A program made the translations under genes and the position numbers. Shown in pieces: positions 1 to 64,000 of a DNA stretch of 64,000 nt. Below the pieces are notes generated by a model. It saw only the letters and a program-made list of their open reading frames with translations, was not told where the DNA came from and made no database searches. The DNA lies in the NCBI RefSeq assembly GCF_001027285.1, contig NZ_CP011509.1:9634501-9698500 (forward strand). The letters are read 5' to 3'. The first letter of the stretch is position 1. Every line of letters starts with the position of its first letter. The stretch comes from Archangium gephyra. Lineage in GTDB: Bacteria > Myxococcota > Myxococcia > Myxococcales > Myxococcaceae.

Positions 1-1302
1 GGCGAGCTGCGCCAAAAGGCGGGTGACTGGACCGGCGCGGAGTCCGCCCTCTTCGAGGCCCTGCGGGCCGCGGAGGCCGGGCGCAACGACGAGGCCGCCG
101 CACGCGCGTGGATCCTGCTGGTGCGCGTGACGGGCGAGCAGCTCGAGCGATACGACCTGGCCCAACGCTGGCGCGAGCGCGCCGAGGCGGCCATCGAGCG
201 CCTGGGCGGCAACGAGGTGCTGCGCGCCCAGCTCCTCACCTACTCGGCCACCACGCTGTACGCCGAGGGCCGTTACGCGGAGGCCGCCGAGCAGCAGGAG
301 GCGGCGCTCGTACGGCTGGAGAAGGCCTTCGGTCCCGACAGCCTGGAAGCGGCGGACGTGCGCCAGGACCTGGGAAGCGCGCGGCTGGCGCAGGGCCGGG
401 CGGACGAAGGGCTCTCACACCTGACGCGCGCGGTGGAGCTGCGCCGGGCGGCCCTGGGCGAGGAGCACCCGGACGTGGCGAGGGCACGGCTTGCGCTCGG
501 CGAGGCTCACTGGCAACAGGGCGATTACACGGAGACGGAGCAACTGTCGCGCGGCGCGCTGGAGTCGCTGGAGCGCTCGCTGGGCCCGGAGCACCCCAGT
601 GTGGGCGATGCACTCAACCTGCTCGCCCTGGCCCTCCAATCCCAGAAGCGGCTGGACGAGGCCCTCCTCCTGTACGAGCGCGCGCTGCGCATCGTGGAGA
701 AGACGGAGGGCCCCGAGAGCACCGGCGCGGCGGCGCTCGAGCACAACCTCGCCGCCGTGCTGTCGCAACAGGGGCGGCTGGACGAGGCCGTGGTCCGCTT
801 CCAGCAAGTGCTCGCGCGCAAGGAGAAGAAGCTCGGGCCGGACCACCCCCAGCTCGTGCCGGTGCTGCGCTTCCTGGGCAACACCTTGCGCAAGCAGAAG
901 CGGTACGGCGAGGCACTGGTGCACCTGGAGCGCGCCGTCACGATTCAAGTGTCACAACCGGATGACGTCCTCTCCGGCTGGACGGGGGTGCATCTGGACC
1001 TGGGGCGGGCCCTGCTGGAGGCGGAGCGGCCCCGGGACGCGCTCGTGCCGCTGGAGAAGGCCCTGGCCGGCTGGGAGCGTGCACAGCCCACACCCGTCGA
1101 GCGCGCCAACACCCGCCTCCTGCTCGCGCGGGCCCTCTGGGACGCGAGGTCGGACCGGACCCGGGCGCTGCGCCTGGCGCATGAGGCGCGGACGGTGGCG
1201 CTCGGGGCGGGCGACGCGGGGGCGCGGGTGCTCGACGCCGTGGATGCGTGGCTCGCGGGGAAATCCGCCACCGCGCCCGCGCAAGAGCCCACACCCCGGT
1301 AA
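1..1302 (+). CDS. TPR-repeat protein, 5' end outside window
   Basis: The reading frame is open from base 1, so the start lies upstream and only about 433 C-terminal residues are seen. It carries at least five tandem kinesin-light-chain-type tetratricopeptide repeats of about 42 residues. Each has the pattern A-x-x-L-E-R-A-L and a GPEHP or GPDHP loop, and they span the first two thirds of the visible part. In myxobacteria this arrangement is common as the C-terminal sensor or scaffold part of Ser/Thr kinases (known of the family). No kinase domain is visible here, so that identity is inference. A free-standing TPR protein is equally possible. A 246-bp gene-free gap with an inverted repeat follows. 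Confidence 0.8.
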   Translation, partial: GELRQKAGDWTGAESALFEALRAAEAGRNDEAAARAWILLVRVTGEQLERYDLAQRWRERAEAAIERLGGNEVLRAQLLTYSATTLYAEGRYAEAAEQQEAALVRLEKAFGPDSLEAADVRQDLGSARLAQGRADEGLSHLTRAVELRRAALGEEHPDVARARLALGEAHWQQGDYTETEQLSRGALESLERSLGPEHPSVGDALNLLALALQSQKRLDEALLLYERALRIVEKTEGPESTGAAALEHNLAAVLSQQGRLDEAVVRFQQVLARKEKKLGPDHPQLVPVLRFLGNTLRKQKRYGEALVHLERAVTIQVSQPDDVLSGWTGVHLDLGRALLEAERPRDALVPLEKALAGWERAQPTPVERANTRLLLARALWDARSDRTRALRLAHEARTVALGAGDAGARVLDAVDAWLAGKSATAPAQEPTPR

Positions 1303-1407
1303 ATCCAGTGGGCGTTGGCTGGAAAAGCCACCGCCTCCCGGAATGCACCCGCGGCCGAGACGCACTCTCCACCCAGAACACGAAATCCCGAGCAGTTCTG
1401 ACAAGTG

Positions 1408-1435
1408 ATTGCCCGTCCCACAATGGACAGGCAAT
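1408..1435. promoter_or_regulatory. inverted repeat between TPR gene and lipoprotein
   Basis: ATTGCCCGTCC (1408-1418) and GGACAGGCAAT (1425-1435) pair at 10 of 11 positions across a 6-base loop. The repeat sits in the only gap between two genes on the same strand. It could be a terminator of the upstream gene (no T-run follows) or an operator in the leader of the downstream lipoprotein gene. Confidence 0.35.
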
Positions 1436-1548
1436 TCATCGCCTTTTGGAAGGCGGGAAAGACAGACGTGCACTTGGACGGGCCCGTGCGAATCATTGCT
1501 TCGGACCGGGCCGGACCTGGTCCACACACCCAGCAAAGGAGCTCATCC

Positions 1549-1983
1549 GTGTCTCAGCTTCGTCTGTCGTTCAGCGCGCTCGTCATCTCTGGCATGCTCT
1601 TCACCGTGGCTTGCGGCCCGTCCGGGAACACCTCCACCGAGTCCAATCCCTCCACCGTGCAGCAGCAGGAGAGCAACGAGGCGAAGCCGGGCACCGGCCA
1701 GTTCTGCGGTGGCTTCGCCGCCATCCAGTGCCCCGAGGGGCTCGTCTGCGTGGATGATCCCAATGACAGCTGCGATCCCTCCACGGGCGGCGCCGACTGC
1801 GGTGGCATCTGCGTGAAGGGCACCAGCCAGACCGCCGAGAAGAAGAAGTGCGACTACAACGACCCCACCCGCTTCTACGCCGCGCGCAGTCCGGAGGAGT
1901 GCGCCGCCGTCACCTTCATCTGCGTCGAGGGCCAGACGGCGTTCTTCGACGAGTGCGGCTGTGGTTGTGAGACCAACCGGTGA
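1549..1983 (+). CDS. small Cys-rich lipoprotein, function unknown
   Basis: The protein is 144 aa. The GTG start is chosen because AAAGGAG lies 9 bases before it and it is followed directly by a signal peptide ending in the lipobox TVAC. An in-frame ATG further upstream would put 48 non-signal residues in front. After the lipidated Cys comes a Ser/Thr/Gln linker, then about 12 cysteines in motifs such as GQFCGG, CPEGLVC and a final CGCGC cluster. This suggests a compact disulfide-bonded domain outside the inner membrane. Similar small Cys-rich lipoproteins with a 'G-x-x-C-G-G-x-A-x-x-x-C' start are frequent in myxobacteria; their role is unknown. Confidence 0.7.
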   Translation: MSQLRLSFSALVISGMLFTVACGPSGNTSTESNPSTVQQQESNEAKPGTGQFCGGFAAIQCPEGLVCVDDPNDSCDPSTGGADCGGICVKGTSQTAEKKKCDYNDPTRFYAARSPEECAAVTFICVEGQTAFFDECGCGCETNR

Positions 1984-2083
1984 GCTGAGCCTCCTCCAGC
2001 GGCACCGCGGGTAGGGACAGGGGCCCTGGCGAAGCGGGAATTTTTCGCCAGGGCTCCGCCAGGGATTGCTAGGCTCGCGGCCC

Positions 2084-2911
2084 ATGCGAGTGATTCCCTG
2101 GCTTCTGATGGCCTTCCTGGTCCCGGCCTGTCACGCCCCCCGGGCGGGCACGGTCCCGGGAGAGACCCCGGCCTGTGTGCTCGACGCCCAGCCCGAGGTC
2201 ATCGCGGTGCCCAACCCCAAACCGGGCGAGCTGAATGAGTTCTTCGATCTGCCCGACTCGCCCGAGTGGTGGGCCCCGGCGCCGATGGACCCCGAGCGCG
2301 AGCAGTACCGGGCGGCGCTCGTGGCCCGGCTCGGCGCGGAGGGTCTGCACCAGCGCGCCCTGCTGGAGCGGCAGCACGCCATCCATACCGCGATGGCGGG
2401 CAAGCCCATGCAGCGCGAGGCGGAGAACACCGGGCGCGTCCTCGAGGGGAGCTCCGGGAAGCCAGGCCCGGCGAGCTGCCTGGAGTGGCGGCTCTTCCAG
2501 CGCCAGGCCCGGCGCTACCCCATGCTCGAGCGCCCCACCGAATTCGGGGCCTACGTCCTGCGCGGGCACGGGCGGCTGCGGGTGTACCTCTCGGGAGGCG
2601 ACAGCGTGGGCGGGCAGCTGCGGCACGAGGTGAGTGACCGGGTGGCGGCGGACGCGGCCAACGGCTTCGAGCCGGTGGCGCACCTCCACAACCACCCCTT
2701 CATGTTCGACCGGAAGGTGGGAGACCGCACGTACGCCAACGAGGACTCGGTGAAGGACATTGGCGGAGCGCTGGCCCCCAGCCTCACGGACGTGCACGCC
2801 TGGCGCAACATGCGCGAGGGCTTCGGCCTGAAGGGCGCCTGGCTGACCAACGGGCTGGACAGCATCCACTACACGTCCGAGGACTTCGACCGGCTCTCCG
2901 CCTGGGATTGA
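2084..2911 (+). CDS. lipoprotein with JAMM/DUF4329-like motif
   Basis: The protein is 275 aa. The ATG is placed directly before a signal peptide ending in VPAC; an earlier in-frame start would only add six residues. The C-terminal half has E153 in the context TEFGAYVLRG, H202-N-H204-P205, and S233-L-T-D236 preceded by Pro. That is the E / HxHP / S-x-x-D arrangement of zinc isopeptidases of the JAMM (MPN+) fold. The HxH-to-Ser distance (28 residues) is longer than the usual 7 or so, which is closer to DUF4329-type JAMM relatives. Zinc binding and peptidase activity are inference. The protein would act in the periplasm or at the outer membrane. Confidence 0.6.
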   Translation: MRVIPWLLMAFLVPACHAPRAGTVPGETPACVLDAQPEVIAVPNPKPGELNEFFDLPDSPEWWAPAPMDPEREQYRAALVARLGAEGLHQRALLERQHAIHTAMAGKPMQREAENTGRVLEGSSGKPGPASCLEWRLFQRQARRYPMLERPTEFGAYVLRGHGRLRVYLSGGDSVGGQLRHEVSDRVAADAANGFEPVAHLHNHPFMFDRKVGDRTYANEDSVKDIGGALAPSLTDVHAWRNMREGFGLKGAWLTNGLDSIHYTSEDFDRLSAWD

Positions 2912-3122
2912 GCACCGTCCCCGCCCCCCGGGTCTTGTCCCACCTGCTCCAGGATTTGATCGATCTTCACGCTGTTCTCCCCTCTCGTTGTGCGCGGCTT
3001 GTCCATGCGCTCGGGGCCTCGGGCCGTGCCTGGCCCGTGTCACATGGAAGGTAGACCTGGGAAAGGGACCTCCAGGGGGGTTGACGCGCCCCACCCACCC
3101 TTCGCAGCATGGACGTCCCCAC

Positions 3123-3890
3123 ATGCACGTCCCTCCCGTCTACCGCCGATGGGTCACCTGCCCCGAGCCGCGCCCCAAGGCCAGCTTGCGCCTGTTCTGC
3201 TTCCACTTCGCCGGAGGTGACGCCTCTGTCTTCCGGCTGTGGGCCAAACAGCTGCCCGCCTCCATCGAGGTCTGCCCCATCGAGCTGCCAGGCCGGGCCA
3301 CGCGCCGCAACGAGACCCCCATCACCCGCTTCCCCGAGCTGCTCGACAAACTGGCGAGCATGATGCTGCCCTTCGCCAGGCAGATGCCCTTCGCCCTCTT
3401 CGGCCACAGCTTCGGCGGCGTCACCGCCTTCGAGCTGGCGCGCTGGATGCGGCGCAACAAGGCCCCCCTGCCCGTCCACCTCTTCCTCTCGGCCAGCCCG
3501 GCGATGCACCTGCGCAAGGGACCCCCGCCCCCGCTCAGCCACCTGTCGGACAAGGAGTTCCTCAAGGAGGTCGCCGCCCGGTTCGGCACGCCCCTGGAGG
3601 TGCTCTACAGCGAGGACTTCCGGCTCGGGGTGCTGCCCGCGCTGCGCACGGACGCGCTCGTCGGCGAGAGCTACCAGTACACCCCCGAGCCCCCGCTGGA
3701 CGTGCCCATCTCCTCCTTCGGCGCCTTCGAGGACAAGGAGGTCAACAAGGAGGAGGCCGAGTCCTGGCGCCAGCAGACCACCGGGCGCTTCCAGTTGCGC
3801 ATGTTCCCGGGCAGCCACCTGTTCCTCTCCACCGAGCGGCCCCGCATCTACAAGGCCCTGCTCGAGGACCTGGCGCCGCAATTTCAGTGA
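3123..3890 (+). CDS. type II (external) thioesterase
   Basis: The protein is 255 aa of the alpha/beta-hydrolase thioesterase II family (GrsT/RifR type). These enzymes remove wrong acyl groups from carrier proteins of NRPS/PKS assembly lines. The N-terminus has the family signature LFCFHFAGGDASVFRLWAK, then IELPGRATR, the nucleophile motif GHSFGG and a late GSHLFL that supplies the catalytic His. The start is taken at the ATG just before MHVPPVYRRW, because family members begin about 15-20 residues before the FAGG motif. A longer frame upstream (to 2988) is low-complexity and unlikely to be translated. No NRPS or PKS gene lies within the window, so its partner must be elsewhere. Confidence 0.88.
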   Translation: MHVPPVYRRWVTCPEPRPKASLRLFCFHFAGGDASVFRLWAKQLPASIEVCPIELPGRATRRNETPITRFPELLDKLASMMLPFARQMPFALFGHSFGGVTAFELARWMRRNKAPLPVHLFLSASPAMHLRKGPPPPLSHLSDKEFLKEVAARFGTPLEVLYSEDFRLGVLPALRTDALVGESYQYTPEPPLDVPISSFGAFEDKEVNKEEAESWRQQTTGRFQLRMFPGSHLFLSTERPRIYKALLEDLAPQFQ

Positions 3891-3971
3891 CGGGGCCCGT
3901 GTTTCCCGGCATCTACCGCTCGCCCCAGGCCTCTCCGGTCACCAGGCAGGCGGCCTCCGAGGAACGCGCAC

Positions 3972-4952
3972 GTGCTCATCCGGTATTCCGAGTGGAAGAA
4001 GCCCACTGACGGGGCCTACGCCTTCCAGCTGCGCGCCGTGGGGTCCGGGCAGGCGGGCGGCTTCTCCCCGGCCCTTCCCGGTGCCGGCCTCCGCCGGGAC
4101 ATCCGGGAGGTCGCCCGCGAGGTCCTCACGGAGGGGGAAGCGGAGCGCTTCGAGCGTCAGGTGCACCGCTGGCAGGGCCCCGAGGACGTCGTCGGAGACG
4201 CAGGCGAGAAGCCCTACGCGGGACAGCAGCTCACCTTCGAGGAGTCCCCCTGGGGTGACGCGCTGACGATGGACGAGCTCGACGCGGTGCTGCGCGGCCA
4301 CGTCCGGGTGATGCGGAGCCCCAGCGGGCAGACGGACTACGTGCTGCGCGATCACCACATGCTGGACGTGGCCCTGTACCACTACCGGACGACGGGCGAG
4401 CTGCCCCGGGCCCTCTTCCACGCGGACCGGCACTCCGACTGGTGCAAGGACAGCTTCCTGGAGGCGCGCGTGCCGCCGCAGGCCGCCACCTGGTGGAAGC
4501 TCTTCGAGGGGCTGAAGCGGCCGGAGGGCTCGGCGCCCGTCCTCACCGAGGAGGACATCTTCTTCACCACCGCCAAGGCCGAGCCGACCGCGAAGATGAC
4601 GGGCCGGGACGTGGGCTTCTCCACGCTCGTCCCCTGGTTCGTGGACACCTCGGCGCTGCACTGGCGGCAGGTGCTGGAGCGGCCCGGCGTCGTCCAGGCG
4701 GATTGGGTGTCGTTGGACCTCGACTACTTCCAGCCCGCGCCGCAGCTGCGGCTGAGCGGAGGCCTGCTGCGGGACGTGCGCTTCCACGGGATGATGGCGC
4801 GGGCGCGGGTGCGCGTCTTCGTGCTCTCTCCCCAGTTCACCAACGGTGGCGACAAGGTGGACCCGTGGGAGGTCCAGGGCAGTCTCCACTCGTCACTGCG
4901 GCTGTTGAACCTGCTGCGCCAGCTGCCCGGCAACGTGCGGCGAGTCCCCTGA
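3972..4952 (+). CDS. UPF0489 / peptide-arginase-like protein
   Basis: The protein is 326 aa, with a GTG start 9 bases after GAGGAA. The central part resembles UPF0489 (C5orf22 family; the cyanobacterial member OspR is a peptide arginase making ornithine in ribosomal peptides). It carries FHADRHSDW, which contains the D-x-H-x-D metal motif, and later SLDLDYF, which matches the S-x-D-x-D second metal motif of arginases. A dinuclear Mn site is therefore plausible. No RiPP precursor or rSAM gene is seen nearby. The gene follows the thioesterase by 81 bases on the same strand and may be co-transcribed. The substrate is unknown. Confidence 0.65.
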   Translation: MLIRYSEWKKPTDGAYAFQLRAVGSGQAGGFSPALPGAGLRRDIREVAREVLTEGEAERFERQVHRWQGPEDVVGDAGEKPYAGQQLTFEESPWGDALTMDELDAVLRGHVRVMRSPSGQTDYVLRDHHMLDVALYHYRTTGELPRALFHADRHSDWCKDSFLEARVPPQAATWWKLFEGLKRPEGSAPVLTEEDIFFTTAKAEPTAKMTGRDVGFSTLVPWFVDTSALHWRQVLERPGVVQADWVSLDLDYFQPAPQLRLSGGLLRDVRFHGMMARARVRVFVLSPQFTNGGDKVDPWEVQGSLHSSLRLLNLLRQLPGNVRRVP

Positions 4953-4962
4953 AAAACGGAAC

Positions 4963-4991
4963 GGGCGGCCCCCTCGTGGAGAGAGCCGCCC
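4963..4991 (-). terminator. terminator of the M4 peptidase gene
   Basis: GGGCGGC (4963-4969) pairs with GCCGCCC (4985-4991). Read on the minus strand the hairpin is followed within six bases by GTTTTTC, as in an intrinsic terminator for the protease gene. It lies between two convergent genes and may also stop plus-strand transcripts. Confidence 0.6.
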
Positions 4992-5019
4992 GCCCTTCAA
5001 TCCCTACCGCCGGCCAGGC

Positions 5020-7236
5020 CTACGGCTGGGTGTAGTTGATGGTCAGGGTGTAGCTGGCGGTGCCCGAGCCGGCGCCGCGGACCATGATGTACGCATTGCT
5101 CTGGCCCGCCGGCACCGTCACCGAGCACGTCTCGGAAGCCGTGGACGTGTTCGAGCGGCAGTCGTAGAGCGAGGTGGTGGGCGCCGAGCCGAAGCGCACG
5201 TACAGGTCGGGGTTGCGCGTGCCCGTCATGGTCACCTGGAAGGTGGTGCCCGCCAGCACGTTGTACGGGCCGAAGTTGTCGCTCGCGTTCTTGCCCACGC
5301 TGTCGTTGACCGTCGTGGTCACCGGCGTGCCCGTGCCGCCACCGCCGCCACCACCGCCGTACGTGCCCTTGAGGGTGACGCCGGAGTAGCTGGAGTAGGC
5401 GTTGAGCATCACGTACCAGGTGCCCGCCTGCGGGTTGGTGAAGGGGCAGGACTCGATGTTGCCGCTCTTGTACGGACGGCAGTCGTAGGTGCTGGAGCTG
5501 GGGACGGCGCCGTAGCGGACGTACAGGTCCGCGTCACCCGTGCCGCCGCTGATGTCGAAGGACAGGCTCGACTGGCCCGCGGGCACCTCGAGCGCGTAGT
5601 ACTTCTTGTTGCCGGAGCTGCCCGACAGGCTGCTCACCGGCACGCCGTTGGACAGCGGGTTCACCACCGGCGGCGGAGGCGGCACGCCCACGGCCTTCCA
5701 GGCCTCGTTCACCGCCAGGGACTCGGCCGAGCCCGCGCCGTAGAGCGCCTCGGCGGCCTGGAGGGTGTACGTCTTGGCCTGCTCGAAGGTGGTGCTGGCC
5801 GTGAAGAGGTCCGTGTTGGCCTTGTAGAAGATGCGGCCGGCCTTCTCCGGGCCAATGGCCGGGACCACGTTGGCCGACTTGCCGCGCGGGTGCGCGCCGC
5901 CCTTGCTCAGCAGCGAGAACACCAGGTTGCTGATGCCCGAGCTGTAGTGCACGTCCACGCCCGAGGAGTAGTCGCCGTAGAAGTCGAGCGACACGCCATC
6001 CTTCACCGGGTCATCCATGTAGCGGAGCGCGTCGTTGGCGGTGCCCGGCGTCCAGATGTCCTCGCCGACCATGAAGACGTCCGCGTCCACGGCCCAGTTG
6101 CGCGTCCAGCTCTCGCACACGCCGGCGAAGATGTCGGACATGGACTCGTTGAGGCCGCCGGACTCACCCGAGTAGATGAGGTCCGACTCGGAGTCCGTCA
6201 CGGCGTGGGTCAGCTCGTGGACGGTGACGTCCAGGTCCTTGCCCAGCTCGATGGAGTCCGAGTTGTTGCCATCGCCGTACACCATCTGGGTGCCGTCCCA
6301 GTAGGCGTTCACGTAGTTGCTGCCGTAGTGGACGGTGCTGATGAGCGCGGCGCCCGCGTTGTTGTACGAGTCGCGGCCGAAGAGCGTCTGGTAGCAGTTA
6401 TAGGTGGCGCCCAGCATGTCGTAGTTCATGTCGACATGGGCGTCGCCGATGGCCGCCTGGCCCTCGCTGCGCTTGAGCGTGCCCGGCGTGGTGGAGGTGT
6501 TGTTGGCCGAGTACACCTTGCGGTTGAGCGCCGTGTGGATGAGCGGGTTGACGAGCAGCACGCCGCCGCGCTGCGCGTCCACGTAGACCCTGTCGTCGGC
6601 GGGCATGCCGTCGCGCTCGCCCTTGAGGCGCACCTCGTAGGCCAGCCGCGGCTCGGCACTGCCCTCGGAGCGCAGGTAGACCAGCTCCGCCCTGCCCTGG
6701 GAGGCGGCACCGCGCGCGGTGGAGCCCTCCACGGCGGCCTTCAGCGCGGCCTCGGGGGACACCTTCGCGGCGGCGGAGACGTTCGAGCCATCCCGCGCCG
6801 AGCCGTTGGCCGCGTAGACATTGCCCGCCGCGTCCACGTGCAGGACGAGCTCGCCGCCCACCACGCGCAGGCCGTTCTTCGTCTGCTGGAAGCGCAGGTG
6901 CTGGTGGCCCTGCGCGTCCACGCTGGCGCGCCGCAACACCAGATCGTTCTGGTCGAGCCGGAACACCGGCGCCACCCGGCTCAGCGCCTCGCGCACGTCC
7001 GGCTGCGCGCGCAGCCCCGCGGCCTGGGACGCACGGCCGAACTGGCCGCTCACCGAGTAGGGAATTCCCTCGTCGCTGCCCAGCACCCGGGCGCCCTGGA
7101 TGCGCGCCAGCGCGGCCTGGATGTCGGCGTCATCGCCCCCCTGCACGGGCGCCTCGCCCTCCTGCATCGCACCGCACGCGGCCAGGCTGGCTCCCAGCCA
7201 CGCCACGCAGAACGTCCTCACGAACCGGTTGCTCAC
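5020..7236 (-). CDS. M4 (thermolysin-type) metalloprotease with two PPC domains
   Basis: The protein is 738 aa. The GTG start is preceded by AGAGGAG at 7-bp spacing. An upstream in-frame ATG (7278) would add 14 residues before the signal peptide and is less likely. The signal peptide ends in SLAAC, a lipobox, so the proenzyme may be lipid-anchored. An FTP/PepSY propeptide comes first. The catalytic domain has HELTH (H340, E341, H344) and NESMSD with the third ligand E364, the standard HExxH-x19-E of M4. The C-terminus has two pre-peptidase C-terminal (PPC) domains with Cys-paired loops, separated by an eight-Gly linker; these are usually cut off on secretion. It is probably used for feeding on protein or prey. 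Confidence 0.93.
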   Translation of the reverse strand: MSNRFVRTFCVAWLGASLAACGAMQEGEAPVQGGDDADIQAALARIQGARVLGSDEGIPYSVSGQFGRASQAAGLRAQPDVREALSRVAPVFRLDQNDLVLRRASVDAQGHQHLRFQQTKNGLRVVGGELVLHVDAAGNVYAANGSARDGSNVSAAAKVSPEAALKAAVEGSTARGAASQGRAELVYLRSEGSAEPRLAYEVRLKGERDGMPADDRVYVDAQRGGVLLVNPLIHTALNRKVYSANNTSTTPGTLKRSEGQAAIGDAHVDMNYDMLGATYNCYQTLFGRDSYNNAGAALISTVHYGSNYVNAYWDGTQMVYGDGNNSDSIELGKDLDVTVHELTHAVTDSESDLIYSGESGGLNESMSDIFAGVCESWTRNWAVDADVFMVGEDIWTPGTANDALRYMDDPVKDGVSLDFYGDYSSGVDVHYSSGISNLVFSLLSKGGAHPRGKSANVVPAIGPEKAGRIFYKANTDLFTASTTFEQAKTYTLQAAEALYGAGSAESLAVNEAWKAVGVPPPPPVVNPLSNGVPVSSLSGSSGNKKYYALEVPAGQSSLSFDISGGTGDADLYVRYGAVPSSSTYDCRPYKSGNIESCPFTNPQAGTWYVMLNAYSSYSGVTLKGTYGGGGGGGGTGTPVTTTVNDSVGKNASDNFGPYNVLAGTTFQVTMTGTRNPDLYVRFGSAPTTSLYDCRSNTSTASETCSVTVPAGQSNAYIMVRGAGSGTASYTLTINYTQP

Positions 7237-7433
7237 GAAGAACTCCTCTGAAGTAGAGGTGACTTTCTTGACATACATGTTGGTTGCGCTTCAAGGCGTT
7301 GTGATGATTTACACGATTTTTTCTGATTGAGTTGTGTAAACGCTGACGAGTGGCCACTTGGTTGTTCACCGATGAAGTGGCACGGTGCGCGGTTTTTCTT
7401 TTTCTGAGAAAAGAGAGCCAATTGGGCACCGCC

Positions 7434-8732
7434 ATGAAGCTCACGAAGCTCCACATCCATGGGTATCGGGACATCGCGCCGGGCACGGGGCTGGTGTTCA
7501 GTCCGGCGCTCAACCTGGTGCTCGGAGAGAACGGCACCGGCAGGACGACGCTGCTGGAGCTGATCTCGCGCGTGCTCGCCTCGGACTTCTCCGGGCTCAT
7601 CCGCGAGGAGTTCTCGTTGGAGTACGCCCTCTCCTTCCCCGGGATGGAGCTCCACGTCACCGTGCGCAACACGCGGGCCACGGGCGCGTCCCGGCCGGCC
7701 GTCACCGCGCGCGAGGAGTCGGCGCTGCTGCTGCCACGTCCTCCGGAGGCCGCCCCGGGGCTCGAGCCCTTCATGGAGCTGGTGCTCGAGCTGGATGCGC
7801 CCGGCCCCCGGCTGGTGATGCGCGCCGACGCCACGGGCGTGGCCTGGGAGGTGGACGGGCAGCCCGCCTATTCACAGACCATGTACTGGTCGCTGTTGGA
7901 CCGGACCGTCTGGGTGGTGCTCTTCATGACGGCCCAGCGGCTGGAGCCCGAGGTCCGCGAGCCGCTCAAGGAGCTGCTGCGCCGCACCTTCCTGCTCGCC
8001 CCCGCGCGCTTCGACGAGGGGCTGGGGACGTTCCAGCAGATTGGCAATACACAGTATGGAATGGAGATGCGGGGCGACGAGGTCTTCCCGCTCGGGTTGA
8101 TGTGGCTGCCCGCGTGGATGCCCGGGCTGTTGCGTGAGCGGGTGGCGCGCGAGATGCCTCCGCCCGCCGGCCATCTCGACATCCGCCACGACGAGGTGGA
8201 GCGCGGCTTCCTGGCGAGGTTCGTCTCCCTGGCTGGCTTCAGCGCGGGAACGTTCCGGGTGGAGCTGCTGGACAAGCGCAGCTACGAGGGCGGCGGGCGG
8301 CTGGAGTTCGGCCGCTTCGGCTTCCGCTTCACCCGGCGCGACGGCGCGGTGCTGACGCAGGAGCAGCTCGGCCATGGACAGAAGCGGCTGCTGTCCTTCC
8401 TGTACTACCTGGACGTCAACGAGGACTTCGTCATCGCCGACGAGCTGGCCAACAGCCTGCACCCGCGCCACGTGGAGGCCTGTGTGAGGGAGCTGGGCCG
8501 CCGGCAGTCCTTCCTCACCAGCCAGAATCCGCTGCTCTTCGAGCACATCCCGCTCGGCTCCGCGGAGGAGGCCCGCGCCTCGCTGCTCCACTGTGGGACG
8601 GAGCTGCGGGACGGCCGCGAGTGGAAGGTGTGCACCAACCCGTCACCGGAGACGGCCGCGAAGCTCTTCGGCGCGTACCAGCGGGGAGACACCCCGCTCG
8701 CGACGCTGCTGCGCACTCACGGGTTGTGGTGA
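7434..8732 (+). CDS. AAA family ATPase (SMC/RecF-like)
   Basis: The protein is 432 aa. The ATG is chosen because MKLTKLHIHGYRDI is the usual first strand of SMC/RecF-type ATPases; an earlier in-frame start (7350) lies in AT-rich promoter-like sequence. Walker A is GENGTGRTT, with Arg instead of the usual Lys-Ser neighbour pattern. The signature region is LGHGQKRLLSFLYYL and Walker B is FVIADELANSLHPR. No TOPRIM or nuclease domain is attached. Such single-domain AAA proteins occur alone or with a partner nuclease. The tail-to-tail neighbour, an AlkB homolog on the other strand, overlaps its last 16 bases. The role is unknown; DNA repair or element defence are guesses. Confidence 0.75.
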   Translation: MKLTKLHIHGYRDIAPGTGLVFSPALNLVLGENGTGRTTLLELISRVLASDFSGLIREEFSLEYALSFPGMELHVTVRNTRATGASRPAVTAREESALLLPRPPEAAPGLEPFMELVLELDAPGPRLVMRADATGVAWEVDGQPAYSQTMYWSLLDRTVWVVLFMTAQRLEPEVREPLKELLRRTFLLAPARFDEGLGTFQQIGNTQYGMEMRGDEVFPLGLMWLPAWMPGLLRERVAREMPPPAGHLDIRHDEVERGFLARFVSLAGFSAGTFRVELLDKRSYEGGGRLEFGRFGFRFTRRDGAVLTQEQLGHGQKRLLSFLYYLDVNEDFVIADELANSLHPRHVEACVRELGRRQSFLTSQNPLLFEHIPLGSAEEARASLLHCGTELRDGREWKVCTNPSPETAAKLFGAYQRGDTPLATLLRTHGLW

Positions 8733-9610
8733 GGCTCGGGGGCCTGGCGCTCCCGCGCGAGCTCCGCCCGGAAGAAGGCGCTGTGGCTGGCGAGCGTCTC
8801 CATGTAGGGCCGCACGTCCTCGCGGGCCTCGGGTGAGAGCCGCGCGTAGGGAATCACGTGCTCGTCCGGCACGTAGCGGAAGGTGAGGTTGATGCGCCGG
8901 GTCTTGAAGTCCGGCAGCGCGGGGGCGAGCTCGTGGCCGGCGCGCGTGTCCACCCGCTGCACCCGGTGGAACGTCTGGTCCTTCCAGCGCGCCCCTCCGA
9001 AGAGCTGGAGCGAGCCATCGTCGAGCCACTGCTCCAGCACCACCTCGTCGCGCTCGCCCGGGCGGCTGGAGGTGACGAACTGGATGAGGGCGCGCTCGCC
9101 GAAGGACAGCGAGGCCACGGGCCCCGGCTCGAAGTCCTTGTGCTCACCCACGCGCGCGGTGTCCACCCAGCGCCCGTCCTCGAGGCGGCTGCCGTAGAAG
9201 TTCACCAGGCAGGTGTTGAGGTGCCAGCGGGGCGGCATGTCCGGCCCCCGGAACATCCGGCGCGCCAGCTGCTCCACCTTGTCCACCTGGCGCTGGAGCA
9301 CCGCCGGGAAGGGCTCGGCCTTGACGCAGCGGTCCTTCACGCCCTTGGGCGGCCGGTAGTAGTCGAGGCAGGCGAACTGCCAGTTGCCCAGCCAGTACAC
9401 CGGCCGCAACAGCCGCCGCTGCTCCTGCCCCGGCGGCGGGGGGAAATGCTTGGAGTAGCGCTGCTCCCACAGGGGGTGGAGGGCTCCGAGCCACGCGAGG
9501 ATCTCCGCGCGGTCCGCCGCCGGGAGGAAGCTCGCGTTGTAGTGGTGGCCCGGAGTGCGCTGGCGGGCCTTGTGGGCCAACGAACGGCCATAACGGGGAG
9601 GAGGCGCCAT
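8717..9610 (-). CDS. AlkB-like 2-oxoglutarate/Fe(II) dioxygenase
   Basis: The protein is 297 aa. The AlkB double-stranded beta-helix core shows CLVNFYG (N-x-Y), the iron motif GEHKDFE (H-x-D), a later TFHRVQR His, and TRRINLTFRY, which matches the R-x-N-x-T-x-R 2-oxoglutarate/substrate motif. Members demethylate alkylated nucleic acid bases or act on proteins. The N-terminal 120 residues (HYNASF, RPVYWLGNWQF, CLDYYRPPKG) are a typical extension of ALKBH-like bacterial proteins. It is convergent with the AAA ATPase gene, sharing 16 bases. Its distance from the upstream caspase gene (33 bases) shows it could be the last gene of the sigma-factor operon. Confidence 0.82.
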   Translation of the reverse strand: MAPPPRYGRSLAHKARQRTPGHHYNASFLPAADRAEILAWLGALHPLWEQRYSKHFPPPPGQEQRRLLRPVYWLGNWQFACLDYYRPPKGVKDRCVKAEPFPAVLQRQVDKVEQLARRMFRGPDMPPRWHLNTCLVNFYGSRLEDGRWVDTARVGEHKDFEPGPVASLSFGERALIQFVTSSRPGERDEVVLEQWLDDGSLQLFGGARWKDQTFHRVQRVDTRAGHELAPALPDFKTRRINLTFRYVPDEHVIPYARLSPEAREDVRPYMETLASHSAFFRAELARERQAPEPHHNP

Positions 9611-9643
9611 GGGAGTCCCTCCCCTACCACGGCTCCGCCCGGC

Positions 9644-11461
9644 TCAGAAGGTGGCGAGCACGCCCGCTCCGAGGGAGAACGACATGGCGTCCATCAGCGG
9701 GAACAACGCGGAGGCGTTGCCCGTGAGGCTCCAGACATCGTTGAGGTGGATGGACAGGAGCGGGAAGGGGGACCCCACCCCACCGCCAACGCGCAGCCCC
9801 ACGTGGACATTCGTCCTCGACGTGTAGGTGCCATCCCCGACGGGCACGACACCGTCTGAGAAGTAGGCCATGGCCCCGACACCGAGTCCCAACGTCACCA
9901 CCTCGCCCAGCGTCACGGAGTAACCCACCTCCGCCGTGGGCGAGGGGTAGAGCCTGAGCTCCAGCGGGTATCCCTCGGGCGTGGTGGGGGGGGTGATGAA
10001 GACCGTGTAGGCGGCCGACAGCTCCGCGTGCACGCTGCTGGAGTCCGACAACCACCACCGCGTCCGCAGGCCCGCGTTCAGATGGACCGCATCGAACGAG
10101 GTGGGGAGCGTCGCACCCGCGAAGGGCACCCACTCGGAGCGGCCCGCCTCACCCAGGCGGTAGGAGAGCGTCGGCGAGGGAATCCCCGTGAACACCCGCT
10201 GCGGGCGGGTGAGCTTCACCGAGGGCAACCCTCCCACGGTCAGCTGGAGCCGATCGGTCAATCCCACGCGGTAGCCAGCCACCAGGGCGGGGGGACTGGC
10301 GTAGGTGATGGGGGGTGAGGCCTCGTTGTACTCCGAATACCCCGCGGAGACCCCCAGGCTCACCGCGTGGGTACCGGCCGGGAGGGTGGTGAGGGTGGCG
10401 GCCAGCGGCCGCGAGTAGCGCTTGGCGGCGAGCCCCGGCGCCCCCACCAGCTCCAGGTTCTCCTCGTGCACCGTCACCGTCTTGCCGGCCTCCACCTGGA
10501 GCTCCCGGGCGAACGTCCCCTGGGGCGTCCTGCGGCGCACCAGATAGGGCCCCACCGGCAGGGCCATGCGCAGGGCCCGCCGGCCCTCGGGCACCTCCAG
10601 CACCACCAGTCCGGAGTGCAGCTGGATGACCTGCAAGGGCCCCAGCTCCTGCCGCACCTCGAGCGTGCTGCTCGCGCTGGCCAGCCGGGTGAGGGGCAGG
10701 TCCTGCCGCCCGCGCAGCCGCAGGTCGAAGCTCGGGTGCTGCACCGCCTCGCCATGCAGCGAGGTGTCGCGGATGGTGAGGCGCTGGGCATAGGCGAAGG
10801 CCTCGCCCACCGTCACCTGTCCGTCGTCGCCCTCGTCCGCCGCGCCACGCAGGCCCGCCACCAGGTGATGGGTGAAGAAGGAGCCCTGGAGCGCATCCGT
10901 CTCGTGTGAGGCCTCCTGTCCCGTGCTGGAGGCGAGCAGCACCGAGCCCTCGCTGGACAGGCCCAGCGGCACCTCCAGGGCGAAGGGCGCCGCCGGGGTG
11001 AGCCCCTTGGCCCGTGTCCAGCTTCCCCCCTGGCAGGCGTCGAGGATGCCCACGCGCACCGCGGCCCGGGCGTCCTCCAGCCGCACCCGGAGCTCCTTCA
11101 GCTCCAGGGGCTGGCCGTTGGGATAGAGCGCACGCTCGTCCGAGTGGCCCGAGTAGTAGAAGAGCAGCAGTCCCTCCCGGCCCTCCTTCCCGAGCCGCTC
11201 CAGCCGGGAGTCCAACGTCGCGAGGACGCGCGAGGGCTCCGGGTCCTCCAGCACCACGACATCCTCCCGGGCGAACTGTCCGGCCTCGACGAGGACGGAG
11301 GCGAGGTTGCGCGCGTCCTGGTGCGCATACCGCAGGGGCGTGCGTCCGGGAGCGGCGCGGTTGGAGCCCACCACCACGGCCAGGCGCTTCACGCGCGGAG
11401 AGCCGGTGTCGGGCGGAGCGGCGGTGAGGGCAACGAGGGTCAGGGCGAGAAGTGCGTTCAT
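9644..11461 (-). CDS. exported caspase-fold protease with C-terminal beta-barrel
   Basis: The protein is 605 aa. The ATG overlaps the stop of the anti-sigma gene (ATGA), which fixes the start. A signal peptide (MNALLALTLVALTAAP) is followed by a peptidase C14 caspase domain, about residues 22-250, with catalytic H106 (YYSGHSDE) and C143 (DACQGG). Next is a PEGA-like segment (about 290-370: EVPEGRRALRMALPVGPYLV). The last ~220 residues are alternating strands ending in the sequence SLGAGVLATF with a terminal Phe, as in outer-membrane barrels. The layout predicts a caspase held in the periplasm by an outer-membrane barrel. It is the third gene of a translationally coupled sigma / anti-sigma / caspase operon. 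Confidence 0.85.
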   Translation of the reverse strand: MNALLALTLVALTAAPPDTGSPRVKRLAVVVGSNRAAPGRTPLRYAHQDARNLASVLVEAGQFAREDVVVLEDPEPSRVLATLDSRLERLGKEGREGLLLFYYSGHSDERALYPNGQPLELKELRVRLEDARAAVRVGILDACQGGSWTRAKGLTPAAPFALEVPLGLSSEGSVLLASSTGQEASHETDALQGSFFTHHLVAGLRGAADEGDDGQVTVGEAFAYAQRLTIRDTSLHGEAVQHPSFDLRLRGRQDLPLTRLASASSTLEVRQELGPLQVIQLHSGLVVLEVPEGRRALRMALPVGPYLVRRRTPQGTFARELQVEAGKTVTVHEENLELVGAPGLAAKRYSRPLAATLTTLPAGTHAVSLGVSAGYSEYNEASPPITYASPPALVAGYRVGLTDRLQLTVGGLPSVKLTRPQRVFTGIPSPTLSYRLGEAGRSEWVPFAGATLPTSFDAVHLNAGLRTRWWLSDSSSVHAELSAAYTVFITPPTTPEGYPLELRLYPSPTAEVGYSVTLGEVVTLGLGVGAMAYFSDGVVPVGDGTYTSRTNVHVGLRVGGGVGSPFPLLSIHLNDVWSLTGNASALFPLMDAMSFSLGAGVLATF

Positions 11462-12150
11462 GGCGAAGGGGGCTGCGAAGAAGGTTTGGAGAGGGTGAGC
11501 GGGAGGACCCACAGCGACTCGGTGCGCGAGGGCTCCTCGTGGAGCGGGGCCAGGGACCGGGCGGGGACGGGCGAGTGGCTGAGGACGACGAGGAGCCGCT
11601 CGGGCTGCTCGCCGGGCTCCACCCGCCAACTGCTGGGCAGGAGGGTCTCGCCGCGCTCGGGCACCGGGCCCTCATGCAGCACCTGCCAGGCGTCGCCGTC
11701 GGCCGCGGCCACGGTGAGCCAGGTGAAGCCCTCGGGCATGACCTTGAGGCGCAGCAGGTCTCCCTCGGCCACCGGGGACTCGCCGTCCCACAGCCGCACC
11801 GCGTCCCCGGTCTTCACGTAGAGGGCCACGGCCGGGCTGCCCTTGCTGCGCAGGCCGGCCATCGGGTCCGGGAGCGTCTCCGTGGCACGAGGCACCCACA
11901 GCACCAGCGCGAGCCCCGCCGCGAGCGCCGCGACGCCCCAGGGCGCCAGGCGGGCCAGGAGCGAGGGAGCGCGGCGAGGCGGCTCGTTGGCGAGTGCCAC
12001 GGCCCAGGACGGCACCGGTGGCGGCAGGCCCAGGGCGTCGACATGCCCGGCACAGCGGGGGCAGGAGGCCAGGTGGGCCCGCACCTCCTCCGTCATGTCC
12101 CCGAGCGCGGCGCGATCCAGCGCCAGGAAGGAAGGGTGGGAGAGGCTCAT
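11458..12150 (-). CDS. zinc-finger anti-sigma factor with DUF4384-like outer domain
   Basis: The protein is 230 aa. H26-x3-C30-x2-C33 is the ZAS zinc-binding motif that holds a partner ECF sigma factor. A single membrane helix (LAPWGVAALAAGLALVLWV) follows a Pro-rich linker. The remaining ~130 residues should lie in the periplasm and look like the DUF4384 domain that often accompanies caspases (GDLLRLKVMPEG, LLPSSWRVEPGEQPERLLVV). Its start codon overlaps the sigma-factor stop and its stop overlaps the caspase start, so the three are made in fixed ratio. It presumably releases the sigma factor on a periplasmic signal. Zinc finger and membrane topology are seen; partner identity is inferred from coupling. 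Confidence 0.82.
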   Translation of the reverse strand: MSLSHPSFLALDRAALGDMTEEVRAHLASCPRCAGHVDALGLPPPVPSWAVALANEPPRRAPSLLARLAPWGVAALAAGLALVLWVPRATETLPDPMAGLRSKGSPAVALYVKTGDAVRLWDGESPVAEGDLLRLKVMPEGFTWLTVAAADGDAWQVLHEGPVPERGETLLPSSWRVEPGEQPERLLVVLSHSPVPARSLAPLHEEPSRTESLWVLPLTLSKPSSQPPSP

Positions 12151-12701
12151 CGTTCCTCCTCGCGCCAGGGCCCCAGCCGCGCCTCGAGGCGGGTGAGGAT
12201 GCGGCGCACGGTGCGATCCGACAGGCTGGTGACTTCGCCGATTTCGGGCTGGGTGAGGCCGTCCAGCCGGTGCAGCAGCGCCACCTCGAGCTCCTCGGCG
12301 GGGAGGCTCGAGGCCAGGGACTGGAGGCGCTGGCGCACCTGCAGGACGGACTCGATGCTGGGCGCGGGGTGGGCGGTGGTGTCCTGCAGGGCGGCGGACA
12401 TCTCCACGGGCTGGCGGCGCTGACGGACCCGCAGCCGGTCGATGAGCAGCCGGGTGCTCACCCGGTAGAGCCAGGGCACCACCTCGCGTCCGGGGCGCTG
12501 GGCCATGCCGGAGCGCCACAGGCGGATGAAGGACTCCTGGGCCACCTCCTCCGCCTCCGCCGCGTCACCGAGGGCGCGGGCACACTTGCGCTGGAGCAGG
12601 GGGAAGTATTGGCGGTACGCGGCCGTGACGGTGGCCGACGCACCCTCACGTGGGGGCGCGCTCATGGTGGGCAGTAGGAGGCATGAGGTTTCCTGGAGCA
12701 T
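12147..12701 (-). CDS. ECF-family RNA polymerase sigma factor
   Basis: The protein is 184 aa from the first ATG; a second in-frame ATG at 12665 (MSAPPREG) is equally possible because neither has a clear ribosome site. Region 2 (YRQYFPLLQRKCARAL, EVAQESFIRLWRS, VVPWLYRVSTRLLIDRLR) and region 4 (LEVALLHRLDGLTQPEIGEVTSLSDRTVRRILTR) are complete. It is the first gene of the operon and likely drives its own transcription as well as other targets. The stop codon overlaps the anti-sigma start as ATGA. Confidence 0.9.
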   Translation of the reverse strand: MLQETSCLLLPTMSAPPREGASATVTAAYRQYFPLLQRKCARALGDAAEAEEVAQESFIRLWRSGMAQRPGREVVPWLYRVSTRLLIDRLRVRQRRQPVEMSAALQDTTAHPAPSIESVLQVRQRLQSLASSLPAEELEVALLHRLDGLTQPEIGEVTSLSDRTVRRILTRLEARLGPWREEER

Positions 12702-12743
12702 TCACCCGTACAACGAAATGCCCCGGAAAAAGCGGACACGGCC

Positions 12744-13175
12744 TCACGGCCCGGGCGGGCGGCTCGGGCGGCTGAGCACGTACGTGGCCCCCACGAGGAT
12801 GAGCAGCCCGGCCGCCGCGAGCACGTACCACTTCATCCGCAGGACGAAGGCCAGCAAGCCGAAGCTGATGGCCATCGCGGACACCGCACTCACCTTCACC
12901 GGCACTGGCACGGTGCCGTGCTCATCCCACTCCTGGAGCCGGGGCCCGAAACGGGGGTGGGTATACAGCCAGTGGTGGAAGCGGCGGGAGCTGCGCGAGA
13001 ACGCCCACAGCGCGACGAGCAGGAAGGGCGTCGTCGGCAGCACCGGCAGGAACGCGCCCAGCATCCCGAGTCCGACACAGACGAACCCGAGTGCCATGAA
13101 GGCGTACCGGAAGCGGGAGGTCTGCGCCTCGCCGGTGCCCGGCTGCCCCTGCTCCCTGGACGGTTCCCCCGGCAT
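12744..13175 (-). CDS. DUF454 / YbaN-family inner membrane protein
   Basis: The protein is 143 aa. The family hallmark GLGMLGAFLPVLPTTPFLLVALWAFSRSS is followed by RFHHWLYTHPRFGPRLQEW and two closely spaced hydrophobic segments near the C-terminus, giving three to four membrane helices. The hydrophilic first 20 residues are unremarkable. YbaN-type proteins have no settled function. It is transcribed divergently from the MBL-fold hydrolase gene, with 63 bases between the start codons. Confidence 0.82.
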   Translation of the reverse strand: MPGEPSREQGQPGTGEAQTSRFRYAFMALGFVCVGLGMLGAFLPVLPTTPFLLVALWAFSRSSRRFHHWLYTHPRFGPRLQEWDEHGTVPVPVKVSAVSAMAISFGLLAFVLRMKWYVLAAAGLLILVGATYVLSRPSRPPGP

Positions 13176-13238
13176 GGCCGCGACTTATAGCACTCTGGGG
13201 TACTGTTCCACCGGCCCCAGAGGCCGCTCGAGGTGACG

Positions 13239-14000
13239 ATGAAGCGCGTGTTGAAGATCGCCGGTCTGGTCCTGCTGGTCCCCGTGTTGGGGGTGGTGGC
13301 GCTGTTCGTGGCCATGTTCGCTGGCAACCCGGAGATTCCCGATGGCCAGGAGCTGGAGGGCTTCGCCCGGGTGGTGAAGGACGGCTATGTCAGCCTGGAC
13401 GTGCTCGACGCCGGGGAGGGCGCGGTGGTGCTCATCGACTCGGGCACGGACCCCGAGGGGAAGATCCTCCTGGCGGAGCTGAAGCGGCGCGGCCTCGGGC
13501 CGGACGCGGTGAAGGCCATCCTCCTCACGCACGGGCACGCGGACCACATCGCCGGGTGCCACCTCTTCCCCAAGGCCGAGGTGCTGGCGCTCGAGGCGGA
13601 CGTGCCCATCGCCGAGGGGAAGGCGCGCAGCGACAGCCCCATCCTCCGGCACCTGCCTCCCGCGGACCGGAAGGTGCGCGTCACCCGCGCGCTGAAGGAC
13701 GGCGAGACGCTCCAGGTGGGCAACCTGTCCATCCGCGTCTTCTCCATCCCCGGGCATACCCAGGGCAGCGCGGCGTACCTCGTCAACGGGTTGCTCTTCC
13801 TGGGCGACAGCGCGGACGCGAAGAAGGACGGCAGGCTCGTGGGCGCCAAGTGGCCCGTGACGGAGAGCGTGGAGCAGAACCGCGCGTCGCTGAAGGCGCT
13901 GGCGGCGAAGCTGAAGCCCGAGGAGGTGAAGCAGCTCGTCTTCTCGCATACCGGGGTGCTGCCCGGATTCGCACCGCTCCGCGACTTCGCGGCGAACTGA
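13239..14000 (+). CDS. MBL-fold metallo-hydrolase, membrane-anchored
   Basis: The protein is 253 aa. The ATG is preferred because the in-frame GTG six bases earlier is part of its GAGGTG ribosome site. An N-terminal hydrophobic segment (residues ~7-28) anchors or exports it. The metal site is HGHADHIAGC (H-x-H-x-D-H), with the further ligands GHTQGS, LGDSAD and SHTG in the expected order, so a two-metal hydrolase is likely. The substrate cannot be told from sequence; glyoxalase II, lactonase or a lipid hydrolase are options. The next gene starts 9 bases after its stop, suggesting a two-gene operon. Confidence 0.85.
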   Translation: MKRVLKIAGLVLLVPVLGVVALFVAMFAGNPEIPDGQELEGFARVVKDGYVSLDVLDAGEGAVVLIDSGTDPEGKILLAELKRRGLGPDAVKAILLTHGHADHIAGCHLFPKAEVLALEADVPIAEGKARSDSPILRHLPPADRKVRVTRALKDGETLQVGNLSIRVFSIPGHTQGSAAYLVNGLLFLGDSADAKKDGRLVGAKWPVTESVEQNRASLKALAAKLKPEEVKQLVFSHTGVLPGFAPLRDFAAN

Positions 14001-14009
14001 GGGGCACCC

Positions 14010-15074
14010 GTGAAGACCTTCCAGCACCTCCTGCTCGCCGCACTGCTGCTCGGGCGAGTGGCCCACGCGCAGGAGCCAGGCCCCGCCCGGACGGAGAAGG
14101 CGGCACCGGCGCCCACCGTGACCGAGGCCACCCTGTCGCTGCTCGAGCCCGCGAGTGATGGCTGCGAGTGGGCCCAGGTCGATGCCGTCACCTCGGCGCG
14201 CCGGGTCATCGCGAAGCTCGCGGTGGACTGCCAGGGCGCGAGCACCGCGCTGAGCCGGGATGGAAAGCAGGGCGTGGCGCGGTTCTGGCGCGGGGGAGTC
14301 AGCCAGCCCGTGGTGGGCAAGCCCACGTTCCCGGAGAAGTTCCCCTCCCCCGCGTTCCGCGACCGCCTGTTCCTCGTGGACCTGGCGACGGGCGGTGCCG
14401 AGGAAATCCCCCTGCCCGGCTCGGGCGAGCTCATCGAGTTCGGCTTCGATGCCAAGGGCCGGCTGCTCGGGCTCACCGTGCAGAAGCCCACCCCGGAGCA
14501 GGAGCGGGTGGGCGCGGCGGAGGTGGATGGGAACACGATTCGATTCAGACTCGATGGCACCACGAGACGCCCGTTGTTGGCCCACGCCTTCGTCTGGCGG
14601 GACGGAGCGTGGACGCGGCTGGATGTGAAGGCGGGCGACGAGTCCTCGGGGACCGGCGTTCTGCCGCTCCGCAAGGAATTGGGTGAACGGTCGAGTCGCG
14701 TGCTGGATCCGCGCTTCGCGCCCCGGGAGATCGAAGACGACGCGCTGCTGGACCAGCTGTATGCCTTTACCCCCGAGCAGCCCGATGGCGAATGGGCCGC
14801 ACTGGTACGGGGCGGTTACACCCTGGCGGTCTGGGGCACGCCTTTCGGAGAGGAATTGCTGGCGACCGGCCTGCTGCGGAGGGTGGACAAGGGAAAGGCA
14901 GTCGCGCTCCCCGGCCATACGTTCCGCGAGAATGACCTGGTCAGCATCCAGACCCGAGGGTCATTCCTGCTCATCTCGCTCGCCGACTCCGGTGGGCATC
15001 CGCGCATGTACCGGGGAAAGAAGCTCGTCTGGAGCTCGGAGAACGCGCGGGCGGTGACGTTCTGGCCGAAGTGA
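14010..15074 (+). CDS. secreted protein of unknown function
   Basis: The protein is 354 aa, with a GTG start preceded by GAGGGG. A clear signal peptide ends AHAQEP. The mature part has no recognised motif. It has repeated short beta-strand stretches (SRDGKQGVARFWRGG, RLFLVDLATGG, GYTLAVWGT, RGSFLLISLADSGG) reminiscent of a degenerate beta-propeller, and this reading is weak. It sits 9 bases after the MBL hydrolase gene and is probably co-transcribed with it. It converges with the DUF3943 gene, leaving 12 bases between the stops. Confidence 0.65.
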   Translation: MKTFQHLLLAALLLGRVAHAQEPGPARTEKAAPAPTVTEATLSLLEPASDGCEWAQVDAVTSARRVIAKLAVDCQGASTALSRDGKQGVARFWRGGVSQPVVGKPTFPEKFPSPAFRDRLFLVDLATGGAEEIPLPGSGELIEFGFDAKGRLLGLTVQKPTPEQERVGAAEVDGNTIRFRLDGTTRRPLLAHAFVWRDGAWTRLDVKAGDESSGTGVLPLRKELGERSSRVLDPRFAPREIEDDALLDQLYAFTPEQPDGEWAALVRGGYTLAVWGTPFGEELLATGLLRRVDKGKAVALPGHTFRENDLVSIQTRGSFLLISLADSGGHPRMYRGKKLVWSSENARAVTFWPK

Positions 15075-15086
15075 ACTGACGCGGAG

Positions 15087-15851
15087 TCAGCAGCCCGCGC
15101 CCAGCAACCGCCGCTCCGCCTCGCCCAGCGGGTCCACCACGAAGAAGAGCACCTTGCGCGCGGTGCCCGGACTCTGCCCGCCGCCCTGCACCAGCGCCCG
15201 GTGCAGGCGGTAGCGCCCCTCGCCCAGCAGGGCCCCGACCAGCGGCGTCCAGACCAGATCCACCGCGCTGGGGCGCTGGTGGAAGGCCTCCAGCGTGTAC
15301 TCCCACGCCGTGGAGGCCAGGACGGTGGCCAGGAAGGCCACCGCCGGAGACTGGCCACATTGGCGGGCACGGCTGTAGATCTCGCTGCCGAAGAGGCCAT
15401 GGCCCACGGTGTTGAGCAGCAACGGGTCCCCATCCGACTCGAGCAGCGGCAAGTCCCGGTGGAACTCGGGCGGCCGGGTGTAGGCCTCGCGCAGGTGCGA
15501 GACCCCCTCGCGCAGCCGGCTCGGGTCATAGTGGTGCGGCCAGAGAATGGAGAGCGAGGTGCGCATCCCCACCACCAGCCCCGCGGTGTGGGCCAGCGGC
15601 ACGTCCCAGCGGCGGGCGGGCAACGACGGCACGGGCGATTGCGGCGCGGGCACCTCGGGCGCGGGCACCTCGGGCGCGGGCCCCCTCATGCCCTGGAGGT
15701 TCAACTGCTGCGCCAGGTGCTCCGAGTCCAAGCCAGAAGCTTCGGGTGAAACCTGGATGCCGGCGAGTCCGGGCAGCGCAAGCCGCACCGGCTCGGCCGC
15801 GAGGCTCGCGCTTGCACACAGGCAAGCGGCGAGCACGGTGAGTCGAAACAT
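15087..15851 (-). CDS. secreted DUF3943-like protein
   Basis: The protein is 254 aa. The ATG is preceded by GAGGGACTCC and starts a signal peptide (CLCASASLAAEP); an in-frame start ten codons earlier lacks these. The central part matches DUF3943: NTVGHGLFGSEIYSRARQ, then ASTAWEYTLEAFHQRPSAVDLVWTPLVGALLGEGRY. That family is predicted to be periplasmic or membrane-associated, with unknown function. Its first 151 bases overlap, in another frame, the 3' tail of the upstream desaturase gene on the same strand. Confidence 0.72.
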   Translation of the reverse strand: MFRLTVLAACLCASASLAAEPVRLALPGLAGIQVSPEASGLDSEHLAQQLNLQGMRGPAPEVPAPEVPAPQSPVPSLPARRWDVPLAHTAGLVVGMRTSLSILWPHHYDPSRLREGVSHLREAYTRPPEFHRDLPLLESDGDPLLLNTVGHGLFGSEIYSRARQCGQSPAVAFLATVLASTAWEYTLEAFHQRPSAVDLVWTPLVGALLGEGRYRLHRALVQGGGQSPGTARKVLFFVVDPLGEAERRLLGAGC

Positions 15852-16798
15852 GGAGTCCCTCGCCCTGATGGGTGAAGACACCTTAGCACCATTGCGTCAG
15901 GGCCCGGACGGATGGACGAAGGCAGTACACATGGCCGAGCGTGGTGCGCACGCGATTGCTCACCCGGCTCGAGGACGTCCGTGGCCAGCCCCATCGCGCG
16001 CAGCAGCGCGAGGAACCCCCATCCCAGGTCCAGCTCCCACCAACGGATTCCCAGCCGCGCCGAGCGCGGAAACGTGTGGTGGTTGTTGTGCCAGCCCTCG
16101 CCCATGCTCAGCGCGCCGAACAGCAGGTTGTTGAAGCCCTGCACCGCCGCGCCCTCGTTGTGCCACCCGCGATAGCCGTGCCGGTGCGCCACATAGCCCA
16201 CGAGCCAGTGGCCCGTCACACTCACCGCCACGCGCACGAAAATCCCCCACACCAGCCAGGGCAGCCCACCCACCGCCAGGAACAGCACCGCCCAGGGCAG
16301 TTGCTGCAACATCCAGGTGCGCTGGAGGAAACCGTGGAAGGCATCCGCCTCCACCTGCGCGTCCAGCCGGGGCTCGAAGGGCCGGGCGAACTCGAAGCGG
16401 CAGTGCAGATTCCAGAAGTAGTCGCGCCACATGGGCTGCCGGTGCGCGAAGTAGTCATGGCACCAGGGCTCGTTCTGCTGGAAGTCCCGCGTGTTGTGCA
16501 TGCGCACCAGGGCGCGCGGCCCGTCCAGGCCCACCAACACACCCAGGTAGGTGAGCACGTACTCCAGCCACACCGGCACCCGGTAGGAGCGGTGGATGAG
16601 CCCCCGGTGGATGCCCACCGAGTGCCCCGCGCACAGTGTCAGGACCGTGCTCCCCACGAAGAGGGCGAAGGCCGAAGGGGTGAAGGCAGGCACCGCCCCC
16701 ACCACCGCCACCAGCGACACGAGTCCGAACCAGAGTGACTTCCCCGGGTTCCACCGCACCTGCCCGTCACCCGTGCGCACCGTGTTTCCACCAGACAT
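15701..16798 (-). CDS. acyl-CoA desaturase-type fatty acid desaturase with odd C-terminal tail
   Basis: The protein is 365 aa. The ATG follows GGAGGTGG; the in-frame GTG four codons earlier lies inside that site. Four membrane helices and histidine boxes are seen: HRGLIH (H-x4-H) and GEGWHNNHHTFP (H-x2-HH). The middle box is MHNTRDFQQ rather than the usual HRxHH, so one iron ligand set looks altered. Desaturases of this family add a cis double bond to membrane acyl chains. The last ~85 residues (after ATDVLEP, about 15960 onward) are Cys/Arg/Ser-rich and unlike the family. They overlap the start of the next gene, so the original stop was probably lost by a frameshift. Confidence 0.78.
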   Translation of the reverse strand: MSGGNTVRTGDGQVRWNPGKSLWFGLVSLVAVVGAVPAFTPSAFALFVGSTVLTLCAGHSVGIHRGLIHRSYRVPVWLEYVLTYLGVLVGLDGPRALVRMHNTRDFQQNEPWCHDYFAHRQPMWRDYFWNLHCRFEFARPFEPRLDAQVEADAFHGFLQRTWMLQQLPWAVLFLAVGGLPWLVWGIFVRVAVSVTGHWLVGYVAHRHGYRGWHNEGAAVQGFNNLLFGALSMGEGWHNNHHTFPRSARLGIRWWELDLGWGFLALLRAMGLATDVLEPGEQSRAHHARPCVLPSSIRPGPDAMVLRCLHPSGRGTPCFDSPCSPLACVQARASRPSRCGLRCPDSPASRFHPKLLAWTRSTWRSS

Positions 16799-16926
16799 GA
16801 CCACCTCCACCCGGGAGTACCGGAAGAAATGGCGGCGGTTGCGGGCAACTCGCCAATCCTTCCCGGGTGCCGCTCGTGGACTCCACCGTGGCTCGTGGCT
16901 ACATCAACACCGAGGAAGGTGCGGAC

Positions 16927-17340
16927 ATGCGCGAGAGCATCCTGGCGGCCGCGATCGCGGCGATGACCTGGGCAGCGGCGGGGACGGCCAACGCCCAGCA
17001 ACAGCAGATGGCGGGCAGCTACCAGCTCCAGCAGCCCATGGCCGGCAGCTATGCCCTCCAGCAGCCGATGGCGGGCAGCTACCAGCTCCAGCAACCCATG
17101 GTGGGCAGCTATCAACTCCAGCAGCCCATGGCGGGGAGCTACTACCTCCAGCAGCCGCTCACGGAGCGCTACGGCCTCCAGGAGGTGCCTCCGGGCGGCT
17201 ATTACCTCCTGCAGCCCCTCCCCGGGGGCTACTCCGTCCAGCAAGTCCCTCCGGGCGGCTACTTCCTCCTGCCAGCGCAGCCCGAAGCAGCGCCCGGAGA
17301 CACCGGGCTGGAGTCCTGGCCCTGGCCCCAGGAGCCCTGA
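16927..17340 (+). CDS. secreted decapeptide-repeat protein
   Basis: The protein is 137 aa. The ATG with GAGGAAGG upstream begins a signal peptide (AAAIAAMTWAAAGTANAQ). The mature chain is almost only nine ten-residue units. The first five are M-A-G-S-Y-x-L-Q-Q-P with one Val variant, and the last four drift to P-P-G-G-Y-x-x-x-Q-P. Tyr and Gln are regularly spaced and no Cys is present. This suggests an extended, surface-exposed or matrix polymer, but no homolog is recognised. It is divergent from the desaturase gene (128 bases apart). Confidence 0.65.
   Translation: MRESILAAAIAAMTWAAAGTANAQQQQMAGSYQLQQPMAGSYALQQPMAGSYQLQQPMVGSYQLQQPMAGSYYLQQPLTERYGLQEVPPGGYYLLQPLPGGYSVQQVPPGGYFLLPAQPEAAPGDTGLESWPWPQEP
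17008..17277 (+). repeat. nine 30-bp in-frame repeats in secreted protein
   Basis: Nine consecutive 30-bp units code for the decapeptides. Units one to five are near-identical (MAGSYQLQQP type) and units six to nine have diverged. The run of near-identical DNA makes copy number likely to vary between strains. Confidence 0.85.
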
Positions 17341-17407
17341 CAGGCGGAGCCTCTCCACTGCGAGCGTATTCCGCTGGGAGGCGAGGCGCGATACACCTGG
17401 GGTCGCC

Positions 17408-18520
17408 ATGGCAGAGACCCCGATGAACATCCCCACCGTCGACCTCACCGACCTCTCGTCGAAGGACCCCGCCCGCGTCGAGCGCGGCGCGGCGGCCATC
17501 CGGGAGGCCTTCGGCGTCTTCGGCCTCGTGTACGTGAAGAACCACGGCGTCGATGCCCAGGCGCTCGAGCGGTTCTACGACGCGTTCCGCACGTTCGTCT
17601 CGTGGCCCGCCGAGGCCAAGCGGCCCTACGGCCGCGCGGACATCTGGTACCAGCGCGGCTGGACGCCTCCGAACACCGAGGTGGCCGTGGCCGGCAATGG
17701 TCAGCCGGACTTCAAGGAGTGCTACTTCGCGGCGCCCTACCCGTCCGACGAGAGCTCGGCGCTCGAGTTCCCGCAGATCTACCCCGAGAACGTGTGGCCC
17801 CCGGATGCGCCGCCGTTCTTCCAGGAAGGCCTGCTCTCGCTCGGCCGGTCGCTCCACGAGGCGGGGCTCGGGCTGCTGCGCGGCGCGGCGGTGGCGCTCG
17901 GACTGCCGGAGACGTCCTTCGCGGACCTGTGCCAGCGGGGCCCTCACGTCACGCGCGCGCTGCAGTACCTGCCGCTCACCTCCTCCCAGGTGAACACCGG
18001 CATCGTCTGGGGCGAGGAGCACACGGACTTCAACCTGCTCACGCTGTTGCCCGGTGGCCGTTTCCTCGATCCTCAGGAGCAGCCGGCCAGGAGCCCCGAT
18101 GACAAGAGCGGGCTCTACCTCCGCACGCGCCCGACGCCCGAGGACCCCAAGGGCCGGATGGTGCGTGGCACCGCGCCGGCGGGCTGCATCGTCGCGCAGG
18201 TGGGCCAGCAGCTGGAGATCCTCACGGGCGGCACGTTCCTCGCGACGCCGCACGTCATCACCGCGCCGGGCGTGCCGGGCTGGCAGCGTCAGTCGGCCGC
18301 GCACTTCATGCACGTGCACACCAACACGGTGCTCTTCCCGCTGTCGAAGTTCCGTACCCCCGACGCCGTGCGGAACTACGCGCCGCCGGTGCTCGCGGGC
18401 ACGTACGACATCAAGACCCTGGTGGACATCGGCCTGGCGCCCTCGAGCGCGCTCGACCAGCTCGGCTACCGCCACTACGACCGGCTCAACCAGATGCGCG
18501 CGGGCGGCACGAAGTCCTGA
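17408..18520 (+). CDS. isopenicillin-N-synthase-like 2OG-Fe(II) dioxygenase
   Basis: The protein is 370 aa. The N-terminal DIOX_N part (IPTVDLTDLSSKD, FGVFGLVYVKNHGVD) and C-terminal 2OG-FeII oxygenase part are both present. The iron ligands are EEHTDFN (H-x-D) and TPHVITAPG (distal His), with RQSAAHFMH placing the Arg that binds 2-oxoglutarate. Relatives hydroxylate or oxidise small molecules; the substrate is unknown. The stop codon TGA touches the terminal inverted repeat of an IS5-type remnant, so the original C-terminus may have been trimmed by insertion. Confidence 0.82.
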   Translation: MAETPMNIPTVDLTDLSSKDPARVERGAAAIREAFGVFGLVYVKNHGVDAQALERFYDAFRTFVSWPAEAKRPYGRADIWYQRGWTPPNTEVAVAGNGQPDFKECYFAAPYPSDESSALEFPQIYPENVWPPDAPPFFQEGLLSLGRSLHEAGLGLLRGAAVALGLPETSFADLCQRGPHVTRALQYLPLTSSQVNTGIVWGEEHTDFNLLTLLPGGRFLDPQEQPARSPDDKSGLYLRTRPTPEDPKGRMVRGTAPAGCIVAQVGQQLEILTGGTFLATPHVITAPGVPGWQRQSAAHFMHVHTNTVLFPLSKFRTPDAVRNYAPPVLAGTYDIKTLVDIGLAPSSALDQLGYRHYDRLNQMRAGGTKS

Positions 18521-18780
18521 GCCTATTTCGGTAGGAGCGCGTGGAACCAGGTGATGAAACACAACGTGAAGTGCAGCATCGCCAGGTAAGTGTCCTCGCG
18601 ATTCCCCGGAGAGAACGGCTGTTTTCAGCGCCAGCCGAGGAGCGGGGCCCATGACCAAGTCTTCGGCGTCCTGGGCCAGCACGTCAACGAGGGGTACTGC
18701 CGGTTGGCCGCGACGTGCTGTTTGAGGGCGCGCCGGAGGCGGGACCAGTGCCTTCCTCATCGGCGCACACCGTAGACCCT
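18521..18780 (-). pseudogene. remnant of IS5-type transposase and one IS end
   Basis: On the minus strand, 18523-18600 reads REDTYLAMLHFTLCFITWFH and then ALLPK followed by a stop, a typical C-terminus of IS5-family DDE transposases. Upstream, another frame gives WSRLRRALKQHVAANRQYPS, so the gene is frameshifted and has lost its catalytic part. The outer end GCCTATTTCGGTAGG (18521-18535) shares 12 bases (TATTTCGGTAGG) with the ends of the miniature element at 52.1 kb. This shows that both come from the same IS type. Confidence 0.6.
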
Positions 18781-18781
18781 G

Positions 18782-19195
18782 CCGCCCTATTATGTCAGGA
18801 ACGCCATCTGCTTGGCTCGCGACTATCGCCGAGCATGGCTTCCGTTCGTCCTCAACTCCCTGCGGTACATCGTCCGCCGCACGGGTACGCCCATCGTCCC
18901 GGTGACGAGCGTGGGTGCGGAGGAGACAGCACCGCTGTTCGGGAAGATTCCAGCCAGCTTCCTGGGGATTCCCTACCTGCCGCTGACATCGCCACCATTG
19001 CCGGGGTGGTGGACCATCCGCTTCGGCGACCCCCGCCGCATGGGCGAACTGCCACCGGAGGCAGCCGAGGACATGTCGTAGGAGTAGCGGCTCACCGAGC
19101 GCATCCGCGAGTCCATCCAGGGCCTGTTCCAGGCGCTGCTCAAGGAGCGACGCTCTATCTTCGCGGAGCGAGGCGTATCTTCAAACCTGCTTTAG
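18782..19195 (+). pseudogene. broken lysophospholipid acyltransferase (PlsC-like) C-terminus
   Basis: The frame reads RYIVRRTGTPIVPVTSVGAEE, LPGWWTIRFGDPRR, two in-frame TAG stops (19079 and 19085), then ERIRESIQGLFQALLKERRS and a final stop. These blocks are the C-terminal half of plant/bacterial lysophospholipid acyltransferases. The N-terminal catalytic HX4D half is missing, lost at the junction with the transposase remnant. It is certainly inactive. Confidence 0.7.
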
Positions 19196-19364
19196 TGCAG
19201 TCTTGTAGAGGAAGTGAAGCGAGCTAGCCGTCGGCAAACACAGCTTGAGCGGCTCGCCCGATCTACCAGACTCATGGACAGACTGTTCCTCCTCTCCTGC
19301 CAAGCCTCTTGGATGGCCGACCACCGTTCGGATTTCTCCGACGGGGTGATTGCTTACCTTCCAA

Positions 19365-20504
19365 TCAACGCTCCATCTCTCCATCACCCTTGAATCTTCC
19401 ACCTGTGGGTTCAAAGCGCTTGAGAATCCGACCAAGCACTGCAACCACGAGTCTCTCGGCAGAGAAACCGGCCGCGAGGGCGAGCAGTGCATAAACATAC
19501 GTAGCCGACTCATTGCTCCCAATACGAAAAAAGCTATCCACCTGAGGGCTTGAGCTATCAGATGCACCCGCCTCATGTCCCACACCGATCAGCAACCCAG
19601 ATTGAACCACAAACCACATCAAGATCGCCGCAAACCCACCGAACACAGGCTTTGAAAAAAGGTAATAAACAAAATACCTCCGCACTGGCCCTTTGCTAAA
19701 CGGAAATTCCTGGCGGCTGACCATACTTGCCGCGAAGACTCCAACGGCTCCCAGCAGAAACAACGCCAATGTCTGCCGCAAAAGCGGCCATCTCGCGACA
19801 TCATCCCCCACAACAGAAGGGGTCACCCAACCTATCGTGAGTTGACTCCACCCTCTTGCATTCACGGTCAACACCACCACCACCGCCATGCTGAAAAGCA
19901 AGCAAATGGCATTCAAATTCGTCATGAAAACATTCAAGATGAGTTGACGAAATGTGTCGTCTGATTTTTCGTTTGTCAGCGTCAGCACTTCGCGGATATC
20001 ATGGCGCGCTTGCAGATGGACGGCTTCTTCATTGCCGCCGATCGCGCTTTCAATTTGTACGAATTTCCCCGTTTTGGGGCCAGTGTCGGCAAGGGAATTT
20101 TCTCCGAGCCAGAGGGCACGTAGTCTGCAATCCATAATGTTGCGCGAGAACGCATTGATGATCTGGGGGAGTCGCGCCCTGAGCATTTCGATGGGCATCA
20201 CCAGAATCAATTCCTCCTCCACCTGATGGATGAGCCGCCAGAACAAGGAGTTATTTTCCCACCACAGAAAACCCCGGGACTTCAGGCAAACCATCGCTTT
20301 GCCAAGCCGATCACGGCAGCGCTGGAGCAATTCACGATGGGCGTTATCTCTATCTCGGGCATCAATCAAGACCAACTGCGAGTGTATTTCCTCAACTTTG
20401 GCCCAGAGAGATTCGTCTACCACTGGCCTAAGCAACGTCTTCAGCTTTGAGATGACCTCTTCCGTGACCAGGCCTTGCTCTAGAGGATTATGGGATTGTG
20501 CCAT
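19365..20504 (-). CDS. AT-rich orphan membrane protein
   Basis: The protein is 379 aa. The ATG is preceded by AGAGGAG at 7 bases. The first ~210 residues are soluble and helical (KVEEIHSQLVLIDARDRDNA, then RARLPQIINAFSRNIMD). The rest holds about four membrane helices (LNAICLLFSMAVVVVLTV, LALFLLGAVGVFAASMV, FGGFAAILMWFVVQSGLLIG, YALLALAAGFSAERLVVAVL). The last part resembles the C-terminal membrane region of small bacterial membrane proteins that end LxAGFSERL. Codon use is clearly less GC-rich than in neighbours, and it lies among IS debris, so recent transfer is likely. The function is unknown; a membrane-linked defence effector is a speculation. Confidence 0.65.
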   Translation of the reverse strand: MAQSHNPLEQGLVTEEVISKLKTLLRPVVDESLWAKVEEIHSQLVLIDARDRDNAHRELLQRCRDRLGKAMVCLKSRGFLWWENNSLFWRLIHQVEEELILVMPIEMLRARLPQIINAFSRNIMDCRLRALWLGENSLADTGPKTGKFVQIESAIGGNEEAVHLQARHDIREVLTLTNEKSDDTFRQLILNVFMTNLNAICLLFSMAVVVVLTVNARGWSQLTIGWVTPSVVGDDVARWPLLRQTLALFLLGAVGVFAASMVSRQEFPFSKGPVRRYFVYYLFSKPVFGGFAAILMWFVVQSGLLIGVGHEAGASDSSSPQVDSFFRIGSNESATYVYALLALAAGFSAERLVVAVLGRILKRFEPTGGRFKGDGEMER

Positions 20505-21015
20505 CGTTTTCTCCTCTTCGCGCTCCACGCCCAACGAATTGATTGGAGGCTTTCCCGCATCCTCCAATTGCTCTGGCTAAATTCATAGCGAGAGGAAAAC
20601 AATCAATCCCACTTACTCCGCAATAAATTTTCCCTGCCTACTGGTCTCCGCAAGCAGGGCGGAAGACAGAGAAGGATGTTGCTGGCGTGACGCTTGCAGT
20701 GACGAGCTTTTTTGAGAGTCCAAAACTCCCCTCGGTGCTGCTGCACTCCATTTTGGAGGCTTGCTCGGTTCTCAGTACCGCATCCGGTAGAGCTTGGGCT
20801 TGCTCGCTTGCCAGCTGAGCCTCCTCGGCTCAACACCACGCCGCATGGAGTCGCCCCTGCGCCTGCCTCGCAGACGCGGTTTGCGGCGCCAAGTGCTCAA
20901 CACTCTTGCTCCCCCACTTCCTTCTCCTCGCCTTCTACATGGAGAGAGAATGCACTCCGCTTTTTTTCATTAACTGACAGCTCACGCGCAGACGCGGTTT
21001 GCGGCTCGCTACTTA
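20505..21015. other. gene-free AT-rich stretch with 19-bp direct repeats
   Basis: No supported gene is seen in this stretch. A perfect 19-base direct repeat (CGCAGACGCGGTTTGCGGC) occurs at 20870-20888 and 20987-21005. A related GCAGATGTGGTTT lies inside the miniature element just after. Base composition is lower in GC than the surrounding chromosome, like that of the adjacent membrane-protein gene. Confidence 0.5.
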
Positions 21016-21094
21016 GAGTTCCTTTCAAAAATCCCCTCGGGATCTGTCAGCCCGAGGGAGCGCTCCGCGCAGATGTGGTTTCTGAAAGGAGTTC
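21016..21094. mobile_element. 79-bp miniature inverted-repeat element
   Basis: The left end GAGTTCCTTTCAAAAATC (21016-21033) and right end GGTTTCTGAAAGGAGTTC (21077-21094) are imperfect inverted repeats (13 of 18 pairs). The element is flanked by the direct repeat CTTAG on both sides, with TTA (21013-21015, 21095-21097) as the likely duplicated target. TNA targets are typical of some IS5 subgroups. Inside, CCCTCGGG (21034-21041) and CCCGAGGG (21051-21058) form a perfect hairpin. It carries no gene. Confidence 0.6.
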
Positions 21095-21202
21095 TTAGTC
21101 TCGTACAGTTCCCCGTCTGCCGCTCACGTTACGCCGACTGTAGATCTACTCAGCCCGTCCATCGTCATGGGCCAGTAGATCTTCATCAGTAGGTGGGCAA
21201 AA

Positions 21203-21222
21203 GCTCCTTTACAAAAAGGAGC
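21203..21222 (-). terminator. terminator of the Ser/Thr kinase gene
   Basis: GCTCCTTT and AAAGGAGC form a perfect 8-bp stem with a 4-base loop. On the minus strand the stem is followed at once by TTTTGCC. It lies about 40-60 bases after the kinase reading frame and fits an intrinsic terminator. Confidence 0.7.
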
Positions 21223-21282
21223 GGAGCCCGAAGTGGTGGGAGAGTCTTAGGACGGATCCTCAGCGCCGCGCGTTTAACCTGG

Positions 21283-22881
21283 TCAGGAGTCTGGCCGCAC
21301 GGTTCTGGACATTGGCGTACGGGTCCGAACGCACCGCCTCCTCGAGGAAGGGGCCGCGGGGGCGCCCACTTCCCGGACGAGGAAGTCGGCGCACTTCGTG
21401 TGGAAGCGATCACTCACCAGGCAGCGGATGACGTTACGGATGAGCCTCGCATCCGTGCGATAGGCAGCGTTGTTCCGCATGGCCGCGCCGTAGGAGTCGA
21501 GGCCATCCACCCAGCGGAGGTTGTCGAAGTTGACGTGGCCCTCCAGATAGGGGGCATAGGCGCTCTGGGGATACTGCGTGCGCAATTTGGCGAGCTCCCG
21601 GAGCGTCTGATCCCTGCGCCACTCTTTTCCCTCCTTCACCCAGCGTTCGAGCTGCTCGATGTTGGGAAGGTCCTCCCGCGGAACGGTCCCCTCCGGAGCG
21701 GAGGTGGCCTGGGCGGAGGCCGTCGGCGTCTCACTGGGAGCAGGCTGTTGCTTGGGGGCGGGGGTGCTCTTCGCAACAGGGGAAGGCGCGCTCGTGGCGG
21801 GTTGCGTCTCCTGCGCCTCCGGCCAGAGGAGCGCCGCGCCGAGGCCCACCAGGAGCACTCCCGTGGCGCCCACGGCCAGCATCGGGCGCTTGTCCCGGGG
21901 AGGCACCAGCGCCCGCGTGTCGGGCACCGTCTCCTTGGAACGGCTGGGAACGGTGGCCTCCAGGGCGGAGGACGAGGCGGGTGCGTGGACCTGCACCGTG
22001 GGCGACTCGGAGGAGGCGCGCCCCTCCGGGAGTGCATCCAGCGCGGCGGCGAACTCCGTGGCCGACTGGAAGCGCTCCCCGGGATGTTTCGCCATCGCCT
22101 TGCGGACCGCCGCCTCCAACTGCGGGGAGAACCCCGTCCCGGAGCGAAGGCTGCCCAGCGTGGGCGGTGCGGCCTCCTGATGCATGCGCATCACCTCGGT
22201 CGAGCCCTCGCCGACGAAAGGCTTGGAGCCTGTGAGCAGTTCGAAGAGGAGCACGCCCACGGAGTAGAGGTCCGTGCGCGCATCGATCTCTCCAGCGCGG
22301 ATCTGCTCCGGGGCCATGTAGCTGGGGGTGCCCACGGCCAGGCCCGTGGTCAAGCCCGTCACCGTGTCGCGAAGCTTCGCCAGCCCGAAGTCCAGGATGC
22401 GGACCTGCTCGCCCAGCCCGACGGCCTCGGTCAGGATGATGTTGTCCGGCTTGATGTCCCGGTGGACGATGTTCTGCGCATGGGCGTGGGCCAGCCCCGC
22501 GAGCACCTGACGCACGAGGCCTAGCGCTCGCCTCACGGGCAGTGCCCCACCTTCGCTCACCAGCGTGCGCAGCGTCTGCCCGGTGACGAAGTCCATCACC
22601 ATGAAGGGGGCGCCGTCCTGCACGCCGTAGTCGATGACCGGAACGCAGCACGGATGCGACAGCCGGCTCATCGCCTGTGCTTCGATCTGGAACCGCCGCT
22701 GGAAGCTCACGTCCGATGCCATCCAGGAGTGGAGGAACTTGATGGCCACGGCCCGGCCCAGTTCCAGCCGCTCGCCGCGGTACACCACGCCCATGCCTCC
22801 CGCGGAGAGCCGCTGGAGGATCCGGTAGCGCTCCTGCAAGACGGTGCCAATACGGGGGTCGGAGATGGCGGTGGCTTCCAT
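21283..22881 (-). CDS. membrane Ser/Thr protein kinase, C-terminus frameshifted
   Basis: The protein is 532 aa as read. The N-terminal Pkn-type kinase domain (about 18-280) is complete: RLSAGGMGVVYRG, VAIKFL, HRDIKPDN, DFGLAK, APEQ and an SDVYS-like DLYSVGVLLFELLTG. A Pro/Ser/Thr linker, one membrane helix (MLAVGATGVLLVGLGAALL) and a ~100-residue outer domain follow. The final ~25 residues in this frame (APSSRRRCVRTRTPMSRTV) look wrong. Shifting frame at a GC run near 21355 gives PFLEEAVRSDPYANVQNRAA and a stop at 21260, a plausible natural end. Either the gene or the sequence has a one-base indel there. Confidence 0.85.
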   Translation of the reverse strand: MEATAISDPRIGTVLQERYRILQRLSAGGMGVVYRGERLELGRAVAIKFLHSWMASDVSFQRRFQIEAQAMSRLSHPCCVPVIDYGVQDGAPFMVMDFVTGQTLRTLVSEGGALPVRRALGLVRQVLAGLAHAHAQNIVHRDIKPDNIILTEAVGLGEQVRILDFGLAKLRDTVTGLTTGLAVGTPSYMAPEQIRAGEIDARTDLYSVGVLLFELLTGSKPFVGEGSTEVMRMHQEAAPPTLGSLRSGTGFSPQLEAAVRKAMAKHPGERFQSATEFAAALDALPEGRASSESPTVQVHAPASSSALEATVPSRSKETVPDTRALVPPRDKRPMLAVGATGVLLVGLGAALLWPEAQETQPATSAPSPVAKSTPAPKQQPAPSETPTASAQATSAPEGTVPREDLPNIEQLERWVKEGKEWRRDQTLRELAKLRTQYPQSAYAPYLEGHVNFDNLRWVDGLDSYGAAMRNNAAYRTDARLIRNVIRCLVSDRFHTKCADFLVREVGAPAAPSSRRRCVRTRTPMSRTVRPDS

Positions 22882-22943
22882 GACAGGCGGGGGAAGTTAT
22901 CAGGCCCGTCCCCTCGCGGGTGGAACACGGAGCAACTCGATGA

Positions 22944-23207
22944 GAGCTGGCGGTCAAGCGAGGGCCTGACGCCCAGCCCCATACCGCCCAACGCGAGCGC
23001 GGGCCCCGCTCGGGCTGGCACATCCTGGCCCAGCATGACGAGCGCACCGTCGTCGTCTACCAGGCCGACAACCCGCGCATCGGCCAGTTCGCGGCGGAGC
23101 ACCGCCGGGACGATCGGCTCAACCTGCTGCTCACGCCGCGCGAGACGGTGCCGTGGCCCGCGGAGGAGGCCACGGCGCAGCGGCTGGGACTCTCACGGCC
23201 CACCTGA
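22944..23207 (+). pseudogene. DUF4291 gene with internal deletion
   Basis: The frame gives GWHILAQHDERTVVVYQADN then PRIGQFAAEHRRDD, which is the N-terminus of DUF4291 proteins. It joins directly to LNLLLTPRETVPWPAEEATA and QRLGLSRPT with a stop, which is their C-terminus. About 120 central residues, including the SWIKPNFLWMMYRS core, are missing without breaking the frame. No ATG or GTG start is visible. It is a non-functional remnant between the divergent kinase gene and the BMP lipoprotein gene. Confidence 0.65.
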
Positions 23208-23229
23208 GCCACGTGCTAGGACAAAGGCC

Positions 23230-24450
23230 ATGCGCCTGCGTCACCTCGCCCTGGTCCTCGCCCTGCCCCTCCTGCCGGCCTGCAAGAGCCAGAAGGAGGC
23301 GCCTCCCGCCGCTCCCGCGAAGCCCACCGCTCCGGAGACCGCGGCCAAGGCCCCCACCACCCAGAAGAGCCGCATCGGCCTCGTCCTGGGGCTCGGGGGA
23401 CGCGGGGATCAGTCCTTCAATGACTCGGCCCTGCGCGGCCTGGAGGTCTGGGCCGCGGGCGTGAAGTACGAGGAGGGCGGCTACAAGGACGTTTCCTCCG
23501 AGGAGCTCGAGTCCACGCTCCAGCTGTCGCTCGGACAGGACAGGGCCCGGCGCAACCTCCAGGTGACTCCGCTCGGCATCACGCCCATCGTCCTCCAGAG
23601 CCGGGTGGCCGAGGACTACGAGCCCAACCTGCAACTGCTGGTGGAGGAGCAGGGCGTGGCGCTGTCGCTCGCGGTGGGCTTCATGCTGGAGAACGCGGTG
23701 GAGGCGGCGGCGAAGCGCAACCCGGACAAACACTTCCTCCTGGTGGACAGCCCGCTGCTGTCCGGCCAGGGCGAGCCGTACAGCCTGCCCAACGTGCGCA
23801 CCGTCGTCTTCCGCGAGGAGGAGGGTTGCTACCTGGTGGGCGCGCTGGCCGGGCTCACGACGAAGACGGGCAAGGTGGGCTTCGTGGGCGGCATGGAGAT
23901 TCCGCTGGTGAAGCGCTTCGAGGCCGGTTTCCGCGCGGGTGTGGCGGCCACCAACCCCAAGGCCACCGTGGTGTCCAACTACACCGGCGGCTTCACCAAC
24001 TTCGCGCTCGGCAAGCAGGTGGGGCAGGACCTGCTGACCAAGGGCGCGGATGTCCTCTTCGCCGCTGCGGGCGTGGACGGTTTGGGCGCCATCCAGGCGG
24101 TGAAGGAGGCGCGTGACGAGGGCAAGACCGTCTACGTCATCGGCGTGGACTCGGACCCGTCTCACCTGGCGCCCAAGGCCGTGCTGTCCGCGGTGGTGAA
24201 GCGCGTGGACCTGGTGGTGTACGAGGCCGTGAGGGATGAGGTCCAGGGCCGCTTCCAGGGCGGCAACCAGTCCCTGGGCCTGAAGGAGGGCGGCATCACC
24301 TACGCCCCCGTGCGGCTGGACTTCCCTGGCAAGGACGGCGCCCTGGCCAGGCTGGAGGAGCTGAAGGCGAAGATCATCTCCGGGGAGCTCCAGGTGCCCA
24401 CGCACCCGGATCAGCTCCGGCCCGCCACCGCGGCGCCTGGCACCCCCTGA
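23230..24450 (+). CDS. BMP-family (PnrA/TmpC-like) substrate-binding lipoprotein
   Basis: The protein is 406 aa. A signal peptide with lipobox LPAC is followed by a Pro/Ala-rich linker. The BMP fold shows IGLVLGLGGRGDQSFNDSA, a GFMLEN segment, VGALAGLTTKTGKVGFVGG, ATNPKATVVSNYTGGF, DVLFAAAGVDGLG and VIGVDSDPSHL. Family members bind purine nucleosides or related ligands for ABC importers. The stretch between residues ~75 and 125 (EEGGYKDVSSEELESTLQ onward) is an insertion compared with the usual family. No importer permease or ATPase gene adjoins it, so it may work as a receptor alone or with a remote transporter. The stop lies 4 bases from that of the convergent Sel1 gene. Confidence 0.85.
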   Translation: MRLRHLALVLALPLLPACKSQKEAPPAAPAKPTAPETAAKAPTTQKSRIGLVLGLGGRGDQSFNDSALRGLEVWAAGVKYEEGGYKDVSSEELESTLQLSLGQDRARRNLQVTPLGITPIVLQSRVAEDYEPNLQLLVEEQGVALSLAVGFMLENAVEAAAKRNPDKHFLLVDSPLLSGQGEPYSLPNVRTVVFREEEGCYLVGALAGLTTKTGKVGFVGGMEIPLVKRFEAGFRAGVAATNPKATVVSNYTGGFTNFALGKQVGQDLLTKGADVLFAAAGVDGLGAIQAVKEARDEGKTVYVIGVDSDPSHLAPKAVLSAVVKRVDLVVYEAVRDEVQGRFQGGNQSLGLKEGGITYAPVRLDFPGKDGALARLEELKAKIISGELQVPTHPDQLRPATAAPGTP

Positions 24451-24454
24451 GCGC

Positions 24455-25408
24455 TCAAGGCGCTTTTGGAGCGGGCTGGAGCGCCTTGCACGCGGGCTCG
24501 AGCCCGAGGTTGCAGGCCTTCTGGATGAACTCCCGGGAGCGCTCCGGGCTCTTCGCCACGCCGCTGCCACTGCGGTGGGCGATGCCGGCGTTGAGACAGC
24601 CTCCCGGGAACTCCGCGGCACAGGCCTTCTCGAATAGGGAGACGGCGCGCTTGGGATCCTTCGCCACGCCGTATCCCGCCATATAGGCCACACCGAGGCT
24701 GTTGCAGGCCGTCATGTGCCCCGCGTCGCAGGCCTTCGAGAAGAGGGCCGTGGATTTCTCCAGGTTCTTCTCCACGCCCTTGCCGTTCGCATGGGCGATG
24801 GCGAGGCTGAAGCACCCATCCGCGTGCCCCTTGCCGCAGGCCTTCTCGAAGGAGGCGCCAGCACGCCCCGGATCCTTGTCCACGCCCAGGCCCGCGTTGT
24901 AGGCGAGGCCCACGTTGAAACAGCCCTTCGCATCCTCCGCCTTGCAGCTCTTGTCGAAGAGCGCGAAGGCCTGCTTCGGATCCTTCTGCACGCCCGTGCC
25001 CTCCGCGTAGGCGATGCCCAGGTTGTTGCAGGCGTCCAGGTGGCCCTTGTCGCACGCCTTCTTGTAGAGGGCGGCCGCGCGGGCATCGTCCTTGGGCACG
25101 CCCGCGCCCTGTGCGTAGGTCAGCGCCGAGTTGAAGCACTCTCCCTTGTCGCCCTTCTTGCAGCCCTCCTCGTGGACCTTGGCCTGGCGAACCAGCTCCT
25201 CGCGGCCGAAGAAGGCCTCCTGCTTCTCGGCGGCCTTCGTCGGCGCCTTCGTGCCCCCCTTGGCGGGCGCCTCGTGTGCGTGCCCGTCATGCGCCGCGGG
25301 CGGCGGCTGCTGCTGCTGCGCGAGGGCGGGCGCCCCCAGCAGGGTGATGGCCAGACCGAGGCCGAGCACCCAGGGGCGCCGGCCGTTCTCGGTTGCAGAG
25401 CGAAGCAT
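24455..25408 (-). CDS. secreted Cys-rich Sel1-repeat protein
   Basis: The protein is 317 aa. The ATG is preceded by GGGAGGATT; an in-frame start ten codons upstream lacks one. A signal peptide ends APALAQ, then a His/Ala/Pro/Lys-rich linker. Six Sel1-like repeats of 36 residues follow (for example ALYKKACDKGHLDACNNLG, SLFEKACAAEFPGGCLNAG). Each carries a Cys pair eight residues apart, as in the disulfide-locked Helicobacter Hcp proteins. It is probably periplasmic or surface-exposed and binds proteins or peptidoglycan; the partner is unknown. Confidence 0.85.
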   Translation of the reverse strand: MLRSATENGRRPWVLGLGLAITLLGAPALAQQQQPPPAAHDGHAHEAPAKGGTKAPTKAAEKQEAFFGREELVRQAKVHEEGCKKGDKGECFNSALTYAQGAGVPKDDARAAALYKKACDKGHLDACNNLGIAYAEGTGVQKDPKQAFALFDKSCKAEDAKGCFNVGLAYNAGLGVDKDPGRAGASFEKACGKGHADGCFSLAIAHANGKGVEKNLEKSTALFSKACDAGHMTACNSLGVAYMAGYGVAKDPKRAVSLFEKACAAEFPGGCLNAGIAHRSGSGVAKSPERSREFIQKACNLGLEPACKALQPAPKAP

Positions 25409-25552
25409 GTGGAAATCCTCCCGGGCTCGAAGGCCCATCCCGCTGGGGTATAGCCAGGATCTCCGCTCGCGCGAAGAGGGCTCGCCCCGGGCCAGCGTCC
25501 CGGCTCATCATGGAGTTGTACAATCTGGGTCGTGAATCAAACGGGAGGATCC

Positions 25553-25951
25553 ATGTCCACGACGAACCTCGACTTCGCGCGCCGTTACTTCCGGGCCATC
25601 GAGCAGGGAGCGACGGGAGAGGCGCTGGCCGCCTTCTTCCACCCCGAGGTGACGCAGGTGGAGTACCCCAACCGGCTCGTCCCCGCGGGGGCGACGAGGG
25701 ACCTGCGGGCACTGCTCGAGGGAGCGGAGCGCGGCCAGAAGGTGGTGGCCTCGCAGCGCTACGAGGTGCGTCACACGGTGGAGCAGGGAGACAGCCTTGC
25801 CCTCGAGGTGGCGTGGAGCGCGACGCTCAAGGTGCCGGTGGGCTCACTGCCGGCGGGAGGGACGATGCGTGCCTCGTTCGGGGTGTTCCTCACCTTCCGT
25901 GAGGGCCGCATCCTCTCGCAGCACAACTACGACTGCTTCGAGCCCTTCTAG
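25553..25951 (+). CDS. SnoaL/NTF2-like protein
   Basis: The protein is 132 aa. The ATG follows GGGAGGATCC; the in-frame GTG seven codons earlier would place the ribosome site inside the gene. The cone-shaped NTF2-like fold is suggested by RRYFRAIEQGATGEALAAFF followed by HPEV, then EVRHTVEQGDSLALEVAWSA and ILSQHNYDCFEPF at the end. Members bind or transform small molecules such as ketosteroids or polyketides; no catalytic set can be named. The ABC ATPase gene starts 9 bases later, so it may be the first gene of that operon. Confidence 0.75.
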   Translation: MSTTNLDFARRYFRAIEQGATGEALAAFFHPEVTQVEYPNRLVPAGATRDLRALLEGAERGQKVVASQRYEVRHTVEQGDSLALEVAWSATLKVPVGSLPAGGTMRASFGVFLTFREGRILSQHNYDCFEPF

Positions 25952-25960
25952 CCAATACCC

Positions 25961-26965
25961 ATGTCCAATCACAGACCGCTGCAGGCAGACACGCCCGCGG
26001 CCCCTCCGGAGCAGCCTTCCCCTACCCCGGCCACCCCCGGGGTCCAGGTGGAGGGTGTCAACAAGGCCTACCGCCGGGGCCAGCGCGTGTTGTCGGACGT
26101 GAGCCTCCACATCCGCGCCGGAGAGACGTTCGGCATCATCGGCCCCAACGGCGCCGGGAAGACGACCCTCTTCGGGTGCATGCTCGGCCTGCTGTGGCCG
26201 GACTCGGGCACCGTGCGCGTCGCGGGCCTGCCGCCGGACCACCTGGAGGTGCGCCGCCTCACCGGCTACCTCCCCGAGCGCCTCACCTTCGATCCGGGGC
26301 TCACCGCGCGCCAGTTCCTCGCCTTCCACCACTCGCTGGCCGAGCGGCCCGTCCGCGAGCGTCCTCAGGAGGTGGAGGCCCTCCTCACCCAGGTGGGGCT
26401 GGACAAGACCGTGTGGGACCGGGACACGCGCAAGTTCTCCCGCGGCATGCTGCAGCGGCTCGGCCTGGCCCAGGCGCTCGTCGGCCAGCCCCGCGTCCTC
26501 TTCCTCGACGAGCCCACGCTGGGCATCGACCCCGAGGGCGTGCTGCACCTGCGCGCCCTGCTGCGCGACATCAAGTCCCGGGGTGTCACCGTCATCATCA
26601 ACTCGCACGACCTGGCCCAGCTCGAGAAGGTGTGTGACCGGGTGGCCTTCTTTCGCGCCGGCCGTGTGGAGGCCATCGAGGACCTGGGCTCGCCCTCGGC
26701 CACCCTCACCCGCCATGCGCTGGTGGTGCGCTGGGCCGGCCCCCAATCCCTCTCACCCGAGCAGCTCGCCACCGTGGCCGGGGAGACGGGCGCCACGCTG
26801 CTGGACACCGCGGAGGACTCGCTGCGCTTCTCCGTGGAGGATGACTGGGGCGCCTCGCGCCTGCTGGGGGCCCTGCTGAAAGCGGGCCTGCCCGTGGCCA
26901 GCGCCTCCCGCGAGGAGGGACGGCTGGAGCGCTTCTTCCAACAGCAAGGAGACCGGACCCCATGA
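25961..26965 (+). CDS. ABC transporter ATP-binding protein
   Basis: The protein is 334 aa. After a Pro-rich N-terminus, the nucleotide-binding domain shows Walker A GPNGAGKTT, Q-loop region GYLPERL, signature FSRGMLQRLGLAQ (degenerate LSGGQ), Walker B VLFLDEPTLGID and an H-loop NSHDL. A ~90-residue C-terminal extension is typical of CcmA/NatA-type exporters. The stop overlaps the permease start (ATGA), so the two are coupled. It likely energises export by that permease; the substrate is unknown. Confidence 0.92.
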   Translation: MSNHRPLQADTPAAPPEQPSPTPATPGVQVEGVNKAYRRGQRVLSDVSLHIRAGETFGIIGPNGAGKTTLFGCMLGLLWPDSGTVRVAGLPPDHLEVRRLTGYLPERLTFDPGLTARQFLAFHHSLAERPVRERPQEVEALLTQVGLDKTVWDRDTRKFSRGMLQRLGLAQALVGQPRVLFLDEPTLGIDPEGVLHLRALLRDIKSRGVTVIINSHDLAQLEKVCDRVAFFRAGRVEAIEDLGSPSATLTRHALVVRWAGPQSLSPEQLATVAGETGATLLDTAEDSLRFSVEDDWGASRLLGALLKAGLPVASASREEGRLERFFQQQGDRTP

Positions 26966-27702
26966 TCAGCCTGCCCCTCTACCGGTCCCGCGTCACCCGG
27001 AGCTTCCACCGGCTGTCCACGCTCGTCCCACCGCTCGCCTTCGTCATGGTGTCGCTGGCCTGGAGCGTGGCGATGCTCCTGTACACCAACTTCCTCCTCA
27101 CTCCGGAGATGGAGCTCCCGGAGGAGGTCTTCCTCATCCCCCTGGGCGTGGGACTGGGCAGCATCGGCCGGGACGCCTCGGAGGGGCTGTTGCCGGTGCT
27201 GCTCACCCGTCCCCTGCGGCGCTCCACCTACGTGCTCAGCCAATGGGCGGCCCTGGGCAGCGTGGCCTCCTTCTGGGCGCTGCTCCACCTGGTGCTGCAG
27301 TGGGGCCTCATCGTCGCCGTCACGCCCCACGGGCCCATGCCGCTGGAGGTGCTGTACAACGCCCTCAGCCGCGTCTCGCTGTGCTTCGGCATGGCCGCCA
27401 CCCTGGTGTGCTTCTCCACGCGGCTGCCGGGTTGGGGCCACCTCGCGCTCTGGGGCGTGCTTTTCTTCCTCGCCGAGCGGGTGCTGCCCGGCCTGGGCAA
27501 GGACGAGTCGGCCCGGTACGCCTTCACCGTGCGTCAGTACCTCCTGGGCCTGCTCATGCCCGAGCTGGACTTCCGCAGGACGTTCGCCGCCACGCCCCTG
27601 TCCTGGCTGCGGCTCACCACGTACTTCTCCAATGTCTCGCTGCTGTTGCTGCTCGGCATCCACGTCTTCAATCAGCGAGAGGTGTCCTATGCGTCCCGTT
27701 GA
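26962..27702 (+). CDS. ABC-2-like membrane permease
   Basis: The protein is 246 aa with six predicted membrane helices (for example LVPPLAFVMVSLAWSVAMLL, GSVASFWALLHLVLQWGLIV, FSNVSLLLLLGIHVF). A cytosolic loop reads GRDASEGLLPVLLTRPLRRS, the pattern by which ABC-2 permeases contact the ATPase. It overlaps the ATPase stop by four bases and the thioredoxin-like gene by 14 bases. All three therefore form one unit. Confidence 0.8.
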   Translation: MISLPLYRSRVTRSFHRLSTLVPPLAFVMVSLAWSVAMLLYTNFLLTPEMELPEEVFLIPLGVGLGSIGRDASEGLLPVLLTRPLRRSTYVLSQWAALGSVASFWALLHLVLQWGLIVAVTPHGPMPLEVLYNALSRVSLCFGMAATLVCFSTRLPGWGHLALWGVLFFLAERVLPGLGKDESARYAFTVRQYLLGLLMPELDFRRTFAATPLSWLRLTTYFSNVSLLLLLGIHVFNQREVSYASR

Positions 27703-28183
27703 TCCGGGCTCCACCCGCGCGCTGCCCCGCGGGTTGCTGGTGGCCGCCGTGCTGCTGCTGGGCGCCCGGGTGGCCAGCGCCGTCTACGAGCAGCACCACC
27801 CTTCCCAGCCCTGGAGCCTGGTGGCCTGGGTACCCCTGGAGCAGGCCGAGGCCCTCTCCCGCGAGCGCCACCTGCCCATCCTCTATTACTTCTCCGCCGA
27901 CTGGTGCTCGCCCTGCCAGGTGATGGAGCGCGACGTCTTCAACAACGACTACGCGGCCCGCAACATCAACACGCGCTACATCCCCGTGAAGCTGAAGGAT
28001 CGCCGCCAGGAGGAGGGGGAGAACCTGCCCGCCGTGCAGGCCCTCATCAAGGCGCACTCCGTCAGCTCCTTCCCCTCCTTCGCCATCGTGGGACTGGACG
28101 GAAAGCGCCAACGCCTGACACGCGGCTACGGCGGCTACACCTCCACGCTGCAATTCCTGCGCATCCCCACGCCCTCGGATTGA
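27689..28183 (+). CDS. membrane-anchored thioredoxin-fold protein
   Basis: The protein is 164 aa. The ATG lies inside the permease gene's 3' end, with GAGAGGTGT before it. One N-terminal membrane helix or uncleaved signal (GLLVAAVLLLGARVASA) precedes a thioredoxin fold with the active site DWCSPCQVM and the cis-Pro region SSFPSFAI. A periplasmic disulfide reductase or isomerase role is likely. Its coupling to an ABC exporter suggests it treats the exported substrate or an apoprotein such as a c-type cytochrome. Confidence 0.85.
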   Translation: MRPVDPGSTRALPRGLLVAAVLLLGARVASAVYEQHHPSQPWSLVAWVPLEQAEALSRERHLPILYYFSADWCSPCQVMERDVFNNDYAARNINTRYIPVKLKDRRQEEGENLPAVQALIKAHSVSSFPSFAIVGLDGKRQRLTRGYGGYTSTLQFLRIPTPSD

Positions 28184-28232
28184 GGCAAGTACGAGAGCGG
28201 CACCGGCGGCGGCGAGACCGAGAGCGACTGAG

Positions 28233-28436
28233 TCAGCAGCAGCGCCCGCCGCCTCCGCGGTAGCGCGCCCGCATGCGCTCGTCGAAGAACTCCGGGTAGC
28301 TCATCACGGGCCGCCCGGGGTGCTTCAGCCGCATGTGCTGGACGTAGGTGTCGTAGTCGGGCACGCCGATGATCAACCGGGCGGTCCGCACCGCCTGGAG
28401 CCAGAAGGCCCTCAGCGAGTCTTTCGCGGCGCCCAT
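28233..28436 (-). CDS. YbdD/YjiX (DUF466) small protein, CstA partner
   Basis: The protein is 67 aa with the family sequence [20 protein letters not shown] followed by [20 protein letters not shown] and a Gly/Cys-rich end. It starts one base after the CstA stop (TGACATG). YbdD and YjiX always sit after CstA or BtsT and are needed for their pyruvate or peptide uptake in Escherichia coli. Confidence 0.88.
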
Positions 28437-28437
28437 G

Positions 28438-30501
28438 TCAGTGGCCCGCCGTGGCCAGGGGAACGGGAGCCGTCTCCTGGGCGGTGGGCACGGCCGAGCG
28501 GCGGGCGGCCAGTGCCGCGCGGATGCCGAACGAGACGGTGGCGATGACCAGCAGCATGAAGAGGACGGTGAGGGTGGCGTCCACGTAGTCATTGGTGATG
28601 ACGCGCTCCATGTCCTCCAGGGTCTTCGCGGGCGCCAGCACCTTGCCCTCCGCGGCGGCGGCGGAGAACGCGCGGGCATGGGCGAGGAAGCTCACCCGGA
28701 CCTCTCCGCCGAACACCTTCTGCCAGCCGGCGGTGAGCGTGCAGACCACCAGCCACACGGTGGGGAGCGCGGGAATCCACAGGTAGCGCTCACGCTTCAT
28801 CTTCACGAGCACCACGCACGCCAGCGTCAGCGCGATGGCGGCCAGCATCTGGTTGGCGATGCCGAACAGCGGCCAGAGCGTGTTGATGCCGCCCAGCGGA
28901 TCCACCACGCCCTGGTAGAGGAAGTAGCCCCAGCCGCCCACGCAGATGGCCGTGGCGAGCAGGTTGGCGGACCAGGACTCGGTCTTGCGCAGCGGCGCGT
29001 ACACCAGGCCGGCCAGCTCCTGGATCATGAAGCGGCCCACGCGCGTGCCCGCGTCCACGGTGGTGAGGATGAAGAGCGCCTCGAAGAGGATGGCGTAGTG
29101 GTACCAGAAGGCCATCATCCCCGCGCCCCCCACCAACCCATGGAGGATCTGCGCCATGCCCACCGCCAGGGTCGGCGCACCGCCCGCGCGGGACAGGATG
29201 GAGGACTCGCCAATCTCCTTGGCCGTCATGCTGAGCACGTCCGGGGTGACGACGAAGCCCCAGTCACTGATGGTCCGCGCCGCCTGCTCCACGGTGGTGC
29301 CAATCAGGCCGGGCGGCGAGTTCATGGAGAAGTACACGCCCGGGTCCAGCACCGAGGCGGCGATCAGCGCCATCATCGCGACGAAGGACTCCATCAGCAT
29401 GGCGCCGTAGCCCACCATGAGCGTCTCGCGCTCGTTGGCCAGCATCTTGGGCGTGGTGCCCGAGGAGATGAGCGAGTGCCAGCCGGACACCGCGCCACAG
29501 GCGATGGTGATGAAGAGGAACGGGAACACGTTGCCGGAGAACACGGGCCCGGTGCCGTCGATGAACCGGGTCACCGCCGGCATCCGGAGCTCCGGCGCGG
29601 CCAGGACGATGCCCACGGCCAGCAGCAGGATGGTGCCGATCTTCAGGAAGGTGGACAGGTAGTCACGCGGCGCCAGCAGCAGCCACACCGGCAGCACCGA
29701 GGCGCAGAAGCCATAGGCGATGAGCATCCACGCCAGCGGCTTGCTGCCGTAGGTGAACAGCGGGGCCAGGGACGGAGCCTCGGCGACGAGGCCGCCCAGC
29801 CAGATGGAGAGCATCAGCAGCACGAAGCCGAGGATGGACACCTCGAGCACGCGGCCGGGGCGCAGGTAGCGCAGGTACACGCCCATCAGCAGAGCGATGG
29901 GGATGGTCATGGCCACGGTGAAGGTGCCCCAGGGGCTGTCGGTCAGCGCCTTGACCACCACCAGGGCCAGCACCGCGAGGATGATCATCATGATCATCAG
30001 CACGCCGATCATCGCCACCACCCCGGCGGCGGGGCCCAGCTCCAGGCGCACCATGTCGCCCAGGGACTTGCCGTCCCGGCGGATGGAGAGGAAGAGGATC
30101 ATGAAGTCCTGCACGGCGCCGGCCAGCACCACGCCGAAGAGGATCCACATGGTGCCCGGCAGGTACCCCATCTGCGCGGCGAGCACCGGGCCCACCAGCG
30201 GACCGGCACCCGCGATGGCCGCGAAGTGGTGGCCGAACAGCACCCACTTGTCGGTGGGCACGTAGTCCAGGCCGTCATTGCGCAGTTGCGCCGGCGTGGC
30301 CCGGGAGGGATCCAACCTCAACGCCCTGTCGGCGATGAACCGCCCGTAGAAGCGGTAGCCGAGCATGTAGACGCAGACGGACGCCACCACCAGCCAGGTG
30401 GCGTTGATCGTCTCTCCCCGGTGCAGCGCCACCGTGCCCAGACAGAACGCGCCGATGATGGCGACCAGCGCCCAACCCAACCTGCTCGCGAGACGACCCA
30501 T
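28438..30501 (-). CDS. cstA: CstA-family carbon starvation transporter
   Basis: The protein is 687 aa. The ATG follows GGAGGGG; a start 19 codons upstream is not family-like. The first helix is followed by [20 protein letters not shown] and [20 protein letters not shown] then [20 protein letters not shown], the CstA signature, and about 16-18 membrane helices in total. CstA/BtsT proteins take up pyruvate (and possibly peptides) by proton symport when carbon is short. The small YbdD partner follows directly. Length and conservation look normal, so it is probably functional. Confidence 0.93.
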
Positions 30502-30679
30502 GACCCCTCCGCTCCTGTGTATCGCGGCAACGTTCCCGCCGGGGGCGCACGGGGTCAATGATCAAGTTCCCCCTCATGCACCAGTCATCAACACACGGCG
30601 CCACGTGAGCGCCCCGGGGTGACAATCCAACCGGATTCAGGCAACACCAGGAATCCACACAACTCCCCCCAGGAGCCCC

Positions 30680-31987
30680 ATGCGTCGTCAGACCCTGATC
30701 GTCTTCGCCCTCGCGTTGGCCGCCGCGCTCACCCGCTGCGGGCCGCCCGAGCCCTCTTCCGACGTGCTCTCCGGTGCCAGCGAGAGCACCTCGCGGGCCC
30801 TCAGCCCCGGTGGCGGGTTGAAGGTCATGACCTACAACATCAAGCACGCCGAGCTGAGCAGCCTGGACAGCATCGCGAGCGTCATCAAAGGGCAGTCGCC
30901 GGACCTCGTGGTGCTCCAGGAGGTGGACGTCCTCACCACGCGCTCGGGCGAGGTGGACCAGGCGGCGAGGCTCGGCGCGCTGACGGGGATGTACTCTTCC
31001 TTCCAGCCCGCGCTGCTCAACTACGACACGGGCCAGTACGGGCTGGCGCTGCTGTCGCGCTACCCCATCCTCTCCTCGCAGCGGATTGCGCTCCGCTCCG
31101 CCGCGGAGCAGCGCATCCTGGCGCTGATGGAGGTGCAGCTGGACGCCTCGCACGTCATCCCCGTGGGCATCACCCACTTCGGCACCACCGGCGCCACGGA
31201 GCGGCAGAACCAGGCCGACGACATCAAGGCGGTGCTCGCGGGCAAGCCGTGGGCGGTGCTCGGGGGAGATCTCAATGCCTCGCCCTCGGAGGCGTGCATC
31301 ACGAGCCTGAAGCAGCTGCTCACGGATGCGTGGACGCGCGGGGGCTCGGGCAGTGGCTACACGCATGACGCGTCCTTCCCGACGCGACGCATCGACTACG
31401 TGATGCTCGGCTCCGCGTGGACCTCGCCCGTGCTGGCGAGCGTCGTCGGTGCCAGCTCGCAGTCGGACCACCGGCCGGTGGTGGCCACCCTCACCCTGCC
31501 GTGGAGCCAGACGCTCTTCGGCGACCGCGTCCCGGGCGCGGCCGTGGAGCCGGACACGCGGTCGGTGGAGCTCGGCGTGAAGTTCCGCGCCAACGTCGCC
31601 GGCTCCGTCACCGCCCTGCGCTTCTACCGGGGCACGGGCAACGCCAACGGCTATGTGGCGAAGCTGTGGACGAGCACCGGAACGCTGCTGGCCCAGGTGA
31701 GCGTGACGGATGGCCGCGTCCCTGGCTGGCAGGAGGGCGCGCTCCCCACGCCCGTGCCGCTCACGGCGGGCGCCACCTACGTGGTGTCCTACTACACGTC
31801 CAACGGACAGTTCGCGCGTGACGTATCCGGGCTCGCGAGCGCCGTCGTCAGTGGAAACCTGACGGCCCCGGCCAGCTCGACCGTGGGGGGCAATGGCGTC
31901 TTCGTCTATGGGACGGGCGGCTTCCCGACGAGCTCGTACAAGGACGCCAACTATTGGGTGGACGTGCGCTTCGCCCCCGCTCAGTGA
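30680..31987 (+). CDS. exported endonuclease/exonuclease/phosphatase-family protein with DUF4082 domain
   Basis: The protein is 435 aa. The signal peptide ends LTRC, a non-standard lipobox, so lipidation is uncertain. The EEP fold spans about 45-270: VMTYNIKHAE, VVLQEVD (catalytic Glu), LGGDLNASPSE (D-x-N), RRIDYVM and QSDHRPV (S-D-H). The C-terminal ~160 residues are a DUF4082 domain (SVELGVKFRANVAGSVTALR, then FYRGTGNANGYVAKLW), a likely carbohydrate- or surface-binding beta-sandwich. It could act on nucleic acids, phosphoinositides or sphingomyelin outside the cell. The terminator-like palindrome downstream separates it from the convergent PilT-like gene. Confidence 0.85.
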   Translation: MRRQTLIVFALALAAALTRCGPPEPSSDVLSGASESTSRALSPGGGLKVMTYNIKHAELSSLDSIASVIKGQSPDLVVLQEVDVLTTRSGEVDQAARLGALTGMYSSFQPALLNYDTGQYGLALLSRYPILSSQRIALRSAAEQRILALMEVQLDASHVIPVGITHFGTTGATERQNQADDIKAVLAGKPWAVLGGDLNASPSEACITSLKQLLTDAWTRGGSGSGYTHDASFPTRRIDYVMLGSAWTSPVLASVVGASSQSDHRPVVATLTLPWSQTLFGDRVPGAAVEPDTRSVELGVKFRANVAGSVTALRFYRGTGNANGYVAKLWTSTGTLLAQVSVTDGRVPGWQEGALPTPVPLTAGATYVVSYYTSNGQFARDVSGLASAVVSGNLTAPASSTVGGNGVFVYGTGGFPTSSYKDANYWVDVRFAPAQ

Positions 31988-32002
31988 AACCGATATCCCC
32001 TC

Positions 32003-32020
32003 TCCCCTCGGGCGAGGGGA
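32003..32020. terminator. palindrome between convergent genes
   Basis: TCCCCTC (32003-32009) and GAGGGGA (32014-32020) pair perfectly around a 4-base loop, 16 bases after the endonuclease-like stop and 17 bases from the PilT-like stop. It fits a bidirectional terminator. GC-rich stems of this kind are also common intergenic repeats in these genomes. Confidence 0.5.
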
Positions 32021-32036
32021 AATGGACGCGGTGTCA

Positions 32037-33278
32037 TTACTCCTTGTTCTTGGGCCCACCGCGCTCGAGCTGGCGGAGGATGTCCGAGAGATCGTCCTGC
32101 TCCTCCTGGATGACGAAGACCCCTTCCTCGGCGGGTGCGGGCCTGGGCGGAGCGTCGTCCTGCGTGACGCGCTTCGGCCTGGGCGCGACCGGCCGGGGAA
32201 GCGGCTCGGGCTGAGCCGGCGGCGGAGCCCGGAGGGAGGGAACGGATACGGGAGGAAGCTCGGGCGGGGCCTCCTCGGCGGGGGACGGCAGGTGCCAGTC
32301 CGTCTTCCGGTTCAGCCACTCCGCGTAGCGCGTGAACGTCCAGGAGCCATCGGCGGCGCCCGTTTCGATCGCGGACGGGAGCTTGAAGAACATCCCCTGG
32401 CGCACGAGGCTCCGCACGGGAGTGCTGCCCGGGAGCACCTCGCACTCGGGCACGCGGATGCCGAGCTCCGGACGGTAGCGCAGCCGCTGGCACACCACCC
32501 CCACGAGGCAGTCCGCGAGCTGGGCGCACACCGCGCCCTGTATCTCCGGCGGAAAGGCCGACACCACGCGCTGGAGCGCCTCGGCGGTGCTCGCCGAGTG
32601 CACCGTCGCGAGCACGAGGTGCCCCGTCTCCGCCGCGCTCAGCGTCAGGCGCATCACCTCCGGATCCCTCATCTCGCCCACCATGAGGACGTCCGGATCC
32701 TCCCGGAGCGCGTCGATGAGCGCCTGCTCGAACGAGGGCGTGTCCAGGCCCACCTCGCGCTGGCGGATGAAGGACTGGCGCGGCACCAGCGCGTACTCGA
32801 TGGGGCTCTCCACCGTGATGATGTGCCGGGCCTCGTTCAGGTTGAGCTCCTGCAGCAGCGCGGCGAGCGTGGACGTCTTGCCAGAGCCCGTGGGTCCACT
32901 CACCAGCACCAGGCCGTGGGCCGGCTCGATGAGGCGGCGCAGGTCGGGGTGGAGGTTGAGCTTCTTCAGCGTGGCCTGGGCGGAGGCCAGCAGGCGGATG
33001 GCGAAGCCCACGCCCCGCGCGCTGCGCAGGATGTTGATGCGGCAGCGCTGGCCTTCCACGTTGCGCGAGACGTCATACGAACAGCGCTCGATGAACTCGG
33101 GCCAGGCGGCCTCACCGATGATGTCGCGCGCCATGGCGGTGAGCACCGAGGCCGGCACCGCCTCACCGGTGAGCCGCAGCGCGCCGCGGATCCTCAAGGC
33201 CATGGGCATCTCGCCCTCGAGGTGGATGTCGCTCGCTCCCTGCTCACGAGCGAGCCGGATGAAGGCTTCGAGTCCCAC
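32037..33278 (-). CDS. PilT-like type IV pilus retraction ATPase paralog
   Basis: The protein is 413 aa. The GTG start follows GGAGGGG and matches the usual first strand of the family. The N-terminal PAS-like domain (GASDIHLEGEMPMALRIRG) and RecA-like core are complete: Walker A GPTGSGKTS, Asp box VESPIEYAL, Walker B-like DVLMVGEMRDPE and His box TGHLVLATVHSAS. After ~residue 340 it carries a Pro/Arg-rich 80-residue tail not present in PilT itself. It may therefore be a PilT/PilU-type accessory in gliding or twitching motility. No other pil genes lie beside it. Confidence 0.87.
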   Translation of the reverse strand: MGLEAFIRLAREQGASDIHLEGEMPMALRIRGALRLTGEAVPASVLTAMARDIIGEAAWPEFIERCSYDVSRNVEGQRCRINILRSARGVGFAIRLLASAQATLKKLNLHPDLRRLIEPAHGLVLVSGPTGSGKTSTLAALLQELNLNEARHIITVESPIEYALVPRQSFIRQREVGLDTPSFEQALIDALREDPDVLMVGEMRDPEVMRLTLSAAETGHLVLATVHSASTAEALQRVVSAFPPEIQGAVCAQLADCLVGVVCQRLRYRPELGIRVPECEVLPGSTPVRSLVRQGMFFKLPSAIETGAADGSWTFTRYAEWLNRKTDWHLPSPAEEAPPELPPVSVPSLRAPPPAQPEPLPRPVAPRPKRVTQDDAPPRPAPAEEGVFVIQEEQDDLSDILRQLERGGPKNKE

Positions 33279-33469
33279 GTGTCTCCCCTCCCACCGGCGC
33301 AAGCCCAAGCAACCCCCATGCCGCATGCGCTCTCATCGGCATTCATAGACCAGGGTGTGCAGGCGCCTGCCGGGTTGTCCTCGCGGAGAGAAGAGCGGAC
33401 GACACTTTGTCCCCCGTGCACCCCGCGCGTGGAACCCCGCTGCGCCTTGAGCCGCCCCCGCGAGGTGGC

Positions 33470-34099
33470 TCACTCCCACTCGCTCAGGGGACGATCCGAC
33501 CCGGGGTGTCCGGCCGCGAGCGTCTCCTCTTCCCGCTCCTGCGTGAAGCCGATGGAGCTGGAGAGCTTCGTATCCCCATGGGGGTTGTCCGCCCGCACAA
33601 CCGAGTGGGAGTGCGCCCGCTCGGGCCGGGCCTCGGACAGGGGGTGATGGCTTCCCGGCCGCCCCTCGGCGAGCGTGCCGCGGCCCGGCTCGAGGTGGAC
33701 GTACTCGAAGCCCTCGACGGGCCCGCGTGGCGTGAAGAGGGCACTCATCGGCCCGGGCAGGGCCTCGCGCAGCCGGTGCAGAGTGCCGGGAGACAGGGTC
33801 TCCGCGAGGAACTGGCAGACCAGGCCCGTGTGCTCCACGGCCTGTCCGAGCGGCACCCGCGTCCGGCCCGCCACCCGCGCATGGAGCTCCGCGAGGTTGA
33901 AGTCCTGATGGGGGCTCACGTCGCGCAGGCGCGTAGCCAGCGGGGCGGGAAGATCTTCCGCCAGCGCCTGGACCACGGGCCAGCTCAGCCGCTCCCCCAG
34001 CACCGAGAGCACCGCGCCAACGGTGCGCTCCGCCTCCTCCCGGCCAGGGAGGCCCGCGTGCTCGGCCACGTGGGACAAGAGCTCGTCGTGCGTCATCAT
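33470..34099 (-). CDS. DUF2267 protein with repeated C-terminal tail
   Basis: The protein is 209 aa. ATGATG is preceded by GAGGAGG, so one of the two is used. The first 130 residues match DUF2267: LLSHVAEHAGLPGREEAERT, VGAVLSVLGERLSWPVVQAL, then LPAPLATRL. The tail has two related blocks, GRPGSHHPLSEARPE and AGHPGSDRPLSEWE, with a low-complexity linker between them. The function of DUF2267 is unknown. The DUF2378 gene ends 20 bases before its start on the same strand, so they may share a transcript. Confidence 0.75.
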   Translation of the reverse strand: MMTHDELLSHVAEHAGLPGREEAERTVGAVLSVLGERLSWPVVQALAEDLPAPLATRLRDVSPHQDFNLAELHARVAGRTRVPLGQAVEHTGLVCQFLAETLSPGTLHRLREALPGPMSALFTPRGPVEGFEYVHLEPGRGTLAEGRPGSHHPLSEARPERAHSHSVVRADNPHGDTKLSSSIGFTQEREEETLAAGHPGSDRPLSEWE

Positions 34100-34119
34100 C
34101 GACCTCCTCGCGGGCCCCC

Positions 34120-34713
34120 TCACTCCCACGTGAAGTCATATTCACTGTCGAGCGGTCCCAGCACCCCTCCCCGGACGCGCACGTTGCGCGCGCCCAGCCG
34201 CTCGAGCACCTCCACCATGGCTCCCTCGTGGTACGGCATGGGCAGGAAGCTGCGCCGCATGACGAGCCGGCCGTGCCGGGGGCCCAGCCACTCCATGGCT
34301 CGCTCCCCGTAGTTGGAGGTCACCTTGTAGATGGCCTGGAGGCTGGCGGAGATGTGGTCGGTGCTGGTGCCGGACTGCGAGCACATCGCGCTGCCCACGG
34401 CGGAAGACATCAGGCCCACCGCCGCCTTCTGCCCCAACATGCGCAGCACCTGCTCCGCGCCTCCATGCCGGGCACTCAGCTCCCGCACCGCGGCCATGGT
34501 CAACCGGAGCAGCAGCGTCACGGGGTAGTTCACGAAGTCCATCAGCCGCTGCTGGCCGAGCACCGCCTGACAGCGGGCCATGGCCGTCTCGTCCCCGAGC
34601 GACCGGACGGCGTCCAACGTGCGGTTGAGGAACAAGCCGCGCGCGGTGTCCTGGGACGTCGCCAGCCCCATCAGCTGCTCCAGCGTGCGCTCCCAATCCG
34701 ATTGCATTCCCAT
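34120..34713 (-). CDS. DUF2378 (TIGR02265) myxobacterial paralog-family protein
   Basis: The protein is 197 aa. It has the pattern of the Myxococcus-expanded TIGR02265/DUF2378 family: an N-terminal helical part (LFLNRTLDAVRSLGDETAM), YPVTLLLRLTMAAVRELS with a hydrophobic helix, and a C-terminal half ending LERLGARNVRVRGGVL and DSEYDFTWE. No enzymatic motif is visible. The divergent neighbour starts 211 bases away. Confidence 0.7.
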   Translation of the reverse strand: MGMQSDWERTLEQLMGLATSQDTARGLFLNRTLDAVRSLGDETAMARCQAVLGQQRLMDFVNYPVTLLLRLTMAAVRELSARHGGAEQVLRMLGQKAAVGLMSSAVGSAMCSQSGTSTDHISASLQAIYKVTSNYGERAMEWLGPRHGRLVMRRSFLPMPYHEGAMVEVLERLGARNVRVRGGVLGPLDSEYDFTWE

Positions 34714-34924
34714 GCGGCGTCCAGCATAGGGCAGCGCCTGGGTAGATTCCTACTTTGCGGGAAATCCCCGGACCGGAAGTGTAGCCCGATAGTCCGATTT
34801 CGAGAGGACGGTACAGCCCGGGAGCGAAGAGGCCGGGAGGCTTGCGAGCGGGCGCACGGCATGGTGGCGTTCCGGGACGAGACGTGTGTGCCGTCAGGCC
34901 AGACACTCCGGGGGTCATCCCAAG

Positions 34925-35521
34925 ATGGACAACGTGAGGCTCGAGAACGTTCAGGTGCTGGGTGCCAACCTGTCGAACGTGCTGAACGCGTTTGGCAGCT
35001 TCCAGCTGCTCGCCAGCCGCATCATGCTGGAGGAGGGGCTCGGCGCGGAGTCGAAGGAGGGGGTGGTCCAGTTCGACAAGGACCGGTGGTACCCGGTGAC
35101 GCGCTGGCTGGCCACCTTCGAGCGCATCGGCCGCGAGTATGGAGAGAGCATGCTCGGCCAGGTGGGGCTCGCCGTGCCCAAGAACGCCATCTTCCCGCCC
35201 TTCGTGACGGACATCGACAGCGCGCTCAAGTCGGTGGACATCGCCTACCACATGAATCACGCCCTCGAGGGGCGGCCCATGTTCTCGCCGGCCACCGGCA
35301 CCATGACCGAGGGCATCGGCCACTACGGTTACTCGCGGGTCCCGGGCAAGAAGCAGATCATCTGCGAGTGCAACAACCCCTACCCCTGCCCTTTCGATCT
35401 GCACCTGCTCCAGGCCATGGCGCAGCGCTTCGAGGTCACGGCCACGGTGGCCCATGACACCACGAAGCCGTGCCGCAAGCAGGGCGGCCCGAGCTGCACG
35501 TACATCGTGAAGTGGGTATAG
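34925..35521 (+). CDS. V4R/heme-NO-binding-like sensor protein, uncharacterised
   Basis: The protein is 198 aa from the ATG at MDNVRLENVQVLG; an in-frame start 13 codons earlier has low support. The layout resembles free-standing 4-vinyl-reductase (V4R)-type sensor domains: a helical N-terminus with GAESKEGVVQFDKDRWYPVT, then GYSRVPGKKQIICEC and a C-terminal block with paired cysteines (CNNPYPCPFD, KPCRKQGGPSCTYIVKW). The four cysteines could bind a metal. Assignment is tentative. The membrane-protein gene starts 8 bases after its stop. Confidence 0.5.
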   Translation: MDNVRLENVQVLGANLSNVLNAFGSFQLLASRIMLEEGLGAESKEGVVQFDKDRWYPVTRWLATFERIGREYGESMLGQVGLAVPKNAIFPPFVTDIDSALKSVDIAYHMNHALEGRPMFSPATGTMTEGIGHYGYSRVPGKKQIICECNNPYPCPFDLHLLQAMAQRFEVTATVAHDTTKPCRKQGGPSCTYIVKWV

Positions 35522-35529
35522 CGTCCCCC

Positions 35530-37056
35530 ATGCGTGACGGACTGCTGAGGAAGCACGCCTGGCCCCTGGCCGCGGCCGGTGTGGCGCTGGTGCTGCTCCT
35601 GCTGCGTCTGGCGTCGCTCCTGGAGCTCGGCTTCGTGGCCGACGACTTCGCCCACCTGGTGGAGGACCGCCACCAGCCCTGGTACTTCGCCCAGGACCAC
35701 CTGTACCGGCCCCTGCGCAACGCGACGTTCCGCGTGCTCCCCGCCCTCTTCGGGCTCGACCCGGTGCCCTACCGCTTCCTGGTCATGGCGGGCCTGCTCA
35801 CGTGCCTGGTGCTGCTCTTCGTCTTCCTGCGGCTCCAGGGCGTGGGCCTCGCGGGAGCGCTGTCGGCCTGCGTGTTCGCGGCGCTCCATCCGCGCAACCA
35901 GCGCGTCCTGTACTGGTTCGCGGCGGCCCAGGACCTCGTGGTCGCCTGCGCGGTGCTCGCGGCCTTGAGTGGGTGGCTCCTCTTCCGGCAACGCGCGTCG
36001 AGCGCCGGGTATGTCCTGGCGCTCGTCTCCTGGGGGGTGGGGCTGGGCTTCAAGGAGCCCGCCATCGTGCTCCCCGCGCTGCTCGTCATCGTGGATGTGC
36101 ACCGGCTCGGAGCGGACTGGAGGGCCGTGCGCACCACCCGCTTCTGGCGGCCGTACCTGGGGCTGCTGCCGGTGCTCGGGCTCTACGCGGCGTTCGTGCT
36201 GCTCTACCCGGAAGGGCGGCTGCGCCAGGCGGAGGGAGGAACCAGCATCTATGGCGTCAGCACCATCCTCCAGTCCGTGCTGGCCCTGGTGCGCACCCTT
36301 CTCAACCTGGTGTTGCCGTTCGCCCGGCCCCTGGCCCTGCGGGAGGTGACGGCGCCCCAGCTGGCCTGTGCCGTGCTGGTGCTCGCCGCCGCCGTCGTGC
36401 TCGCCGTCTGGACGCGGATGCGCCGCGCGTGGGGAGCGGCGGCCGCCTGGGTACTCGTCGCCGCGGTTCCCACCAGCGTCTTCGCCCGGACGAACAATGG
36501 GGACCAGTACCTGTTCCTCCCGATGCTCGGCATCGCCTTTGGACTGGCCTGGAGCTTCGACGAGGTCTTCCGCTCGAGGACCTGGGTGCGGGCCCTGGGT
36601 TGCGCGGTGTTGATGCTCCAGGCCTTCTTCGGAGCGCGGTACCTCGCCCGGGCACACGAGGAGTGGCGGGTCGCGGGAGAGCTGGTTCAACGCACGATCC
36701 AGTCCGCGCGGGCACTGCCCTCTCCCGAGACGTTCTCCACCCTCGTGGTCGTCAACGTGCCACACATGAATGGGCGGGCGCCCGTGCTGAACAACGGGCT
36801 CAAGGGCGCGCTGATGTCCGTGGGCTTCCCACGTACCCTCTCGTTGGAGGTCAACCATCAGCGGCCCGACACGGACCCCGCCCAGAAGGCGCTCGTCCAG
36901 GGGCTCCTGGCCTGTCCCGTCGAGCCGGTGGGTCCAGCGTCCCGGCGAACGTTCGTCTGGGTCGAGGGTGCCTTGCTGGAGCGCACCGGTGACTGCGCGG
37001 AGCGTTGGGTGCGGGAGGATGAGAAGCGCCGGGCCCTGGCCTGGGTGAAGAGCTGA
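35530..37056 (+). CDS. polytopic glycosyltransferase-39-like membrane protein
   Basis: The protein is 508 aa, with about ten membrane helices in the first 400 residues. The first luminal loop has LGFVADDFAHLVED, the DD/ED motif position seen in protein-O-mannosyltransferase (GT39/PMT-2) and ArnT-like enzymes. RNQRVLYWFAAAQDLVV and GLGFKEPAIVLPAL follow as in TMTC/PMT-like proteins. The C-terminal ~100 residues are soluble. It probably transfers a sugar from a lipid carrier to a periplasmic acceptor, which is inference. It follows the sensor-like gene by 8 bases. Confidence 0.7.
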   Translation: MRDGLLRKHAWPLAAAGVALVLLLLRLASLLELGFVADDFAHLVEDRHQPWYFAQDHLYRPLRNATFRVLPALFGLDPVPYRFLVMAGLLTCLVLLFVFLRLQGVGLAGALSACVFAALHPRNQRVLYWFAAAQDLVVACAVLAALSGWLLFRQRASSAGYVLALVSWGVGLGFKEPAIVLPALLVIVDVHRLGADWRAVRTTRFWRPYLGLLPVLGLYAAFVLLYPEGRLRQAEGGTSIYGVSTILQSVLALVRTLLNLVLPFARPLALREVTAPQLACAVLVLAAAVVLAVWTRMRRAWGAAAAWVLVAAVPTSVFARTNNGDQYLFLPMLGIAFGLAWSFDEVFRSRTWVRALGCAVLMLQAFFGARYLARAHEEWRVAGELVQRTIQSARALPSPETFSTLVVVNVPHMNGRAPVLNNGLKGALMSVGFPRTLSLEVNHQRPDTDPAQKALVQGLLACPVEPVGPASRRTFVWVEGALLERTGDCAERWVREDEKRRALAWVKS

Positions 37057-37229
37057 GCCCGCGTAGCGGCGGAAGCCACGGAATGGGCCCGCGCCTGTAG
37101 CCCGGGAAGCAACGACAAACGGGTCTCCGACAGCACCTCCCTCTGGGGGAAACGGGATAGAGCCGACGGTACGGTGATTGCAGAAATACCCGACCGGACA
37201 ACGGAGTCCCCCCATTCCAAGGATTCGTC

Positions 37230-37955
37230 ATGACCTTCAAGAAGAAGCTTCTGGGCACCCTGGTGCTCGCCATCAGCCTCGCGGGCAGCCAGACCCTTGC
37301 CTCCGGCCTCGAGCCCGTGCCCGAGAAGGAGTTCGAGGAGCTGCCCCTCGAGGAGGTCGAGGCGCAGCCGGTGTCGGTGGACCTGGCGTTCCAGCGTGTG
37401 GAGCCCTCGAAGGAGCAGTCCAAGGAGGAGGAGTTCCTCCCGGATCTGCCCGTGCTCCTCGACGGCAAGCTGTACTCGGCCGAGGAGCTGGAGAAGGCGG
37501 GCGTCCAGCTGCCGCACTACGTGCTCGACTCGAACGCCGCCGAGCAGGACGTCCTCCTGGGCTTCCGCGACGCGGAGTCGCTGAAGGTCTACCTGGAGAA
37601 GACGGGGCAGATGCCCTCGGCTGAGCCCCAGGAGAGGTCGGCGCTGCTGTGCTGGTTCCGGCCGCCCGCCTACTTCTACGATGGCACCTACTACACGGGC
37701 TCGTATTTCTCGCTGCGCCCGGGCTTCGGGCACGCCAACCTGGGGAGCTGGGACAACCGCATCTCCTCCATCCGGGGCACCCGGTGCGGCAGCTGGACGC
37801 TGCTCACCGAGCTTCCCAACTACCAGGGCCGCCGGCTGTGGCTGGGCGCCAGCTGGGCCGTTCCCAACCTGAGCGCCTACCGCATGTACCCGTACTTCTG
37901 GCTCTTCCGGCAGACGTGGAACAACCGCGCCTCGTCCGTGATGGTGTTCTGGTAG
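37230..37955 (+). CDS. secreted beta/gamma-crystallin-domain protein
   Basis: The protein is 241 aa. The signal peptide ends SQTLAS. A Glu/Leu-rich middle part (EEVEAQPVSVDLAFQRVEPS, ~residues 30-140) is followed by a two-motif crystallin domain. Motif one is AYFYDGTYYTGSYFSLRPG with WDNRISS, and motif two is NYQGRRLWLGASWAVPNL with WNNRASS. DNRISS and NNRASS fit the (N/D)(N/D)xx(S/T)S calcium-binding consensus. Myxococcus protein S, a spore-coat protein, has the same fold, so a calcium-stabilised coat or surface role is plausible. Confidence 0.8.
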   Translation: MTFKKKLLGTLVLAISLAGSQTLASGLEPVPEKEFEELPLEEVEAQPVSVDLAFQRVEPSKEQSKEEEFLPDLPVLLDGKLYSAEELEKAGVQLPHYVLDSNAAEQDVLLGFRDAESLKVYLEKTGQMPSAEPQERSALLCWFRPPAYFYDGTYYTGSYFSLRPGFGHANLGSWDNRISSIRGTRCGSWTLLTELPNYQGRRLWLGASWAVPNLSAYRMYPYFWLFRQTWNNRASSVMVFW

Positions 37956-38043
37956 GCGGGCGCGACATGGAGCCCCCCGTCCGGTCTAGAGTCGATTCCA
38001 GGCCAACTGCCAAGTATCGAACACGGCCTACGGGGGTTCCACC

Positions 38044-39060
38044 ATGTCGTTCTCACTGCGCGCTCTTCCACTGCTCCTCTCCTCGGGCCTGCTCCTGACG
38101 GGTTGTACGAGCCTCCTCCGCCAGGTCTCCGCGGAGCTCAGGGGAGGAGCCGCGAGGGGCAAGCCCGTCGTCACGGTGACGCAAAGCGGCTTCAGCCACA
38201 CCGAGACCGCTCCCACCGCGGAGGCCACGGCCCCCAAGCAGGTCGAGTTCGAAGCGGGCCAGCCCATCCATACATGGATCACGGTCAGCGAGACCCTGCG
38301 CGACATTCCCAATCAGAATCTCTACGTCTCCATGTTCTGGACGGCCAATCCCGCGCTGACCGATCCCCAGAAGCTCCAGGAGTTCGTCAAGGTGCAGGAG
38401 AGCGCCTACAGCCCGAACTGGGAGGACCTCCAGGACTCCGGCGACCTGTGGCGCACCAACATCAAGATTCCCGAGGCCCAGGCCGCCCAGAAGACCTTCG
38501 CCCACGCGTTCCTGCTCCCCCAGATGGACCTGAAGGACGAGGCGCGGCTGCGGCTGTTGAACAAGCTGGCCTCGAGCGCCATGACCCGGTCCAGGTTCAC
38601 CGTGCTGGTGCGCTACTCCTGGAGTGGGGCCAATGAGACGCGGTACGACGCGTACAACCACTTCATCCTCGACACCAGCAAGGGGAGCTACGACGCGATG
38701 GCGCTGGCGGTGGGCGCCAAGGTGACCATCCCCAACCCCAAGATGGTGGATGCGGCGCTGGAGAAGCAGATCCTCCAGGCCGCCAACCTGAAGTGGGGTC
38801 CGTCGGAGAAGAAGACCTATTTCAAGGCCATCCTCAACGCCGAGGACTGGTCGCGCGTGACCTCGGGCAGCAGCGGTGAGCTCGAGGGCCGGTCCATCGA
38901 CGTGTGGGTGCTCGCCCGGAGCAAGGACAAGAAGGCCTGCTACGCGGAGCCGATGGAGGCGGAGCAGCAGCACATGTCCGCCGGCGTCTTCGGGCAGGCC
39001 AAGGTGGACGACCGGGAGAACATCTTCCGGGTCGACTGCGCCCGCTTCAAGGGGATGTAG
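38044..39060 (+). CDS. lipoprotein of unknown function
   Basis: The protein is 338 aa. The signal peptide has lipobox LTGC. No catalytic motif is recognised in the mature chain. It contains blocks such as PTAEATAPKQVEFEAGQPIH, VSMFWTANPALTDPQKLQEF and ARLRLLNKLASSAMTRSRF, and a Cys pair near the C-terminus. It is likely outer-membrane or periplasm-facing. It converges with the next lipoprotein gene, leaving 24 bases between stops. Confidence 0.65.
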   Translation: MSFSLRALPLLLSSGLLLTGCTSLLRQVSAELRGGAARGKPVVTVTQSGFSHTETAPTAEATAPKQVEFEAGQPIHTWITVSETLRDIPNQNLYVSMFWTANPALTDPQKLQEFVKVQESAYSPNWEDLQDSGDLWRTNIKIPEAQAAQKTFAHAFLLPQMDLKDEARLRLLNKLASSAMTRSRFTVLVRYSWSGANETRYDAYNHFILDTSKGSYDAMALAVGAKVTIPNPKMVDAALEKQILQAANLKWGPSEKKTYFKAILNAEDWSRVTSGSSGELEGRSIDVWVLARSKDKKACYAEPMEAEQQHMSAGVFGQAKVDDRENIFRVDCARFKGM

Positions 39061-39084
39061 CCCGCGAGAGCCACGGCGTGTGGC

Positions 39085-41328
39085 TCACGGCTGCCGGGTG
39101 AAGACACAGCCCGGCACCACTCCACCCTCCCCCTCCGGGCGCGGGCAGGAAGCCGTGCCCCCATCGAGCGTGGAGTACGTCCTCGGATAGCCGGTGTACG
39201 CGGTGCGCAGCGTGTAGTTCGCCGGTCCGTAGTCGCTCCGATCCACGGCACTCACGTACACATGGAGGATGCCGCCCCGGAGGAAACGCGGCTCGAAGCA
39301 GGAGCAGGCATAGGGCCGCACCGTCACCCGCGTGACGCCGTCCCCACGTTCGAGCGAGTACAGCGGCTGGAGCTCACCGAGGCCACCCGTGGACGAGTGC
39401 CAGGCGCGCATCGGCTCCCCGCGGTAGGCGAGCGTCAGCGGGGCACCAGCACTGCCCGTGGACACGAAGGTGCAGGCGCCACTCGCATCCAACCGGTCCC
39501 CATCACAGAAGGTCAGGTCGAGCGAGAGACCGGAAGGCATGCCCCCATCGGGCAGGTCCGCCACCTCCCACTGCAACTCCCAGGTGCGGTCCATGGGCGC
39601 GGGGAGAGTCGAGGGAAGAATGAAGGAGTAGCTGTCCACGTCGGTGGGCACGGCGTCGTAGTCCCTGGGGCCCCGCACGCCCTGCCCCTTCGACGGCTCA
39701 TGTCCCACGAGCCCGCCCAGGCCGTAGGAGAGGGAACCGCTCACCTCGTACTCGGCCCCCCTGGGCGGCGCGGGGAAGGTGGTGCCGGCATCATCGCTGG
39801 CCAGCATCTTCGGCTCAGCCGTCTCCGTCACCCCTCCCTTCTTCCGGGAGGTCTCGTCCGGGTCGTCCCGCCACTCCACCTCCAGACGGTAGTCCTTGTC
39901 GTCCGCCCAGTTGGAGCCCTCGTCCTCGACGAGGAAGGAGTAGCGCACCACGGCGGTGTGCGGCGGCACCGGCAACACGCCCTCGAGGTTGCGCAGGGAG
40001 GGGAAGGCCTCGGACTCGTCACGCGAGGAGTGCAGGCACAGCGGCGTGCCGTGGCCGCACCAGCCCTCCACCAGGGACGTCACGGCCGGGTCCGTCCCGT
40101 AACCGTTGCCCTTGGGGCACACGTCCGCCTTCGTGACGCAGTCGTTGGCCGAGGAGCCCCGCACCTCGGAGAAGACGCGCACCCGCCGGTCCGGAAGCCC
40201 TGGCAGCGGAGGGAAGCGGCCCCCCGAGGACAGCGGCACCACCCGGTAGTGCAGCACGGTATGGGCGGTGTTCGAAGGCAGCTGCACCCCGTACCAATCC
40301 TTGTCCGGCACCGAGCCCAGGCGCCCCGTGAAGGACACGGCCGCCGGGGGCGGCTTGCTCTCGAAGCTCACGACGCGGGCCCGCGCCAGCTCGTCGTTGT
40401 TGAAGGGGGCTTCCTGGGAGTCCCCCTCGTCCAGCACCTTCACGTCCACCGAGTAGCGCAGGCGGAGGTCTCCGGGAGGCGGCTCGCTGGAGGTGCCGCT
40501 GTTCGAGGCCCGCACCAGCACCTGCCACATCCCCCCCTCCCACACCCGGCGCGCCGTGCCCAGGTCCGCGGCCCCGTTGCTGTCCCCCTGGGCCTCGTCC
40601 TCCACGGTGCCGTCCGGGCGCAGCAGTTGGTACGAAAGGCGGGAGGCCGGAGGCGGCGAGAGGCCCGGCGCCGTCACCCGCGCGTAGACGATCTGTCCGG
40701 CCGGCACGACGAAGGAGAAGCGGTCCACGTCCCCGTCGGTGGACAGGAAGCCGGAGGCACTTCCCACGACGGCGTCATCCTGAGCCGACGTCGGCACGAA
40801 CGTGGCCGTGTTGGCCGTGTCGTTGGGCTCGTTGACGTCCGGATTCTCCAGCACCTCCACCGTGAGCGCGTAGGGGTTGCGCGCGTCGTAGCCGGGACGG
40901 CTGGGATTGGCGGGCTCGTCACCGAGCACGAGGAGCACCCTCGCGCCCGGCTCGGAGAAGGGCAGGAGGAACTCGACGGGACGGGGCGCGTCTTCGCCAT
41001 GGGCGTCCACCCGGCGCGGTGCCAGCTCGCTGCCGTCCTCGAGCAGCAGACTGACGGACAGGTTCACCGGGGTACTGGACGCGGCATAGCTGGCGGTGAC
41101 GCGCAGCACCGAGCGAGGCCTCGTGGTCGAGGGCATCCGCACGCTGTACCAGTCGGTGTCACGCTCGAAGGAGAGGTAACGATCCTCCAGGGGCACCCCC
41201 GGCGTGAGCTGGCATTCGGACGAGCGCAGCGCCTCTTCACGGGAGTCGCAGAGGTCGGCGGGGCCCTGCCGGGGACAGGCGGTGAGGACGAGCAGCACGA
41301 GCGGCAGCAGTCGGGCGAGGAGGTGCAT
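39085..41328 (-). CDS. large lipoprotein with PPC-like beta domains
   Basis: The protein is 747 aa. The signal peptide ends LTAC. The chain holds at least three pre-peptidase-C-terminal-like beta-sandwiches. The strand pattern 'D-x-D-W/R-Y/F-S-V-x-x-P' recurs: DTDWYSVRMPS, DVDRFSFVVPAGQ, DKDWYGVQLPS, DVDSYSFILPS. It has many Asp/Glu/Pro-rich loops and no protease motif. Such proteins probably bind carbohydrate, calcium or partner proteins at the cell surface. Confidence 0.75.
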   Translation of the reverse strand: MHLLARLLPLVLLVLTACPRQGPADLCDSREEALRSSECQLTPGVPLEDRYLSFERDTDWYSVRMPSTTRPRSVLRVTASYAASSTPVNLSVSLLLEDGSELAPRRVDAHGEDAPRPVEFLLPFSEPGARVLLVLGDEPANPSRPGYDARNPYALTVEVLENPDVNEPNDTANTATFVPTSAQDDAVVGSASGFLSTDGDVDRFSFVVPAGQIVYARVTAPGLSPPPASRLSYQLLRPDGTVEDEAQGDSNGAADLGTARRVWEGGMWQVLVRASNSGTSSEPPPGDLRLRYSVDVKVLDEGDSQEAPFNNDELARARVVSFESKPPPAAVSFTGRLGSVPDKDWYGVQLPSNTAHTVLHYRVVPLSSGGRFPPLPGLPDRRVRVFSEVRGSSANDCVTKADVCPKGNGYGTDPAVTSLVEGWCGHGTPLCLHSSRDESEAFPSLRNLEGVLPVPPHTAVVRYSFLVEDEGSNWADDKDYRLEVEWRDDPDETSRKKGGVTETAEPKMLASDDAGTTFPAPPRGAEYEVSGSLSYGLGGLVGHEPSKGQGVRGPRDYDAVPTDVDSYSFILPSTLPAPMDRTWELQWEVADLPDGGMPSGLSLDLTFCDGDRLDASGACTFVSTGSAGAPLTLAYRGEPMRAWHSSTGGLGELQPLYSLERGDGVTRVTVRPYACSCFEPRFLRGGILHVYVSAVDRSDYGPANYTLRTAYTGYPRTYSTLDGGTASCPRPEGEGGVVPGCVFTRQP

Positions 41329-41500
41329 GGAGCGCGGGGGGCTGGTGGGGAGGCAGGCGACGGGTAGGGGTGGACGTGAAGGAAGTTCGCACGGCTTCCC
41401 ATGGAGGAGCGAGCATCCTCCTGTCCGGGCCCATCACGAACGCCCTGCCCATAATCATTCAATCTGGGAGCAAAGCGGCTCCGGGTGTGAGGAGGGCGTC

Positions 41501-43093
41501 ATGCATGATTATGTCATTGTGGGTGCTGGCTCGGCTGGCTGTGTGCTCGCCGCCCGGCTCAGTGAAGATCCCTCGACGCGGGTGCTCCTCCTCGAAGCCG
41601 GCGGTGGGGATGACCGGAGGGAAATCCATATCCCCGCGGCCTTCGGCAAACTCTTCCAGACGGAAGTCGATTGGAACTACCGCACGGAACCCCAGCCCCA
41701 CCTCGCCGGGCGCTCGCTCTACTGGCCCCGTGGCAAGGTGCTGGGAGGTTCATCCTCGATGAACGCCCAGATGTGGGTGCGGGGCAACCCCGCCGACTAT
41801 GACGAGTGGGCCCGGCTGGGCAACCGGGGATGGTCCTATCGCGACACCCTCCCCTACTTCCGCCGGGCGGAGGACTGTCAGGAAGGAGCTTCGGAGCACA
41901 CCGGCGTGGGCGGGCCCATGGGCGTCTCCGCGCTCCGGTCTCCCAATCCCCTGACGCGCGTCTTCATGAAGGCCTGCGTCCAGGCCGGAATCCCTCTCAA
42001 CCCCCGCATCAATCCCAGCGCGCAGGAGGGGAGCTACTACACCCAGGTCTCCCAGCGCCGGGGAGAGCGCTGCTCCACCGCCAGCGCCTACCTGCGGCCC
42101 GCGATGAAGCGGCCCAACCTCGAGGTGCGCACCCAGGCCCACGCCACTGGCATCGTGGTCAAACAGAGACGGGCGATGGGGGTTCGCTATGTCCAGGGAG
42201 GCCTCGAGAAGACAGCGGAGGCCCGGCGGGAGGTGCTCCTCTGCGGTGGGGCCGTGAACTCCCCCCAGCTCCTCCTCTTGTCAGGCATTGGCCCGGCGGA
42301 GGAGCTCGCGGCGCTGGGCATCCCGGCCGTCGCGGATCTTCCCGGAGTGGGGAGGAATCTCCTCGACCACCTGGCGGTGGCGGTGATCATGGGCGCGAGA
42401 CGGCCCATCACCCTGGTCTCGGCGGAGACCCCCGCCAACCTGCTCAAGTTCTTGCTGCTGAGGAGGGGAATGTTGACCTCGAATGTCGCCGAGGCCCACG
42501 CCTTCCTCCGGTCCGCGCCCCACCTGGAGGCTCCCGACCTCGAGCTCATCTGGGCTCCCTATCCCTATATCAACCATGGGATGACCCGGCCCACCGAGCA
42601 CGGCATGAGCATCGCCGCGGTGCTGCTGCGTCCTCGGAGCTCTGGCCGGCTCACCCTTCGCTCCGCCGATCCCATGGCTCCGCCAGTCATTGATCCGCGC
42701 TATCTGTCCGAGCCCTCGGACCTGGAAGTGCTGATGACGGGAGTGCGTCGAGCGCAGGAGGTGTTCCGCGCACCCGCCCTGGCACAGGAGGAGACCGTTC
42801 CCATCGACCCAGCATCCGGTACCGGGTCCGACACGGAGTTGACCACCTTCATCCGTCAGAAAGCCGAGACCCTGTACCACCCGGTGGGGACATGCCGCAT
42901 GGGCGTCGAGGAGGGGGCCGTCGTCGATCCAGAGCTCAGGGTCCGGGGGCTCGAGGGCCTTCGGGTGGTGGACGCCTCGGTGATGCCCACCCTCATCCGG
43001 GGCCATACCAATGCCCCCACCATCATGATCGCCGAGCGCGCCGCCGATCTGCTCCGAGGCCGCGAGCCCACGCATCACCCGCGCGGGGAGTGA
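41501..43093 (+). CDS. GMC-family FAD oxidoreductase (choline-dehydrogenase-like)
   Basis: The protein is 530 aa. The ATG follows GAGGAGGG and starts the Rossmann motif YVIVGAGSAGCVLAARLSED directly. Family signatures are seen: PRGKVLGGSSSMNAQMWVRG (GMC_1), AVNSPQLLLLSGIGPAEEL (GMC_2), and the C-terminal active-site region LYHPVGTCRMG plus VVDASVMPTLIRGHTNAPT with the catalytic His-Asn pair. It oxidises an alcohol of unknown identity using FAD. No dedicated regulator lies beside it. The longer open frame upstream is antisense to the lipoprotein gene. Confidence 0.92.
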   Translation: MHDYVIVGAGSAGCVLAARLSEDPSTRVLLLEAGGGDDRREIHIPAAFGKLFQTEVDWNYRTEPQPHLAGRSLYWPRGKVLGGSSSMNAQMWVRGNPADYDEWARLGNRGWSYRDTLPYFRRAEDCQEGASEHTGVGGPMGVSALRSPNPLTRVFMKACVQAGIPLNPRINPSAQEGSYYTQVSQRRGERCSTASAYLRPAMKRPNLEVRTQAHATGIVVKQRRAMGVRYVQGGLEKTAEARREVLLCGGAVNSPQLLLLSGIGPAEELAALGIPAVADLPGVGRNLLDHLAVAVIMGARRPITLVSAETPANLLKFLLLRRGMLTSNVAEAHAFLRSAPHLEAPDLELIWAPYPYINHGMTRPTEHGMSIAAVLLRPRSSGRLTLRSADPMAPPVIDPRYLSEPSDLEVLMTGVRRAQEVFRAPALAQEETVPIDPASGTGSDTELTTFIRQKAETLYHPVGTCRMGVEEGAVVDPELRVRGLEGLRVVDASVMPTLIRGHTNAPTIMIAERAADLLRGREPTHHPRGE

Positions 43094-43098
43094 GTCCC

Positions 43099-45537
43099 CT
43101 AGCCGCTTCCCTCCCCGGTCCCACTCCTCCGGGGCGGCGGGTGCGAGCCCGCGTGAGCCGGTGGCCCATTGGCGCCACTCTTGTCCAGAGCCGACCCCGG
43201 CGCTCTCCCTCCGCGCCGCCGCCTCCTCCTCTTCACGGGAGCGCGCCCGGACCGTCCCCCGAGCTCTCGCAGCACCCGCGCGCGAACACCGCTGTCCAGC
43301 TTCAGCTCCTGCAGGAACGTGTGCACCTGCTGGGCACCGTTCGGGTGACGCAGCGCCTCGCCGAGCCGCTCGACGATGTCGATCCGCAACGCCACGGGAC
43401 CGAGCACCTCATAACCGAAGGCCCGCGCATTCCAGCCGCCCAGCTCCGCGAGCTCGAGCACCGGCTCTCGGGGAATGCCCTGGGGGACCGGACTCCGCTG
43501 GAACAGCGCCGTCAGCATGGCGCGCCGCTCCAGCGCGGGCGGTGCGAGCGCTCCGGCGACATAGAGGAAGCGCTGCCCCTCGCGGACGCCCAGCGCCCTC
43601 AAGCGCTCGCGTGACTCCTCATCCAGGAGCCGCCACTGCTCGCGCGCCTCCCCCTGGGAGGTCACTCCCAGCCCCTCGGCCAGGCAGTAGGCAAGGCCCC
43701 GCGTCGCCGCGGAGCGCCCCGAGCCGGTGAGGGCCTCGGCGGGAAAACCTCCCATGGCCTCGGTGACGAGATCCCTCGACAGCGCCACCAGACGGCGCTC
43801 GAGCAGCCGCCGTGCGCCTCCGGTCCAGACCTCCGGCTCCGCGAGCGCGATCTGCGGGGTGCGCCGGTCCTTCCCGCGAACCAGACGGGCCAGCGGCTGC
43901 CCTTCGAACGAGATGCTTCCCGACGCGTCCACCTCGAAAGCGTCATGCGTCGCGTCCACCACCTGCTGGACGAACTGCTCCTCGGTCATCGCCCCGCCGT
44001 CAGCGCCCGGCACCTCCCCCAGCAGCTGCCCCAACTTCGCGAAGGGGCTGTCCGACTCGGTCCCGGGACGTGCCGCGGTTCTCACGAACCGGCGCGCACT
44101 CCTCCGCGCGGCCCGCTGCACGAAGCGCTCCACGAGCCGCTCATGAAGGGCATCCCCCAACGCGTCCTCGATGCGGCGGGTGCGCTCCTGCCAGTGCTCG
44201 GCGTCGTGCAGCCAGCTCGAACGATGGCTGATGTAGGTCCAGATGCGGATGGCGGCCAGCCGGTCCATCAACGTGTGGATGTCTCCGGACACGTCATCGA
44301 GCGGCGACACCTGTTTGGACAACCAGTCCTGTTCCAGCTTCCCGTCCCCCTCCGAGAGCTGAAGGAAGGTCTCTCGCAACAGCGCGACGTGCTGACCGAA
44401 GAGTCCCTTGCGGAAATCCGGAATCTGGCAGACCTGCCACAGCAGCTCCACCGTGGCCCGCTGGGTGGCGACGTCTCGAATGGCTGGAACGTTCGAGAGC
44501 TCCTTGAGCGCATCGAAGTCATCCGCGCGCTCCACCCGGATGAAGGCATGGTGGTTCGGCGCTCGCGACAACGAATCCAGCAGGGACTCCGGGCTCGAGA
44601 AATCCAACGTGGCATTGCGCCAGATGAGACTGCGCACCGCCGGGAAACGGTGTGACTCGATGGCCGAGACCACCCGCGGGGGCAGCTCGGACAGTGAGTT
44701 CAGGGTTCCGAAGGTCCCGTCATTCAAGTGGCGTCCCGCGCGGCCCGCGATCTGCGCCAGCTCGTCCGGGAAGAGCTCCCGCTGCTCGGCGCCATCGAAC
44801 TTGGAGAGCGCCGCGAAGGCCACGTGGTTGAGGTCGAGGTTCAGTCCCATCCCGATGGCATCCGTGGCCACGAGGTACTGGACCTCGCCGGACTGGTACA
44901 TCGCCACCTGGGCATTGCGCGTCCTCGGGGAGAGCGCGCCCAGCACCACGGCCACCCCACCCCGCAGACGGCGCAGCGCCTCGGCGAGCTCGTACACGCG
45001 GTCCGCGGAGAACGCGACCACGGCCGAGCGCGGAGGGAGACTCTTCAGGGAGCGCGTCCCGGAGTAGCGCAGCTGGGACAGGCGGGTGGCGCGCTTCACC
45101 GACGCATGGGGGATGAGCGCCTGGACCATCGGCCGCATCGTGTCCGCGCCGAGGAACCACGTCTCCCGGCGCCCTCGCGCGTGCAGCAGTCGATCCGTGA
45201 ACACGTGCCCGCGCTCCCGGTGGGCGGCGAGTTGGATCTCATCCACGGCGAGGAAGTCCACCTGCCGATCCGTCGGCATCGCCTCGACCGTGCAGATCCA
45301 ATAGTCCGGGCGAGGCGGCAGGCGCTTCTCCTCCCCCGTCATCAGGGCGACGCGCCCCTCGCCCACCCGAGCGGTCACCCGGTCGTAGACTTCCCGGGCG
45401 AGCAGGCGGAGCGGCAGCCCCATCATGCCCGTGTCGTGCTCGAGCATGCGCTCGATGGCGCGGTGCGTCTTCCCCGTATTGGTGGGCCCCAGCTCCGCCA
45501 CGACGACGGAAGACCGGCTGGAGGGGCTGGAGTTCAT
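43099..45537 (-). CDS. Suv3-type superfamily 2 RNA helicase
   Basis: The protein is 812 aa. Walker A reads GPTNTGKT (17-24), motif II is DEIQ (99-102) and motif VI is QIAGRAGRH, the exact combination of SUV3/SUPV3L1-like helicases, which unwind RNA for degradation with PNPase in mitochondria. The C-terminal half has the Suv3-type helical region (SGDIHTLMDRLAAIRIWTYI), then a ~250-residue extension. It ends in an Arg-rich patch of eight Arg/Lys residues (RRRRRRGG) that probably binds RNA. Bacterial members are found mainly in alphaproteobacteria and some delta lineages. A role in RNA turnover is inference. Confidence 0.82.
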   Translation of the reverse strand: MNSSPSSRSSVVVAELGPTNTGKTHRAIERMLEHDTGMMGLPLRLLAREVYDRVTARVGEGRVALMTGEEKRLPPRPDYWICTVEAMPTDRQVDFLAVDEIQLAAHRERGHVFTDRLLHARGRRETWFLGADTMRPMVQALIPHASVKRATRLSQLRYSGTRSLKSLPPRSAVVAFSADRVYELAEALRRLRGGVAVVLGALSPRTRNAQVAMYQSGEVQYLVATDAIGMGLNLDLNHVAFAALSKFDGAEQRELFPDELAQIAGRAGRHLNDGTFGTLNSLSELPPRVVSAIESHRFPAVRSLIWRNATLDFSSPESLLDSLSRAPNHHAFIRVERADDFDALKELSNVPAIRDVATQRATVELLWQVCQIPDFRKGLFGQHVALLRETFLQLSEGDGKLEQDWLSKQVSPLDDVSGDIHTLMDRLAAIRIWTYISHRSSWLHDAEHWQERTRRIEDALGDALHERLVERFVQRAARRSARRFVRTAARPGTESDSPFAKLGQLLGEVPGADGGAMTEEQFVQQVVDATHDAFEVDASGSISFEGQPLARLVRGKDRRTPQIALAEPEVWTGGARRLLERRLVALSRDLVTEAMGGFPAEALTGSGRSAATRGLAYCLAEGLGVTSQGEAREQWRLLDEESRERLRALGVREGQRFLYVAGALAPPALERRAMLTALFQRSPVPQGIPREPVLELAELGGWNARAFGYEVLGPVALRIDIVERLGEALRHPNGAQQVHTFLQELKLDSGVRARVLRELGGRSGRAPVKRRRRRRGGRAPGSALDKSGANGPPAHAGSHPPPRRSGTGEGSG

Positions 45538-45601
45538 TGGCGAAGTCTAACCCCGAACAGGGTCCTCCGCCCGGGTCACCTGAAGGCCCCGCCCCCGGGA
45601 T

Positions 45602-46231
45602 TCAGGAGGTCAGGCGGCGCCGCAACTCCCCGAGCGCCCGCTCGCCGGCGGCCGTGGCGGCCAGCAGGTCCGTGACGGCCTCGCGGGGGACGGCGCGCGC
45701 GAGCAGCACGCCGTTGGGGGCCCGGAAGACGCTCAGGCCCGCCGCGCGCAGCCGGACGGAGCAGACCACCAGCAGCACGTCCACTCCGGCCCGCTTGCCA
45801 ACCGTGGCGTCCACCGCGGGCGCCAGGTGCACGTGGCTGCGCGAGGCGGCGTGCACCCCCGCGCTGTCGAGGATGGACCGCGCGGCCACCACCGAGGTGC
45901 CGTGGTAGAGCGGCGCGTCCCCGAGCACCACCTCCCAGCTGCGCTCCAGCCCATCCAGGGTGACGGGAGTCCCCTCGGGCGAGTGTCCCTGCACGGCCCG
46001 CATCCGCTCGCCCTTCAGCTCGAAACGGGACTTCGAGTTGTCGGCCACCACGGCCTCCAGCTGGGCCCGAGACAGCCCCGTGAGGCGCAGCACGTCCGCC
46101 ACGGAGGCGAAGCCGGCCTCGTCCATGGACAGCCCGGACTCCCGCGCGCCGTGGCGCAGCAACCAGGAGAGCTTCTTGGATTTCGCGACGAGGGCCTGGG
46201 AATCAGGGGCGGCGCGGTGACGGGGAAACAT
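45602..46231 (-). CDS. kptA: RNA 2'-phosphotransferase (Tpt1/KptA)
   Basis: The protein is 209 aa. The ATG is preceded by GAGAGGATC at 9 bases; upstream in-frame sequence is not KptA-like. Tpt1/KptA moves a 2'-phosphate from RNA to NAD, making ADP-ribose 1'',2''-cyclic phosphate. Family blocks are present in order: KLSWLLRHGARE, DEAGFASVADVLR, MRAVQGHS, PLYHGTS, SRSHVHLA. Invariant Arg-His and His-Gly-Thr residues are intact. In bacteria its substrate is unknown because splicing ligation of tRNA does not occur. It is divergent from a LysR-type regulator gene, which may control it. Confidence 0.9.
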   Translation of the reverse strand: MFPRHRAAPDSQALVAKSKKLSWLLRHGARESGLSMDEAGFASVADVLRLTGLSRAQLEAVVADNSKSRFELKGERMRAVQGHSPEGTPVTLDGLERSWEVVLGDAPLYHGTSVVAARSILDSAGVHAASRSHVHLAPAVDATVGKRAGVDVLLVVCSVRLRAAGLSVFRAPNGVLLARAVPREAVTDLLAATAAGERALGELRRRLTS

Positions 46232-46318
46232 GAGCGGGATCCTCTCGGAAATGAGCAGCGTATGTCCAGGAAGGTAGCCCCGGGGGACACGCGCGGGAAT
46301 TCGAAGCTTCTCCTGAGG

Positions 46319-46335
46319 TATCCACAAGATGGATA
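46319..46335. promoter_or_regulatory. LysR-type operator (ATC-N9-GAT palindrome)
   Basis: TATCCA and TGGATA are a perfect inverted repeat with a 5-base spacer. The site fits ATC-N9-GAT and contains T-N11-A, the standard LysR-type recognition pattern. It ends 10 bases before the regulator's ATG and about 88 bases from the kptA start. It is placed for self-repression and for control of the divergent gene. Confidence 0.65.
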
Positions 46336-46345
46336 GTTGCTCCTC

Positions 46346-47206
46346 ATGGAACTCGATGGATTGCGCGCCCTGGTGGCGTTCGCCGAGGCCGGCTGCAACC
46401 TCACCCGCTCCGGGAAGGCCGTCGGGCTGTCGCAGCCCGCCATGCACGCGCGGCTGCAGGCGGTGGGGAAGGAGCTGGAGGTCACCCTCTACGAGCGCCG
46501 GGGACGAACCCTGCAGCTGACCGTGGAGGGAGGGCGCGTGCTCGCCTGGGCGCGGGACGTGTTGGAGCGAGAGCAGTCGCTCCGGGCGGAGCTGCACGGG
46601 GGACGGGCCACGCAGCGGGTGGTGGTGGCCTGCGGAGAAGGGGCACTCGTGCACGTCGTCTCCGGACGGCTGGCGGCACTCGCACGCGCCCGGCCCGGGG
46701 TGCTCTCCTTCCTCGTGCTCGATGGGCCCGCGGCGGCCGCCGCCGTGGAGCGGGGAACGGCCCACCTGGCCGTGGCCGCCGGTCCCGCGGGTACCACTCC
46801 CGGCCTGCGCTCCCTCCCGCTCCTCACCACCCCGCTGCTCGCGGTGGTGTCGCGCCCGCATCCGCTCGCACGAGCGGGCCAGGAGGTGGACGCGCGCACC
46901 CTGCTCGCCCATCCCCTGCTGCTTCCTCCGCCGGGCCGCGTGCTGCGCGCCACCCTCGAGGAGCTGGCGGCGGCGCACGGCCTCCCGCTCCGGGTCGCCG
47001 TGGAGGTGACGGGTTGGGAAGCCGTCTGCCGGCTGGCGGCACTCGAGGTGGGAGTGGGGCTCGTCAACGCCCTGGTGCCCACCCCGGAGTTGACGCGGCT
47101 GTCCGTCCGCGGACTGCCCTCCACCACCTACCGCATCCTCCTGCGCCGTGGGCGGGGCACCCCGCTCATGGAGGAGGTGCTGGAGGCCCTGCGCACTGCC
47201 TCTTGA
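46346..47206 (+). CDS. LysR-family transcriptional regulator
   Basis: The protein is 286 aa from the ATG at MELDGLRALVAF; an in-frame TTG three codons earlier is less likely. The N-terminal winged helix spans ~1-60 (ALVAFAEAGCNLTRSGKAVG, LSQPAMHARLQAVGKELEV). The C-terminal effector domain has the two alpha/beta lobes (RVVVACGEGALVHVVSGRLA, then LTTPLLAVVSRPHPLA). The wing region lists Arg residues as usual. The effector is unknown. A candidate operator lies directly upstream and kptA is divergent. Confidence 0.9.
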   Translation: MELDGLRALVAFAEAGCNLTRSGKAVGLSQPAMHARLQAVGKELEVTLYERRGRTLQLTVEGGRVLAWARDVLEREQSLRAELHGGRATQRVVVACGEGALVHVVSGRLAALARARPGVLSFLVLDGPAAAAAVERGTAHLAVAAGPAGTTPGLRSLPLLTTPLLAVVSRPHPLARAGQEVDARTLLAHPLLLPPPGRVLRATLEELAAAHGLPLRVAVEVTGWEAVCRLAALEVGVGLVNALVPTPELTRLSVRGLPSTTYRILLRRGRGTPLMEEVLEALRTAS

Positions 47207-47314
47207 GGCGGAAGCGCTTAGGCACCCAAGTAGAATCACTCACAGGGAAATGACTTTCACAGGGAGTGAACGGACTATAGGGTGCGCGCCGATTTCTTCG
47301 AAGCAGGAGTGTCA

Positions 47315-49570
47315 ATGCAAAGGAAGTCGTCGTGTACCTGGATGTTGTGGGCGGTGCTTTGCGGCCTGTGGGTGACAGGTTGTGGGGTGGATGTCTCGGA
47401 AGGTGATAGGCCCGAGAGCGAGCTCTCGGCGCGAACCGTGGCCCCCGCGCTCGTCACCAGCGGCCCCGTGACGAAGGCCATCTCCGCCGGCAACTCCCAC
47501 TCCCTGGCCTTGCGGACGGACGGCTCGGTGTGGGCGTGGGGACAGAACTCGGAGGGGCAGCTCGGAAACGGGACGCTGACCCTCAGCAACGTGCCAGTCC
47601 GCGTGACGGGGCTTCCCATCATCAAGGCGATCTCCGCGGGCAGGAACCACTCGCTCGCGCTCGGGGTGGACGGCACGGTCTGGGCCTGGGGACAGAACAG
47701 CTCTGGCCAGTTGGGTGATGGAACGACGACCCGCCGCCTGCTCCCCGTGCCCGTGACCCTTCCGGGAGGCGCCGTGGCCATCGCCGGAGGCCTGAACCAC
47801 TCGCTGGCCATTGCCGCCGATGGCGGTGTCTACGCGTGGGGCACCAACACCTATGGCCAGCTCGGCGATGGGACGACCACCGGCCGGCCGACGCCGGTCC
47901 GCATCAGCCTGCCTGGCAGCATCACGGCCATTTCAGCGGGGTGGTACCACTCCATGGCCCTGGGGGCGGACGGACGTGTGTGGACGTGGGGCCGCAACCT
48001 CAATGGGCAGATCGGCAATGGGAGTGCCTCGAGCAGCAATCAGCTCTCGCCGTACCCGGTGAGCCTGACGCGCGGAGCCACCGCCATCGCGGCCGGAGCC
48101 AATCACTCGTTGGCGCTGCTCTCCGACCAGAGCGCGGTGGCGTGGGGACAGAACTCCAATGGACAGCTCGGCAACGGGACCACCGCCGCGGCGCAGAGCA
48201 CGCCGGGGGTGGTCGGACTCGCGGGAGCCGTGACCGCCATCGCCACGGGAGGCAACTTCTCGCTGGCCATCGACTCCACCGGGGGCGCCTGGGGCTGGGG
48301 ACAGAACAGCTCGGGCCAGCTCGGCGACGGGACGACGACCCAGCGCACCAGCCCGGTGCGAGTGGAGGGGTTGGCCAACGCACTGGCGCTCTCCGCGGGA
48401 CTCTTCCACTCCCTGGCGCTGCGCCCCGGCTGCCCTTTCTGGGCCTGGGGGATGAACTCCTCGGGGCAACTGGGTGATGGCACGCTGACCCACCGGCTCA
48501 CGACGACCCAGACGCAGTTGCTGAACATCTACTTCTACGATCTCGAGGGCGATGGCTATGGCGGCGATCTGCTTGGGTCCGAGGAGGCTTGCGAGGCTCC
48601 AGGCCCCGATTACGTGGAGAATGACCTGGACTGCGATGACTTCGATCCCGCGATCAACCCCGGGGCAGCGGAGGTATGTGATGGCCTGGACAACAACTGC
48701 AACAGCGCCATCGACGAGGCAGGGAGCAGCACCTGGTACCGCGATGCGGATGCGGATGGGTATGGCAATGCGGCGGTGAGCACCGTGGCCTGTGCGCAGC
48801 CTTCGGGCTATGTGTCCAGCGCCAGCGATTGCAACGACACCAACGCCAGCGTGAAGCCAGGAGCCGCCGAGGTATGCGATGGCCTGGATAACAACTGCAA
48901 CGGCTCCATCGACGAGGGGGTGGCGAAGACCACCTGGTACCGCGACGCGGATGGGGACGGGCGTGGCAATCCATCGGTGAGCACCCTGGCGTGCTCGGCA
49001 CCGGCCGGCTACGTGTCCAACACCAACGACTGCAACGATAACGACCCCACGCTGCCTCGTGCCTTCACCCAGGATAACGATGGGGACGGGTATGGGGATC
49101 GTTGGGCGCTGAGCCCCGCCCCCTATGGATGCACTCCTCCCCCGGGCTACTCCGCCACGACCAACGATTGCGACGACGGGAACAGATACGTGAATCCCGG
49201 AGCCCCCGAGGTGTGTGATGGGGCGGACAACAACTGCAATGGCTCCGCCGACGAAGGCGGGGTCTGCCCCACCACCACGTGCTCGGCGTGGCTCACCAGG
49301 ACCTCGATCCCCAGTGGCGGCCTGGCGACCTTCGGTTACACGACCTCGGGCTACATCCCCGCGGGCTCCAGGGCCTACCTGTATGGAACGAGGAATGGCG
49401 TGGTGGATGCGAACGGCTCGCCCTCCTACGACCAGACCACGTTCTCCTACGACGTCCTCAACGCCCCCGGCCTCGAGGGCTACTATCAGCGGTATGTCGT
49501 CATCCGAGGGCCCGACAACGCCACCCTCTGCACGACCAACACCGTCTCCGCGTGGTTCCTCGCTCCGTAA
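47315..49570 (+). CDS. lipoprotein joining RCC1 propeller and MopE-type metal-binding repeats
   Basis: The protein is 751 aa. The ATG has GCAGGAG upstream; the signal peptide ends VTGC (lipobox). The first ~390 residues are about seven RCC1 repeats (for example [37 protein letters not shown]), likely a beta-propeller. Then come three MopE-like metal-binding units ([11 protein letters not shown]) with [18 protein letters not shown] calcium-type loops. The last ~90 residues form an Ig-like domain. Methylococcus MopE binds copper through a related region. A cell-surface metal or calcium binder is likely. Confidence 0.85.
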
Positions 49571-49600
49571 TCACAACACCTCGTTCGCGGTGCTCATCAA

Positions 49601-49634
49601 GAAGCGGCTCTTCCTTCCGGGGAGGAGCCGCTTC
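49601..49634 (+). terminator. terminator after RCC1-MopE gene
   Basis: GAAGCGGCTC (49601-49610) and GAGCCGCTTC (49625-49634) form a perfect 10-bp stem, about 30 bases after the stop. The downstream sequence GCTGTTT is a weak T-run, so termination could be partial. Confidence 0.6.
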
Positions 49635-49740
49635 GCTGTTTCCATGGGAGGTGGCGGGAATCGAAGCCGCCGCCTGGCACTTCCAGAGCGGGCCTGACAG
49701 GGTTTCGTGGGAGCCTGGCGGTAGCGTGTGCCCTTGCGGG

Positions 49741-50127
49741 GAGGGGCAGGTGGGGGAGCGCGGGTGGCAGTACCGGCGGAGACGGCCGGAGGGGACGGTG
49801 CTGTACGAGGCGGTGAGGGCCAACCTCGCCACGATGCTGGCGGAGGCGAGCGAGGTGGGACGCGGCCTGAACCGGTACGTAGAGCGGGACTTCGCCAGGT
49901 ACCTGGAGTGCGGAGTACTGGCGCACGGCTTCGCGCGGGTGCGCTGCGAGAGTTGCAAGGACGAGCTTCTCGTTGCCTTCTCGTGCAAGGGACGAGGGGT
50001 GTGCCCTTCCTGCAACGCGAAGCGCGCGCATGTGACGGAGGACCTCTTCGCGGTGGAGCGCTTCGAGCCGGCCCGAAAGTGGACTACCGGGCGCTGTACC
50101 GTGTGGTCCTCGCGAGCGTTTGAGTAA
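49741..50127 (+). pseudogene. truncated IS91-type transposase, zinc-binding N-terminus
   Basis: The frame reads [40 protein letters not shown] and then [20 protein letters not shown] with PSCNAKRAH. This is the CxxC...C...CxxC...H zinc-binding start of IS91/IS801-type transposases. After KRAHVT the reading diverges and stops at 50127. The catalytic Y2 part is missing. Confidence 0.75.
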
Positions 50128-50264
50128 CGAACAAGCCTCGTGAGATCCGCATCATCCGCTCCATAAATCATGGACGTTCTGCTATTTTTATTCTTATTCA
50201 CCGGACTCCCGGGCAACACAGATATGCCTGGGCTCGCGCAGGAAACGCACAAAGGGGCACGGAC

Positions 50265-50648
50265 ATGAGCAAGAGCGGCAAGCTGGCGGTAGCTGTGGCT
50301 GTGTTGGCGGCGGGGACGGCATGGGCAGGGGCTCGCATGAACTCGAATGTGTGGGTAAACGTGACGGGCCGGGAGGCGGGCGGTCTCCTGGGCGCGGCCT
50401 ACAACAGCCCGGACACCACGCAGTTCATTGGTTGCTCGGTGACGATCTACCCGACCGGCCCGTCCGGCATGACCTGTTATGCCAGGGACCCTGCTAACAA
50501 CACTGTCAGCTGCACTACCAACTCGGCCGAGTTGATCAAGGCGGCCCTGGCCCTCAACTCGGACGGCTACTTGCAATTCGCCTGGGATGAGACCGGCTGG
50601 TGCACCTGGCTGATGGTGAATAACTTGTCCTCCTATACCAAGAAGTAG
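50265..50648 (+). CDS. small secreted protein, unknown
   Basis: The protein is 127 aa. The ATG follows AAAGGGGC. The signal peptide ([17 protein letters not shown]) is followed by ~105 residues with three cysteines near [15 protein letters not shown] and VSCTTNS, probably one disulfide, and a Trp-rich end ([17 protein letters not shown]). No homolog is recognised. The next gene starts 38 bases later on the same strand, so the two form a pair. The pair is bracketed by IS91 transposase pieces. Confidence 0.65.
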
Positions 50649-50686
50649 GCCGCTGGAGGGCGCTCGCGAAGGGAGGGCCAAAGGCG

Positions 50687-51187
50687 ATGATAGACGCGCT
50701 GAGGTGGGTGTTGGGCCTGGGACTGGCCGCGGGAGCGGGTTTCGCCGCGGCCCGAGGGCTAGCGCCCGCCGGGGGTGAGCAGGAGTTGCTCCAGCGACTC
50801 CGGCGCCTGGAGGCACTGGAGTCCAGGCGCGTGTCCCCGCCGCCCTCCGGGCCTTGCGCTGTTGCCGTAGACATCGAGACGCTACGCCTGCAGCTGCGCC
50901 AGACGCTCAGGGAAGAACTGGGAGCACTGAGCGGTCCGGCCGCGCCGCCGCCCGTTGCCGTAGCCGTGCCCGCGCCTACTCCCGAGAACATGGAGGCCTT
51001 CGACAAGGGCCAGCGCTTGGTGGAGGAAGCCCTCGTCTCCAGGCGCTGGGGGGACGCCCAGGCCGACGAGCTCCGGCGGCTGCTGAGGGAGATGACCCCC
51101 GAGCAGCGCTCGCAAATGTTTGGCCGCCTGCTGCCAGCCATCAACCAAGGACATCTCACTGTCGAGACCCGAGGCCCCCCGCTGTAA
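50687..51187 (+). CDS. inner-membrane-anchored coiled-coil protein, unknown
   Basis: The protein is 166 aa. A single N-terminal helix ([19 protein letters not shown]) is followed by a Glu/Leu/Arg coiled coil ([18 protein letters not shown]), a Pro/Val linker and a second helical part ending [20 protein letters not shown]. Function is not known. Its position after the small secreted protein gene suggests that the two act together at the inner membrane or periplasm. Confidence 0.6.
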
Positions 51188-52131
51188 GACGGCGGCGGTC
51201 CTTCGTGCTCGACTGGACAGCGGCCGGGCAAGAAGGGGCCCAGACATCTATCGGTCAGAGAAACCGGATGGAGTCCCGCCCCTGTTGGGCTGGGAGAATA
51301 TCTCTTGAACGAGATGACCATGTTAGAGATGTAAGTCAGGCCTGCGCCCTCCACGTGAGCCTTCAGTGCTGGCCCTAGAGTCCTCACCTACAAGGCCCTC
51401 GTTCTCCCAAGCAGGTGAGGATGGGCGAGCGTGGCACCTGAGACAGCGGTCAGGAAGGAACCGAAGAAGCAGCGGACGCCGCGAGTGGACTGGGCGAAGC
51501 TGCTGCGCAGGACGTTCGCGTCTCCACCAGCCCGGCCCACAGCCCTCGTTGCACCCGTCAGCAGCCCTCCTCGCTTCGACTCAAGGCGGCGGGCAACCTC
51601 GATAGGAAGCGGCGGGAATCGAACCCGCGCCGGGCGGTGCGAAACTCCCTGCAGAATCGCGCCCTTACCTCGTAACCGCCCGGAATGCTTGGAAGTCGGT
51701 ATCCCGCCGCATCCCTTTCTGTCCCGCCCCGTTCCAGGCCATTCCGCAGGCTCCTGCGACATACGCGCGACATGGCGGGGGCTGCTCACTTCCCGTCGCT
51801 AAATCATCCCGGACTTTGGTGCTCGCCACTCCCGTGGCCGTCCTAAACATGCAGTTCGCTCCCGCTACCGGGTTCCCGTGCCGGAACCGCTGCGGCAGGG
51901 GGCATCGGCTCTAACTGCTACGAGGGCTCAACCAGGGCGATGCTGCATGGGCCAGTCGAGGCGCGAGCGGCCTGGATAACCGGCCCCCCTCCAGCTACCG
52001 GCAAGCGGTCGTGTTCCAGCAGTGTCTACGAGCGCGCGCCCACTGGCACGGCTAGCACCCTGGGAACCGTTCATAGCATCGAGCAGCGGCTGCCCTGCTC
52101 ATTCCCTTCACTAGACCCGAGCCGCAGCTTA
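51188..52131. other. gene-free stretch with a possible IS91 transposase C-terminus and a tRNA-like arm
   Basis: No supported complete gene was found. At 51431-51510 (+) the translation contains PRVDWAKLLRRTFA, as in the C-terminus of IS91-type transposases, which would complete the truncated N-terminus found at 49.7 kb. A tRNA-like T-arm lies at 51605-51628 (minus strand). Beyond 51.7 kb nothing is recognised on either strand up to the miniature element at 52.13 kb. Confidence 0.4.
51605..51628 (-). other. tRNA/tmRNA-like T-arm and acceptor fragment
   Basis: On the minus strand GCGGGTTCGATTCCCGC is a perfect 5-bp T-stem and TTCGATT loop, followed by CGCTTCC as an acceptor 3' strand. No matching acceptor 5' strand, D-arm or anticodon arm is found. 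It is a 3' fragment of a tRNA or tmRNA, the usual leftover of element integration. Thirteen bases (GGCGGGAATCGAA) recur at 49653-49665. Confidence 0.4.
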
Positions 52132-52212
52132 GAAAGTGTTTCGGTAGACCTCATCCCTGGCAGGCTGTTCCTCGGGCCGGGAGGTTTCTGGCGGTCCTAC
52201 CGAAATACGTTC
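52132..52212. mobile_element. 81-bp miniature element with IS5-type ends
   Basis: Left end GAAAGTGTTTCGGTAG (52132-52147) and right end CTACCGAAATACGTTC (52197-52212) are inverted repeats (13 of 16). The flanks are CTTAG on both sides with TTA (52129-52131, 52213-52215) as target duplication. The right end shares CTACCGAAATA with the end of the transposase remnant at 18.52 kb. Confidence 0.65.
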
Positions 52213-52216
52213 TTAG

Positions 52217-52390
52217 GCGGGTCTCGAAGAGCACCTCCCAGACGGCGAGGGCGCGAGCGCGGCTCTCCATGTAGCCGCCCGGTGCCCTGTCGCTGCGCAC
52301 CAGCACCGCCTTGAGCAGGCGGGTCACGTCGAGTTCGGCGTCTAAGAGGCGGCTCCATGCTGCAAAAAAGCGGCGACTGGCGATGGTCAT
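52217..52390 (-). pseudogene. host gene truncated by miniature element
   Basis: From an ATG at 52390 the minus strand reads TIASRRFFAAWSRLLDAELD and VTRLLKAVLVRSDRAPGGYM and EVLFETRLRT, then runs into the miniature element. No family is recognised. It looks like the N-terminal part of a gene cut by the insertion, and it is divergent from the AT-rich gene at 52.5 kb. Confidence 0.4.
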
Positions 52391-52492
52391 TGTTGGTAAC
52401 AGTGGGGCGGGTGCCATATGGTTCAATTGGTCCATGCTTCTCTAGATACACATTGCTCACTTGACACTTTCGCGGTAACGGGGCGGCGCAAA

Positions 52493-53398
52493 ATGGCGGA
52501 CAGTATCTTTGTGGAGTTCGGTCGGTTTGTGTATTCCTCAATAACCTCAACAGGGGGGTATGGGCTCCTTTGGCTGGCTCTTAATGCAATTTTGTCGGTG
52601 TACTTTGCGGCAAGAGTTAACAAAGATGTGTCACACACATATGACAAGCGCATGGAGGAAATCAAGAAGCAACTCAAGACAAGCGCCGATAGTGAAATTG
52701 AAATATTCAAGGGTCAGTTGGCTGAGGTTCGGTCGGTTGGTGTGTCTGCAACCTCAGCCTTTGCCTCTGCTCACTTGGCAACCACAAGCAAGCGGGTGAC
52801 CGCCGTTGAGCAGTTGTGGGCCGTGCTCATCGACATGAAAGATGAATGCTTCAAGATGAGTGCTCGATTCGAAGCGTTAAGTACCGAAGAAGTGGCCGAA
52901 AAACTCAAGCTCAATGGCCGTCAAGCTCTCGAGGCTGCCAGGAAGAGCCTGAGCAAGGATTCTAATGAATTCGTACAAAAATATACTGCATTGGGGCTGC
53001 TTGAGAAAAATAGGCTTTTCATCAGCGACGAGTTGTGGGTTCTCTGTGGTAGTTATCGGCTGCTCATGATACGCGTTGTGTTCATGTATAGGGAGTACAT
53101 GAACAATGGCCGCTTGTTTCTCTGGAAAGAAGACGAGGCCATCAAAGACTTGTGTGTAAATCTTATGGGTGAAGAACAGGTGAGCAGGCTGAGTGCGTCG
53201 ACCTCGCAAATGATTGTTACTGCATCGACCGTTGCCGAGGATAAAATATTGAAGGGTGCGCGTGAATGGGTTTCCGGGAGGCTTGCTGCGGATATGGCGA
53301 TCGTGGAAACAAGCAGAATCCGGAAGCTGATTGAATCTGAAATTATTGCGATATCCATGATTGATGTGGAAACGGCGAACGACAAAAAAAAGCCCTAG
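52493..53398 (+). CDS. AT-rich orphan membrane-anchored helical protein
   Basis: The protein is 301 aa from the ATG at MADSIFVEFGRF; a start 25 codons earlier (52418) has no better ribosome site. One N-terminal membrane helix (YGLLWLALNAILSVYFAA) is followed by long helices, including the coiled-coil-like RMEEIKKQLKTSADSEIEIF. No catalytic motif is visible. Base composition and codon use are clearly AT-richer than in the neighbours and the gene stands among IS debris, so it arrived by transfer. A toxin, immunity or phage-defence role is possible but not shown. Confidence 0.6.
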   Translation: MADSIFVEFGRFVYSSITSTGGYGLLWLALNAILSVYFAARVNKDVSHTYDKRMEEIKKQLKTSADSEIEIFKGQLAEVRSVGVSATSAFASAHLATTSKRVTAVEQLWAVLIDMKDECFKMSARFEALSTEEVAEKLKLNGRQALEAARKSLSKDSNEFVQKYTALGLLEKNRLFISDELWVLCGSYRLLMIRVVFMYREYMNNGRLFLWKEDEAIKDLCVNLMGEEQVSRLSASTSQMIVTASTVAEDKILKGAREWVSGRLAADMAIVETSRIRKLIESEIIAISMIDVETANDKKKP

Positions 53399-53505
53399 GT
53401 CTGACAATTTTGAGTGTTGTGAATAATCGGCCGTTTGCGGCTCATAGCACTACCTCGCTGTAATCGAAGGCGCCCATCACCAGATACTTTTGGCAGTGGC
53501 CGTGC

Positions 53506-54075
53506 TCAGGGCGCTGCCTGCTGGCTCACCGGGAAGGTGACATTCACGAAGGTGACTGTGCGGGGCCCCTGTGCTTCCCACAGCTTGAGGGTGCAGGGGC
53601 AGCCGAGCTGCGCGCGCTCCCCCTTGATGCCCACCACGACGGCACCGGCCCCATTCGCTGGAATGGGCGCCTCTTGCCACCGGGTGAGATCCACCTCTTC
53701 CCCCGTCGAGTCCACCAGCGCCGCCCCCGCCAGCGTCCAGGGCTCCGCGCCAGGGTTAACGAGGCGCAGCCGCACAGCCACGCTTGCCGGGCGGGTCTCG
53801 CCCGTGGGCGTGTAGCTGTGGCTCCAGGCCCAATCCAGCCCAAGCGCGTTGGCTGGCCGCTCCCTCACCCACAAGCGAATGTCCTTGGACGCCACGACCC
53901 CCACCCCCTCCAGCCATGCGGCCCCCATAAGCCCGTCCGGTCCCTCACCTTCGGCCAGAAGCCGCGCCTTATCCTCTTAGCATTGGCGCGCTTCGGCCCG
54001 TGCTTCGTCACGCTCTTTCTTGAGCACCTCGGGCGGGCGCGGCTGCCGGAACACCTCCACCCGGCGCGGTGAGTG
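53506..54075 (-). pseudogene. DUF2381 family gene with in-frame stop, N-terminus missing
   Basis: The frame reads RRVEVFRQPRPPEVLKKERD and EARAEARQC, an in-frame TAA (53977-53979), then EDKARLLAEGEGPDGLMGAA, followed by VAVRLRLVNPGAEPWTLAGA and QLGCPCTLKLWEAQGPRTVT. This is the C-terminal half of the Myxococcus DUF2381/TIGR02268 family, which is normally about 300 residues. The N-terminal signal peptide half is absent. Inactive. Confidence 0.7.
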
Positions 54076-54138
54076 TCAACGTAGTTGTCGCGAGAAGCTG
54101 ACTCAAGCAGTGTGCCTAAATAAAGCACTGCAGGGGTG

Positions 54139-54201
54139 GGGTGCGGTGAGCAGGCGAACGGCTTCGCGTGGGCACGCTGCGAGAGTTGCAAGGACGATGC
54201 G
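54139..54201 (+). pseudogene. second IS91-type transposase scrap
   Basis: Bases 54159-54197 match 49926-49964 at 36 of 39 positions. The translation gives NGFAWARCESCKDD versus [14 protein letters not shown] in the larger remnant. Only this short zinc-binding segment remains. Confidence 0.6.
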
Positions 54202-54433
54202 GTCCACCATCCACCCGAGCAAAGCAGGTGCTGGGCGCGTAGCGGACGAAGCAGGCGTAGGCCGGCAAGAGTGGCCTTCCAGTGGTGAACCGAGACTGCA
54301 CGGGAACTGTCTGGAATCCCGCGAGGGCCCACCCCCCGCGCGAGAAATCAAACCCAGACGGCGCTCACTCCAATCGTGCCGTGCTACCACGTCCCTCCAG
54401 CCCTCGCCGGGGCTCAGACTGTGGGGGAATTTC

Positions 54434-58020
<3,587 letters not shown>

Positions 58021-58192
58021 AACGAAGCGGGCCGGCTCCACCGTCCGTAGCCGGGCGGGTGGGCAGAGCCCTCCCCTCCCTCCCTGAGAGGGGGGCGAGT
58101 GCGCCGCGACGAATCGCTGAAGAGGCATGGGAGGATGGGACCTCCTCTTCTATTCTTCGGGACAGGCGCTCCCCGCCGGTCCACCGTTCCCC

Positions 58193-61100
58193 ATGCCCCC
58201 TGCCCTCCGCGGATTCCGGAACGAGTCCCGCCCCGCGCTTGACTCGCTCCGGGTCCGCGTGAGCGCGCTGGCCACGAGAGTGCTGCTGGGCCTCCTGCTG
58301 GCAGTCCCCGCGAATGCCTGGGCCCTGGAGCCGGGCAAGGCGTTGACCCAGTTTCCCTCCAGCACCTGGCAGACGGAGGACGGGCTGCCGCAGAACAGCA
58401 TCCTGTCCCTCGTCCAGACGGCGGACGGCTACCTCTGGGGCGGCACCTATGAGGGGCTGGTGCGCTTCGACGGCGTGCGCTTCACCGTCTTCGATCCGGA
58501 GAACACGCCGGCCCTCCCGGATCGCTTCATCTGGGGCCTCGCCCGCGGCCAGGACGGAACGCTGTGGATCGGCACGGGCTCGGGGCTCGCCGGCATGCGG
58601 GAGGGCACCTTCTTCCGCGTCACCCCACCCCAGGGCATCACCCTGAGCAACCTGCGCCGCCTGCTGCCCGCCCGGGATGGGAGTCTGTGGATCACCACCG
58701 CCGGTCACGGGCTGCTGCGCCTCTCCCAGGGACACTTCCAGGTGTGGAAGGCCGGAGATGGGCTCGGCAGCGATCACGTGGATGCGCTCGCCGAGGACGC
58801 GGCCGGCAATCTCTGGGTGGCCTCGCAGGGCGGTCTGCTGCGATGGGATGGCTCCGCTTTCCAGAAGGGGCCCGCCTTCGCGGACACGCCTTCCCGCGTG
58901 CTGTCGCTCGCGCTGGACCGGGACGGCGGCCTCTGGGCCGGCACCCTGAATGGCCTCGTGTACCGGCTGCGGGAGGGGAGGATGCACCCGGTGCCCGAGG
59001 CGAGCCTGCCGGGCACCCCCATCGGGGTCCTGCTCGTGGACCGGCCAGGCACGCTCTGGGTGGGGAGCACGGACCGGGGGCTGTTGCGCCTGGCCCACGG
59101 CCAGCGCTCCGTCCTGGAAACCCCCTCCGGGCTGGAAGGTGACGCGATCCTCGCCCTGCTGGAGGACGCCGAGGGCAACCTCTGGGTGGGGACGGAGTCG
59201 CGGGGACTGCACCGCCTCGAGGATGGGCTCTTCTCCCCGTACGGCCGCCCCGAGGGGGTGGTGCACGACATGATGGCCGCCCTCCACGAGTCCCGGGACG
59301 GCGGCCTCTGGTTCGCCACCCAGGGCGGCGGCGTCACCCGCCTGAAGCAGGGGGAGATGACGCACTGGACGACGCGCGAAGGGCTCCCGAGCAACCGGGT
59401 CCTCTCCATCGCCGAGGCGAGGGACGGCGGCCTCTGGCTCGGCACCCAGCGAGGCGTGAGCCGCTGGCGGGCGGGGAGGCTCACCCGCTCGCTCGGAGAG
59501 GCCGAGGGACTGCACGGGGGCGTGCGCACCGTCCACGAGGATGAGCAAGGCACCCTCTGGGCCGGAACCCATCTGGGGCTCGCCCGCTGGAGTGGGAAGC
59601 GCTTCGAGCTGCTCTCGCCACGGGACGGGTGGCCCGGCGCCTCCATCACCGTCCTGCACCCGCGGGCCGCGGGAGGTTTCTGGGTGGGCTCCGGCAATGG
59701 CGGCCTGGGCTTCGTGCGGGAGGGCCGCTTCGTCCCCCTGGCATCCGCGGAGACACCGCTCACCGGCTCCATCCTGACGCTCCACGAAGAGGCCGAGGGC
59801 ACGCTCTGGATCGGCTCCACCGCGGGACTCACCCGCTGGAAGGCGGGGCGCTTCACACGCTTCACCCGGGCCGAGGGGCTCTTCGACGACGCCATCTTCC
59901 AGGCCCTGCCCGATGGGCGCGGCAACCTGTGGCTGGGCTGCAACAAGGGCGTCTTCCGCGTCTCCCAGGAGGAGCTGGACGCGGTGGCCGAGGGCCGGCT
60001 CGCACGCGTCCGGTCGCGGCTCCATGGGACGGACGACGGGATGCGCTCCCCGGAGTGCAACGCGGTGGGGTGGCCCTCCGGGCTGCGCAGCCGGGATGGC
60101 CGGCTGTGGTTCCCCACCATCCGCGGCGCCGTCGTCTACGATCCGAACCACGAGCTGGCGCCCGCGGCCCCGCCGCCACCGGTGCTCCTCGAGGAGGTCC
60201 GGGTGGATGGGCGGACCGTGCCCGCCTCCCAGTGGGGCCAGCTCCCTCCCGGCACGGAGCGTGTCGAAATCCACTACACGTCCCCGCGCCTGGGTTCGCC
60301 GCGGCGCCTGCGCTTCCGCTACCAGCTCGAGGGCCTGGACAAGGACTGGGTGGAGGCCGGGCCGGAGCAGCGCAAGGCCGGCTACACCCACCTGCCGCCG
60401 GGGCACTACCGGTTCCGCGTCATGGCGCTCTCGGCGGAGGACGGCCAGACGACCCCCATCGCGGAGCTGAGCATCCACCAGCAACCCCGCTTCCACGAGA
60501 CGCGCCTCTTCCGGGCGGCCTGCGTGCTGGCGGGGGCGCTGGTCATCGCCGGTGGGATGTGGCTGCGCCTGCGCGAACACCGCCAGCGCCAGCGCCAGCT
60601 CCAGGCGCGCGTCGAGGAGCGCACCACCGAGCTGAGGGCCCGCCTCCAGGAGCTCCAGGACACCCGGGAGCGGCTCGTCCAGGCGGAGAAGCTGGCCGCG
60701 GTGGGGACGCTCGCCTCGGGCGTCGGGCATGAGATCAACAACCCGCTCGCCTTCATCATCTCCAACCTCAACTACGTGACGGGGGAGCTGCGAGACCTCA
60801 CGAAGCGCGAGGAGGAGTCCGAGCGCTGGCAGGAGGTGGAGCAGGCCCTCTCCGAGGCGAAGGTGGGCGCGGAGCGGGTGCGCCGCATCGTGGCGGACCT
60901 GCGGACCCTGGCCCGCGCCCAACGGGAGCCCTCGAAGGAGGTGGACCTCCACACGCTGCTCGACGTGACCCTGGCGACGGCGGACGGACAGCTCCGCCCT
61001 CGGGCCCGGGTGGTGAAGGAGTATGGGACGCCGCCGACGGTGCTCGGTGACGAGCTGCGGCTGGGCCAGGTCTTCCTCCATCTGCTCGTCAACGCCGCCC

Positions 61101-61423
61101 AGGCCATCCCCGAGGGACGCGCGGACCAGAACGAGGTGCAGGTCACCACGCGCCGGGACGAGCGGGGGCACGCCGTCATCGAGGTGAGCGACACGGGGGT
61201 GGGAATTCCTCCCGAGGTGCTGCCGCACATCTTCGAGCCCTTCTTCACCACCAGACCCGTGGGCGAGGGAACCGGGCTCGGCCTGTCCATCTGCCATACC
61301 CACCTGCAGGCCATGGGCGGCGACATCCAGGTGCGGAGCGCGCCGGGACGCGGCACCACCTTCACGGTCACCCTCCCGCCTTGCGCCTGGCCGAATCGGC
61401 TCACCGGTTCGAACCGTTCGTAG
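58193..61423 (+). CDS. two-component sensor kinase with periplasmic propeller (Reg_prop, Y_Y_Y)
   Basis: The protein is 1076 aa. A signal-like helix near residues 22-43 is followed by two seven-bladed propellers of Reg_prop repeats (for example DGYLWGGTYEGLVRFDG, EGNLWVGTESRGLHRLEDG), a Y_Y_Y domain (FRYQLEGLDKDWVEAGPEQ), one membrane helix (RAACVLAGALVIAGGMWLRL), a coiled coil, HisKA (GVGHEINNPLAF) and HATPase (DTGVGIPPEVLPHIFEPFFT, GTGLGLSICHTHLQ). No receiver or DNA-binding domain is attached, unlike Bacteroides hybrid systems. It presumably senses a carbohydrate or other exported ligand. Confidence 0.92.
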   Translation: MPPALRGFRNESRPALDSLRVRVSALATRVLLGLLLAVPANAWALEPGKALTQFPSSTWQTEDGLPQNSILSLVQTADGYLWGGTYEGLVRFDGVRFTVFDPENTPALPDRFIWGLARGQDGTLWIGTGSGLAGMREGTFFRVTPPQGITLSNLRRLLPARDGSLWITTAGHGLLRLSQGHFQVWKAGDGLGSDHVDALAEDAAGNLWVASQGGLLRWDGSAFQKGPAFADTPSRVLSLALDRDGGLWAGTLNGLVYRLREGRMHPVPEASLPGTPIGVLLVDRPGTLWVGSTDRGLLRLAHGQRSVLETPSGLEGDAILALLEDAEGNLWVGTESRGLHRLEDGLFSPYGRPEGVVHDMMAALHESRDGGLWFATQGGGVTRLKQGEMTHWTTREGLPSNRVLSIAEARDGGLWLGTQRGVSRWRAGRLTRSLGEAEGLHGGVRTVHEDEQGTLWAGTHLGLARWSGKRFELLSPRDGWPGASITVLHPRAAGGFWVGSGNGGLGFVREGRFVPLASAETPLTGSILTLHEEAEGTLWIGSTAGLTRWKAGRFTRFTRAEGLFDDAIFQALPDGRGNLWLGCNKGVFRVSQEELDAVAEGRLARVRSRLHGTDDGMRSPECNAVGWPSGLRSRDGRLWFPTIRGAVVYDPNHELAPAAPPPPVLLEEVRVDGRTVPASQWGQLPPGTERVEIHYTSPRLGSPRRLRFRYQLEGLDKDWVEAGPEQRKAGYTHLPPGHYRFRVMALSAEDGQTTPIAELSIHQQPRFHETRLFRAACVLAGALVIAGGMWLRLREHRQRQRQLQARVEERTTELRARLQELQDTRERLVQAEKLAAVGTLASGVGHEINNPLAFIISNLNYVTGELRDLTKREEESERWQEVEQALSEAKVGAERVRRIVADLRTLARAQREPSKEVDLHTLLDVTLATADGQLRPRARVVKEYGTPPTVLGDELRLGQVFLHLLVNAAQAIPEGRADQNEVQVTTRRDERGHAVIEVSDTGVGIPPEVLPHIFEPFFTTRPVGEGTGLGLSICHTHLQAMGGDIQVRSAPGRGTTFTVTLPPCAWPNRLTGSNRS

Positions 61424-61465
61424 CCGCCCGAGCGCACCGAGCGCGGCGAGGACGAAGCCAAACGT

Positions 61466-61495
61466 TTGACATCCTGAATTTTTGGTTGCTACTTT
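61466..61495 (+). promoter_or_regulatory. sigma-70-like promoter of carbohydrate-binding lipoprotein
   Basis: TTGACA (61466-61471) and TACTTT (61490-61495) are separated by 18 bases, in an AT-rich patch upstream of the lipoprotein gene. The -35 is a perfect match; the -10 is partial. Confidence 0.5.
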
Positions 61496-61596
61496 CTTCG
61501 GGAAACGAACAAAGTTGATCGAGGGGCGTTGGGAGCACCGCTCAAGGAGCCCGCCCCGTCGCAGCACCTTCCGCCGCACCCCACTCTCGCCGGAGC

Positions 61597-63351
61597 GTGA
61601 ATGACGTGATGACCCCACGGAATCGCCTGGTCGTGTCCTCGCTGTTGCTTCTGACGGTCCTCGTACAAACTGCTTGTGGCGACCCGGCTGAGAAGCCCGT
61701 CGCCACGCTGACGCGGGTGAGTGTGACCCCGGACAGCATCCCCCTCTCCGCCGGAGCCACCCAGCAACTCACCGTCACCGGGACCTACAGCGATGGCTCG
61801 ACGAAGAGCCTCACGGCGGACGCGACCTTCGCCTCCGACACCCCCGCCACCGCCACGGTGAGCAGCCCGGGCGGCCTGGTGACGGCCGTCGCCGCCGGGA
61901 CGGCCCGGATCACCGCCACGGTCTCCGGCAAGAGCGCGACGACGAACGTGTCGGTCACCGCGGTGTCGACCGCGCCCGCGGCGAACCAGATCGTCTTCTA
62001 CGACGGCTATGGCACGGACGTGAGCTTCGCGGACTTCGGCGGCGCCGCCAACAGCGTCACCGTCGACGCCACCGAGACCTTCAACGGCCGCAAGGTCATC
62101 AACTTCCAGGTCACCAGCACCGGGAACTACTCCGGCGGCGCCTGGGTCACCTCGACGCCCCGCGACCTCTCCGCCTACAACGCGCTGACCTTCTGGGCGA
62201 AGGCGAGCAAGGCCGAGACGCTCAACGTGACGGGCATCGGCAACAACGCGGGCATTGGCTCCGGTACCGGCTTTGGCAGCGAGCGGGCCGCGCTCGCGCT
62301 CACCACGGAGTGGCGGAAGTACACCATCCCCATCCCCAACCCGGCCAAGTACAAGAACGTGGGAGGCCTCTTCCACATCGCCGACGCACCGGACGGCTAC
62401 ACCCTCCACCTCGCCGACGTCCTCTATGAGCACCTCGGCACCAGCGTCCTCGGCGCGGGCACGGCCTCCATCGGCAACGGCAACACCACCCCGGTGTCGG
62501 TCGCGACGGCCGGCACCTACACCATCGATGCGAGCCAGAGCCAGGCCGTCTTCTCCGTCGCGGGCGACCCGGGGAGCCCGATCACCCTCAAGCCGGTGGC
62601 CAACGCCTTCTTCGACTTCACCTCGTCCAACACGTCCGTCGCCACGGTCGACAGCGGCGGCGTCGTCACCGGCGTGAGTGCCGGCGGCCCGGTGACCCTC
62701 TCCGCCACGCTGGGTGGCGTGGCGGCCAGCGGCTCCTACGCCATCACCGTCACCGGCGTGCTGGCCCAGCCGTCCACCCTGCCGCCCGCGCCCACTCACG
62801 CGCCCGGGGACTCCGTGTACTCGCTCTACAGTTCCGTGACGGGTGGTTACACGGGCACCGCCTCCGACCAGAGCGCCAAGGTCGACACGTGGCGGACGGG
62901 CTGGAGCGCCGGGTCCGGTGGAGAGCCGTTCACCGTCACCACTGGCGCCGGCAGCGCCGCTCCCCGCAAGTACGCCTTCACCAACACGGCGACCTACGTC
63001 GGCGTCGAGTTCTACGGCACCGCCGGTGCCAACCAGATCGACGCGGCGGGACGGGGGCTCACCAGGCTGCACCTGGACCTGTGGACGCCGGACAACGCGA
63101 CCAACTTCCAGGTGAAGCTGGTCGACTTCGGAGCCGACGGCGCCTTTGGTGGCGGCGACGACACCGAGGGCACCGCCACCCTCACGGCCGACTCGACGCC
63201 GCCGCTCGCCACCGGAGCCTGGCTCTCCTATGAGCTGACGCTGGCCAGCGACTTCCCGGGCCTGGCGAACATGCACCACCTGGCCCAGATGGTCCTGGTC
63301 GCCCCCAACGGCGGCACGATGTTCCTCGACAACCTCTACTTCCACCCGTAG
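61597..63351 (+). CDS. lipoprotein with Ig-like (Big_2) and ExoP/CBM-like domains
   Basis: The protein is 584 aa from GTG; an ATG four codons later (61609, MTPRNRLVVSS) is equally possible. The signal peptide ends QTAC (lipobox). The first domain (VTPDSIPLSAGATQQLTVTG) is a bacterial Ig-like Big_2. Then comes a carbohydrate-binding-like sandwich (NQIVFYDGYGTDVSFADFGG, STPRDLSAYNALTFWAKASK). A second Ig-like domain and a C-terminal sandwich resembling the ExoP galactose-binding domain (LHLDLWTPDNATNFQVKLVD) follow. No catalytic domain is present. It probably binds polysaccharide at the cell surface. Confidence 0.78.
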   Translation: MNDVMTPRNRLVVSSLLLLTVLVQTACGDPAEKPVATLTRVSVTPDSIPLSAGATQQLTVTGTYSDGSTKSLTADATFASDTPATATVSSPGGLVTAVAAGTARITATVSGKSATTNVSVTAVSTAPAANQIVFYDGYGTDVSFADFGGAANSVTVDATETFNGRKVINFQVTSTGNYSGGAWVTSTPRDLSAYNALTFWAKASKAETLNVTGIGNNAGIGSGTGFGSERAALALTTEWRKYTIPIPNPAKYKNVGGLFHIADAPDGYTLHLADVLYEHLGTSVLGAGTASIGNGNTTPVSVATAGTYTIDASQSQAVFSVAGDPGSPITLKPVANAFFDFTSSNTSVATVDSGGVVTGVSAGGPVTLSATLGGVAASGSYAITVTGVLAQPSTLPPAPTHAPGDSVYSLYSSVTGGYTGTASDQSAKVDTWRTGWSAGSGGEPFTVTTGAGSAAPRKYAFTNTATYVGVEFYGTAGANQIDAAGRGLTRLHLDLWTPDNATNFQVKLVDFGADGAFGGGDDTEGTATLTADSTPPLATGAWLSYELTLASDFPGLANMHHLAQMVLVAPNGGTMFLDNLYFHP

Positions 63352-63499
63352 CGGCGGTGTTCGCTGGCGCCGTGGCCTCGAGGGGCCCGGCGCCGGCATT
63401 TCGGCGAGCGGCACCTGCCGAGCCGCTCGCCAGACAGACACCCGGAAACGAACCGCGCGCCTCCGCTGAGAAGGACCGGGAGGCGCGCGGGGTTCAGCG

Positions 63500-63830
63500 G
63501 GTCATCGGACCGCGCTCAGGACGGATGGAGCGCCGACGCCGCCTGCAGGTCGTGAGGTGGGCCGCCCACGCGGTGGGGTTGAACGACAGCTCGAGTCGCA
63601 GTCCTCGTGGTGGTTGAGGCCGAGGACGTGCCCGAGCTCGTGCGTCGAGACCGCCTTCCCGTAGTGCCAGCCCGAGCAGTCGTCAGGTATTCAACGTGAT
63701 GGTGGCGTTCGCCCTGCGGCTGGCGCTGGCGCCGTGGTTGGCCTCGCACACCATGACGTCGGCAGCGCGCTGTCCTCCGGGGCGCTCGTGCAGCCGTCGG
63801 CGAGCAGACCGCCGGGGAGCTCTCCACGGT
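63500..63830 (-). pseudogene. metzincin zinc-protease pseudogene in three frames
   Basis: On the minus strand one frame reads VMVCEANHGASASRRANATI then TLNT and a stop. A second frame reads DCSGWHYGKAVSTHELGHVL and GLNHHEDC, with the metzincin motif HExxHxxGxxH at 63610-63642 intact. A third reads LSFNPTAWAAHLTTC to the end. The order matches a snapalysin/matrixin-like secreted protease. At least two indels make it non-functional as sequenced. The remaining 170 bases to the window end hold nothing I can support. Confidence 0.6.
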
Positions 63831-64000
63831 GGTGCCCCGCGCCACCGTGCCGCCCCGAGGCGCTCTCGAGCCTCTGCGAGGAGCGCGCGATGCCGCCGAG
63901 CCCCGGCAGGCTCCCCCCCTTTCGCGGCCTCCCCGCGCCTTCGCCGTGTCCGTCCTCGTTTCAGGCGGGTCCCCCAGGTGTAGTATATTTCCTGGCTTAT

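What the first reader, a model, noticed from the sequence alone, without database searches (positions are those of the whole stretch)
9644..12701. Translationally coupled ECF sigma / anti-sigma / exported caspase operon
Three genes are joined by two ATGA stop-start overlaps. The anti-sigma factor has a ZAS motif (H26, C30, C33) and a DUF4384-like outer part. The last protein has a signal peptide, an intact caspase dyad (H106, C143), a PEGA-like segment and a C-terminal ~220-residue strand-rich part ending in Phe. The layout suggests that a periplasmic signal, perhaps proteolysis by the caspase itself, frees the sigma factor. A caspase joined to an outer-membrane barrel under its own sigma factor is not a described system that I know.
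Basis: partly seen in the sequence, partly recalled or inferred. Interest (0 to 1): 0.8.

Follow-up and report, generated by a model that had tools for sequence, protein, structure and literature searches.

The report
Surface caspase that may switch genes
In myxobacteria a caspase-like protease with a predicted outer-membrane barrel is encoded with a sigma factor and its membrane inhibitor, and matching conserved Lys-Gly (or Arg-Gly) sites in protease and inhibitor suggest that the protease cuts itself loose and then cuts the inhibitor to turn genes on.

Summary
The three genes, both ATGA overlaps, the zinc motif, the caspase dyad and a predicted C-terminal outer-membrane-type barrel are confirmed. 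It is not a one-off: in 101 Myxococcota loci, 83 of 102 caspase ORFs have a same-strand ECF sigma gene within 1.5 kb upstream, and 95 of 101 loci hold a related anti-sigma. A 2012 survey (PMC3501461) already reported sigma-70 genes in myxobacterial metacaspase operons, so the linkage is not new. What I did not find in print is a likely mechanism. The anti-sigma has one near-invariant basic residue, K103-G104, just outside the membrane (KG in 91 of 95, RG in 2). The caspase has the same motif 9 residues after its catalytic Cys (KG 95, RG 3 of 101) and before the barrel (KG 78, RG 9 of 101). In an R-type clade both the first caspase site and the anti-sigma site are R-G (30 of 30 loci). Anti-sigmas without a nearby caspase lack the KG (0 of 25). 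Best reading: an outer-membrane-tethered caspase activates and frees itself, then cuts the anti-sigma as site-1 protease. No cleavage was shown; this is inference from sequence and models.

The parts
12147..12701 (-). ECF sigma factor, 184 aa (start may instead be the ATG at 12665, M13)
   Evidence: (Sigma70_r2 5.5e-14, r4_2 8e-8)
11458..12150 (-). membrane-anchored anti-sigma factor, 230 aa: HxxxCxxC domain 8-41, TM about 68-85, disordered linker 87-101, outer beta-sandwich 107-220
11839..11844 (-). codons of K103-G104 of the anti-sigma: predicted site-1 cleavage site
   Evidence: place computed from the start at 12150
9644..11461 (-). caspase-family protease, 605 aa: hydrophobic N-terminus, caspase domain about 25-263 (H106, C143), strand-rich part about 256-340, predicted barrel 365-604, last residue Phe
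11003..11008 (-). codons of K152-G153: predicted self-activation site, 9 residues after C143 and 5 before the disordered loop 157-166
   Evidence: place computed from the start at 11461
10418..10423 (-). codons of K347-R348: predicted release site inside the disordered linker 344-350 before the barrel (K-R in this copy; KG in 78 and RG in 9 of 101)
   Evidence: place computed from the start at 11461
9650..10369 (-). predicted outer-membrane-type beta-barrel of about 12 strands (residues 365-604)
12711..12737 (-). conserved block just upstream of sigma, kept in a relocated copy with unrelated flanks; candidate promoter of the operon
   Evidence: (only match in the genome with up to 3 mismatches)

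Best explanation
This is an envelope signalling operon. (1) The ECF sigma factor is held by a membrane-anchored anti-sigma factor [families shown; binding inferred]. (2) The caspase is exported and its C-terminal barrel sits in the outer membrane, with the protease in the periplasm as a zymogen [sequence and model; location inferred]. (3) On an unknown signal, perhaps through the barrel, the caspase cuts itself after K152, near where animal caspases are cut between large and small subunits, and after K347, which frees it from the barrel [inferred from conserved K/R-G motifs at the model's two disordered stretches]. (4) The freed caspase cuts the anti-sigma after K103, just outside the membrane, removing the outer sandwich domain [inferred from the shared motif and its K/R pairing]. 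(5) An ordinary site-2 protease would finish the anti-sigma, and sigma would transcribe its own operon from the conserved block at 12711-12737 [inferred; not tested].
For: Linkage: 83 of 102 caspase ORFs have a same-strand ECF gene within 1.5 kb upstream; 95 of 101 loci hold a family anti-sigma by a profile built from 57 of them. In this genome 11 of 12 strong anti-sigma matches (E <= 4.4e-10) lie with a caspase, one of them about 3.5 kb away, and 11 of 12 caspases have one. Motif: K103 is the only column with K+R >=85% in 57 anti-sigmas; 64 caspases have four, R26, R136, K152 and K347. Wider counts: anti-sigma KG 91, RG 2, KD 1, SG 1 of 95; caspase site 152 KG 95, RG 3 of 101; site 347 KG 78, RG 9 of 101, basic residue in 98. 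Pairing of residue 152 with the anti-sigma motif: K/KG 91, R/RG 2, K/KD 1, K/shifted 1, none crossed. R-type clade, the 30 best loci: caspase R-G 30 of 30, anti-sigma R-G 30 of 30. Position: pLDDT under 50 only at 157-166 and 344-350 (caspase) and 87-101 (anti-sigma). Controls: KG in 0 of 25 zinc-type anti-sigmas without a caspase in the stretch held, within 45 residues after the TM, against 63 of 66 linked ones. Three caspases without a sigma pair (L060, L298, L299) lack KG at site 152. Chemistry: caspase homologs outside animals cut after R or K (PMC5756287 abstract and passages); best structural match is Arabidopsis metacaspase 4, Z 22.6; Asp two before the Cys in 100 of 101. Movable unit: in L063 only the three genes and about 50 bp upstream are kept.
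Against: No cleavage, localisation or expression data. The K/R difference probably reflects one old split between clades, so it may be a single event. Three caspases with no family anti-sigma on the stretch held (L104, L119, L137) still have KG at 152 and at 347, so the caspase motifs do not need a nearby anti-sigma. L076 (R-G) and L101 also lack one; L101 ends at a contig end. One anti-sigma with KG has no caspase in the 10 kb examined (L294). Site 347 is weaker: R 20, K 8, Q 2 in the R-type clade and mostly acidic at that column in the short L058 type; R at 347 occurs with K at 152 and in the anti-sigma; here it is K-R. The review says that bacterial orthocaspases lack p10 and that type I metacaspases are not self-cut between p20 and p10 (PMC5756287 passages), so the likeness of K152 to a subunit cut is not assured. 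KG could be a fold feature at the start of the sandwich domain. Some relatives seem to have no barrel (L051, L058). The 101 loci were chosen by similarity to this caspase, not at random.
Confidence: 0.66

Rival explanations
1. The caspase is only an output: sigma and anti-sigma regulate an exported caspase that acts on envelope, prey or self, and signal sensing is by the anti-sigma or another protease.
For: A gene behind a sigma pair is often a regulated target (general knowledge). The 2012 paper suggested metacaspases as possible lytic enzymes in Myxococcus development (PMC3501461, passages). Some caspases keep the motifs without a nearby anti-sigma (L104, L119, L137).
Against: Does not explain why the one near-invariant basic residue of the anti-sigma matches the caspase's own motif and is R-G where that is R-G, nor its absence in anti-sigmas without a nearby caspase.
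Confidence: 0.17
2. The anti-sigma K-G site is a docking or pseudosubstrate site: the anti-sigma sandwich holds the caspase inactive rather than being cut.
For: A shared motif fits binding as well as cleavage. DUF4384 is fused to some caspase-family proteins elsewhere, in an alphaproteobacterial pseudo-orthocaspase clade (PMC6426788 passage).
Against: The site lies two residues past a disordered juxtamembrane linker, a usual kind of place for a cut (the last point is general knowledge).
Confidence: 0.09
3. A different Lys/Arg-specific periplasmic protease cuts both anti-sigma and caspase.
For: The data show a shared site, not who cuts it.
Against: R-G pairs and K-G pairs occur in the same genome (G000: L059 beside K-type loci), so one shared third protease would have to serve both and would give no reason for the pairing.
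Confidence: 0.05
4. K-G is only a structural start motif of the outer domain, and K152/K347 are unrelated fold features.
For: G104 and G153 are near-invariant, as structural glycines can be. One anti-sigma keeps KG without a nearby caspase, and L104, L119, L137 keep KG without a nearby anti-sigma.
Against: K and R agree at both places in every pair counted; the three motifs lie at or beside the three disordered stretches.
Confidence: 0.03

Closest known systems
sigma-70/metacaspase operons of Asplund-Samuelsson et al. 2012 (PMC3501461; section 13 read in full, other passages; figures and supplements not seen)
   Same: Same gene association: 4 of 5 M. xanthus metacaspases in operons with sigma-70; also Anaeromyxobacter, Haliangium, Sorangium, Ralstonia, Fibrobacter.
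   Different: That section names neither an anti-sigma nor a barrel for these operons, and no cut site or mechanism; possible signal peptides are mentioned elsewhere for metacaspases in general.
CRISPR-associated Csx29-Csx30-CASP-sigma (PMC10028731, passages read)
   Same: A caspase-family (CHAT) protease cuts a sigma inhibitor and relieves inhibition of an ECF sigma factor.
   Different: Activated by Cas7-11 and target RNA, TPR-CHAT protease; the passages mention no export, barrel, zinc-type membrane anti-sigma or Lys/Arg-Gly site.
EACC2-caspase loci with ECF sigma and DUF1822 (PMC8195603, passages read)
   Same: Caspase with variable C-terminal domains, often near an ECF sigma gene; caspase self-activation proposed.
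   Different: EACC2 constant domain before the caspase and a DUF1822 TPR partner; no membrane anti-sigma in the passages.
DegS/RseA/RseP and TonB-transducer cell-surface signalling (PMC11637429 passages; DegS/RseA from PMC10028731 passages and general knowledge)
   Same: An envelope event leads to stepwise proteolysis of a membrane anti-sigma and release of an ECF sigma.
   Different: [quoted passage not shown] here it would be a caspase tied to an outer-membrane barrel and encoded in the same operon.
Group ECF54 with CHAT genes (PMC8999054, passage read)
   Same: Caspase-like domains in ECF sigma neighbourhoods.
   Different: Described as controlled by proteolysis without an anti-sigma.

Membership tests
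ECF sigma with class I anti-sigma | sigma2 and sigma4 domains | tested here: met
ECF sigma with class I anti-sigma | helical domain (often Hx3Cx2C) plus a TM in the partner | tested here: met
   zf-HC2 22.0 bits against 22.2 by hmmscan, 24.6 bits and over the cut-off in the genome search; helices 8-41 and TM helix 72-85 in the model. Some linked relatives lack the zinc motif
ECF sigma with class I anti-sigma | anti-sigma binds and inhibits sigma | not testable with these tools
   -
Caspase homolog, peptidase family C14 (orthocaspase) | C14 domain with His-Cys dyad | tested here: met
   (101 of 101)
Caspase homolog, peptidase family C14 (orthocaspase) | cleavage after Arg or Lys | not testable with these tools
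   Asp at 141 in 100 of 101 fits a basic-residue pocket; its role in the pocket is recalled
Outer-membrane beta-barrel protein | closed transmembrane barrel | tested here: inconclusive
   predicted model with about 12 long strands that matches solved outer-membrane barrels; closure was not measured
Outer-membrane beta-barrel protein | signal peptide and terminal aromatic residue | tested here: inconclusive
   C-terminal Phe present; signal peptide judged by hydropathy only
Proteolytically released sigma system (site-1/site-2) | site-1 cleavage in the juxtamembrane outer segment | tested here: inconclusive
   candidate site K103-G104 conserved; cleavage not tested
Csx29/Csx30/CASP-sigma | Cas7-11 and other CRISPR genes in the locus | tested here: not met
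   none among the seven proteins scanned from 7350-14000
EACC2-caspase-ECF-DUF1822 | DUF1822 partner gene | tested here: not met
   not among the seven proteins scanned
EACC2-caspase-ECF-DUF1822 | EACC2 domain before the caspase | not tested
   no model was searched for; the caspase domain begins at about residue 25, which leaves little room
EACC1-associated caspase (NF047832) | score over the NCBIfam cut-off | tested here: not met
   70.6 bits against 140
TonB-dependent signal transducer | plug/STN domain and TonB-receptor barrel | tested here: not met
   no such Pfam hit in P0001 at E<=1
DUF4384 | Pfam match of the outer anti-sigma domain | tested here: inconclusive
   no match in P0002; 23 of 57 family members match, best 5.3e-8

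The most novel reading that the evidence does not exclude
A widespread envelope-to-nucleoid signalling system of Myxococcota, present in many parallel copies per genome, in which an outer-membrane-barrel-tethered caspase zymogen self-activates, severs itself from the barrel and, as a dedicated site-1 protease with matched Lys-Gly or Arg-Gly specificity, cuts the membrane anti-sigma of its own operon: a caspase used as a messenger between two membranes rather than as a death enzyme.
Probability: 0.5. Interest if true: 0.9.

Novelty: new variant of a known kind. Interest (0 to 1): 0.78.

Why it matters
Myxobacteria hold many caspase genes whose role is unknown. Predicted cut sites in both protease and inhibitor make their job directly testable with single point mutants. 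If right, it gives a non-death function for a large bacterial caspase family, a co-encoded site-1 protease for ECF sigma release, and a way for an outer-membrane protein to reach the inner membrane by cutting itself free. K-type and R-type pairs in one genome might be a natural set of insulated signalling lines.

Tried and rejected
Flanking genes as part of the system (DUF454 upstream, AlkB-like 2OG oxygenase and ATPase downstream): kept in two close Archangium loci (L061, L062) but not found around the relocated copy L063, so rejected. A genome-wide regulon from the upstream block: the pattern with up to 3 mismatches occurs only here, so no other target is proposed; looser promoters were not searched. 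Structural identity of the anti-sigma outer domain: Foldseek's best E was 2.5e-3, to sandwich folds. Named genomes: the protein scan of genome contigs returned three loci, two of them Archangium (A. lansinium, A. violaceum). Plasmid search: two distant caspases without a sigma gene listed nearby, used as outgroups; that gene table is incomplete. A first reading of the R-type sites by regular expression failed on most rows and was replaced by alignment. The strain of the window was not identified; the genus rests on the same-genus label and matching contig lengths. Literature: nine searches of an open-licence library; that the mechanism is not in print means only that they did not show it. The large ECF reclassification paper was not among the rows listed. 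Searches were mostly off-topic.

Rows dropped before counts and selection: alignment A1 used 57 of 67 zinc-type linked anti-sigmas, A2 used 64 of 102 caspases, both picked by me. In one search, of 47 loci scanned (30, 17 of this genome), 25 were counted; dropped were L243 (same place as L158), L165 (tail too short), L174 (the anti-sigma about 3.5 kb from the L058 caspase; has R-G and E-K-G), and 19 without both a zinc motif and a TM call. 'No caspase' there means none in the stretch held. RG occurred at scattered places in 5 of the 25. Of 67 linked anti-sigmas one (L072) had no TM call. In one search the partial ORF at L102:6494-6900 was left out (101 of 102). Start codons were chosen partly by closeness to the sigma stop, so its 56 of 67 four-base overlaps are biased upward. 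The profile was built from A1, whose members lie in these loci.
Full report
OBSERVATION. The three minus-strand genes are as described: sigma 12147-12701, anti-sigma 11458-12150, caspase 9644-11461, with ATGA overlaps at both joints. Pfam finds sigma70 r2 and r4_2, a zf-HC2 match of 22.0 bits (cut-off 22.2) and Peptidase_C14 at 3.9e-10; it finds no PEGA and no DUF4384 in these three proteins at E<=1. NCBIfam's EACC1-type caspase model scores 70.6 against its cut-off of 140.

THE GENOME AND ITS PARALOGS. The window lies in a single-contig 12.49 Mb genome. The genome has 12 places with a relative of this caspase and 69 ECF sigma matches. Nine of the 12 caspases have an ECF gene within 3 kb; about 0.4 would be expected by position alone (my estimate). 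A profile of the anti-sigmas finds 12 strong matches (E <= 4.4e-10) in the genome; 11 lie with a caspase, one of them (L058's) about 3.5 kb away, and one, at 7,954,791, has none in 10 kb. Of the 12 caspases only L060, whose domain starts near residue 7 so that no signal peptide fits, has no such anti-sigma.

PHYLUM-WIDE LINKAGE. A relative of the caspase occurs in 163 of 195 Myxococcota genomes searched. I used 101 loci: the window, 11 own paralogs, 29 of the best hits and 60 further listed hits. They hold 102 caspase ORFs, one of them partial: 83 have a same-strand ECF gene within 1.5 kb upstream, 8 have one elsewhere on the strand within 3 kb, 2 on the other strand, 9 none, two of these at a contig edge. 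By profile, 95 of 101 loci hold a family anti-sigma; the profile was built from 57 anti-sigmas of these same loci. The loci were chosen by similarity to this caspase and are not a random sample. Other orders exist: caspase first, then sigma and anti-sigma, in some with another ORF between (L051, L055, L098, L107, L110, L113, L127), and divergent copies (L142, L297). In L063 the three genes sit among other neighbours, with about 50 bp upstream of sigma still conserved. That block occurs once in the window's genome with up to 3 mismatches allowed.

STRUCTURE. The caspase model (64-row alignment) has mean pLDDT 86. Its first part matches metacaspase 4 of Arabidopsis best (Z 22.6, rmsd 2.6, 209 residues), and outer-membrane barrels are among the best whole-model matches (FapF 5o68 E 1.5e-7; 4rl8 6.4e-7); I assign these to the last 240 residues, where I count about 12 long strands. 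Closure was not measured, and that part was not folded alone. The only segments under pLDDT 50 are 157-166 and 344-350. The anti-sigma model (57 rows) has the helical domain, a membrane helix, one segment under pLDDT 50 at 87-101, and a beta-sandwich without a PDB match at E <= 0.001. DUF4384 matches 23 of 57 family members. Five DUF4384 matches at E <= 0.05 in this genome (three over the cut-off) all lie beside caspases.

THE SHARED SITE. Among 57 anti-sigmas the only column with K+R >=85% is K103 (55 K, 1 R), followed by G in 56. Among 64 caspases there are four such columns: R26, R136, K152 (62 K, 2 R; G153 invariant) and K347 (60 K, 4 R). Over all loci the anti-sigma motif is KG 91, RG 2, KD 1, SG 1 (a shifted KSG) of 95. 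The caspase site 152 is KG 95, RG 3, KA 1, KS 1, VA 1 of 101, and site 347 is KG 78, RG 9, other pairs 14 of 101, with a basic first residue in 98. K152 lies 9 residues after the catalytic Cys; animal caspases 3 and 7 are cut about 12 residues after theirs (recalled). K152 is five residues before one disordered stretch, K347 lies in the other, and K103 is two residues past the anti-sigma's disordered linker. In this very copy site 347 is K-R.

PAIRING AND CONTROLS. In a separate clade (L059 and relatives, the 30 best loci) the site-152 motif is R-G in 30 of 30 and the anti-sigma motif R-G in 30 of 30; site 347 there is R 20, K 8, Q 2. The shorter L058-type caspases also have R-G at site 152 in the 30 best loci (30 of 30), but mostly an acidic residue at the 347 column; their anti-sigma has R-G in the three genomes checked. 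No counted locus pairs K with RG or R with KG. These R-types are related, so the change may have happened once. Zinc-type anti-sigmas with a TM but no caspase in the stretch held have no KG within 45 residues after the TM in 25 of 25, against KG in 63 of 66 linked ones; many of the 25 are orthologs of a few families, and RG occurs in 5. Three caspases without a sigma pair (own L060, Runella L298, Nostoc L299) lack KG at the 152 position. Against this, L104, L119 and L137, which have no family anti-sigma on the stretch held, do have KG at 152 and 347; partners elsewhere in those genomes were not searched.

LITERATURE. Caspase homologs outside animals prefer Arg or Lys before the cut, and for the bacterial MaOC1 self-cleavage was needed for activity; the same review says that orthocaspases lack p10 and that type I metacaspases are not cut between p20 and p10 (PMC5756287, abstract and passages). 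A CHAT protease that cuts a sigma inhibitor is shown for Csx29-Csx30 (PMC10028731, passages). ECF genes beside EACC2-caspase genes are described in PMC8195603 (passages). Sigma-70 genes in metacaspase operons of Myxococcus and others were reported in 2012 (PMC3501461, section 13). My nine searches (open-licence papers only) showed no paper that joins these with a membrane anti-sigma, a barrel or a cut site.

MECHANISM. The most economical reading is that the caspase cuts itself (K152 for activation, K347 for release) and then the anti-sigma at K103. The release step would solve the geometry problem, that a barrel-bound protease must reach the inner membrane. Shown by computation: gene linkage, motif conservation, K/R pairing, predicted folds. 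Inferred: export, outer-membrane placement, every cleavage, site-2 proteolysis, autoregulation, and the signal, which is unknown. Main weaknesses: one probable switch event, weaker conservation at 347, relatives that seem to lack barrels, a KG anti-sigma without a nearby caspase and KG caspases without a nearby anti-sigma, and no experiment.

VERDICT. I rate it a new variant of a known kind (proteolytic ECF sigma control), with the bold reading of a barrel-tethered caspase as a two-membrane messenger at probability 0.5.

Noticed in passing
L175:1429-3372 (G000:C1:12352428-12354371): Caspase, a K-G site, a TPR-like region (by eye) and an ECF sigma region lie in one open frame, followed by an anti-sigma with YVAKGG; either a fusion or an internal start for sigma.
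   Followed up: partly
L294 (G000:C1:7949000-7959000): A sigma and family anti-sigma pair with TRTKG but no caspase found in the 10 kb; an ORF with TPR-like repeats (by eye) follows. Possibly served by a caspase elsewhere.
   Followed up: partly
L053 / L295: Caspase and family anti-sigma with TRVKG but no sigma gene recognised nearby.
   Followed up: no
L104, L119, L137: Exported-looking caspases with both KG sites but no sigma or family anti-sigma on the stretch held.
   Followed up: no
window 7350-8732 (+) and 8717-9610 (-): ATPase gene (AAA_15/AAA_21 matches) overlapping, tail to tail, an AlkB-like 2OG-Fe(II) oxygenase gene.
   Followed up: no
G000 genome: All five DUF4384 matches at E <= 0.05 in the genome are in anti-sigmas beside caspases.
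   Followed up: yes
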